From Salipaludibacillus daqingensis (GTDB taxonomy: Bacteria > Bacillota > Bacilli > Bacillales > Salisediminibacteriaceae): 38,913 nt of DNA. The notes under the pieces were generated by a model. That model was not told the origin of the DNA and ran no database searches. It was given only the letters and a program-made list of their open reading frames with translations. Numbering within the stretch: position 1 is the first letter of the stretch; the number at the start of each line of letters is the position of its first letter. Shown here piece after piece: positions 1 through 38,913 of this stretch. The stretch covers positions 1-38,913 of the forward strand of contig NZ_JARZHF010000016.1 of assembly GCF_029891575.1 (NCBI RefSeq). The letters run 5' to 3'. Both the position numbers and the translations under genes were made by a program.

Positions 1-39
1 CAGCGTTCGTCCTGAGCCAGGATCAAACTCTCCGATAAA
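1..39 (-). rRNA. rrs: 16S rRNA, 5' end only (partial)
   Basis: The reverse complement begins TTTATCGGAGAGTTTGATCC and continues through the universal 27F primer region to CAGGACGAACGCTG, which is the 5' end of bacterial 16S rRNA. The gene runs off the left edge, so only about 39 nt are present. It opens an rRNA operon that lies outside the window, transcribed leftward like nearly everything else here. By synteny with B. subtilis it corresponds to rrnA, downstream of bofA. Confidence 0.97.
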
Positions 40-321
40 GTATGATGACTTTTCATCAAGTTTGATGTCCATGACATCAAAACCAAACTTTCGTCTGGCG
101 TTTGTCGAATGTTTCCATTCAACGATTTGTTTCTATTGACGGGATATTTTAAAATATCCCACTTCGCTTGGCTTCTTGTTTAGTTTTCAAAGGTCAATTT
201 GTTGCTAATGTCGTTTTTGGCGACTTAATAAATATACCACATTTACACCATCTATGTCAACAACATTCTATAATTTCTTTCTCGCTGACGTGAATGACTG
301 AATGTCTTCCTCGTTGGCGAC
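40..321 (-). promoter_or_regulatory. rrn leader region with boxA and hairpins
   Basis: This is the untranslated leader between the rrn promoters and 16S. Reading leftward, a boxA-like TGACCTTTGA at 187-196 starts the conserved Bacillus leader string continuing GAAAACTAAAC; boxA recruits the NusB/S10 antitermination complex on rRNA. A perfect 20-bp palindrome, GGGATATTTTAAAATATCCC, lies at 141-160. A second dyad, TTTGATGTC-CAT-GACATCAAA, lies at 61-81 just before the mature 16S end and probably forms part of the processing stem. Promoter P2 lies inside this stretch. No coding region is evident between 40 and 473. Confidence 0.75.
231..260 (-). promoter_or_regulatory. rrn promoter P2
   Basis: On the minus strand, -35 TTGACA (255-260) and -10 TATATT (231-236) are 18 bp apart. 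Transcription would start near 224, about 185 nt before the 16S 5' end. With P1 about 100 bp upstream this gives the tandem sigma-A arrangement typical of Bacillus rRNA operons. Confidence 0.8.
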
Positions 322-328
322 AAGTAAT

Positions 329-357
329 AATATACCACGCTCAGAAAATGAAGTCAA
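329..357 (-). promoter_or_regulatory. rrn promoter P1
   Basis: On the minus strand, -35 TTGACT (352-357) and -10 TATATT (329-334) are separated by exactly 17 bp. The start would be near 322. It is the upstream member of a tandem pair driving the rRNA operon, and it separates bofA from rrn. Confidence 0.8.
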
Positions 358-473
358 TAGATTTAAGGAAGTTTATATTTTCTTCATCACCTAGCGGATA
401 AACAACTACTTGATTCAATAATTGTAACACGTTGTTACTTGTATCTCTTGAGGAGAATAACCTATCTCTTTTG

Positions 474-740
474 TTAACGAATAATTAATAAGTCAGTGAA
501 AATAAGCGCAACAATACCCGGCACACCCAAAAAACCTGAAACTGCCGCCGTGAAAGCATTAATCGGTAAGCTATAATCAAATAGCGTTCCAAATGTATTC
601 AAGAAAAAAAGTAACAACGCTCCAACAAGAAGTCGAATCGCTCCACTTCCTATCCATTTGATTGATTTCACCGGTGCACCTAATATAAGTAATAAAAAAA
701 CCATCGCAGCAAGAAGCGACAAGACAACTACAGGTTCCAT
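474..740 (-). CDS. bofA: BofA, inhibitor of pro-sigma-K processing
   Basis: Small membrane protein of 88 aa, close to the 87-aa B. subtilis BofA. In the forespore-surrounding membrane BofA holds the SpoIVFB protease inactive, through SpoIVFA, until the forespore signal, and so times sigma-K activation in the mother cell. Two hydrophobic segments are visible (about residues 4-22 and 35-50). The family-typical C-terminal stretch LPINAFTAAVSGFLGVPGI follows. I start at ATG 740 (MEPVVV) because it matches the family N-terminus and follows AAGGGG about 10 nt upstream; an in-frame extension to 761 lacks this support. The position between yaaL and an rrn operon is the B. subtilis order. It implies a spore-forming host. 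Confidence 0.9.
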   Translation of the reverse strand: MEPVVVLSLLAAMVFLLLILGAPVKSIKWIGSGAIRLLVGALLLFFLNTFGTLFDYSLPINAFTAAVSGFLGVPGIVALIFTDLLIIR

Positions 741-942
741 GTTTGAACATCCCCTTTTCATAATTTACTGAACTGAACCTAAGACAAACGATGCGCCTGT
801 CCATTCTTTTCATATTCATGAAGTAGGTTCGGTTTAGTGTATGTCCAAACGATAATAAATAGAACCAATAACCGACTTGACCATTTACGCATTGTTTTTA
901 GTCTATCTAGAAAGACTTTACCATCCAATGCTCCATTAGAAT

Positions 943-1161
943 TTAGGATGATGTGGTCCTTCTAGCTCTCGCTTCTCTTAATAGAAATAAATATTTCGCT
1001 CGTTCTAACCTAGAAACACTTTCTACGTATCCACCATGATGTATCGAGTTTTTTAGATAGGATTCATGCTGATCTGCCTTTTCTTTAATTCGATCTAGCA
1101 ACGAAATCAATTCTTCATCTGTTTCTCGCCGAAGTTTTCTCTTTCTTTTTCTCATCATCAC
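943..1161 (-). CDS. yaaL: YaaL family protein (DUF2508)
   Basis: A 72-aa basic, hydrophilic, predicted helical protein. The pattern of a basic N-terminus, then LISLLDRIKEKA, and a C-terminal KYLFLLREAR matches the YaaL/DUF2508 family, whose function is unknown. It sits between recR and bofA exactly as in B. subtilis. Three start codons lie in a row (GTG 1161, ATG 1158, ATG 1155). AGAAGG is 9 nt from the GTG, so the longest form is kept, with little certainty. The 200 bp towards bofA hold no evident gene. Confidence 0.85.
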   Translation of the reverse strand: MMMRKRKRKLRRETDEELISLLDRIKEKADQHESYLKNSIHHGGYVESVSRLERAKYLFLLREARARRTTSS

Positions 1162-1238
1162 AAATCACAACCTTCTACTTGTCTTTATAAAGCATGTAAA
1201 TTCTTTGATTATTCCATTTCTAATCATTCGTTAAATAC

Positions 1239-1835
1239 TTATATTTCTCTTCTTCCTTCAATTGCTTTTGATAAAGTAACTTCATCAGCATATTCCAAAT
1301 CACCACCGACAGGGAGTCCATGCGCTAACCTTGTTACTTTAATACCTGTTGGTTTAATGAGACGAGAAATATACATGGCTGTTGCTTCTCCTTCTATATT
1401 AGGATTCGTTGCGATGATTAATTCTTCGACGGTATCGTCTTGGAGACGTTTTAAAAGATCTGGTATATAAATATCTTCAGGCCCAATTCCATCTACAGGA
1501 GAAATCGCACCGTGCAGCACGTGATATAAACCAGTGTATTCCCTCATTTTTTCCATGGCTATAACGTCTCTCGATTCTTGAACTACACAAATCATTGATT
1601 GGTCTCGAGATTTATCATCACACATGCGACAAGGGTCTGTATCTGTAATATGGTGACAAATTTTACAATAGGTAAGCTCTCGCTTTGCATTTACTAATGC
1701 TTTCGCAAAATCAAGGACATCTTCTTCCTTCATATCTAATACATAAAACGCTAATCTAGCTGCTGTTTTTGGACCGATGCCTGGTAACCTCATAAATCCT
1801 TCAATTAACTTCGAAATTGGTTGTGGGTACTGCAT
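1239..1835 (-). CDS. recR: Recombination mediator RecR
   Basis: A 198-aa protein with the full RecR layout. A helix-hairpin-helix lies at residues about 8-27 ([16 protein letters not shown]). A four-cysteine zinc site is formed by C57, C60, C69 and C72, followed by a Toprim domain from about residue 80 (VVQESRD...[11 protein letters not shown]). RecR forms a ring clamp that works with RecF and RecO to load RecA on SSB-coated gaps. The ATG follows a strong AGAAGGAGGG site. In B. subtilis recR follows yaaK directly. Here about 320 bp separate them, so it may have its own promoter. Confidence 0.97.
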
Positions 1836-1895
1836 AGTTAGTTGCCCTCCTTCTTCGTTCAGATAACATTCGTTTGTTCAATCACATTTACATAG

Positions 1896-1924
1896 AAAAG
1901 ACTTGGTATAATAACCAAGCCTTT
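1896..1924 (-). terminator. Possible terminator between yaaK and recR
   Basis: AAAGGCTTGGT and ACCAAGTCTTT form an 11-bp stem (one G-U pair) around a short TATTAT loop, followed on the minus strand by a weak TCTTTTC tract. It lies in the 320-bp gap 1836-2155 between yaaK and recR. Nothing else convincing is seen in that gap. It could attenuate read-through from dnaX-yaaK into recR. Confidence 0.4.
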
Positions 1925-2155
1925 CCTTGACCATTCAGAAACAAGAATGGTTTACATGAGTTTTATAGAGATGAGCTGTCGATTTTCTCGGAGCAACAAT
2001 CTTGCTATAAATCCCTTTTTTAAATATATAGTCGTAACCGTTGAAATAATAACAAGAAAGTAATCTGTTGCAACAAACTTCGTTTATCACGAACATTCGC
2101 CATTCTAAGCTATTGCTCCACCAAATGATCTCTACCTGTTAATATAACTATTTGA

Positions 2156-2467
2156 TTACATCATTCCTGGTAAGTTCATGCCTTTTGTGAATTTGCCCAT
2201 TCTTTCATTAACTAGCTCATCTACTTTAGATAAAGCTTCATTCGTTGCCGCTAAAACTAAGTCCTCTAGCATTTCCACATCGTCTGGATCAACCGCTTCT
2301 TCATTAATTTGAATATCGAGGATGCGCTTCTCACCACTAGCTATCACTTTAACCATACCGCCACCAGCAGTTGCTTCAATTGTTTCTTCCTTTAATTGCT
2401 CTTGAGCTTTTGCCATGTCTTTTTGCATTTTTTGCATCTGCTTCATCATATTACCCATGTTTTTCAT
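2156..2467 (-). CDS. yaaK: YbaB/EbfC family nucleoid-associated protein YaaK
   Basis: A 103-aa protein of the YbaB/EbfC family, which are small dimeric DNA-binding proteins linked to the nucleoid and co-encoded with dnaX and recR in most bacteria. Visible hallmarks are a Met/Lys/Gln-rich N-terminal helix (residues 1-25), the GGGMVKV core near residue 35, and a C-terminal helix with [10 protein letters not shown]. The ATG follows GAGGGAG. It lies 33 bp after dnaX and is presumably co-transcribed with it. Confidence 0.95.
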
Positions 2468-2500
2468 TTTTGTATCTCCCTCTCTTTTATCATGATTTAA

Positions 2501-4237
2501 TTATTCTTTTATCTCCAGTAAATCTCGGCCGACTAATTTAACAGCTTCATCGATTAATGGATTTTCTTCTTTCATAGGTTCTCCGTTTTCTTCATTGGAT
2601 CCTTCACCAGCGTCTTTTTGCTTTTGCTCTTTAACGTAAGCTTCCTTTATCTCTTCCCAATGTGGAGCTAATAGCGTAAGCATCGTTAGATCTCGTTGTG
2701 CAACAATAGTAGCTGATTCCTCTACCATTTCACGAAACTTCTCATCCACCATATCTCGGTGCATTTCATTTCGAAACGCCAAAACAAATTTATTATCAGA
2801 ACAGGCTACTGGTTTGCAGTCATTTAGCCAAGCAGACGCAGGAACGCTTTTTTGTTTCACTTGTTCAATAATTTGTCCCCAGCCTGAATGAAGTGATTGA
2901 AGGTGCTGCTTCGATGCATCGTGAAGCATCTCTTTTACTTTGTTCACATGAGCTCTGCTTTTTGCACTATTTGCTGCTTGTCGAGGTTTCGGCTTACTTG
3001 ACTCTGCGCTTTGGGAACCAGTTTGTTTAACCGCTCCACCTTGAGCCATTTCTTTTAACGTTTTTTCCAACTCTTTGACTTTTCGCTGAAGTATTTTTAT
3101 TGTTTCGTTCTCATCTAATTGCACATCCGCTCCATTGGAAGATGCTAATGGAGTCGATTTTTGACAAGCTTGGACAATAAACATTTCTAAAAAAACTTGA
3201 GGATGACTCGCCCACTTCATTTCATGTTGAAAGTGATTGAGTCGATCTAACATCGCAAATATCCATGCTTGATCTAATTGTTCAACGACTTGCTGGAAAG
3301 CCTCATCACCTGTGACTCGATCTTTTGATTCATCGAGCTGTGGGGCTGCTTTTACCATTAAGACATCTCTGAAAAAGAAAATCAAATCTTCTATAAATCT
3401 ATTTGCATCTTTTCCTTCTTTCATCAGTTTATCAATCGCTTGAAGACCTTCTCCTACTTCACCGGAATGAATCGATTGTACAACTTGATGAATTAGTTGT
3501 TGTGATACCGCACCAATAATGGATAAAACATCGTCTGCTGTGACAGAGTCATCTGAATATGAAATCGCTTGATCCAGTAAACTAAGGGCATCTCTCATTC
3601 CACCTTCAGAGGCTCTTGCAATAAGCGCAAGTGCGTCTTCATCTACTCGTGTATCCGTTGTGCTTATAATTTCATGCATTCTTTCGATCATCGAATGAGC
3701 AGAAATTCGTTTGAAATCGAATCTCTGACAACGAGAAATGATCGTTAACGGGATTTTATGTGGCTCCGTCGTAGCAAGGATAAATATGACATGACGAGGC
3801 GGTTCTTCTAACGTTTTTAATAACGCGTTAAAGGCGCCTGTTGATAGCATATGCACTTCATCAATGATGTACACTTTAAAACGGGCTGCACTAGGGGCGA
3901 ACTTAACCTTGTCTCGAATGTCACGAATTTCATCTACCCCGTTGTTACTCGCTGCATCAATTTCAATCACATCTACGATACTACCGTCCTGAATTCCTTT
4001 ACACGTATCGCATTGATTACAAGGTTCATCTACCGGTGCTCGTTCGCAATTGATTGCTTTCGATATTATTTTTGCTGCACTCGTTTTCCCTGTCCCTCGA
4101 GGCCCTGTGAAAAGGTAGGCGTGAGAGAACTTATCTTGGAGCAACGCATTTTTCAATGTTTTCGTTATGTGCTCCTGACCAACAACATCTGTCAATTGTC
4201 TTGGACGCCACACTCGATATAAAGCTTGGTAACTCAT
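2501..4237 (-). CDS. dnaX: DNA polymerase III subunit gamma/tau
   Basis: A 578-aa clamp-loader ATPase. With the start at ATG 4237 (MSYQALYRVW) the N-terminus matches other Bacillus DnaX; the upstream in-frame extension to 4264 is not family-like. Walker A GPRGTGKT is at residues 45-52 and zinc-binding cysteines are at 64, 73, 76 and 79. Walker B is VYIIDEVHML, and a sensor/SRC-type ISRCQRF follows. The C-terminal third (from about residue 390) has a Lys/Gln-rich linker and a tau-like helical domain. DnaX loads the beta clamp and tethers polymerase to helicase. It has its own strong promoter about 90 bp upstream. Confidence 0.97.
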   Translation of the reverse strand: MSYQALYRVWRPRQLTDVVGQEHITKTLKNALLQDKFSHAYLFTGPRGTGKTSAAKIISKAINCERAPVDEPCNQCDTCKGIQDGSIVDVIEIDAASNNGVDEIRDIRDKVKFAPSAARFKVYIIDEVHMLSTGAFNALLKTLEEPPRHVIFILATTEPHKIPLTIISRCQRFDFKRISAHSMIERMHEIISTTDTRVDEDALALIARASEGGMRDALSLLDQAISYSDDSVTADDVLSIIGAVSQQLIHQVVQSIHSGEVGEGLQAIDKLMKEGKDANRFIEDLIFFFRDVLMVKAAPQLDESKDRVTGDEAFQQVVEQLDQAWIFAMLDRLNHFQHEMKWASHPQVFLEMFIVQACQKSTPLASSNGADVQLDENETIKILQRKVKELEKTLKEMAQGGAVKQTGSQSAESSKPKPRQAANSAKSRAHVNKVKEMLHDASKQHLQSLHSGWGQIIEQVKQKSVPASAWLNDCKPVACSDNKFVLAFRNEMHRDMVDEKFREMVEESATIVAQRDLTMLTLLAPHWEEIKEAYVKEQKQKDAGEGSNEENGEPMKEENPLIDEAVKLVGRDLLEIKE

Positions 4238-4334
4238 AACTCTCAACCTACCCTCTTTCATCAACCTCTGCTAAACCCACTTCCCATCTTTGAAAAATAA
4301 GAAGGGATTGTTTCGATCTACTCAGTTCATTCCT

Positions 4335-4363
4335 ATTATACCGATTCATAGGCTGTTTTTCAA
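4335..4363 (-). promoter_or_regulatory. dnaX promoter
   Basis: On the minus strand, TTGAAA (4358-4363) and TATAAT (4335-4340) are separated by 17 bp, a near-consensus sigma-A promoter. The predicted start near 4328 gives a leader of about 90 nt before dnaX. Confidence 0.75.
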
Positions 4364-4388
4364 AATGAATCTTAAAAGAACAGGCACA

Positions 4389-4416
4389 AGGCTCACCGCT
4401 ATTTAGCGACAAGCCT
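4389..4416 (-). terminator. Terminator after the GGDEF/EAL gene
   Basis: Dyad AGGCT..CGCTA / TAGCG..AGCCT with a small internal loop, followed on the minus strand by TTGTGCCTGTTCTTTT. It lies about 50 bp downstream of the GGDEF/EAL stop codon and upstream of the dnaX promoter, so it separates the two units. Confidence 0.55.
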
Positions 4417-4465
4417 GATTAGGATGCATTTATACCTCTCAAATAATGTTTATGAATATGCCTAG

Positions 4466-6763
4466 TCACGTTACTTCTCCAAAAACTTTTTCCTTTACCG
4501 CCTCTAGTTGCTGTTTCATTTCGATTGGAGGAACTGGTTTACTGAAATAGTAACCTTGCATTTTTGTTTCTAACGTAACTAAAAAATCTAATTGGGCTTT
4601 CGTTTCAACCCCTTCTGTTACAACATCAATATTCAATCCTTCACAAAGGGCAACAATTCCTGAAAGTAGAGCAGTATCAAATGATTCGGCAGGTATGTTT
4701 TGTATAAATAGCCTATCTATTTTCAATTGATCCACTTGAATTTCCTTCAAAAAATTTAAGGAGGAAAGGCCTTTTCCAAAGTCATCTAATGAAACTTTCA
4801 TACCTATTTCTTTTAATTGGCTCGTGAATTCTACGACTTTATCTAAAGATCCACTAACATCGCTTTCGGTAATTTCTAATGCGATAAAAGACGGATCCAT
4901 CTTATTGTATTTTAATTGTTCTATTAAAAAAGAAATAAATTTTTCATCCATCATTTGTGTTTTTGAAACATTGATTGATAATGTTAAGCCTACTAATCCC
5001 ATTTCGTGCCACTCTTTTAATTGACGAATCCCCTCTTTTAATACCCACTCTCCAATAGCGGGCATCATACCGATTTCTTCTGCTGCTGAAATAAACTCAT
5101 CTGGAGGAATAAGTCCTTTATTAGGATGCTGCCAACGAATTAATGCCTCTACACTGCAAATCGTTTTTGCAATCTTATCGACTATCGGTTGAAAATACAG
5201 CACAAATTCGTCGTTATTTAATGCTTCTGTTAACTCTTTCTCTAGCGTAACAAAGTTATGAAAGTAAGCACTCTTTTTTATGTTTTTATAGTACTGATAT
5301 TGATTTTTTCCCGATCGCTTCGCTTCATACATAGCGATATCTGCATTTTGGATCACTTTCTCCACACTTCTATCGTCGATGGGGAATTGGCTAATGCCTA
5401 TACTCGTTGTCACTTCGAAAGAAGAAGTCCCGATGTTAACTGGAACAGAAATGGTCTTTAGTAAATTCTTTGCTATAGTTGATATCGTTTCTTCATCTAG
5501 TTTAGGGATACCCAAAACAAATTCATCCCCTCCCCATCTTCCGACAGTACCTTCTTCTCCAAGACACGTTTTTAAACGTTTTCCAAATTCGATCAACAAG
5601 GTGTCTCCAGCATAATGACCAAATGAATCATTAATACGCTTAAATAAATCAATGTCTAGAAACATGATCGTCATCGGTAATTGCTTTGAATCTCTCTCTA
5701 ATTGATCCACGAAACTCTTTCGATTCGGTAAACCAGTCAAGCCATCGATCATTGCCATATCATGTATTTCTTTTTGGGAGTGGTTAAGAACATCTAGCAT
5801 GTGGTTATACCCGTTTTCTAACACTCCTATTTCATCTTTCTTATTTGTTGAAACCCTTCTACTCAAATCTTGTGTTTCCTTAATATACTTAAATTCTTTC
5901 GAGAGGTTAATAACTCGCGATAATATATGTTTATCTAATATCATGAGAATAATTGTTGTCAAAACAATGCTAAATCCTGCATAGATAGAATAAAACCAAT
6001 ATAAACTTTTTTGGCCTGACTGGTATATCGTTCGATTCACCGTAAAACTAAGGTTCCCCGTTTCAGAATGGTTTTCATAAGGAAGTATCATGGAACCTTT
6101 GATCGATTCTTCGTCAATAATATCAATACTCTTTTCATTAGTTAACATTGGATCAATTCGTTCATTTAAAACTAATGGTAATTGGACTGCATCTGCCAAT
6201 TGTTCAACAAACTGGTCCGTTATCGCAATGCCTGTAATCATTGTTCCTCTAGGTGTTTGATTTTCTAAGCTAGGGTAAATAGGATGAGAGGCTAACATGA
6301 GAATATCATCCTCTCCATATACAACGCCCGTTTTCCGTTTAGTCAAAAACTCCTCTAAAACGCTTGAATCAATTTTATTAATTATGGACACTAGTTCCTC
6401 TTCTTTAATGTCATACCCTCGTTCATAAACCAATTCATTTGATTCATCGAAATACATAACCATTTCAATACTGTTCGAAAGATAGGTATCCTCCACCCAG
6501 TTACTTTCGATGTAGCTTTGCTGGTGATGTTGTATAAATGAATAGGTATCATCCCATACTGCATAATCTCGGACAAATTGATATAACGAGTTTTTCTCTC
6601 TTTCAAACGCATACTCCACCCGTTTAATGTTATCGGACATCGTTCTTTCTTCCAATTCTATGTATCTCTCTAGTAATAGCGGATTTATAAATAAAAATAA
6701 AATAATTAATAGTACAGTGACGCTAATCAAACTGACTGAGAACGTTCTCGTTTTTAATTTCAT
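4466..6763 (-). CDS. Membrane sensor with GGDEF and EAL domains (c-di-GMP turnover)
   Basis: A 765-aa protein. Residues about 9-27 form a transmembrane helix. A CHASE4-like extracellular sensor follows, with the typical AVWDDTYSFI near residues 68-77. A second transmembrane helix lies at about 258-277, then a HAMP-like linker. The GGDEF domain has GRWGGDEF at 408-415, with GGDEF itself at 411-415. The EAL domain has SVEALIRW at 536-543. EAL-domain catalytic residues are kept: NVSKTQ, EITESD, DDFGKG, K in LKIDR, TEGVET and Q in MQGYYF. Both cyclase and phosphodiesterase activities are thus possible. The RxxD inhibitory I-site before GGDEF is replaced by GEEG. GTGGGG precedes two adjacent ATGs (6766, 6763); the second has the better spacing. 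It is not part of the usual dnaX/ffs neighbourhood. Confidence 0.9.
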   Translation of the reverse strand: MKLKTRTFSVSLISVTVLLIILFLFINPLLLERYIELEERTMSDNIKRVEYAFEREKNSLYQFVRDYAVWDDTYSFIQHHQQSYIESNWVEDTYLSNSIEMVMYFDESNELVYERGYDIKEEELVSIINKIDSSVLEEFLTKRKTGVVYGEDDILMLASHPIYPSLENQTPRGTMITGIAITDQFVEQLADAVQLPLVLNERIDPMLTNEKSIDIIDEESIKGSMILPYENHSETGNLSFTVNRTIYQSGQKSLYWFYSIYAGFSIVLTTIILMILDKHILSRVINLSKEFKYIKETQDLSRRVSTNKKDEIGVLENGYNHMLDVLNHSQKEIHDMAMIDGLTGLPNRKSFVDQLERDSKQLPMTIMFLDIDLFKRINDSFGHYAGDTLLIEFGKRLKTCLGEEGTVGRWGGDEFVLGIPKLDEETISTIAKNLLKTISVPVNIGTSSFEVTTSIGISQFPIDDRSVEKVIQNADIAMYEAKRSGKNQYQYYKNIKKSAYFHNFVTLEKELTEALNNDEFVLYFQPIVDKIAKTICSVEALIRWQHPNKGLIPPDEFISAAEEIGMMPAIGEWVLKEGIRQLKEWHEMGLVGLTLSINVSKTQMMDEKFISFLIEQLKYNKMDPSFIALEITESDVSGSLDKVVEFTSQLKEIGMKVSLDDFGKGLSSLNFLKEIQVDQLKIDRLFIQNIPAESFDTALLSGIVALCEGLNIDVVTEGVETKAQLDFLVTLETKMQGYYFSKPVPPIEMKQQLEAVKEKVFGEVT

Positions 6764-6994
6764 CATAATCCCCACTTAGTTCAGACTTCCTGCTAGTAAA
6801 TAAATACCATTTTCGCCAGTCGTTTATTGATAATATACGTTACTATTATCCTATTATATCGGAAGTAAGTACAGATATAAATAAATGAACCACGATAAAT
6901 AGACAATAGTCCCGACATTAATAATTATTCCATTCATTCGTGATACCTTCATGACGACTCTGCCTTAAAGCTTCAAAATACTTTTTTACATAAC

Positions 6995-7023
6995 AAAAAA
7001 GCTATCCATATTTGGATAGCTTT
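6995..7023 (-). terminator. Terminator of the SRP RNA transcript
   Basis: A perfect 10-bp stem AAAGCTATCC / GGATAGCTTT with a six-base loop, followed by TTTTTTG on the minus strand. It lies about 25 bp after the SRP RNA 3' end. Nothing else is evident between 6767 and 6994. Confidence 0.85.
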
Positions 7024-7045
7024 CTAAAGCATAAGTTATAATTAA

Positions 7046-7318
7046 ATGCCGTGCACCTTTCTTCGATCACATTCCCTCAAGCGTTACCTGAGCAGTTTGC
7101 TCGATCCAGGCAACTCCGCGGCACACGGAACGACCTGCTTACTGCTGCTTCCTTCCGGACCTGACAGGATTCACAGGATTCCGTTGCGCGGAACCCGGAT
7201 GTCAACACCACTTACTCAGGGCAGACCATGAAAAAATGTAACCTAGGAAAGGGATTCGGCCTCGCTATAGCGGATTGCGAGTACAGGGCACCGCTACCTC
7301 CCCGCTTAGCACGACAAA
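7046..7318 (-). ncRNA. ffs: Signal recognition particle RNA, large Bacillus type (scRNA)
   Basis: About 273 nt, matching the 271-nt B. subtilis scRNA in size and sequence. On the minus strand it begins TTTGTCGTGCTAAGCGGGG and includes GGTAGCGGTGCCCTGTAC of the Alu domain. The S-domain core GTCAGGTCCGGAAGGAAGCA binds Ffh, and the RNA ends GGTGCACGGC. It is the scaffold of the signal recognition particle, which targets membrane proteins with Ffh and FtsY. It lies between tadA and dnaX as in B. subtilis. The ends are placed by similarity and are good to a few bases. Confidence 0.96.
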
Positions 7319-7359
7319 GTTAATAATATTGTTAGGCGCCTTTTAACGACGCAAATATT

Positions 7360-7388
7360 AGTATAGTGGTTTTTTAGTATAATTGCAA
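7360..7388 (-). promoter_or_regulatory. SRP RNA promoter
   Basis: On the minus strand, TTGCAA (7383-7388) and TATACT (7360-7365) are 17 bp apart. Transcription from about 7353 would give a precursor with a 5' leader of about 35 nt, consistent with the processed precursor known for B. subtilis scRNA. Confidence 0.65.
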
Positions 7389-7489
7389 TAGTTAGCATCG
7401 AAACGATCACTGACAAGTTTGTCCAAATGAAGTATAAAATACACAACGCACATTTCACACCAATAAAAACCGCTTATTTAGTAATATTT

Positions 7490-7645
7490 TTAATCTTTAT
7501 CCTCCATGCTTTCTTCTGACTCTTCTACCTTTTTTAATTTTTCCATTAAAATATGAGGTGGTGTATGCATGACATGTTCAAGTGGCATCTTTAGTTTCTT
7601 AGAAATCATCTGTGCTGTTTCCAACGATATTTGATTTGGTCTCAC
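7490..7645 (-). CDS. Small YycC-like protein (51 aa)
   Basis: A GTG-started ORF preceded by a perfect GGAGGG at 7-nt spacing. The 51-aa product begins MRPNQISLETAQMISKKL and contains the string EHVMHTPPHILMEKL, then a charged tail. The M-P-Q-I-S...H-x-P-x-HIL pattern resembles the YycC family of small Bacillus proteins with no known function; I recognise this from memory and cannot align it. It lies between tadA and the SRP RNA, about 60 bp after tadA, possibly in the same transcript. It was too short for a usual ORF cutoff. Confidence 0.7.
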   Translation of the reverse strand: MRPNQISLETAQMISKKLKMPLEHVMHTPPHILMEKLKKVEESEESMEDKD

Positions 7646-7704
7646 GTTTATCCCTCCAATTCATGTCTTAGTGATATTTTACTATACCCTTCTATCGATC
7701 ATGA

Positions 7705-8214
<510 letters not shown>

Positions 8215-8282
8215 TTAATCTATGCATGAAAATTGTACGATGTTTTGCTTCAGAAGGCAACTAAGTTCACATACAAATGGAA

Positions 8283-8309
8283 CAAAAAGCGGACTACAAA
8301 AGTAGTCCG
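8283..8309 (-). terminator. Terminator of the ccm operon
   Basis: An 8-bp perfect stem CGGACTAC / GTAGTCCG with a TTTT loop, followed by CTTTTTG on the minus strand. It begins about 15 bp after the ccmG stop codon and closes the twelve-gene cytochrome c maturation operon before tadA. Confidence 0.9.
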
Positions 8310-8323
8310 TTCGTTTACCTTCT

Positions 8324-8842
8324 TTATTGTTTCATCAAGTCACTTACTTTCTTTGCCATGACATCTCTCGTTACAGATCCAACGATATGATCAACGACAA
8401 TCCCGTTTTCATCGATAATAACGGTTTCTGGTTGACCAATAATACCATAGCGCTGCGAGACGTGAAGGTCAAAATCAAACACATAAGTTTTATCAGTAAA
8501 GCCTGTTTTTTCGATGAATCGCTCTACAGCTCGTTTGGATTCTGATTTAACGATCGTAAATACTTGAACATCCCCGTCATATTCTTCCGTAAATTGCATC
8601 ATTTCTGGTGCTTGTGCTTCACAAGGTTTACACCACGTTGAGAAGAAATTTAATACGACTGGTTTTCCTTCGAAGTCCGATAGCTGATATATTTCTCCCG
8701 ATTGATCTTCAAGTTGGAAATCATATGAGGGATCACCTATGCCAACTGTATCTCCTTGGACTCGCAGACCAAGGACAAACGTAATTAATATTCCTATCAC
8801 AAACACCCCTGTAAACCCTTGGATCCATTTTGTCTTATTCAT
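8324..8842 (-). CDS. ccmG: CcmG/ResA-type thiol-disulfide oxidoreductase
   Basis: A 172-aa membrane-anchored thioredoxin-fold protein with one N-terminal transmembrane helix (residues about 8-25). The active site WCKPCEA is near residues 71-77, and the family cis-proline region is GQPETVIID. CcmG (ResA in System II) reduces the CxxCH cysteines of apocytochrome c on the outer face of the membrane so that heme can attach. CcmG and ResA cannot be separated by sequence alone; the position as last gene of a ccm operon favours CcmG. The ATG follows GGGGGGAGG. No CcdA/DsbD electron donor is encoded nearby, so its reductant must come from elsewhere. Confidence 0.88.
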   Translation of the reverse strand: MNKTKWIQGFTGVFVIGILITFVLGLRVQGDTVGIGDPSYDFQLEDQSGEIYQLSDFEGKPVVLNFFSTWCKPCEAQAPEMMQFTEEYDGDVQVFTIVKSESKRAVERFIEKTGFTDKTYVFDFDLHVSQRYGIIGQPETVIIDENGIVVDHIVGSVTRDVMAKKVSDLMKQ

Positions 8843-8873
8843 AGAACCTCCCCCCTCTCTCGGATCACCGGGC

Positions 8874-9002
8874 TTAGTCTTCTTTCATTTCGCGAATAAA
8901 CTGCAATTCCTTCATCGCATCATTTTGTCTTTTTCCAATCGCCCACACATACCCCGCAATCAACAACCAAATAATAGAATAAGCTGCAAATAAATACGTC
9001 AT
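8874..9002 (-). CDS. ccmD: CcmD-like small membrane protein
   Basis: A 42-aa ORF with the CcmD layout: MTYLFAAYSIIWLLIAGYVW, one transmembrane helix at residues about 4-22, then a basic segment (GKRQ) and a charged helical tail. CcmD joins CcmABC and helps release heme-loaded CcmE. A very strong AAGGAGG lies 10 nt upstream. It follows ccmC by 15 bp and precedes ccmG, the standard place. The family is weakly conserved, so the call rests on topology plus position. It was too short for a usual ORF cutoff. Confidence 0.85.
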   Translation of the reverse strand: MTYLFAAYSIIWLLIAGYVWAIGKRQNDAMKELQFIREMKED

Positions 9003-9017
9003 AACGTTCTCTCCTCC

Positions 9018-9749
9018 TTAGGAAATCATTTTCTCTTGTTCTTTTGCCTTCATCTTCTTCACGTGTAATTTAAGTTTTTCTACGTATAACCCTTTTTGTA
9101 AAAGGATGAAATAAATAAGCATAAGTGTAAAAACGGAAAATATGAGTGTAAACAGCATGCTAGGTTCTAAACCGCCGCCTGCACTTTCTCCTTCAGACAT
9201 AACAACAGGGTGTAAATTAGACTCCCACCAGCGAATCGACATATAAACGATCGGTACATTCGCAAAACCAATGATTCCAAAAACAGCAGCTAATCTAGCC
9301 CGTTTCTGCCATTCCATGTCTAAATTTCGAATCATAATATAAGCTATATACATGAATAGCAAAATCAACGTCGTCGTTAACCTTGGCTCCCATGTCCACC
9401 AAGTATTCCAAGCGGACCTGGCCCAAATAGGTCCTGTTGTTAAAACAATCGCCGTAAAAATGACACCTATCTCACCACTGACTCCAGCAATTAAGTCATA
9501 AGCCCGTTTTTTTGTAAATAAATAAAGCAAGCTAAAGACAAAAACGATAAAAAAGGCAAAAAATGCGTTCCATGCCGAAGCGACATGAAAGTAAAAGATT
9601 TTTTGAACTGGTCCCATCATTCTTTCGACAGGCGTCCATATAAATACGAGATACATTGCTACTAGCGTCATTGGAACAGCGATTGCCAGCAATACTTTAT
9701 GAAGTTTCGTTGGGACCATTCCTGTAAGTTCATCACGATCATTTGTCAT
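9018..9749 (-). CDS. ccmC: Heme exporter/handling protein CcmC
   Basis: A 243-aa integral membrane protein with six predicted helices. It carries the tryptophan-rich heme-handling motif WNTWWTWEPRLT at 114-125 (usual form WGTWWVWDARLT, so G and D are changed to N and E). Two flanking histidines are present, H55 in YFHVASAW and one in SNLHPVVM. CcmC presents heme to CcmE at the outer membrane face. The C-terminal extension is lysine-rich. The gene is separated from ccmB by 3 bp, and the ccmA-B-C-D order is canonical. Confidence 0.95.
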   Translation of the reverse strand: MTNDRDELTGMVPTKLHKVLLAIAVPMTLVAMYLVFIWTPVERMMGPVQKIFYFHVASAWNAFFAFFIVFVFSLLYLFTKKRAYDLIAGVSGEIGVIFTAIVLTTGPIWARSAWNTWWTWEPRLTTTLILLFMYIAYIMIRNLDMEWQKRARLAAVFGIIGFANVPIVYMSIRWWESNLHPVVMSEGESAGGGLEPSMLFTLIFSVFTLMLIYFILLQKGLYVEKLKLHVKKMKAKEQEKMIS

Positions 9750-9752
9750 CTC

Positions 9753-10442
9753 TTACACCTCCAGCACATGTTCAAATAATAAAAATCCTACAACAAAGAA
9801 AATCACATCATACGCAGCCATTAACTGCATCCAACTTAAGGCCGCAGATACCCCTTCTTGATCGACTAACACAATTCTTGTCGCCTGCACGGCCGCAATG
9901 ACAATAGGTGTCACGAGCGGAAAAAGTAAAATCGGTAAGAGCATTTCGCTGCTTTTGGAATGTGTTGCCAATGCAGCTAGTAGCGTCCCCACAGCGATAA
10001 AACCAAATGTTCCTAAAAAGACAATCATCACAAAATAAATAAGACCAACACCTGTAATGACATGAAAGTCAAATAATAAAAACAAAAGTGGTACGGAGAT
10101 TAGTTGAACGAGTAGGACAAACACCAAGTTAGCCATACACTTACCTAAATAAATAGCTGAAGGATCCACAGGTGCAACCATCAATCCATGTAAATGATCG
10201 TTCTGTTTCTCTTGCATAAACGATCGATTCAAACCAAGAATCCCTGAAAAGATCGTAATCACCCAAATCATGCCTGGAACGAGTGCAGAAACAGCCTGGT
10301 TGGACGGATCAAATGCAAAGCTAAACGTGACAATCACTAACCCAGAAAATATAAGCATCGTTGTAATCGTTTGTTTCGTTTTCCATTCCGCATAAAGGTC
10401 TTTCCAAGCGATTGCCATCGCCGGAGCAAATAGGTGCTTCAT
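9753..10442 (-). CDS. ccmB: Cytochrome c maturation ABC transporter permease CcmB
   Basis: A 229-aa membrane protein with about six helices. The family signature is seen in an early FMQEKQNDHLHGLMVAPVD, which resembles the E-x-x-x-x-G-L...S/P cytoplasmic loop of CcmB. CcmAB uses ATP to drive release of heme-bound CcmE from CcmC. I place the start at ATG 10442 (MKHLFAPAMA), which overlaps the ccmA stop as ATGA. The longer in-frame reading into ccmA, from 10481, is not family-like. Overlap implies translational coupling. Confidence 0.93.
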   Translation of the reverse strand: MKHLFAPAMAIAWKDLYAEWKTKQTITTMLIFSGLVIVTFSFAFDPSNQAVSALVPGMIWVITIFSGILGLNRSFMQEKQNDHLHGLMVAPVDPSAIYLGKCMANLVFVLLVQLISVPLLFLLFDFHVITGVGLIYFVMIVFLGTFGFIAVGTLLAALATHSKSSEMLLPILLFPLVTPIVIAAVQATRIVLVDQEGVSAALSWMQLMAAYDVIFFVVGFLLFEHVLEV

Positions 10443-11140
10443 GATGACAACGCCTCCCCATCGTACAACGAATGAATCCAACTAACTGGTCGCCCCTGGA
10501 TCCATTCATCTTCGGCAATTCTTCCTTTTCTTAGAATAACCGCTCGATCACAGATCGTACTTATTTGTGGGAAGTCATGGGTTACCATAATAATTGTCAC
10601 ACCTTCTGCCTTTAAATCGAGCAGTAGTCGGTTAAATAATGAAACAGCTTGCTGATCCAATCCAGTATGAGGTTCATCTAATAACAACACGTTAGGTTCA
10701 TGAAGGATCGCTCTCGCAATAGCAAGTCTCTGAATCATTCCTCTTGAAAAGGAACGGATAGGCTCATGTTTGAAAAACGACAAACCAACGTCATCAATTA
10801 ATTTATGAATACGTTCATCTGGTGACTTAAGTTGATATAGTTTTGCAAAAAAATGAAGGTTTTCAACAGGAGAAAAAGCCTCATAGAGAAAGCTTTGATG
10901 CCCTAAGTAGCCCATCCTCTGTTGCTTGGAATAATCATCTTTTTTTCGTGGCACACCGTCTAGTAACACGTCACCACTAGACTGTTTTAGAAGGCCGGCA
11001 ACGATTTTCAACCATGTACTTTTCCCTGCACCATTTGTTCCTAATATGGCCACAGACTCTCCTTGATTAATGCGAAGATTTACCCCGCGAAGGATCATTT
11101 TTTCTCCTATCGTTTTTGTAATTCCTATTGTTTCAATCAT
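10439..11140 (-). CDS. ccmA: Cytochrome c maturation ABC transporter ATPase CcmA
   Basis: A 233-aa ABC ATPase. Walker A GTNGAGKST is at residues 34-42. The signature is degenerate, FSRGMIQR in place of LSGGQ, a feature often seen in CcmA. Walker B is VLLLDEP, the D-loop GLD, and the switch histidine is in MVTHDF. It pairs with CcmB. GGGGGATCAAG precedes the ATG, and the stop overlaps the ccmB start by 4 nt. On its own it could be another ABC ATPase, but the neighbours settle it. Confidence 0.93.
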   Translation of the reverse strand: MIETIGITKTIGEKMILRGVNLRINQGESVAILGTNGAGKSTWLKIVAGLLKQSSGDVLLDGVPRKKDDYSKQQRMGYLGHQSFLYEAFSPVENLHFFAKLYQLKSPDERIHKLIDDVGLSFFKHEPIRSFSRGMIQRLAIARAILHEPNVLLLDEPHTGLDQQAVSLFNRLLLDLKAEGVTIIMVTHDFPQISTICDRAVILRKGRIAEDEWIQGRPVSWIHSLYDGEALSS

Positions 11141-11200
11141 CTTGATCCCCCGCTTTCGATATGACCAAATGTTTAATGAACGTATTTCTTATTTTTAAAC

Positions 11201-11596
11201 TTAGGTCAAAAACTCATTTAATTGCTTTTTTACTTTATGCAAATACGCTTTATAAGCTTCTGTTTTCTGCTGATAATCCATTTCGCTCAGCTCGCCTCTG
11301 TCATAAGCTTCCTCAAGTTCTAGTAGTTTCTTCAGAGTAATGTTTTTCTTTGACATTAAATCTTGGAACGTTTTTTCCTCCTCGGTTGACGTCCACTGCG
11401 ATTCCTTGTCTGCATGCTTTCGTTTCACATGGATAAAATAACTGACACCAAAGATAATAATGATTGCTAGCAAAGCTGTCACCAAGTGGGGTTCAAACCT
11501 TGTTAAAGGAGAGCTATACCACATGTTCATATGACCTTGCGGATGGAGGGATGGGGTGTAACTTGAAACACCTGCCACAATGAACCAATCAAACAT
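11201..11596 (-). CDS. Unknown membrane protein of the ccm operon (131 aa)
   Basis: Not a named family to me. It has a short N-terminal segment with histidines (H18, H22), a transmembrane helix at about 40-57, then a cytoplasmic basic/helical region. The tail carries LLELEEAYDRGELSEMDYQQ (residues about 91-110), a helix-turn-helix hairpin of the kind found in CcmI and SHOCT-type tails. The same pattern recurs in the CcmI-like protein just upstream and in the operon's first protein. The ATG lies 3 nt after the previous stop codon, with GGGGGAG as ribosome site inside the ccmI-like gene, so translation is coupled. A role in apocytochrome or CcmF/H assembly is inference. Confidence 0.75.
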   Translation of the reverse strand: MFDWFIVAGVSSYTPSLHPQGHMNMWYSSPLTRFEPHLVTALLAIIIIFGVSYFIHVKRKHADKESQWTSTEEEKTFQDLMSKKNITLKKLLELEEAYDRGELSEMDYQQKTEAYKAYLHKVKKQLNEFLT

Positions 11597-11599
11597 TGT

Positions 11600-11992
11600 T
11601 TACTCCCCCTTTCGCAGCTTCCTCATTTCAGCTAATTCTTTGTCAATTTCATCTTCAATCGACGAATCTCTCCTATCATCGTCATTTTCTCGTTCGTCTG
11701 TTTTGCTTTCAGTTTCAGAAGAATAAGCATCCTCTTTTAATTTTTTCGCGGCAATCCGCTCGTATTGGTTTTTCAATGATTGATAATCTTTCTCTGGTAA
11801 CTTGCCCATGTTATATTCCATTTCAAGCTCATTAATCGTTGCATATGCTTGCTCAAGCGTCAGATCGTCCAAATCGTCTTTTAGCTCATCGGTTCGCCAT
11901 TGTTGTTTCTTACCAGAAAGAAACGGCTGAATAACAAGGTAGAGACATAGACCGACAATCAGTGTGCTTACGATATATCCCACTGTTATCAC
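11600..11992 (-). CDS. CcmI-like protein (short form)
   Basis: A 130-aa protein with an N-terminal transmembrane helix (about 4-22, VSTLIVGLCLYLVIQPFL). The CcmI-type hairpin INELEMEYNMGKLPEKDYQS lies at about 53-72. The tail is highly charged (Glu/Asp/Arg/Lys). In proteobacterial System I, CcmI uses this membrane segment and hairpin to join CcmFH and a TPR domain to hold apocytochrome c. Here the TPR part is absent, so this is a CcmI1-like stub. The start is GTG. It lies 64 bp after the second ccmH-like gene. Confidence 0.72.
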   Translation of the reverse strand: MITVGYIVSTLIVGLCLYLVIQPFLSGKKQQWRTDELKDDLDDLTLEQAYATINELEMEYNMGKLPEKDYQSLKNQYERIAAKKLKEDAYSSETESKTDERENDDDRRDSSIEDEIDKELAEMRKLRKGE

Positions 11993-12056
11993 ACCCTACT
12001 TAGAAAACTTCGCTCTCACCATAAGAATAAGGTAAAAGTCTTTGACATGCTTTTTA

Positions 12057-12557
12057 CTAAAAATGCTTTCTTTTTTCTTCTTCAATAATTGCTCGAATCA
12101 CTTCATCTTCCGGATCATCCTGTGACTCTTCAGTCCTAGCATTTGTTCCGTTTTCCTCTTTTGTTCCTTCATCGATTACGTGTCGTTTCACTCTCATGAA
12201 AAATACAGTAGAACCAACACCTAAAACGAGGAAAGGAATCGTCCAGGCAAAGATACTAAATCCAGTTGTTTTTGGTGCCCGAAGACCTTGTTCACCATAC
12301 ATCGCTTCATATTCCGCCAAGACCTCTTCATCGGTGTATCCTTCATTTAACATTTCAGCAATTTCCTCATAGTAGCGATTTTTCGTAGAACAAGTAGCTA
12401 ACTCATGTTCGCTATGCCCTTCCATTGATAACTTACTGGCGATTTCTTTTACTTCTGACGAGTTCGTATCATGCATTTCTTCCCCATGAAAAGTTGGCAT
12501 AACAAGGAACATCAAGGCAAAAAGAACAGGCAACATTTTCAGCTTTTTCACCATCAT
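12057..12557 (-). CDS. CcmH-like protein lacking the redox cysteine pair
   Basis: A 166-aa protein in tandem with, and clearly similar to, the upstream ccmH. It has an exported N-terminal helical domain, then DEEVLAEYEAMYGEQGL, GFSIFAWTIPF leading into a transmembrane helix, and a C-terminal EEEKRKHF that matches EERKKHF in its neighbour. The cysteine cluster of CcmH is missing: only one cysteine, C56, remains, aligning with the last cysteine of the neighbour. It therefore cannot act as a CxxC thiol reductant and is probably a structural partner. The start is set at ATG 12557 after AAGGTG; a GTG at 12563 is an alternative. It follows the first copy by 9 bp. Confidence 0.85.
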   Translation of the reverse strand: MMVKKLKMLPVLFALMFLVMPTFHGEEMHDTNSSEVKEIASKLSMEGHSEHELATCSTKNRYYEEIAEMLNEGYTDEEVLAEYEAMYGEQGLRAPKTTGFSIFAWTIPFLVLGVGSTVFFMRVKRHVIDEGTKEENGTNARTEESQDDPEDEVIRAIIEEEKRKHF

Positions 12558-12566
12558 TATCACACC

Positions 12567-13064
12567 TTAAAAATGCTTTTTTCGTTCTTCATCAATGAGG
12601 GAATGTAGAATATCACTTTCTGTCTCATCCTCTAGTCCGTTGGGTAGTTCCGGTTTCATTAATTGTTTCGACTTTCGAACCCATTTGCGAATCAAATAAA
12701 TGATTCCACCGCCCGCACCTCCTAATAAAATAAACGGTGTCACCCATGCCGTTAAACTAAAACCGCTTTTTTCCGGTGCCGTCAATATAACTTCTCCATA
12801 CATTGCGACGTAATGCTCTTTAATTTCACTTTTGTCGTAGCCATCATCATTCATCATTTCAAGTATTTCTGTCTTGAACTGCTCGTTTAAGCCACAACCT
12901 TCCATGTTGCATTCAAAATGATCTTGTCCGCAGCCGCACAAACACATAAACTGGGACGTATTTTCTCGAAATTCTGGTGAATTTCGGTCGTAATCTCCTT
13001 GTGCCATAGTAGGAACAGCGACGATAAACATGAGGGCCACAATCATAAGCATTCGACCAATCAT
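12567..13064 (-). CDS. ccmH: Cytochrome c maturation protein CcmH
   Basis: A 165-aa protein with a signal peptide or anchor (residues 1-21) and a cysteine-rich redox segment: C41-x-C43-x-C45, then C52 and C57. A CcmH helical fold follows (SEIKEHYVAMYGEVILTAPE). A C-terminal transmembrane helix lies near 105-127, then a charged tail ending EERKKHF. CcmH handles apocytochrome cysteine thiols and forms the heme lyase with CcmF. The cysteine spacing differs from the LRCxxC of proteobacterial CcmH. It follows ccmF by 2 bp and precedes a paralogous, cysteine-poor copy. Confidence 0.9.
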   Translation of the reverse strand: MIGRMLMIVALMFIVAVPTMAQGDYDRNSPEFRENTSQFMCLCGCGQDHFECNMEGCGLNEQFKTEILEMMNDDGYDKSEIKEHYVAMYGEVILTAPEKSGFSLTAWVTPFILLGGAGGGIIYLIRKWVRKSKQLMKPELPNGLEDETESDILHSLIDEERKKHF

Positions 13065-13066
13065 TG

Positions 13067-15055
13067 CTAATGCACCTTCCTTTCAGGTCCTGCATATCTA
13101 GGTGATACTTGACCGTACCGCCCTCCCCATATAGCGAATATCGCTCCAATAATGAGAACATAGCTACCTACCCAAATCCACTTGACCAACGGGTTAATTT
13201 TCACTTGAAAGGTTGCTCGTTGATCTTCTTCCCAAGCACTTAACACAACGTATAAATCTTCTCGAAGGGTGCTTCGAACAGCAACTTCTGTTGATGGTTC
13301 TTCCCAGTTCAAGTAAAACATTCGCTCTGGTTGAATATATCCTAAGTTTTTACCGTCTTTTTCTACTAGTATGTTTGCATAAACAACATCATTTACGCCA
13401 TCGCTTCGTTGATCTAGCGCTTCATACGTTAATGTATAGCGATCAATATCCATCGACTCTCCGATGCGGAGTGTTTCCATCCGTTCAATATCAAAGTTAG
13501 ATCCAACAATCCCAAAAGCAATCAGTGCAATACCTAAGTGAACAATGTAACCACCGTATCTTCTGCGGCTTCGAATCATTAGTCTGACGAGAGCTACGGG
13601 ATAAGCTTCTTTCGTTACTTTTCTTCTCGCTTTCGTCCCACGAATAAATTCGACGAGGTGAGTTAATACCATAAACGATATGATCGAAAACGATATGACT
13701 GGATAAGCATCTCTTATACCCATAGCAACAACGATACCTGCAATCACCAAACTGATAATGGCTGGTATGAGAAAGTTGTCACGGATATTTTTCAAACTGG
13801 ACCGTTGCCACGCAATAAGCGGGCAAATCGCCATGATGAATAATAGTGCTAATAAAATCGGTGACATGACCGTGTTAAAAAATGGCACACCTACGGTAAC
13901 TTTGTTTCCGGTAACGGCTTCGCTCACTAGCGGAAACACCGTTCCCCAAAACACAGCAAAAGTTGCTCCTAATATAATCAAATTATTAACTAGAAATGAA
14001 CTTTCTTTTGAGACAAACGATTCAAATTGTCCCGTATCTTGTTTAATTAAATGATAACGACTCATCAACACATACATGGATAAAAGCACCATGAACGCCA
14101 TAAATACAAGGAAATATGCCCCTAAATTCGTTTCGCCAAAGGCATGTACCGAGGTAAGTACACCACTACGGACAAGAAATGTTCCAAACAGGGTTAAAGA
14201 GTAAGAAAGGATGATCAAACTCAAGTTCCATATTTTCAACATGTTTTTCCGTTCCTGAATCATTACCGAGTGAAGATAAGCTGTGACAGTGAGCCAAGGC
14301 ATAAATGAGGCATTTTCCACCGGATCCCATGCCCAGTAACCTCCCCACCCCAGTTCCATGTAAGCCCAATATCCACCAATCACATTTCCAAGTGTTAGAA
14401 ATGCCCAAGCAATAATTGTCCATCTTCGCGTCATTTGAATCCAAAACGCGTCCATGTTTTTCACAATCAAAGATGCGATAGCAAAGGCAAAAGGCACTGC
14501 TAGACCGACATAACCTAAATAAAGCGTCACTGGATGGAAGATCATCCCCGGATCTTGTAACATCGGATTTAATCCTCTTCCTTCTGGAGGAACACCGTCC
14601 ATTAACGTAAATGGTTGGGTGACAAAACTTAAAATAAGATAAAAGAAAATCACATTTAACATAAGAATGCTAACAATGTATGGTGTCATTGGGTTCCGTT
14701 TCATTTTTTTAGAAAAGGCAACCATTGCGCTATACATGGCGAGGAAAAAGGTCCATAACAAGAGCGAACCTGCGTTTCCTGCCCAAAGTGCAGCCAATTT
14801 ATAGATAATTGGTAAATCTGTACTACTGTATTGATAAACGTACTGGAACTGAAGCTGACTTGTTCCTAGCAAATAGAACATGAGTGTCATAGAAATACTC
14901 GCTAAGATAAAAATCCCCATCGTTGCTCCTTTACCGCTGTCGATCAATCGCTGATCCTGTTTTTTGATACCAAGAACAAACGCAACGAACGCATAAATAG
15001 ATAGAAAGAATGCCAAATAAATGGAGACGTTTCCGATAATGTGCATAGTACTCAC
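13067..15055 (-). CDS. ccmF: Heme lyase subunit CcmF
   Basis: A 662-aa polytopic membrane protein, the size of CcmF. The WWD heme-binding motif GWGGYWAWDPVENASFMPWL is at 236-255. The conserved GLNPMLQDPGMIFHPVTLYL is at 161-180 (H174), and H262 follows the WWD segment. A large extracytoplasmic domain precedes the last helix (about 500-640). CcmF with CcmH attaches heme to CxxCH motifs of apocytochromes. It is the only CcmF/NrfE-type lyase in the window, so it is also the candidate for the CxxCK site of NrfA. ATG 15055 follows a GTAGGTGAGTACT region. It lies 35 bp after ccmE. Confidence 0.97.
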   Translation of the reverse strand: MSTMHIIGNVSIYLAFFLSIYAFVAFVLGIKKQDQRLIDSGKGATMGIFILASISMTLMFYLLGTSQLQFQYVYQYSSTDLPIIYKLAALWAGNAGSLLLWTFFLAMYSAMVAFSKKMKRNPMTPYIVSILMLNVIFFYLILSFVTQPFTLMDGVPPEGRGLNPMLQDPGMIFHPVTLYLGYVGLAVPFAFAIASLIVKNMDAFWIQMTRRWTIIAWAFLTLGNVIGGYWAYMELGWGGYWAWDPVENASFMPWLTVTAYLHSVMIQERKNMLKIWNLSLIILSYSLTLFGTFLVRSGVLTSVHAFGETNLGAYFLVFMAFMVLLSMYVLMSRYHLIKQDTGQFESFVSKESSFLVNNLIILGATFAVFWGTVFPLVSEAVTGNKVTVGVPFFNTVMSPILLALLFIMAICPLIAWQRSSLKNIRDNFLIPAIISLVIAGIVVAMGIRDAYPVISFSIISFMVLTHLVEFIRGTKARRKVTKEAYPVALVRLMIRSRRRYGGYIVHLGIALIAFGIVGSNFDIERMETLRIGESMDIDRYTLTYEALDQRSDGVNDVVYANILVEKDGKNLGYIQPERMFYLNWEEPSTEVAVRSTLREDLYVVLSAWEEDQRATFQVKINPLVKWIWVGSYVLIIGAIFAIWGGRYGQVSPRYAGPERKVH

Positions 15056-15090
15056 CTACTTTGCTGAATGATTAATATTGATTGATGAAT

Positions 15091-15546
15091 TTAATCGTCT
15101 TCTGGGTTTAACTCGCGATCCATTTCCCGGTGAATTTCAGGATCATAACTATCTGGATCTTCCCCTTCATAAACGGATGGACAGCGCGTCTGCACTTTAT
15201 CCGCTTCAAACACTCCGTCATCACCAAGGTATCCATGAACGATCACAATCACATCATCAGAAAAGTTATCAGGTCTCACTCCTTGGTAAAAAATAGGAAG
15301 GATGTTTCCTTGTTCATCTTTCAGATCAAAATTTAGTTTTATTTCATCGGCATTCCAATCGACAGATCCTTCAACGAGAAATCCTTCTGTTGTAATATAA
15401 CGTTCCATATATTCTTGTGAATTCTGATTGATTTGCTCGATCGATATTTCTGATCCACTTGAAGCAGGCGTCGCTGTAATAAGTAATACGATAATACTGA
15501 GAAAAATCATCGCTCCACCGAAAAGTACTTTCGTGTTTTTGTTCAT
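15091..15546 (-). CDS. ccmE: Heme chaperone CcmE, CxxxY type
   Basis: A 151-aa protein with an N-terminal anchor (residues about 7-24) and an OB-fold beta-barrel. The barrel has the family features EGFLVEGSV and FYQGVRPDNF. CcmE carries heme covalently from CcmC to CcmF. In the classic protein the heme ligand is a histidine in HDENY. Here the position reads C122-PSV-Y126, the CxxxY variant known from some archaea and sulfate reducers. The C-terminus is short and acidic. It is the second gene of the operon, 14 bp after the unknown exported protein. Confidence 0.92.
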   Translation of the reverse strand: MNKNTKVLFGGAMIFLSIIVLLITATPASSGSEISIEQINQNSQEYMERYITTEGFLVEGSVDWNADEIKLNFDLKDEQGNILPIFYQGVRPDNFSDDVIVIVHGYLGDDGVFEADKVQTRCPSVYEGEDPDSYDPEIHREMDRELNPEDD

Positions 15547-15560
15547 TTTTTTCCCTCCAA

Positions 15561-16574
15561 TTATGAAGAACGTTTCGATCGTTCTTTTTTATAAGTCTCT
15601 TCATCAATCTCGCCACGGATTAACTTTTGCCGTAATTCTTTCGTATCAACTGCTGGGTCGACATGAACAGCTTTCGATCGGCTTTTCTCTTTTACATTTA
15701 CTTGAGATCCTCGACTCTTGAGCCCGAAGAAAACAAACATTCCTGCAATGATAATCGACAAGCTAATCATTAGAGCACTTTCTGTATCAATTATTGGTGT
15801 ACCGCCATTTCCTCCTGCTGCAGCTTCAGGTGCCGAATCATCACGGAATTGCGCGTGAATATCATCATCTGGTGGCGTTTGTGTCTCCATTGCTTCAAGT
15901 GTCGTTACGCTGTCTTCTTTTTCATAAGAAATGTCTAGATCAAACGTTGTCCCAACTTCTGCGTCATCTCTGTCATACGCATGAGCTGGAACACCAAACA
16001 TTTCTGTTTCACGATCCGCTTCTTCACTCATTGAGAAATATTCAGCCCCGAACGGTTCAAATATTAATAAACTCATCGTTTCTGCAGGCAACTCTAATTC
16101 GTAATGATAAATAAATTGGTGAATGTCGGCCTCTTCATATGGATCGTAATAATACTCAATAACAAATCGATACTCATCACCTTGTTCAAGTTCCTCTTCA
16201 GGTTCCCATATGAGATGACCAGTTTCTTCATCTAATTCCGCATCTACTTCATGAACAATACCTTCTTCATCAAAGTTTCCAACTAATGATAATGTAAAGG
16301 CGGGTTCCTGATGCGGTACAGAAACACGAAACTCTCCTTCGAATTTTGCTTCACCGTTATACGTTAAAATTCCATGCTGTCCTACTAATACTGCTGGTTT
16401 GCCGTCTTCCCATCCATCAGGTTCTACATATTGAGGCATCACCTGTACAACTAATTCTTTGTAAGTTAGCTCTGAATCTTCTAGTTGTTCAGCTAAATAG
16501 CCTTGCGGATAAATAAATAAGCTAGAAATTATTATTATTACTAAAAATCGTTTAAGTGAGTTTTTACATTTCAT
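15561..16574 (-). CDS. Unknown exported, membrane-anchored first protein of the ccm operon
   Basis: A 337-aa protein of no family I recognise. It has a basic N-terminus and hydrophobic signal (about residues 7-28), a very acidic extracytoplasmic region rich in beta-prone segments (about 30-260), a C-terminal transmembrane helix (about 268-288), then a basic cytoplasmic tail. The tail ends KELRQKLIRGEIDEETYKKE, a SHOCT/CcmI-like hairpin. I use ATG 16574 because it is preceded by AGGAAGGAAGG. The in-frame extension to 16739 runs through the promoter and is rejected. As leader gene of the ccm operon it may dock apocytochrome or heme, but that is inference. No cysteine pair or heme motif is present. 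Confidence 0.8.
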   Translation of the reverse strand: MKCKNSLKRFLVIIIISSLFIYPQGYLAEQLEDSELTYKELVVQVMPQYVEPDGWEDGKPAVLVGQHGILTYNGEAKFEGEFRVSVPHQEPAFTLSLVGNFDEEGIVHEVDAELDEETGHLIWEPEEELEQGDEYRFVIEYYYDPYEEADIHQFIYHYELELPAETMSLLIFEPFGAEYFSMSEEADRETEMFGVPAHAYDRDDAEVGTTFDLDISYEKEDSVTTLEAMETQTPPDDDIHAQFRDDSAPEAAAGGNGGTPIIDTESALMISLSIIIAGMFVFFGLKSRGSQVNVKEKSRSKAVHVDPAVDTKELRQKLIRGEIDEETYKKERSKRSS

Positions 16575-16614
16575 AGGGACCTTCCTTCCTGTTCCATTTC
16601 TTCTATACCTTGAC

Positions 16615-16655
16615 TTTATACTGGTTCTCTTTTCTACACTGTGATGCAGATCACA
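16615..16655 (-). promoter_or_regulatory. FNR/CRP-type site and promoter of the ccm operon
   Basis: TGTGATGCAGATCACA at 16640-16655 is a perfect TGTGA-N6-TCACA dyad, the consensus of Gram-positive Fnr and of CRP-family factors. On the minus strand a TATAAA -10 lies at 16615-16620. The dyad is thus centred about 40 bp before the predicted start (near 16608), the class II activator position. There is no good -35 hexamer, as expected for an activator-dependent promoter. The leader to the first gene is about 34 nt. Confidence 0.8.
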
Positions 16656-16672
16656 AAATATTAAGGCAGAAT

Positions 16673-16716
16673 TGTGAAGGTTCTTCACATTTACTACAGC
16701 CACAAAAAAACATAAT
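16673..16716 (+). promoter_or_regulatory. Second FNR/CRP-like dyad and promoter of the yeeE-like gene
   Basis: TGTGAAGGTTCTTCACA at 16673-16689 has perfect 7-bp arms TGTGAAG / CTTCACA around three bases. The TGTGA and TCACA half-sites are 7 bp apart rather than 6. On the plus strand CATAAT (16711-16716) fits a -10, putting the dyad centre about 42 bp before a start near 16723. Each of the two divergent units would thus have its own class II site. The 7-bp spacing makes this weaker than the neighbouring site. Confidence 0.55.
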
Positions 16717-16790
16717 TGAGAGGGTAGTTTTTCTAGCAAGAAGGGAATAGCTAACAGTCATTAAAAGTTTGAAACCAAAGGAGTGTTTTC

Positions 16791-18023
16791 ATGAAAACAC
16801 CGGATCAATCTCAACAGTCGTCATATAAAACTCCGATTTATAAAAACCCACAAAATGTCTTAACGTTAATAGGCGTAATACTAGCGCTACTTATTGGCTT
16901 CCTATCCTACCAATATTCAGGAATGCAATTCGTTGTATTATTTATTACTGGTATATTAATTGGTTTTACGTTATTTCATGCTAGATTTGGATTTTCTTCT
17001 GTCTACCGGCAAATCGTTGAAGATGGAAATACAGAAATGCTTCGGGGCCATATGCTCATGCTTGGAGCAGCAGCAACATTATTTGCACCAATTTTTTTCT
17101 TTGAGCTAGGGTTTTTTGGATCTTTTCCTACACCGGCCATGTCGCCGATTACTATTGGACTTATTGTTGGATCGTTTCTTTTTGGATTTGGTATGGAATT
17201 AGGTAGTGGCCTAGCTCCAGCATCTTTATATAAAGCCGAAGGTGGAAGGACAGCAATGATCTTTACGCTGTTAGGATTTACTGGAGGTGCTACATTAGGA
17301 GCAGCACACTTTGGATTTTGGAATGAAACCCTTCCTTCAGCTTCGCCTTTCTCTCTAGCTACCGGTACTCCTTTTGGTTACCCTGGAGCTTGGGTGATGC
17401 AAATCTCTGTCTTTGCTTTAATCGCTATTGGCAGCTATTTGTACAAAAAAAAGAAAAGACCACCTGCACTACCATCTACGCCTTTAGGTACAAATTGGAA
17501 GCAAATCCTTTTTGGTTTCTGGCCTCTATGGGTAGGTGCCTTAACCCTTGCAGCTTTAAATGCCCTCACACTCCTTATTCGTGGAGAACCATGGGTGCTC
17601 ACCGCCGCATTTAGTCTATGGGGCTCAAAAATCGCCATGTTCTTGGGCCTTGATGTTAGTACGTGGGGGTACTTTGGAGCACAAGAAGACCTTCAGTCGC
17701 TTCACTCATCGGTATTTGAGAGTTCTACTAGCGTTCTAAACTTAGGAGTCATCATCGGTACATTTATTACCCTTACTCTAGGTGGTTTGATCCGCTTTGC
17801 TAAAATTTCTTTTCGCATCGGTTTGATTGCACTTATAGGTGGCACATTGATGGGTTACGGGGCTACGCTTTCATTTGGTGCAAACGTTGGTGCTTATTTT
17901 AGTGGCATTGCTTCATTCAGTCTTCACGCATGGATATGGGCAATCTTTGCCATTACTGGTGTTTATGTTGCTTATTACCTCGAGAAAAGATTTGATTTTA
18001 GACGTGTTCAATCAAAAAATTAA
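16791..18023 (+). CDS. YeeE/YedE family membrane transporter without cysteines
   Basis: A 410-aa polytopic membrane protein with about nine to ten helices. The two family repeats are recognisable: GFGMELGSGLAPASLYKAEG (132-151) and GYGATLSFGANVGAYFSG (355-372). In thiosulfate importers of this family (TsuA type) each repeat has a conserved cysteine (GGC / RGC) that hands the substrate across the membrane. Here those positions are L141 and A364, and the whole protein contains no cysteine. Thiosulfate relay is therefore unlikely and the substrate is open. It is the only long plus-strand gene in the island, divergent from ccm and convergent with nrfA. AAAGGAG precedes the ATG at good spacing. 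Confidence 0.8.
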   Translation: MKTPDQSQQSSYKTPIYKNPQNVLTLIGVILALLIGFLSYQYSGMQFVVLFITGILIGFTLFHARFGFSSVYRQIVEDGNTEMLRGHMLMLGAAATLFAPIFFFELGFFGSFPTPAMSPITIGLIVGSFLFGFGMELGSGLAPASLYKAEGGRTAMIFTLLGFTGGATLGAAHFGFWNETLPSASPFSLATGTPFGYPGAWVMQISVFALIAIGSYLYKKKKRPPALPSTPLGTNWKQILFGFWPLWVGALTLAALNALTLLIRGEPWVLTAAFSLWGSKIAMFLGLDVSTWGYFGAQEDLQSLHSSVFESSTSVLNLGVIIGTFITLTLGGLIRFAKISFRIGLIALIGGTLMGYGATLSFGANVGAYFSGIASFSLHAWIWAIFAITGVYVAYYLEKRFDFRRVQSKN

Positions 18024-18055
18024 TATCTATGTTCTTTATAAGGAAATAAGATAAA

Positions 18056-18091
18056 AGAAGAACAGCTTTGTGTGATAAAAGCTGTTCTTCT
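18056..18091. terminator. Bidirectional terminator between yeeE-like gene and nrfA
   Basis: A perfect 14-bp stem AGAAGAACAGCTTT / AAAGCTGTTCTTCT with an 8-base loop. It is followed by GTTTTTCTC on the plus strand and TTTTAT on the minus strand. It lies between the convergent yeeE-like gene and nrfA and can serve both. Confidence 0.9.
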
Positions 18092-18099
18092 GTTTTTCT

Positions 18100-19551
18100 C
18101 TACTCTTCCAATTCTAGTACGTTAGGAAAATAATCATTCGTTGCATGTGTATGTTTCAAATAAGGGTCCTCTTCTTTATAAACGGTTTCAATGATATTTT
18201 CCATTTCTTCTTCCAACTCGTCAAAGTCGATTTCCAATTTTGTTAACTCTTCAATAGCAATTCGAATAGCTTGATTGGAAGCATCTGAAGATGTACGCAT
18301 CGAATCCATCCCCCCTTGTGGGTTATGGAAACCATCGGAGTTTTCAGCAGCAATAATATCCCAGAACCATTGTCCTTTTCGGATATACCACTGTGCTTCT
18401 TCAATTCGGTCTTCAGGTGCGCCCGCAGTAATCATCCGGTTCACATAATAGTGCGCACGGACAGAATGTTCTTGTGTTTCGTGCATCGCATCCAGGTGGC
18501 TTTCTTGAATGTTTTCTACTCGGTCAACTAACTCTGATTCTGATTTATCCGAGTGACACGTGCGGCACGTTTGCTCCACGTTGTCCATCGGTGATCCCCA
18601 GTGGTGAGAAGTAATTTTTTTCGCTCCATCCACTCTTTCGTAAGGCATATGACAATCGGAACAAGATACGCCCGCTTCCCCGTGTGGGCCATAGCTCCAT
18701 TGTTCAAACTCAGGATGTTGAGCTTTCAGCATAGGTGCCCCTGAAATGCTGTGAATCCAGTCATAATCAAATCCTTGCTCTATTGCTTGGTTTTCTTTGT
18801 ACTCAAACATATCTTCTGGTTTTAAGCCATTATCCCATGGGAAAGTAACCTTTTTATTTTCTGGTTCGAAGTAATATTCTACGTGACACTGTGCACATAC
18901 GTAAGAACGCATATCATTTTTACTAGCTTCTGTCACATCAATTCCTCGACGCTCCATTGCATTCGTAAACGATGGTCGAGTAATCCGCAATTCCATCGTC
19001 ACAGGATCATGACAATCGGAACAACCAATAGCCAAATGGCCGCTTGCACCTAACTCATCTACTTCATGCCCTTCGCCGTAAGCCATCGTCCTTGGAACAA
19101 TCTCATCTTCAAAACTAGCACCCCAATAATCATCGCCCATTTCATCGATTAACGCAGGTACAGCAGTACTTTTACAAGTCATACAAGAACCGATGGAATC
19201 TTCATTCGTTCGAACGATATTAATCACATCTTCAATCGCATACGTGTGTCCTCGTGTTAAATTGTATTCCAAACTAAAACCATAATTAAGAAATAATATT
19301 GGCAAATTTGGCTCAATTTCCTCCACAAACTTCGACGTGTTTTCGTCTTCCGGACTCATGTTTTTCAAGTAACTTTCGTACTGCAAAGGAAACTCTTCTT
19401 TAAAAGCAGTGTTTAATATTTCATCCGGAGACAAGCCTGTTGTTTTATCTTCTTCTTCCGATGCATCTGAGCTAGCACAAGCTGAGATAATTGCCAGACT
19501 CAATAACATAGAAATAAATACTCCGAACTTTTTCTTTCTTGAAAAGCCCAT
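18100..19551 (-). CDS. nrfA: Cytochrome c nitrite reductase NrfA (ammonia-forming)
   Basis: A pentaheme enzyme that reduces nitrite to ammonium with six electrons outside the membrane. Counting from the GTG at 19560, the active-site heme motif CMTCK is at 126-130. Four CxxCH motifs follow at 180-184 (CSDCH), 222-226 (CAQCH), 300-304 (CSDCH) and 332-336 (CRTCH). The catalytic histidine is in KAQHPEFE. A lipobox LAIISAC with Cys28 makes it a lipoprotein, as expected where there is no periplasm. ATG 19551 after GAGGGTG is preferred; GTG 19560 is possible. It follows nrfH by about 24 bp. The CxxCK site needs a suitable heme lyase, and CcmF in this island is the obvious candidate. Confidence 0.97.
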   Translation of the reverse strand: MGFSRKKKFGVFISMLLSLAIISACASSDASEEEDKTTGLSPDEILNTAFKEEFPLQYESYLKNMSPEDENTSKFVEEIEPNLPILFLNYGFSLEYNLTRGHTYAIEDVINIVRTNEDSIGSCMTCKSTAVPALIDEMGDDYWGASFEDEIVPRTMAYGEGHEVDELGASGHLAIGCSDCHDPVTMELRITRPSFTNAMERRGIDVTEASKNDMRSYVCAQCHVEYYFEPENKKVTFPWDNGLKPEDMFEYKENQAIEQGFDYDWIHSISGAPMLKAQHPEFEQWSYGPHGEAGVSCSDCHMPYERVDGAKKITSHHWGSPMDNVEQTCRTCHSDKSESELVDRVENIQESHLDAMHETQEHSVRAHYYVNRMITAGAPEDRIEEAQWYIRKGQWFWDIIAAENSDGFHNPQGGMDSMRTSSDASNQAIRIAIEELTKLEIDFDELEEEMENIIETVYKEEDPYLKHTHATNDYFPNVLELEE

Positions 19552-19575
19552 CTTCTTCACCCTCTCTTCCCCCCA

Positions 19576-20085
19576 TTAACTTTTTGCATCATATTCTCCG
19601 GGTTCGAACCATTCCGCTGGTTTATAACCAGCACTTCCATGAGGAACTTGTCTGTGACAATCGATACAACCACCGTCTTTGATATCATGATAGTCAACAT
19701 TTGTCATACTCGTCTCGTGACAACTAATACAATTTGCTTCGATGACTTCTTGAGAAGCTTCTGTCGCGTGAATCACATCAGGTACATTTTTCGAACCTAA
19801 TGTATTCATATAAATGTCATGACTACCAGCTTTTGCTTTAAAAATAATTTTTGATGTCAAGCTATCTTGTGGCGCATGACAATCGTTACAGGCCAATGTT
19901 GCATGACTGGATTCTGTATACGATTGATAGACGTCATCCATGATATGACATGTAGAACAAAACTCGGCTGAATCTGTTGCCTTCATTGCCCCTGAACTTC
20001 CTGCAAGCAGGGCAATGCCTATAAAGACTCCTGTTAATACAAACAATAACGCTCGTTTATCAAGTTTCTCTCTCAGCTTTGCCAA
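19576..20085 (-). CDS. nrfH: Tetraheme quinol dehydrogenase NrfH
   Basis: A 169-aa NapC/NirT-family protein with one N-terminal membrane anchor (about 12-32). It has four heme motifs: CSTCH 43-47, CNDCH 66-70, CISCH 119-123 and CIDCH 140-144. M49 directly after the first motif matches the unusual CxxCHxM heme 1 ligand of NrfH. It takes electrons from menaquinol and passes them to NrfA. The start codon is TTG at 20085, supported by AAGGGGTGAGGGGG just upstream and by the family N-terminus. It is the first gene of the nrfHA operon, under an FNR-type promoter. Confidence 0.95.
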   Translation of the reverse strand: MAKLREKLDKRALLFVLTGVFIGIALLAGSSGAMKATDSAEFCSTCHIMDDVYQSYTESSHATLACNDCHAPQDSLTSKIIFKAKAGSHDIYMNTLGSKNVPDVIHATEASQEVIEANCISCHETSMTNVDYHDIKDGGCIDCHRQVPHGSAGYKPAEWFEPGEYDAKS

Positions 20086-20128
20086 ACCCCCTCACCCCTT
20101 TCCATATAATAGAGTCTCCCTCACTCTC

Positions 20129-20171
20129 ATTGTATGGAAGCCGTTTGCCTACCAACGTGATGTGTATCACA
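20129..20171 (-). promoter_or_regulatory. FNR/CRP-type site and promoter of nrfHA
   Basis: CGTGATGTGTATCACA at 20156-20171 matches TGTGA-N6-TCACA with one mismatch. On the minus strand TACAAT (20129-20134) fits a -10. With a start near 20122 the dyad is centred at -41.5, the exact class II activator position. The leader before the TTG start of nrfH is about 37 nt. Together with the ccm site this indicates shared anaerobic control. Confidence 0.75.
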
Positions 20172-20209
20172 ATAAATATGAAGAAACTATGAACTTATTT
20201 GTTTCGTAA

Positions 20210-20290
20210 ATATGCACAATTGTAAAAAATTGTACATATTTCATTGCAAGATTAATTTATCCCTATTTCGCTAGTTTAATTGTCAATTAA
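20210..20290. promoter_or_regulatory. Upstream dyads in the nrfHA promoter region
   Basis: A 30-bp inverted repeat at 20210-20239 has 12-bp arms ATATGCACAATT / AATTGTACATAT (11 of 12 pair) around six bases. Its centre is 61 bp upstream of the FNR-like site. A second dyad TTAATTG-T-CAATTAA lies at 20276-20290. Both fall in the otherwise gene-free stretch 20172-20525 and look like operators for another regulator; I cannot name it. The rest of that stretch is AT-rich with nothing evident. Confidence 0.45.
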
Positions 20291-20525
20291 TCTATCAATG
20301 GCAAAAATGTGAAACTTTATTTTAAATAACGATTTAATTCACGTATTTTATATGTAAAAACTTATGCCCATATTCTAACTTCGGGTCTACCCTGGAAATA
20401 ATTAGTAACGTTAGACGTTTCTACTCGCTTTCTTACAGATCTCCCTTGGCTCGTTCTTCCGCGATATATATAATTCCTATGACAATCAAAATAGTTCAGG
20501 CTTCTTATTTATTCAAAAATGTCAT

Positions 20526-20554
20526 AAAAAAAGAGATGGAGATAAGATCTCCAC
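20526..20554 (-). terminator. Terminator of the opp operon
   Basis: Stem TGGAGAT / ATCTCCA with a three-base loop, followed on the minus strand by CTCTTTTTTT. It begins about 12 bp after the oppC stop codon. Confidence 0.85.
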
Positions 20555-20565
20555 CTCAAACATAA

Positions 20566-21468
20566 CTATTTTAATGATTTAGGGTTAAAGGCATCTTTAA
20601 TACCTTCCCCAATGAAGTTAATCGAAAGAATTGTAAATGTAATCGCTAATGCAGGTGGTATCCAGATCCACCACTGCGTTCGAATAACATTGGGATTCCT
20701 TGCTTCACTCATCATATTACCCCAACTTGGTGTTCCACTAGGAACTCCAAAACCTATAAAGCTTAACGCCGTTTCTATAACAATCATTACCGCAAGTAAC
20801 AATGTTGCTTGTACGATAATCGTCGTCATAACGTTGGGCAATAAATGCTTTCTGATGACTTTGAATGGTGTTCCACCAATCGAAACAGCCGCCATGACAT
20901 ATTCATTCTCTTTTTCTGCAAGGGTTTTACTACGCACAACACGAGCAGCGCCTGTCCATGAGAGTATACTGATAACGACTATCAATGCCCCGATTCCAGC
21001 TTCTCTAAAAATAGACGCTAACACAATGATAAATACAAGAAATGGAAAGTTCATCACAAAGTCCGTAAAACGCATGAGAACCGCGTCTACCCAACCACCA
21101 TAAAAACCAGAGATAGATCCAATAACGATGGCAATTCCTACAACAGCAAACATACATATAAACCCTATTGTTAAAGATGTTCTTGCTCCATATAGAAGCA
21201 ATGTTAAAATATCTCTTCCTGCATTGTCAGTTCCAAGCAGGTACCCGTCCCCAGGTGGATTATTACGATTCATAATATCCACAAAGTTCGGATCGTACGG
21301 TGCAATAAACGGTGCAAGATACGCAAGAACCGTAACAAGGATAAGAAAGGAAAGGCTAATAATAGCCAGTTTATTTTTAAGTAATTTCCTCCTTGCTATC
21401 GACCAGGGGGACTGTTTTTTTGCTTTTTTTTCAAGTTTTTCTATTGTTTTATCATCTAATGATGCCAT
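20566..21468 (-). CDS. oppC: Oligopeptide ABC transporter permease OppC
   Basis: A 300-aa permease of the OppC/DppC family. A cytoplasmic N-terminal helix precedes the first membrane segment (about 33-53), with five more helices after it. The family start LLGTDNAGRDILTLLLYGAR is present, as is the EAA-type loop seen as VMAAVSIGGTPFKVIRKHLLPN. It pairs with OppB to form the channel powered by OppD and OppF. AGGGGGG precedes the ATG, which lies 16 bp after oppB. It is the last gene of a five-gene operon. Confidence 0.92.
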   Translation of the reverse strand: MASLDDKTIEKLEKKAKKQSPWSIARRKLLKNKLAIISLSFLILVTVLAYLAPFIAPYDPNFVDIMNRNNPPGDGYLLGTDNAGRDILTLLLYGARTSLTIGFICMFAVVGIAIVIGSISGFYGGWVDAVLMRFTDFVMNFPFLVFIIVLASIFREAGIGALIVVISILSWTGAARVVRSKTLAEKENEYVMAAVSIGGTPFKVIRKHLLPNVMTTIIVQATLLLAVMIVIETALSFIGFGVPSGTPSWGNMMSEARNPNVIRTQWWIWIPPALAITFTILSINFIGEGIKDAFNPKSLK

Positions 21469-21484
21469 AAGCTTCAGTTCCCCC

Positions 21485-22450
21485 CTATTCTACCCTGATC
21501 CTTGGATCAATGACGCCGTAAAGTAAATCGGCTAATAAATTACCGACTAGAGTTGCGATAGACAGCATTAAAGTTATTGCTATGACAACCGCAGAGTCTC
21601 GTCGTTCAATCGATGAGATTAGCAATTCTCCAATTCCCCGGTAAGAGAAAACCGTTTCCACGATAACCGCCCCACCGATAATACTCGCGATATCGAAACC
21701 AAAAAGCGTTACGATTGGAATGATCGAATTACGAAGAATGTGCTTATTGTAGATCTCGTTTTCTGGCGTTCCTTTTGCTCTCGCTGTGCGCACATAATCC
21801 TTCTGCGAACTCTCAATAATATCGTTACGCAAGAATTGCGTATAGCTTGCAGTTGTTAACGCCCCGAGCACGAGCGCAGGTAGGAATGTATGATGAAGTT
21901 TACTAATCCAAAAATCCAACGTACCTGGCGTCACCCCCGACCCTACACTTCCTGAGGACGGAAATAGACCAAATTGGAATGAAAAGATAAAAATAGCAAA
22001 CAATGCAGCAACAAAACTTGGAATTGCCAGCATTAAATAGTTTATCCCTTGAATACTATAATCTCCAATAGTATAAGGATGTCTTCCGGCATATCGTCCC
22101 ATAATGAATGCAAGAACATACGTAATAATTAGTGACATGACTGACAACAGTATCGTATTGGGCAGTCGTTCACCTATTAAGTCTGTTACACCCATTTTGT
22201 GCACAGTTGATCGCCCGAAATCCCATTGAACAACGCCGGCCATCCATCGGCCGTATTGGACATGCACTGGATCATTTAATCCGAGCTGCTCCCGCATTTC
22301 TTCAATGTATTCAGGGTTTGCATTTTGAGGATCAATTTGTCCGGAAAGAGCATCCCCTGGCATAGCTAATGCCAGGGCGAATACTACTACGGAGATCATG
22401 ATCAGTATAGGAAACATGATGAGGATTCTTCTCAGTGAGTACAGTAACAT
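21485..22450 (-). CDS. oppB: Oligopeptide ABC transporter permease OppB
   Basis: A 321-aa permease beginning MLLYSLRRILIMFP, the typical OppB/DppB N-terminal helix. It has the motif LGLNDPVHVQYGRWM after the first helix and the EAA loop VRTARAKGTPENEIYNKHIL. Six membrane helices are predicted. I prefer ATG 22450; ATG 22456 is two codons upstream but sits too close to GGAG. It is the first permease gene, 63 bp after oppA. Confidence 0.92.
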   Translation of the reverse strand: MLLYSLRRILIMFPILIMISVVVFALALAMPGDALSGQIDPQNANPEYIEEMREQLGLNDPVHVQYGRWMAGVVQWDFGRSTVHKMGVTDLIGERLPNTILLSVMSLIITYVLAFIMGRYAGRHPYTIGDYSIQGINYLMLAIPSFVAALFAIFIFSFQFGLFPSSGSVGSGVTPGTLDFWISKLHHTFLPALVLGALTTASYTQFLRNDIIESSQKDYVRTARAKGTPENEIYNKHILRNSIIPIVTLFGFDIASIIGGAVIVETVFSYRGIGELLISSIERRDSAVVIAITLMLSIATLVGNLLADLLYGVIDPRIRVE

Positions 22451-22519
22451 GATCATTTCTCCTTGCTAGGTAGATGTTAATGCTAACTTTCCGTTGAACA
22501 TAACCTGTTCAATAAAGTT

Positions 22520-24313
22520 TTACTGTTCGCGATACCATTTGTGAGGTTCAAACGTTGCGTCACGAGCTCCTGCTTGAACGCCGCCAACATCGTGTGTAAT
22601 CGCATAAATATTAACTGGAGAGTTCAATGGGATCAAAGGAAGCTCTTCGTTAACAAGTTGGTGCCACTGTTGATATACTTCAGCGCGGTAATCAATATCA
22701 AACGCTTCTTCACTTAGTCCTTCAAGGATAAGCTCTTCAGACTCATCGTTAGACCAACGAGTAAAGTTCCAGAAGTCATTCTTTCTCCATAAACCACTTG
22801 GATCAGGGTCTGCTGCAAGTCCCCAAGCACCCATGAATAGATCAATGTCTGGATCGTCTTCTTCAACTAAGTCATAGAATAAGTTGAAGTCATAAAGCTG
22901 ACCGTCCATTAATTCTGCATTAATACCTACATCTTGGAAGTTTTGCAAGATGTATGATGCACGTGGTTCTGCAATATCAGCAGGTACATCCATTGCAAAG
23001 AAGTTCACTTGGAACTCTTCTCCGTCTGGCGTTTCTACAAATCCGTCACCAGTTACATCTTCGTAACCAGCTTCAGCAAGAAGTTCCATCGCACGATCTG
23101 GATCGTACTCATACTGATTTAATGTAGACTCATCAGGATAAGCCCAGCTGATTACTGATTCTGGAGCATTAATCACTGTTCCGTAACCTTCACCGAAAGA
23201 ATCAATGATTCCTTGGCGGTCAATAGAGTGAGCGAATGCATGACGAAGTTCTTTACTGTGGAACTTCTCATTATCCATGACTACTTCTTCGCCATCCCAT
23301 GTTCCAAGTTTAAAACCGATATAGCTATAAGAAAGTGCTTCTACTTCTTCTAAGTTTACTTGGTCATTACCTTCAAGCTGTGATGCTTGACCAGGCGTCA
23401 ATTCAATAATATCAACTTCACCTTGTGCTGCAAGTTCACCAGCTTGTGATCCATCAATAATACGATATTCTACTCCATCAAGGTTCGGAGCACCTTGCCA
23501 GTAGTCTGCAAATGCAGTGTATTCAATTAATTCCCCTGGTACAATGTTTGATACTTCAAAAGCACCAAGGCCTACAGGGTTTTGTCTGATTTCTTCAGAA
23601 TCTTCCATTTCCGTTACTTCTAAATGCTCAAGGTGAGCTTTCGGCATTGGATACGTCCAAAGGTTTTCAAGGTTATTAGCCATTGCTTCGTTAAATGTTA
23701 CTTCTAATGTATGATCATCAACTACTTCTACACCTTCAAGAGAGTCAGCATCTCCATCACGATACTCTTGGAAACCTACGATTCTATCAACGTTAGAAAG
23801 ACGAGGTCCATCATAATCAGGATGTGCAATTGTCTCATAAGAGAATTCGAAATCTGCTGCAGTCATTTCTTCCCCGTTATGCCACATAACACCCTCTTCA
23901 AGGTGGAACGTTACAGTAAGGTTATCATCAGACCATTCCCAATCGTGCGCTAGGTTTGGTTCTGGTAAAAAGTCCGTTTCAGAGTTCATAACATAAAGGC
24001 CGTCACCATTAAATAGGCTAAGTGCTAAACTATCATCCACACCGCCATAGAAAGACCAATCTAACACACCAGCAAATGGTGCTGTATAACCGTAAGTGAC
24101 CGTTCCACCTTGTGGAGCATCTCCTTCAGCCATGTCATCTTCATTGTTGTTATTATCTTCATTTCCAGCGTTTTCATCGTTATTGTTTACGTTTTCTGTG
24201 TCATTTCCAGGATCTACATCGTTGTTATTGTTGTCATTCCCGTCATTTCCACCACAGGCTGCAACAACCATTGAAGTCGTTAGAAGCACAGAAAGTAATA
24301 GTGATTTCTTCAT
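22520..24313 (-). CDS. oppA: Oligopeptide-binding lipoprotein OppA/DppE type
   Basis: A 597-aa extracellular solute-binding protein (SBP family 5). The lipobox VVAACG puts the lipid-anchored cysteine at residue 20. A long linker of about 45 residues rich in Asn, Asp, Glu and Gly follows, then the binding domain. The family motif is VTFHLEEGVMWHNGEEMTAA near residues 130-150. It captures peptides for OppBCDF. The position between oppF and oppB is unusual but functional. The acidic, low-complexity linker is longer than in B. subtilis OppA and suits a protein exposed to high salt. Exact substrate (di- or oligopeptide) cannot be read from the sequence. Confidence 0.9.
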   Translation of the reverse strand: MKKSLLLSVLLTTSMVVAACGGNDGNDNNNNDVDPGNDTENVNNNDENAGNEDNNNNEDDMAEGDAPQGGTVTYGYTAPFAGVLDWSFYGGVDDSLALSLFNGDGLYVMNSETDFLPEPNLAHDWEWSDDNLTVTFHLEEGVMWHNGEEMTAADFEFSYETIAHPDYDGPRLSNVDRIVGFQEYRDGDADSLEGVEVVDDHTLEVTFNEAMANNLENLWTYPMPKAHLEHLEVTEMEDSEEIRQNPVGLGAFEVSNIVPGELIEYTAFADYWQGAPNLDGVEYRIIDGSQAGELAAQGEVDIIELTPGQASQLEGNDQVNLEEVEALSYSYIGFKLGTWDGEEVVMDNEKFHSKELRHAFAHSIDRQGIIDSFGEGYGTVINAPESVISWAYPDESTLNQYEYDPDRAMELLAEAGYEDVTGDGFVETPDGEEFQVNFFAMDVPADIAEPRASYILQNFQDVGINAELMDGQLYDFNLFYDLVEEDDPDIDLFMGAWGLAADPDPSGLWRKNDFWNFTRWSNDESEELILEGLSEEAFDIDYRAEVYQQWHQLVNEELPLIPLNSPVNIYAITHDVGGVQAGARDATFEPHKWYREQ

Positions 24314-24381
24314 TCTTGTAATTCCCCCTTATAAATGTTTGGTAGTCTTGCGTATTTTTTTAAAACATCTTTCATAACGGT

Positions 24382-25371
24382 TTACTCATAAAGCAAGCAC
24401 GAAACCCTGTGTTCCTTGTTCACCTCCTTTAAATGAGGTTTTTTCTCGCTACACTCTGGCATAACCTGCGGGCAACGAGGATGGAACGGACAACCTACTG
24501 GAGGATTTTGTGGACTTGGAACATCCCCCGACAAAATAATTCTTTCACTTTTGTTTCTTGGATCAGGTTGCGGGATAGCAGAAATCAATGCTTGCGTGTA
24601 AGGGTGCTTAGGGTTAATGTAAATTTCATCTGCATCTGAAACTTCTACTAAGTTTCCTAAATACATCACACCAATACGATCGCTCATATGCTTAACAACA
24701 CTTAAGTCGTGAGCAATAAATAGTAATGTAAGATCAAATTCAGCTTGTAACTCTTTTAATAAGTTAAGAACTTGTGATTGCACAGATACGTCTAATGCAG
24801 AAACAGGTTCGTCAGCAACAATTAATTTAGGTTTTAAAGCTAAGGCTCGGGCAATACCAATACGTTGACGTTGCCCACCTGAAAATTCATGCGGATACTT
24901 AAAGTAAGCATCTTCTGGTAGTCCAACTCTTAATAATAAGTCCATCACTTCTTGTTTAAGGCTATTTTCACTACCTTTTCCATAATTGACTAACGGTTCA
25001 GATACGATGCTACCAACCATCATCTTCGGATTAAGCGAAGCGTATGGATCTTGAAACACCATCTGAATATCTTGGCGTAAGTCACGTAGTTCAGAACCTC
25101 TTAAATTAGTAATGTCTCTTCCTTCAAAGAAGATTTTACCTTCCGTAGGTTTAAACAAACGAGTGATCGTTCGGCCAGCTGTAGATTTCCCACAACCAGA
25201 CTCTCCAACAAGGCCAAAAGTTTCGCCACGTTTTAATTCAAGAGAGATATTGTCAACTGCTTTCACATCGCCTACTTTTCTACGAAAGAACCCACCTCTT
25301 ACAGGGTAATATTTTTTTAACTCTTCCACTTGGAGAAGGTGTTCTGAGCGGTCTTTTTGTTCTTGAGTCAT
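24382..25371 (-). CDS. oppF: Oligopeptide ABC transporter ATPase OppF
   Basis: A 329-aa ABC ATPase. Walker A is GESGCGKST, the signature FSGGQRQR, and Walker B LIVADEP. The C-terminal oligopeptide-transporter domain carries a cysteine cluster ([16 protein letters not shown]) that can hold an iron-sulfur or metal site. The N-terminal [19 protein letters not shown] is characteristic of OppF rather than OppD. ATG 25371 overlaps the oppD stop by one base (TGATG) after GGAGG, so translation is coupled. Confidence 0.93.
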
Positions 25372-26381
25372 CACCGTACCTCCGTTTTCTTACCCGGATG
25401 ACTTGCATCGTAAAGCAGACAACGTACGGAATGCCCTTTTTCAGTTTCACCAAGTTGAGGATCAACCTTACTACATTCAGGCATCGCGTCAGGACATCTG
25501 TCTACAAAACGGCAGCCAACTTTCGGCATATTTTTTAATGAAGGAACAATCCCACTAATAGTATTTAAAACTTCTCTTTCTTCTTCCATTCTTGGAATCG
25601 AAGTTAATAATGCTTTCGTATATGGATGCTGTGCATCGTAGAAAATACGATCCACATCTGATTCTTCCACTACTTGACCAGCATACATAACAACGACCCG
25701 GTCAGCCATTTCTGCTACGACCCCAAGGTCATGCGTAATCAATAAAACAGCCATGCCTACTTCATCTTGAATCTTTGTAATCAGTTCTAGAATCTGAGCT
25801 TGAACCGTCACATCCAATGCAGTTGTTGGTTCGTCTGCGATAAGAAGTTGTGGTTGACAAGCGATAGCCATCGCTATCATGACTCGCTGTCTCATTCCAC
25901 CGGAAAGTTGGTGCGGATACTCATGAACAATTTGCTCTCCTCTTGAGATCCCAACTTGTTTTAATAACGAAATACTCTTTTTACGTATTTCTTCCCGTTT
26001 CATACTTGTATGATTTATCAAAACTTCATCCATTTGAAATCCAATCGTTAACACTGGATTCAAAGCTGTCATCGGCTCTTGGAAAATCATACTAATATCT
26101 TTCCCACGGATTTTATTCATTTCTTTATCATTTAAGTTTACAAGGTTTCTCCCTTTATAAAGGATCTCCCCTTTGTCAATTTTCCCGTTGTGCTTCGGCA
26201 ACAGATTCATGATTGATAGAGACATAACACTTTTTCCGCACCCGGATTCTCCTACCACACAAACCACTTCTTTCGGTTTTACGTCAAAAGATACATCTTT
26301 GACAGCGTGATACGTTTTCCCTTCGATTTCAAATCCAGTATGCAGAGAATTTATCTCTAGAAGCGCTTCTTGATTGCTCAT
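25371..26381 (-). CDS. oppD: Oligopeptide ABC transporter ATPase OppD
   Basis: A 336-aa ABC ATPase. Walker A is GESGCGKSV, the signature LSGGMRQR, Walker B LLIADEP, and the switch histidine is in LLITHDLG. The C-terminal domain has the cysteine cluster GCRFVDRCPDAMPECS. With OppF it forms the asymmetric ATPase pair of the peptide importer. It is the first gene of the operon oppD-F-A-B-C. Confidence 0.93.
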   Translation of the reverse strand: MSNQEALLEINSLHTGFEIEGKTYHAVKDVSFDVKPKEVVCVVGESGCGKSVMSLSIMNLLPKHNGKIDKGEILYKGRNLVNLNDKEMNKIRGKDISMIFQEPMTALNPVLTIGFQMDEVLINHTSMKREEIRKKSISLLKQVGISRGEQIVHEYPHQLSGGMRQRVMIAMAIACQPQLLIADEPTTALDVTVQAQILELITKIQDEVGMAVLLITHDLGVVAEMADRVVVMYAGQVVEESDVDRIFYDAQHPYTKALLTSIPRMEEEREVLNTISGIVPSLKNMPKVGCRFVDRCPDAMPECSKVDPQLGETEKGHSVRCLLYDASHPGKKTEVR

Positions 26382-26437
26382 AGGATATCAAACCCTTCAA
26401 TATTTTCTGAAAATAGTAAACAATAGTAGTAGTTAAA

Positions 26438-26466
26438 ATAGTATTATAGCGTCGTTTATAAGTCAA
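26438..26466 (-). promoter_or_regulatory. Possible promoter of the opp operon
   Basis: On the minus strand, TTGACT (26461-26466) and TACTAT (26438-26443) are 17 bp apart. An overlapping TATAAT (26443-26448) has no well-spaced -35. The leader to oppD would be about 50 nt. Moderate support only. Confidence 0.4.
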
Positions 26467-27726
26467 TGTTTTGTTTGCGTTTCAATTAATTAACAAAATT
26501 ATTACATCTTACAATTATTTTAATTCTCTGACAAATAAAAGTAAAGAAGAATCTTTAGTATTGTCAGCAATGACATGAATAAATCGATTAATTATCGCAT
26601 AACCTGTGTTTTTCTGATATAAAAAATCCAATTTTTCATATACTATTTTAATATATAATTATTAGTATCTATCATCATATTAGACTAACTTTAACTTAAG
26701 TTTAATAGATGCTTACTAAATGAATATCTTCTCCTATCCTTATCACTTCCTTAGTGGTTCAACCCGTATTATACACGTAATTTCTCATTTATGCATAGCG
26801 CTTTCAGAGAATTTCTTACATTTAATCTCTTATTATCGAAAGTCGTGACTTTATCCTTATGTATGCGCTTTCATATTATTTTACCAGATTTTCTCTTCAA
26901 AGTCCTCTCACCAAAGAATTCTATTTATGATTGTTTTATTCAAATCTATGCTATTTATAGTAAAAAATCGTATATTTTCCTCCAGTTTCTCTAGTTACTC
27001 TGAAACATTGGTTATAAAGTTATTTAACTCATCAACGCTTTACCGCTTTGATGAGTTTCTTCCTATATAATAGTGTTAATGTTTTTTTTCGTTTATTTTA
27101 TTGTCTTATTTGTTTCAATTCTTCTCTATCTGTTAACTTCCTATTATTTATTTTTAAAATCAAATGAAATAATATGACTAATACAAGAAAGTCGATCATT
27201 TCTTGGTTCTGCTAGCAAACTTTTGCGAAAGATCTATCTGTATTCTTTTAATTATGAATAATCATTCATAGTAGTAAAAAATAATTAAAAATCAATTTTT
27301 TACTTTTCATTCTTTATCTTTTAGCGGAACATACCTTTTCAGATTATTGACATACACTACTTTTTGAAAAGGTTGGATTCTTCATTTTTATAATAACTAA
27401 TTTTACAACGCATACTTCTAACTTCATTGATGCAAAAACATAAGGTGATCGACGCCAATGGCTTCAGCTTTTTTCAAAGGTCAATCGATGCCTATACTCG
27501 CTTACCTGTGGTGATGATTACTTAAAAACGACAAAATGAAACCTTTCACCAGTCGTTCGTAACTCTCTCTATGATGATCAAAAGAAAAGGCTGTACTAAC
27601 TCGCTCAACAACCGATAGAGAAAAAATTTGGTTATTTTAACATTAGGTTTAACTACATATTTATTACTTTTTTCAATGCTTTCGTTTGAATTATTATACG
27701 TCCACACTAATTTAAACCCAAATTAA
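26467..27726. other. AT-rich stretch of 1.26 kb without a convincing gene
   Basis: This is the longest gene-free span in the window, between the opp promoter and the serS terminator. Short open frames occur on both strands but none has a ribosome site, family resemblance or coding-like composition. An orphan hairpin AACTCATCAA / TTGATGAGTT lies at 27026-27057, followed by TTCTTCC on the plus strand, and looks like a relict terminator. A 45-codon open stretch without a start codon on the minus strand, ending at 27502, could be a gene remnant. No tRNA is visible. In B. subtilis this position holds a tRNA-Ser gene and the dck, dgk, yaaH and yaaI genes, all absent here. Confidence 0.6.
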
Positions 27727-27770
27727 AAAGCTCCTTTTCTGCATCAATATTGATGCAAAAAAGGAGCTTT
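27727..27770 (-). terminator. Terminator after serS
   Basis: A long stem: AAAGCTCCTTTT / AAAAGGAGCTTT continuing inward through GCATCAA / TTGATGC, with a TTTTTAATT tract on the minus strand. It lies 12 bp after the serS stop codon. It is one of the strongest hairpins in the window. Confidence 0.9.
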
Positions 27771-27781
27771 CAGAAAAAGTT

Positions 27782-29059
27782 TTACTTTGAAATGGTATCT
27801 TTTCCGCCCATATACGGTCGTAACACTTCTGGAATTTCAATTGTGCCATCTTCTTGTTGATAATTCTCTAGAATTGCAGCCACAGTTCTACCAATCGCAA
27901 GTCCAGACCCATTTAATGTGTGAACATATTCTGCTTTTGCCTTTTTGTCTCGCTTAAAGCGAATATTAGCACGTCTTGCCTGGAAAGATTCAAAGTTACT
28001 ACAAGAAGATATTTCTCGGTATGTCTCATTACTTGGAATCCAAACTTCAATGTCATATTTCTTAGCTGCTGTAAAACCTAAATCTCCTGTACACATATTC
28101 AGGACACGGTATGGTAATTCAAGGAGTTGGAGCACCTTTTCTGCTTGAGATGTTAATAGTTCTAATTGCTCATAAGAATCTTCTGGTTTAACGAAACGTA
28201 CAAGTTCTACTTTGTTAAACTGATGCTGACGGATCAATCCTCTTGTATCTCGTCCAGCTGAACCTGCTTCAGAACGGAAACATGCACTATATGCCGTATA
28301 TGCAGTTGGCAAGTTTTCGATTGGCATGATTTCATCTCGATGCATATTTGTAACAGGAACTTCAGCCGTTGGAATTAAAAAGTAATCTTCTTCACGAATT
28401 TTGAAAGCATCTTCTTCAAACTTCGGTAATTGACCAGTTCCTGTCATACTATCCCTGTTTACCATATACGGTGGCATCACTTCTGTGTATCCGTGTTTAT
28501 CTTCATGTAAATCCATCATAAAGTTAATAAGTGCACGTTCTAATCGTGCTCCTAAACCTTTATAAAAAACAAAACGACTTCCAGTTACTTTAGAGGCGCG
28601 TTCAAAATCTAAAATATCTAAGTCTGTTGCAAGATCCCAGTGAGCTTTCTTTTCAAATGAAAAACTTCGGATATCACCCCACTTACGTATTTCTTCATTG
28701 TCTTCTTCATCAGCACCAATCGGGGCACTTTCGTGTGGAATGTTTGGGATTCGTAATAATAAGTGATTTAATTCTTCATCTACTTCACGAAGTTGATCAT
28801 CAAGTTTCTTGATTTCAGTCGACACTTGTTGCATTTCTTCAATAACAGAACTAGCGTCCTTTTTGTCCCGCTTCATTTGCGATATTTCCTGGGAAACTTT
28901 GTTCCTGCGGCTTTTTAGCTCTTCCACCTCTTGGATCGTTTGACGACGTTTCTCATCTAAATCACTGAAGGTATCTAAGGCAGAAATATCTTCATTTCTT
29001 TGTGCTAACTTTTCTTTCACTTCATCAAACTGGTTTCTTAATAATTTCACGTCTAACAT
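27782..29059 (-). CDS. serS: Seryl-tRNA synthetase
   Basis: A 425-aa class II aminoacyl-tRNA synthetase that charges tRNA-Ser (and tRNA-Sec where present). The N-terminal coiled-coil tRNA-binding arm spans about residues 20-105. The catalytic domain follows, with motif 2 [20 protein letters not shown] and motif 3 [19 protein letters not shown]. It is very close to the B. subtilis enzyme throughout. The start is the second of two adjacent ATGs (29059, MLDVKLLRN), 6 nt after AAGGAGG. The reading frame extended to 29092 is rejected. Expression is controlled by the T-box leader just upstream. Confidence 0.97.
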
Positions 29060-29122
29060 CATAAACCTCCTTAAATAGTTCTGTGTGGGCAAGAGAACAA
29101 ATAGCTAAAATGATAAACAACG

Positions 29123-29388
29123 AAAAAAACTCCCATCCCTGAATGAAATCATTCAGGGACGAGAGTTTACCCGCGTTGCCACCCTGGTTGTAATGAGCTA
29201 TTGTTCACTCAAAACCACCTTGTTCTCAAATAACGGTTGAGAATCCGAATCAGCCTACTATATTTGTTCAACTGATTTGCTCTAGGATGGATTCACGAGG
29301 TATTTTCACCGGTTCACACCAACCACCGGCTCTCTAAAGAAAATAACGATCGTTACTATTTCCTGTCTCCGCACAGATAATAAATTTG
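29123..29388 (-). promoter_or_regulatory. T-box riboswitch of serS
   Basis: The conserved T-box AGGGTGGCAACGCGGG lies at 29170-29185 on the minus strand. It is followed by a strong terminator (stem ACTCTCGTCCCTGAATG / CATTCAGGGATGGGAGT, T-run at 29123-29129). Stem I features are visible upstream, including AGAGAGCC and GGTTGGTGTGAACCGG. A UCC serine triplet at 29289-29291 (GTGAATCCA) is my candidate specifier. Uncharged tRNA-Ser would pair with specifier and T-box and switch the RNA to the antiterminator, allowing serS expression. The fold was judged by eye. Confidence 0.92.
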
Positions 29389-29395
29389 TACACTT

Positions 29396-29425
29396 ATCAT
29401 AACCGAAGTTTTCTATAAAAATCAA
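29396..29425 (-). promoter_or_regulatory. serS promoter, overlapping the pdxT stop codon
   Basis: On the minus strand, TTGATT (29420-29425) and TATGAT (29396-29401) are 18 bp apart. The -35 hexamer overlaps the last codons of pdxT. The start near 29389 gives the T-box leader. No terminator separates pdxT from serS, so read-through from pdxST also enters the T-box. Confidence 0.6.
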
Positions 29426-30006
29426 GCATGTATTGCTTGTTCGCGAACCATTTTTACAAAAAATTGATGCATTCGATGATCGTCTGTTAATTCAGGGTGA
29501 AACGAACATGCTAAAAACGGTCCCTGTTGGGCCGCAACGATGTCTCCATCGTACGAAGCTAACACGTTTACGCTCGGCCCTACTTTATTAATAATTGGAG
29601 CGCGAATAAACACTGCTTCAACATCTTCACCAATTTGATCCATCGCTAAATTTGCTTCAAAGCTTTCCCGCTGACGACCAAAGGCATTTCTTTCTACTGT
29701 CATATCCATTACAGAAAGGTGCGGCTCCATTTGTCCAACAATTTCATTGGCCATTAAAATAGCTCCTGCACATGTGCCAAATATAGGTCGATTTTTTTCT
29801 GCAAATGCCTTTAGTGGTTCATAGAAACCATAAAGATTAATCAGTCGACGCATCGTTGTACTTTCTCCGCCCGGAAAAACAAGGCCATCAATGTCATGAA
29901 GCTGCTCAACTTTTTTAACGACAGTCACTTGGACGTCTGGAGCCTGTAATGCTTTCACATGCTCTCTCACAGCGCCTTGAAGCGCCAGCACACCGATGTT
30001 AATCAT
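29422..30006 (-). CDS. pdxT: Pyridoxal 5'-phosphate synthase glutaminase subunit PdxT
   Basis: A 194-aa class I glutamine amidotransferase. The nucleophile C79 is in FGTCAGAI, the catalytic His and Glu are in CSFHPELT near the C-terminus, and the oxyanion segment is FPGGEST. It releases ammonia from glutamine and channels it to PdxS, making vitamin B6 by the DXP-independent route. It follows pdxS by 37 bp, the standard pdxST operon (yaaDE in B. subtilis). Confidence 0.97.
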   Translation of the reverse strand: MINIGVLALQGAVREHVKALQAPDVQVTVVKKVEQLHDIDGLVFPGGESTTMRRLINLYGFYEPLKAFAEKNRPIFGTCAGAILMANEIVGQMEPHLSVMDMTVERNAFGRQRESFEANLAMDQIGEDVEAVFIRAPIINKVGPSVNVLASYDGDIVAAQQGPFLACSFHPELTDDHRMHQFFVKMVREQAIHA

Positions 30007-30043
30007 GATGTCTCACCTCTTTTCTACAAACCATTCTATCGTT

Positions 30044-30931
30044 TTACCAGCCGCGCTCTTGCATACGGTCTTTTTGCTCAATAGAAGAGATCTCAATCCC
30101 TTTCATTGCTGGACCTAAGTTTTTAGAGAGCTTGGCAATCAATGCATAATCTTCATAGTGTGTTGTAGCTTCTACAATTGCTTTTGCAAATTTCGCTGGA
30201 TTTTCAGACTTGAAAATTCCTGATCCTACGAAAACACCGTCTGACCCTAATTGCATCATTAACGCTGCATCTGCTGGTGTAGCAATTCCGCCTGCTGCAA
30301 AGTTTACAACAGGAAGACGACCATTACGCTTAATATCAAGCAATGTTTCATATGGTGCTCCTAGATTTTTTGCTTCTGTCATAAGCTCGTCCTCAGACAT
30401 GCTAATAATTTTATTGATTTGGCCTTGCATAAGACGCTGATGACGAACAGCTTCTACGATATTTCCTGTTCCTGGTTCACCTTTTGTACGAAGCATTGAA
30501 GCACCTTCTGCAATACGACGAGTTGCTTCTCCAAGATTTCTAGCACCACATACGAATGGAACTGTATAGTCTCGCTTGTTCAAGTGAAATACTTCATCCG
30601 CTGGAGTTAATACTTCACTTTCATCAATATAGTCTACTCCAAGAGCTTCTAAAATTCGTGCTTCGACAATGTGTCCGATACGTGCTTTAGCCATGACTGG
30701 AATGGATACTGCATTTTGAACTTCTTCTACGATCGATGGATCAGCCATTCGTGCGACTCCACCTGCAGCGCGGATATCTGATGGTACTCGCTCAAGTGCC
30801 ATTACTGCAACTGCACCTGCTTCTTCTGCAATTTTCGCTTGCTCTGCGTTCACCACATCCATGATGACGCCACCTTTTTGCATTTCTGCCATACCTCGTT
30901 TTACGCGATCTGTGCCTACATGTTTATCCAT
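30044..30931 (-). CDS. pdxS: Pyridoxal 5'-phosphate synthase lyase subunit PdxS
   Basis: A 295-aa TIM-barrel enzyme that builds PLP from ribose 5-phosphate, glyceraldehyde 3-phosphate and ammonia. The imine-forming lysine K82 is in MAKARIGH, the second lysine in [10 protein letters not shown], and the aspartate in VIMDVVN. The high conservation is typical of this family. The ATG follows AAGGGGG. An imperfect dyad TTTGGTA...TACCAAA (30961-30991) lies in the leader, with a TATAAT at 31007-31012 but no clear -35. Confidence 0.97.
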
Positions 30932-31015
30932 GATGATCCCCCTTATATATTACGCTTTATTTTGGTAGATAAAGTTCGTTTTCATACCAAAGCATTCATA
31001 CAGACTATTATAACT

Positions 31016-31050
31016 AAAAAACCGAGTCATTTGATAGGAATATACTCAGT
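31016..31050 (-). terminator. Terminator after dacA
   Basis: Stem ACTGAGT / ACTCGGT (one G-U pair) with a 16-base loop, followed by TTTTTAG on the minus strand. It lies about 40 bp after the dacA stop codon. Confidence 0.6.
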
Positions 31051-31089
31051 TTTTCAGAAAAAAAAAGAAATTAATTCATATTCCAGTGA

Positions 31090-32493
31090 TTAAAACCATC
31101 CTCGAACGGTGTCAGCAACGTTTGTCCACATTCCTGAAAAGAAATCACCGATACTCTGAAACGTTAGCGAGAACCATCCTGCACGTTCCACTTCACCAGT
31201 TGTGACGATATCAACAGATGTCGTTTCTCCACCTTCTCCTGGTAAGAATGTTTCCTCATTTTCACCTTCGTATTCAATCACCATTTGACCAACAACCATT
31301 CCTGATTCAATCGGCGCTTCAAGTTCGCCATCTTCACTCAGTTGATCTTCATCTAACTGGACAGAATAAGAATATGCTTCTAGATCATCTTCATGGATAA
31401 CCATTGAAATAGCATCTGTAGAAGCAATTGTCACTTCTTCTTCTTGTCCTTTTTTCACTGGAAGTGTTTCATACCCATCCAACGTCATATCAGCTGGAAA
31501 AAGTTCTTGCTCAGAAAAGTTTTCAAAACCCCAATCCAATATTCGCCCCGTTTCATTGAAACGGTCTACTTCAGATTCTGCACCCATCACAACACTAACA
31601 AGTCGTTGTCCATCTCTCTCAGCAGTTCCTGTGAAAGTGTAACCTGCTGCATTAGTATGACCTGTTTTCAGTCCATCTACGTCTTCATTATCTAAATCAG
31701 ATAATTGGGTTCCTTCGATCATCCAATTCCAATTTTGCATCGTTATTGCATCTTCGGTACCTTCTCTAAATATTTTCTCTGGAATTTTTGCTGTATCAAG
31801 CACCTCAGGATAATCATTCACTAAGTGATAAGCAAGAATAGCCGATGCTTTTGCAGACATAAAATTGTCTTCTGTTTCCCCAGTTCCATCCGGATGATTG
31901 CCATCTAATAAATGATTCGGCAAGCCGGTAGAATTGACAAATTGGAAGTCCCCTAATTCTTCACTAGCTATTTCTTCTAAATTGTCCAACCCATATTCGT
32001 CTCCCGCTTCACGTAAGGTTGTGCCCATGCCTATTTCGGAACCTCTTTCATTCATTTTTTCAACAAATGAACCTTCTGATCCTGAAATAAGCTCAGCTAA
32101 AGCCATTGTCGCTGCATTTGCTGAATAGATAGCGACAGATTCATATAACTCTTCCACCGTATATTCTTCGTCAATTCGCATCGGAACATTCGACAAAGAC
32201 CGATTATGAGATAATCCAGCTAAATACTCACTAACTGGAACTGTAGTATCCCAAGAGATGTCCCCATCATTTATTGCTTCTAGAATTAAATATTCACTCA
32301 TCATTTTCGTCATACTTGCTGGTGGTAACGCAACTTCTGCATTTTGTTCAAACAAAATTTTACCACTATCAGCATCCACTAAAATTACTGTTCCAACTCC
32401 TGGTTCATAAGATGCTTCTGCTGTTCCCGTATATGTAAATACACTAGCAAAAGATACCATCAATATAACCATCCAAATACTTATTTTCTTCAT
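31090..32493 (-). CDS. dacA: D-alanyl-D-alanine carboxypeptidase DacA (PBP5)
   Basis: A 467-aa low-molecular-weight penicillin-binding protein that trims the terminal D-Ala from peptidoglycan stem peptides. A signal peptide ends near residue 27. The serine-peptidase motifs are complete: S60-M-T-K63, S124-A-N126 and K276-T-G278. A beta-rich PBP5 C-terminal domain follows. The last 25 residues form an amphipathic aromatic membrane anchor (SLTFQSIGDFFSGMW). It is strongly acidic overall. ATG 32493 after GGAGAGGTGG is chosen over GTG 32502. The order guaB-dacA-pdxS is that of B. subtilis. Confidence 0.95.
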   Translation of the reverse strand: MKKISIWMVILMVSFASVFTYTGTAEASYEPGVGTVILVDADSGKILFEQNAEVALPPASMTKMMSEYLILEAINDGDISWDTTVPVSEYLAGLSHNRSLSNVPMRIDEEYTVEELYESVAIYSANAATMALAELISGSEGSFVEKMNERGSEIGMGTTLREAGDEYGLDNLEEIASEELGDFQFVNSTGLPNHLLDGNHPDGTGETEDNFMSAKASAILAYHLVNDYPEVLDTAKIPEKIFREGTEDAITMQNWNWMIEGTQLSDLDNEDVDGLKTGHTNAAGYTFTGTAERDGQRLVSVVMGAESEVDRFNETGRILDWGFENFSEQELFPADMTLDGYETLPVKKGQEEEVTIASTDAISMVIHEDDLEAYSYSVQLDEDQLSEDGELEAPIESGMVVGQMVIEYEGENEETFLPGEGGETTSVDIVTTGEVERAGWFSLTFQSIGDFFSGMWTNVADTVRGWF

Positions 32494-32605
32494 GACATCC
32501 ACCTCTCCACACTCTCCTATCTATATAAACACGTGACCTGTGATTTCTTTAAAACTTTTGTCCTTCTATCAACACAGACAAACGTCATTTTACCATAATT
32601 ATTTC

Positions 32606-32638
32606 TAAAAAAATAGATAGGGGAGTCCCCTATCTATA
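32606..32638 (-). terminator. Terminator after guaB
   Basis: An 11-bp perfect stem ATAGATAGGGG / CCCCTATCTAT with a three-base loop, followed by TTTTTTAG on the minus strand. It lies 35 bp after the guaB stop codon and separates guaB from dacA. Confidence 0.92.
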
Positions 32639-32672
32639 GTCGTATTTTCTTATTTTTCTCTACTATTAAAAA

Positions 32673-34145
<1,473 letters not shown>

Positions 34146-34172
34146 TCACATATACGTAAAAATATTATTAGT

Positions 34173-34201
34173 AGATTAACAATAGGACAAACTACTGTCA
34201 A
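34173..34201 (-). promoter_or_regulatory. guaB promoter
   Basis: On the minus strand, TTGACA (34196-34201) and TAATCT (34173-34178) are 17 bp apart. The start near 34166 gives a leader of about 36 nt. No purine riboswitch is visible in this short leader. Confidence 0.75.
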
Positions 34202-34312
34202 GACAAGATATATTGTTTAATAATTCAGTTTTTTCTAAAGTGACCAACAATGAACTTTCATTTACCATAACATACTACAAATTCACCTATTAGTATAGAA
34301 AGGAAGACGATG

Positions 34313-35251
34313 ATGAAAGAAGAACCCTCATTTACAACTGTTTTCCAATCTGCTGCATTTGCAAAACAATTTCTGTTGAAAAAATATACCCACCAATCTT
34401 TTTCCCATGCAACAGAGAAAGCATTTCACAACTGCTATTCGTTCATTTACTACATTCAAATTGGTGATCAATATTTTCATCAAGGAAAGATTGCCCCATT
34501 ATCCATTAAACCTGTTTTACTTTTTTATGGGCTAAGCCATTGGTTAAAAGCCGCCTTGTTAATCGTCGATCCAGACTACCCTGCTACTACTCAAGTACTT
34601 GCTCACGGTTTATCTACTCGAAAGCGTAAAAAGAAAGGCTATGAGTTCTTATCAGATGATGTTCGTATTCAAAAAGATGGACTGTTTCCATATTTGTCGA
34701 ATATTTTGTTTCATGTGAAACAATTATCAGGAGAAAAACGAACGATGCGACAATTACTATTTAATATTCCAGAAATGATGCCAACGCTGCAAACAATTGC
34801 TCAAGAATCTGGATTAATCCACCTTAAGCCTTTAAATAACCAAACGTTTTCCGTTCAAAAGGAATCATTGAAAAGATGGGATGATCCTCTTCGAACTTGG
34901 ATTCGTCAGCTTTCTAAAGATGTTCAAGGGGATTTCATACCCAAAGAAATGCAGGATGACATCCAATTAACCTTCTTACCGCCCAAACCAAATCGTTCAC
35001 TAGTATTTCGTTACAGAATGGACGATCACATTTTTGCTCCTGTCGATCGATCCTTTCTTATTCAACTTCCAGAATTACTCATTCATTATGCTCTCTTGTA
35101 TCAACTTAGTATGATCTGTCGTTACGAAGCAGAATGGTGGGGGGAATTAATTTATTCCTTTTCTTTTAATGATCTGCCAATCATTACTGATTACTTACAC
35201 ATCTCTCAACAAAAATGTCCTTGGTTACTCAACACTCTATTTTTTGATTGA
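34313..35251 (+). CDS. yaaC: YaaC-like protein
   Basis: A protein of about 312 aa, divergent from guaB. It has a HEPN-like or purely helical look with many aromatic residues (FYGLSHWLKAALLIVDPDYP near residues 69-88). Size and position between gyrA-rrn and guaB match B. subtilis YaaC, a family of unknown function. AGGAAG precedes two adjacent ATGs (34310, 34313); the second has the better spacing. It ends inside a bidirectional terminator. Confidence 0.88.
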   Translation: MKEEPSFTTVFQSAAFAKQFLLKKYTHQSFSHATEKAFHNCYSFIYYIQIGDQYFHQGKIAPLSIKPVLLFYGLSHWLKAALLIVDPDYPATTQVLAHGLSTRKRKKKGYEFLSDDVRIQKDGLFPYLSNILFHVKQLSGEKRTMRQLLFNIPEMMPTLQTIAQESGLIHLKPLNNQTFSVQKESLKRWDDPLRTWIRQLSKDVQGDFIPKEMQDDIQLTFLPPKPNRSLVFRYRMDDHIFAPVDRSFLIQLPELLIHYALLYQLSMICRYEAEWWGELIYSFSFNDLPIITDYLHISQQKCPWLLNTLFFD

Positions 35252-35253
35252 TT

Positions 35254-35290
35254 AAAAATCAGCCTAGATATAACTCTAGGCTGATTTCCA
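35254..35290. terminator. Bidirectional terminator between yaaC and the lyase gene
   Basis: A perfect 12-bp stem AATCAGCCTAGA / TCTAGGCTGATT with a six-base loop at 35257-35286. It is flanked by A-rich sequence on the left and TTTCC on the right. It serves the convergent yaaC and methionine gamma-lyase genes. Confidence 0.85.
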
Positions 35291-35291
35291 A

Positions 35292-36482
35292 TTAGATTTT
35301 CAAAAACGTTTTTTCTAATGCCTGCTTCATGTCATCCCAAATATCCATAGGGCTTTCCAATCCGACAGATAATCGAACAAGGGAATCATTAATCCCCATC
35401 TTTTTTCGTTCCTCTTCAGGAACAACAGAATGAGTCATAGAGGCTGGATGTTGAATGAGTGACTCTGCATCTCCTAAACTGACCGCTACTTGTACGACAT
35501 TTAACTCATTCATAAATCGCTGTGCCGCTTCCTTACCCCCATCTATCTCAAAACTAATTAATCCACCAAAATCTTTCATCTGTTTTTTCGCTAATCCGTG
35601 CTGTGAAAAAGTTGGATCTCCTGGGTAAATAATCTTTCTGACATTCGGTTCATCCTTTAATTTATCAAAAATCAAGCGAGCATTCTCACAGTGACGGTCC
35701 ATCCGTACTGCCAATGTTTTCAACCCACGAAGTAAAAGCCATGCATCAAACGGACCTAACACCCCTCCAATGTCCTTCAGTGTTGTCATGCGGATTGTCT
35801 GCATATCTTCAGCAGGTCCAGCAGCTATTCCTGCAATCACATCTCCGTGACCACTTATATATTTAGTAGCACTATGAATAACGAAATCAGCTCCGACAGT
35901 GATCGGTTGTTGCAAGTAAGGCGAACAAAAAGTATTATCAACAACTACTTTCAATCCTTCTTCCTTAGCAACTTTAATGACCATTTCTAAATCAACCAGT
36001 TTCATTGTTGGATTAATTGGAGTTTCTAAATAAAGCACTTTCGTCTCTGGACGTATCATCGCTCTAATTTTCTCTGGACTATCCATTTGCATGAGATCAA
36101 AATCTATATTAAATTTTTCGTTCGCCATTTCAAGAAATCCGAACGTACAACCATAAACCCCCTCTGAAACAAGGATATGATCTCCTGCTTTCATTAAATG
36201 AATAAGCACGGCTGATACTGCTGCCATGCCGGAACTAAAGGCAACTGCCTCTTCTGCTTCTTCAAGGTCAGCCATTTTCTTTTCTAATTCCGATACGGTC
36301 GGATTACCTAACCTAGAATAGATGTAACCGCTTTCATTTCCAGCAAAACGAGCTTCTCCCTGCTCAGCATTATCAAATACAAACGTGGATGTCTGGTATA
36401 ACGGGTGAGTTAAACTTCCGTGATGTTTACTCCGATCAAAATAACCGTGAATCAATCTTGTTTCCAAGTCTTTTTTTTGCAT
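35292..36482 (-). CDS. megL: Methionine gamma-lyase (PLP-dependent)
   Basis: A 396-aa enzyme of the Cys/Met-metabolism PLP family. The PLP lysine is K207 in SATKYISGHGD, phosphate-binding residues lie in YSRLGNPT and SSGMAA, and the PLP ring aspartate is in VVDNTF. C112 in VYGCTF matches the cysteine that marks true methionine gamma-lyases, where cystathionine enzymes have another residue. It would split methionine to methanethiol, ammonia and 2-oxobutyrate, or homocysteine to H2S. Cystathionine gamma-lyase or O-acetylhomoserine sulfhydrylase are the alternatives. It is an insertion between yaaC and rrn relative to B. subtilis. AAGGGG lies 11 nt before the ATG. Confidence 0.82.
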   Translation of the reverse strand: MQKKDLETRLIHGYFDRSKHHGSLTHPLYQTSTFVFDNAEQGEARFAGNESGYIYSRLGNPTVSELEKKMADLEEAEEAVAFSSGMAAVSAVLIHLMKAGDHILVSEGVYGCTFGFLEMANEKFNIDFDLMQMDSPEKIRAMIRPETKVLYLETPINPTMKLVDLEMVIKVAKEEGLKVVVDNTFCSPYLQQPITVGADFVIHSATKYISGHGDVIAGIAAGPAEDMQTIRMTTLKDIGGVLGPFDAWLLLRGLKTLAVRMDRHCENARLIFDKLKDEPNVRKIIYPGDPTFSQHGLAKKQMKDFGGLISFEIDGGKEAAQRFMNELNVVQVAVSLGDAESLIQHPASMTHSVVPEEERKKMGINDSLVRLSVGLESPMDIWDDMKQALEKTFLKI

Positions 36483-36524
36483 AGAAAAAACAACCCCTTT
36501 TTAATTTACAATTTCACCTCTTTT

Positions 36525-36553
36525 ATTATACTCGTTAATCTAAAAACTGTCGA
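36525..36553 (-). promoter_or_regulatory. Promoter of the methionine gamma-lyase gene
   Basis: On the minus strand, TCGACA (36548-36553) and TATAAT (36525-36530) are 17 bp apart. I see no S-box or T-box in the leader of about 35 nt. The remaining 36554-36803 is AT-rich with nothing evident beyond the start region of the next plus-strand ORF. Confidence 0.6.
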
Positions 36554-36803
36554 AGACATTTTTCCAATTAACTTCCTATCATAATATAGGAATGAATTCA
36601 TTTTCCTTTGAAAAATATGGTCAGCATTTGTTGTCATTTAAAAGGTTAAACTTTAATTAGATCGTAAAACTTAATGGATCACCTCATTGACGATTTATAA
36701 TCACATGAAGAGATTCCCTACTTACACCACAAGACACTAAACGTTTTTCAATATCAACATCATAAGCTAACATAGCCTAATTAAAAAGGAGCAATGATAT
36801 ATA

Positions 36804-37001
36804 ATGAGTACTCATAAAACATTTGCGAGAAAAAAGCCTACAGAAACATATGCACCTCGAAACAAAGAATTTAACGCTTCTACCGGCTCTAGACGAGTTC
36901 CAGGTGACTCCATTGATAAATATAAAGATATAGAAGAAGTGAATATAGGCATGGCAGAAAAAGAGCTAAGGCAGCAAAATGAAAATAACTCCCTTAGGTA
37001 A
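36804..37001 (+). CDS. Small hydrophilic protein of unknown function (65 aa)
   Basis: A 65-aa highly charged ORF starting MSTHKTFARKKPTETYAPRN and containing SRRVPGDSIDKYKDIEEVNI; no membrane segment or cysteine. I do not recognise it. AAAAAGGAG lies upstream at a long spacing of about 12 nt; an out-of-frame ATG lies in between. It precedes the yteA-like sporulation gene by 144 bp on the same strand. Its basic N-terminus and acidic C-terminus recall small spore-associated proteins, but that is only an impression. Confidence 0.5.
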   Translation: MSTHKTFARKKPTETYAPRNKEFNASTGSRRVPGDSIDKYKDIEEVNIGMAEKELRQQNENNSLR

Positions 37002-37145
37002 CTTGATTTTTCTAATCCTTCTTTCTGTGTTGTAGCGTTGTTAAACTAAGCTTTTTCTCAAACTTCCAAAATGTTTGCAGAGAATTCCTTTTCTAAAGAG
37101 ACAAACTAAAACTGTACGGTATTTCATTAGATTGGAGGTGTAAGG

Positions 37146-37877
37146 GTGCTAACAAATGATCAACTGCAGACATTAAAAAAAACGTTGGAACAAACGAAAG
37201 AGGATTTGCAAATGCGATTAAACGGTCAACATTACGGACGGGAGTTTGAGTTCCCTAAAGAATCCGTAAGTGAATTATCCAATTATGATAATCATCCTGG
37301 TGATCTTGGTACTGAATTATTTGAAAGAGAAAAAGATATTGCCTTAAATGAACACAGTGAACACGTATTACAAGAAGTGGTTCAGTCACTGAAAGAAATG
37401 GAACAAGGCAGTTATGGAAAGTGTGAAGCGTGTGGGATTGAAATCCCATATGAACGATTAGAAGCAGTGCCTACTGCTCGACGTTGCATTAAACACACAG
37501 AAGAGAATAAAGTGACAAATAACCGCCCTGAAGAAGAAGACGTGATTGCACCTGCCTTTGGAAAATTCGATTACGATGAGAGTTCTCGAAATGAGACCTT
37601 TTTTGATGCAGAAGATTCATGGCAAGCTGTAAGTGTTTATGGTTCCTCAGAGACACCATCAGATTTCAACAATACGGATAACAAAGACTACAACAACATG
37701 TTTGTGGAATCAGATGAACCTGTAGGCATAGTAGAAGAAGTTGAAGGCATTCTCACAGCAGATATAGAAGGCAACTATTCTGGAGTAAGTATCGACCATA
37801 AGCGCTATGAAAAATATTTAGATGAAAACAGAGCTTTATCAGTATTTGACAGAAATGATGAAAATGAAAATAGATAA
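37146..37877 (+). CDS. yteA: YteA-family sporulation protein with DksA/TraR-type zinc finger
   Basis: A 243-aa protein with a coiled-coil N-terminal half (residues 1-85) containing NYDNHPGDLGTELFEREKD, a conserved string of the YteA family. A C4-type zinc finger follows, with C93-x2-C96 and C114-x2-H117, so the last ligand is His in place of Cys. The C-terminal third is acidic and Asn-rich. The DksA/TraR fold can enter the RNA polymerase secondary channel; the role of YteA in sporulation is poorly defined. The start is GTG 37146, 6 nt after GGAGGTG. A strong terminator follows. Confidence 0.85.
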   Translation: MLTNDQLQTLKKTLEQTKEDLQMRLNGQHYGREFEFPKESVSELSNYDNHPGDLGTELFEREKDIALNEHSEHVLQEVVQSLKEMEQGSYGKCEACGIEIPYERLEAVPTARRCIKHTEENKVTNNRPEEEDVIAPAFGKFDYDESSRNETFFDAEDSWQAVSVYGSSETPSDFNNTDNKDYNNMFVESDEPVGIVEEVEGILTADIEGNYSGVSIDHKRYEKYLDENRALSVFDRNDENENR

Positions 37878-37907
37878 TAAACTACTGAAGTTCTCTAATT
37901 AATCTAA

Positions 37908-37950
37908 CTCCATTCCTAGTGCCAGGCTAAGGAATGGAGTGTTTCATTTT
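37908..37950 (+). terminator. Terminator after the yteA-like gene
   Basis: A 10-bp perfect stem ACTCCATTCC / GGAATGGAGT with a 14-base loop, followed by GTTTCATTTT on the plus strand. It lies 30 bp after the stop codon. Confidence 0.85.
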
Positions 37951-38015
37951 GGGAAGTTGTATTTTATTATGGGATCTTAGATCTTATTGGGATTTTGATG
38001 GGGGAGTGTCGTTTA

Positions 38016-38690
38016 TAGGGCACTAATCGACTGCTTTAGTGACCCTAAATTCCTTTTTATTGCATTTTAGGGGCATTAGTTGCTTGCTTTAGTGACCATA
38101 AATACGTAAATGACGCATTTATAGGGCACTAATCGTTTGCTTTAGTGACCCTAAATTCCTTTTTATTGCATTTTAGGGGCATTAGTTGCTTGCTTTAGTG
38201 ACCCTAAATACGTAAATGGCATATTTATAGGGCACTAATCGTTTGCTTTAGTGACCCTAAATTCTTTTTTATTTCATTTTAGGAGCATTAGTTGCTTCCT
38301 CTAGTGACCCTAAATACGTAAATGGCGCATTTATAGGGCACTAATCGTTTGCTTTAGTGACCCTCTTTTTCCAAAATAGCTCTTCATAGGTCGCTAGTTG
38401 ATCTCGCTTGTGACCGTCTTTCATCAAATTCAACTCATGTCTGGCACAAGACGCCTTCTCTTGTGACCGTCTTTCGTCAAAATCAGTTCATGTCTGGCAC
38501 AAGACGCTCTCTCTTGTGACCGTCTTTCGTCAAAATCAGTTCATGTCTGGCACAAGACGCTCTCTCTTGTGACCGTCTTTCATCAAAATCCACTCATGTC
38601 TGGCACAAGACGCCCTCTCTTGTGACCGTCTTTTTCCAAATTCCACTCGCTTTGGTCACAAGACGCCCTGCTATTGCTTGTTCACACATC
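38016..38690. repeat. Array of twelve 53-bp hairpin units plus one degenerate unit
   Basis: Each unit has an imperfect inverted repeat whose right arm contains GTGACC. The right arms start at 38036, 38089, 38142, 38195, 38248, 38301, 38354, 38407, 38460, 38513, 38566 and 38619, a step of exactly 53 bp every time. A thirteenth, altered unit begins at 38654. Units 1-7 have arms AGGG-CACTAA / TTAGTGACCCT and alternate between two subtypes, a 106-bp higher-order period. Unit 8 is a hybrid. Units 9-12 have arms TGG-CACAAG / CTTGTGACC. The array fills the gene-free span between the yteA-like gene and the 5S terminator. 53 is not a multiple of 3 and no ORF spans it. Confidence 0.95.
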
Positions 38691-38739
38691 CAATAACTCA
38701 CCACCGCCCCCAAAATCAACATGCTCAAAAACTAAAACA

Positions 38740-38773
38740 CAAAAAAAGACACCCTCATAAATGAGAATGTCTT
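38740..38773 (-). terminator. Terminator of the upstream rRNA operon
   Basis: Stem AAGACATTCTCAT / ATGAGGGTGTCTT (G-U pairs included) followed by TTTTTTTG on the minus strand, starting 5 bp after the 5S 3' end. It closes the rRNA operon that enters from the right edge. Confidence 0.88.
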
Positions 38774-38777
38774 AAAT

Positions 38778-38894
<117 letters not shown>

Positions 38895-38913
38895 CATATG
38901 AAATTGACAGGTC

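Follow-up and report, generated by a model that had tools for sequence, protein, structure and literature searches.

Several systems already described for cytochrome c maturation bear on the locus considered here. A 2025 review assigns NrfHA, the nine-heme enzyme converting nitrite to ammonia, to System II and, in its available part, treats heme attachment at the CXXCK site in that class as unknown beyond NrfI of Wolinella (PMC12285233). Linkage of ccmEFHABC to nrfAH was reported for Bacillus azotoformans by Heylen and Keltjens in 2012, with six of the eight proteins noted for a single strain; the available part of that account gives no cross-genome rule, box or leader protein (PMC3475470). 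According to the accessible text of a further study, about a third of the bacteria with a Cys-type CcmE have CcmH, Firmicutes being among them (PMC3601427), and the premise of a preliminary description of this DNA, that Gram-positive bacteria typically use System II, is therefore too strong.

The window analysed, a stretch of 38,913 nucleotides from Salipaludibacillus daqingensis (contig NZ_JARZHF010000016.1), carries a ccm operon next to nrfHA. Like System I* of Desulfovibrio and archaea, it combines a Cys-type CcmE with the CcmABCDEF set, to which it adds CcmH (often in two forms among such loci), CcmG, and a leader protein, X337. Since CcmH occurs in about a third of Cys-CcmE bacteria, its presence alone does not distinguish this operon. 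With B. azotoformans, the window shares the pairing of System I genes with adjacent nrfHA in a Bacillus. NrfEFG of Escherichia coli is resembled by short lyase sets in three relatives (L020, L026, and L027), whereas the window holds a single, full Ccm set and no added lyase, lacks a TPR-type NrfG, and scores below the cut-offs of the NrfE and NrfF models. A CcmF paralogue on the nrfA side besides a general CcmF, as in the NrfEFG arrangement, was found in the relative holding both L014 and L027, while the host genome has a single CcmF. As in the ResABC/CcdA System II of Bacillus subtilis, ResB and ResC are present in the host, but resBC lies on another contig, and ResB occurs independently of NrfA, in every one of the 35 family genomes with or without that enzyme. 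The window finally resembles Wolinella in having a putatively private lyase adjoining nrfHA, although NrfI is of the CcsBA type of System II rather than System I*. While ccm-nrf linkage in B. azotoformans (PMC3475470) and Cys-type CcmE in Firmicutes (PMC3601427) are already in print in the parts of these papers available to us, the order-wide NrfA-CcmF rule, the boxes, the short lyase sets, and the conserved leader X337 are new as far as the literature was searched.

Gene content and class of the operon

The operon occupies 16574 to 8324 of the minus strand, where twelve closely packed genes were read as open frames; the features of the region are as follows.

20156 to 20171, no strand: Fnr/CRP-type box with one mismatch, upstream of nrfH
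19576 to 20085, minus strand: nrfH, four CXXCH (open frame; named by likeness, not via the family library)
18100 to 19560, minus strand: nrfA, one CMTCK and four CXXCH (open frame, motif reading)
16640 to 16655, no strand: exact Fnr/CRP-type box TGTGA-N6-TCACA, upstream of X337
15561 to 16574, minus strand: X337 leader gene, 337 aa (open frame; alternative TTG start at 16739)
15091 to 15546, minus strand: ccmE, Cys type, CPSVY (PF03100 74.2 bits; motif)
13067 to 15055, minus strand: ccmF (PF16327, CcmF_C, 210 bits; PF01578, Cytochrom_C_asm, 132.5 bits; 6zmq 349 bits)
12567 to 13064, minus strand: ccmH form 1, five Cys, CLCGCGQDHFECNMEGC (PF03918 65.5 bits)
12057 to 12563, minus strand: ccmH form 2, one Cys, LATCSTK (PF03918 44.4 bits)
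11600 to 11992, minus strand: ccmI-like 1, hydrophobic helix and short helical part (TIGR03142 17.9 bits, below the cut-off of 29.3)
11201 to 11596, minus strand: ccmI-like 2 (resembles the last part of a 331-aa protein that fills this slot in Neobacillus-type operons)
10439 to 11140, minus strand: ccmA (TIGR01189 144.2 bits, above the cut-off of 131.6)
9753 to 10442, minus strand: ccmB (PF03379 106.3 bits; ATG at 10442, TTG at 10481 also open)
9018 to 9749, minus strand: ccmC (PF01578 92.7 bits)
8874 to 9002, minus strand: ccmD (TIGR04391 52.4 bits, above the cut-off of 24)
8324 to 8842, minus strand: ccmG, ResA/DsbE-like thioredoxin, WCKPC (best NF002854 100.8 bits, below its cut-off of 170)
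8290 to 8309, minus strand: terminator-like hairpin past ccmG (hairpin scan)

The single, tightly spaced run with overlaps noted in the preliminary description was borne out, the gaps between the twelve genes measuring -4 to 64 bases, as was its closure, by a terminator-like hairpin; since the scan returned 11 terminator-like sites against 8.6 expected, the case for the hairpin rests on its place directly past the last stop, that of ccmG. The frames for CcmE, CcmF, both CcmH forms, CcmB, and CcmC exceed their Pfam cut-offs, which upholds the claim of two ccmH-like genes, and the ResA/DsbE-type models matching ccmG all do so below theirs. The operon had also been called a complete System I with one ccmI-like gene. 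CcmABCDEFG and CcmH are indeed all present, but a TPR-type CcmI is missing from the operon, and there are two CcmI-like genes rather than one: the first matches the CcmI model below its cut-off, no CcmI family matched the second, and no TPR family matched either protein among the Pfam and NCBIfam models. The names recR, dnaX, tadA, serS, pdxST, dacA, guaB, opp, efp, spoIIIAA, ResA, ResDE, NrfH, and YeeE were given from reading the proteins, not from family searches.

The label System I cannot be kept in its E. coli sense, because the CcmE motif is CPSVY, the Cys variant, and not the His type. The operon is System I*, as read from a Cys-type CcmE, a CcmF with the stretch WGGYWAWD, and CcmA, CcmB, CcmC, and CcmD. 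This stretch, which we take to be the WWD heme-handling stretch, is retained in the alignment of the window CcmF with the solved Thermus CcmF. All 56 CcmE frames above 90 bits, from the window and the sampled Bacillota loci, were of the Cys type; the loci of this motif set, which included CcmH, like those of the box counts and the X337 locus survey, were not thinned, and at least one pair, L017 and L215, looks like one genome. Cytochrome c synthase activity and covalent binding of heme to CcmE are putative functions attributed from this gene content.

Association with NrfHA

In a sample of 397 genomes of the order, NrfA was found in 30 and CcmF above the cut-off in 33, namely in all 30 genomes with NrfA and in 3 of the 367 others (G050, G152, and G299). 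Counted by genus, CcmF was present in all 11 genera with NrfA and in 3 of the 124 without it (Fisher 8e-14), although such counts overstate the number of independent events because the genomes are kin. Among the 35 genomes of the family, NrfA (15 genomes) and CcmF (14 genomes) agree in 34; the exception, G018, has NrfA without CcmF and is 76% complete. NrfA and CcmF lie at most 10 kb apart on one contig in 28 of the 30 NrfA genomes of the order. The search for resB and resC proposed in the preliminary description located both genes elsewhere in the host genome (C1:258056-260684), so that two systems coexist in it and the Ccm operon is not the only one. As ResB occurs in 29 of the 30 NrfA genomes of the order, it is CcmF, not ResB, that tracks NrfA.

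This rule does not extend to the phylum, where 40 of 71 genomes with an NrfA match of at least 250 bits have no CcmF over the cut-off, ResB being present in 36 of these 40. Every full-length NrfA read had CXXCK; System II kin can thus serve CXXCK, and a difference between CXXCK and CXXCH is ruled out as the reason for CcmF. Near NrfA in 69 phylum genomes, CcmF was found in 7, a ResB-, CcsA- or CcmC-type protein in 21 (the CcmC type being pooled with the other two, and G444 having CcmC alone), and none of these within the stretch fetched in 41.

When a wide upstream stretch is used, an Fnr/CRP-type box with no more than one mismatch is found ahead of 31 of the 36 ccm operons linked to nrf and 3 of the 23 that are not, and in 50 of 2950 shuffles; measured from the TTG start, the box at 16640 to 16655 is missed. 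The sequence TGTGA-N6-TCACA is presumably the Fnr box of Bacillus. A second match with one mismatch, at 18750 to 18765, falls inside nrfA. The short sets mentioned above consist of X337-ccmF-ccmH-ccmI ahead of nrfHA. No ccmABCDEG genes lie within their 20-kb stretches, and the genome holding L027 has a full ccm elsewhere (L014); such sets could serve as a natural minimal system.

Together, co-occurrence, linkage, boxes, and short lyase sets support dedication to NrfHA and strengthen the proposed tie far beyond what one neighbourhood can show, suggesting that the operon is a private assembly line of this enzyme. We put at roughly 0.7 the probability that it is a System I* maturation machine, old in the order, whose main client is the adjoining NrfHA. 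CcmABCD would load heme onto the cysteine of CcmE, from which it would pass to CcmF; CcmF and a form of CcmH would then attach it at all nine NrfH and NrfA sites, CXXCK included, with cysteine pairs kept reduced by CcmG and CcmH. X337 and the CcmI-like stubs might replace the TPR part of CcmI in holding the unfolded cytochrome. Both operons would be turned on without oxygen by an Fnr-type regulator, and ResBC would serve the remaining cytochromes c. Because every NrfA genome sampled in the order combines an NrfHA of the CXXCK type with System I* despite the near-universal ResB, the question of what attaches heme at CXXCK can be addressed with single-gene knockouts in a strain open to genetics.

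History and clients of the operon

In the CcmF tree, 50 of 52 rows counted as Bacillales form one clade inside a Bacillota group, the name Bacillales for the order of the window being taken from named rows nesting among the coded ones. Unrooted trees of CcmF, NrfA, and ResB, built from 28 of 29 genomes taken (G238 was dropped for its cut NrfA), have in common the split of f1 and f28 from the rest (98-100% bootstrap), and in two families the block is flanked by opp and tadA genes. Vertical inheritance of CcmF, which the preliminary description had set against its own proposal of a horizontal gain by the host, is thus largely what was found, and a recent gain of this kind is not supported.

Older exchange is another matter. 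That an old ccm block passed between families of the order and became fixed anew beside nrfHA, a history compatible with dedication to NrfHA, is possible, if doubtful. Gene order differs between loci (ccm then nrf in 12, nrf then ccm in 24), the ResB tree rejects the clade of nrf-then-ccm families held by the CcmF tree (AU p 0.0145), and 5 of the family's 14 genomes with CcmF carry the block elsewhere. Furthermore, CcmF distances from f1/f28 to f17/f25 are short relative to those of NrfA and ResB, and the CcmF of G180 is long, but rate differences between genes could explain such distances, and the unrooted CcmF and NrfA trees concur on deep groups. Independent transfer is not proved by these trees, which agree more than they differ.

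An operon providing Fnr-induced capacity for all cytochromes c under anaerobic conditions, with nrfHA as its commonest client, seems unlikely. Other clients do exist, as Neobacillus-type operons standing away from nrfHA adjoin a diheme cytochrome c gene; the operon of G050 adjoins a gene for a protein with five CXXCH, and the three CcmF genomes without NrfA point the same way. Against such a general role stand the near-confinement of CcmF to NrfA genomes, the lack of the box from most stand-alone operons, and the position of the short lyase sets beside nrfHA. Finally, recent transfer of the operon with nrfHA from a distant phylum, which the patchy presence of CcmF in the order and the sites without the block found in relatives might suggest, is very improbable given the single CcmF clade, the split common to the three trees, and the shared opp-tadA slot.

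The leader protein X337 and the CcmH forms

Searches of Pfam and NCBIfam at E 0.1 assigned X337 to no family. The protein is not strictly confined to Bacillota: among 58 loci of other phyla, a Poribacteria MAG (L038) scored 172.6 bits and five further loci 21-28 bits, weak matches that may be drift since the X337 and CcmI-like profiles were built iteratively. Nor is the one-Cys CcmH a strict marker of NrfA, several nrf-linked loci holding only the five-Cys form by profile. It is conceivable, though rather unlikely, that X337 is an unrecognised heme-lyase subunit of Gram-positive System I*, whose predicted extracytoplasmic beta domain would take over from the CcmI TPR domain in holding unfolded cytochrome for CcmF and, with the one-Cys CcmH, help the lyase to accept the CXXCK of NrfA. 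The AlphaFold2 model (mean pLDDT 81.9) predicts a signal-like N-terminal helix, a beta-rich domain, one hydrophobic helix, and a short helical tail; in Foldseek searches, the beta domain distantly resembles ribophorin I and the N-domains of M1 aminopeptidases.

Operon content and coexistence with System II

The ccm operon comprises 12 genes, all on the minus strand (16574 to 8324) and separated by intergenic gaps of -4 to 64 bases, with a terminator-like hairpin placed after the last gene. CcmE, CcmF, two CcmH proteins, CcmB and CcmC score over the Pfam cut-offs and CcmA and CcmD over those of NCBIfam; the product of the final gene is ResA/DsbE-like. CcmF can be aligned almost end to end with its Thermus counterpart of solved structure, 6zmq (349 bits), and the motif CPSVY identifies CcmE as the Cys variant that defines System I*. 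No TPR match was found in either of the two short CcmI-like proteins of the operon. The features considered below are the following:

15561-16574 (-): first operon gene, encoding the 337-aa protein X337
16640-16655: exact TGTGA-N6-TCACA box before X337
16791-18023 (+): divergent membrane protein gene between nrfA and X337, presumably YeeE/YedE-like
18100-19560 (-): nrfA
19576-20085 (-): nrfH
20156-20171: box with one mismatch, before nrfH
C1:258056-258991: ResC-like frame in the same genome
C1:259305-260684: ResB, in the same gene run

As judged by reading of the proteins, the ResB/ResC run also includes a ResA-like gene and a two-component pair. The proposal of the preliminary description that the host possesses System II beside System I is supported; the genome holds a single CcmF copy. 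According to excerpts of the respective papers, Cys-type CcmE is recorded in Firmicutes (PMC3601427), linkage of ccmEFHABC to nrfAH is known in Bacillus azotoformans (PMC3475470), and NrfHA has been placed under System II (PMC12285233).

Co-occurrence and linkage of CcmF and NrfA

In 35 genomes of the family, all of which encode ResB, CcmF (14) and NrfA (15) are concordant in 34; the discordant genome, G018 (76% complete), has NrfA without CcmF. Among 397 sampled genomes of the order, CcmF was found above the cut-off in 33, with one further match under it (G192), and all 30 NrfA genomes fall within these 33. By genus, CcmF occurs in 11/11 NrfA genera versus 3/124 others (Fisher p 5e-42 per genome and 8e-14 per genus, values which serve only to rank the effect since the genomes are related by descent). 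ResB accompanies NrfA in 29 of the 30 (5/5 and 24/25), the exception being G213 (90% complete), and is present in all three genomes having CcmF without NrfA. NrfA and CcmF lie on the same contig at most 10 kb apart in 28/30, all except G198 and the fragmented G028. The titles and abstract openings listed by the literature searches contained no statement of an order-wide CcmF-NrfA rule.

The rule ends at order level. In 398 sampled genomes of the phylum, NrfA (match of at least 250 bits) occurs in 71, of which 31 have CcmF above the cut-off and 40 lack it, 36 of the latter encoding ResB; CcmF is found in 43 of the remaining 327. Near NrfA in 69 fetched stretches, some of them short contigs, CcmF was present in 7, a ResB-, CcsA- or CcmC-type protein in 21, and none of these in 41. 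The CXXCK motif does not explain system choice, since every full-length NrfA read carries it. In family f79 of the phylum (L294-L299), a divergent CcmF of 697-723 aa lies with CcmE and CcmC 0.5-5.6 kb from nrfA.

Shared control is suggested by the boxes before X337 and nrfH. Matches with up to two mismatches across the window show no excess over chance (25 observed versus 22.4 expected), and a further one-mismatch match is located within nrfA; the argument rests on position and conservation. Across the 59 ccm leaders examined, the box (at most one mismatch) occurs in 31/36 nrf-linked versus 3/23 unlinked leaders, and in 50/2950 shuffled ones. The three unlinked leaders with a box belong to G022 and G028, both with NrfA on another contig, and to L014. 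The box is of the Fnr/CRP kind, and an Fnr-type regulator would presumably bind these putative sites.

Descent and gene orders

The preliminary description suggested that the host gained System I horizontally; a recent gain was not supported. In a CcmF tree of 102 rows, with long branches flagged, 50 of the 52 rows counted as Bacillales fall into a single clade (SH-aLRT 100) within a Bacillota group; CcmF of G152 and G299 lies elsewhere in that group. Trees of CcmF, NrfA and ResB from 28 genomes all split families f1 and f28 from the rest (bootstrap 98-100%), with distance rank correlations of 0.61 (CcmF-ResB), 0.49 (CcmF-NrfA) and 0.63 (NrfA-ResB). In the window's genus, in genus g5 and in six f28 genomes, the neighbours of the block are tadA and opp genes. 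Six relatives lack it at this site: oppC adjoins tadA in G003 and G016, serS does so in G027, and in G010, G012 and G013 oppC terminates 0.3-0.8 kb from where tadA is located. An ancient origin followed by repeated losses is compatible with these data, as is spread between neighbours; a recent acquisition from a different phylum is not. Against an undisturbed history, the block lies away from tadA in 5/14 family CcmF genomes (G026, G013, G031, G033, G034). Moreover, grouping of the nrf-then-ccm families into a single clade is rejected by the ResB tree (AU p 0.0145), which leaves a degree of exchange, or of noise in the gene trees, to be accounted for.

The linked loci show two arrangements: ccm precedes nrfHA in 12 of them, and nrfHA precedes ccm, as in the window, in 24. 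Three loci (L020, L026, L027) have only X337-ccmF-ccmH-ccmI ahead of nrfHA, the contig of L027 additionally carrying the full operon L014; G198 retains X337 next to nrfHA, with the full operon on a separate contig (L220, L221). In L002-L014 (13 loci; Neobacillus and related Bacillus sp.), full operons stand in stretches from which nrfHA is absent, and 12/13 lack the box. Upstream in 13/13, and likewise in L221, lies a frame for a cytochrome c with two CXXCH motifs (L010 7545-8228, its region flanked by genes resembling efp and spoIIIAA), which may be another client of System I*. These operons encode a 331-aa protein (L010 12878-13873 and like) in the slot of the window's second CcmI-like protein, which matches only its final part.

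G050 has CcmF but lacks an NrfA match; directly ahead of its ccmE lies the gene for a 484-aa protein containing five CXXCH motifs (L228 5818-7272), and a profile search of this operon found neither ccmB nor an adjacent ccmA. A second nrfHA pair, its first site CMSCK, lies in tandem upstream in five f28 loci (L226, L227, L246, L247, L248), and G033 (L224) has a second nrfA. In G026 (L240), a protein 90% identical to the YeeE/YedE-like one stands beside ccm at a different chromosomal place, and in four genomes of the genus (L225, L241, L244, L245) the space between nrfA and X337 is occupied by a gene for a 358-367-aa protein that has two CXXCH motifs and begins like a lipoprotein.

The first operon protein, X337

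X337 has no Pfam or NCBIfam match at E 0.1, and its profile found no relative by sequence among solved structures (best E 0.064). A model from a 35-row alignment (mean pLDDT 81.9) predicts an N-terminal helix, a beta-rich domain, a hydrophobic helix and a helical tail. The top Foldseek match is ribophorin I (8b6l_O; E 5.5e-9, query TM 0.42, rmsd 15.5 over the whole length), followed by M1 aminopeptidase N-domains (query TM about 0.37, rmsd about 5.6); the predicted likeness is modest. From this fold, the place in the operon and the missing TPR part, our guess is that X337 might hold unfolded cytochrome c. In an excerpt of PMC6976685, Shewanella CcmI is described as indispensable to NrfA, and the suggestion is made that it acts there together with CcmF. 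X337 matches occur in 22/22 named Bacillota loci and reach at least 100 bits in 34 of the order's 37 coded CcmF loci. Outside the phylum, 58 loci gave one strong and five weak matches. The strong one, of 172.6 bits on a Poribacteria MAG contig (L038 5447-6297), reflects either transfer or contamination.
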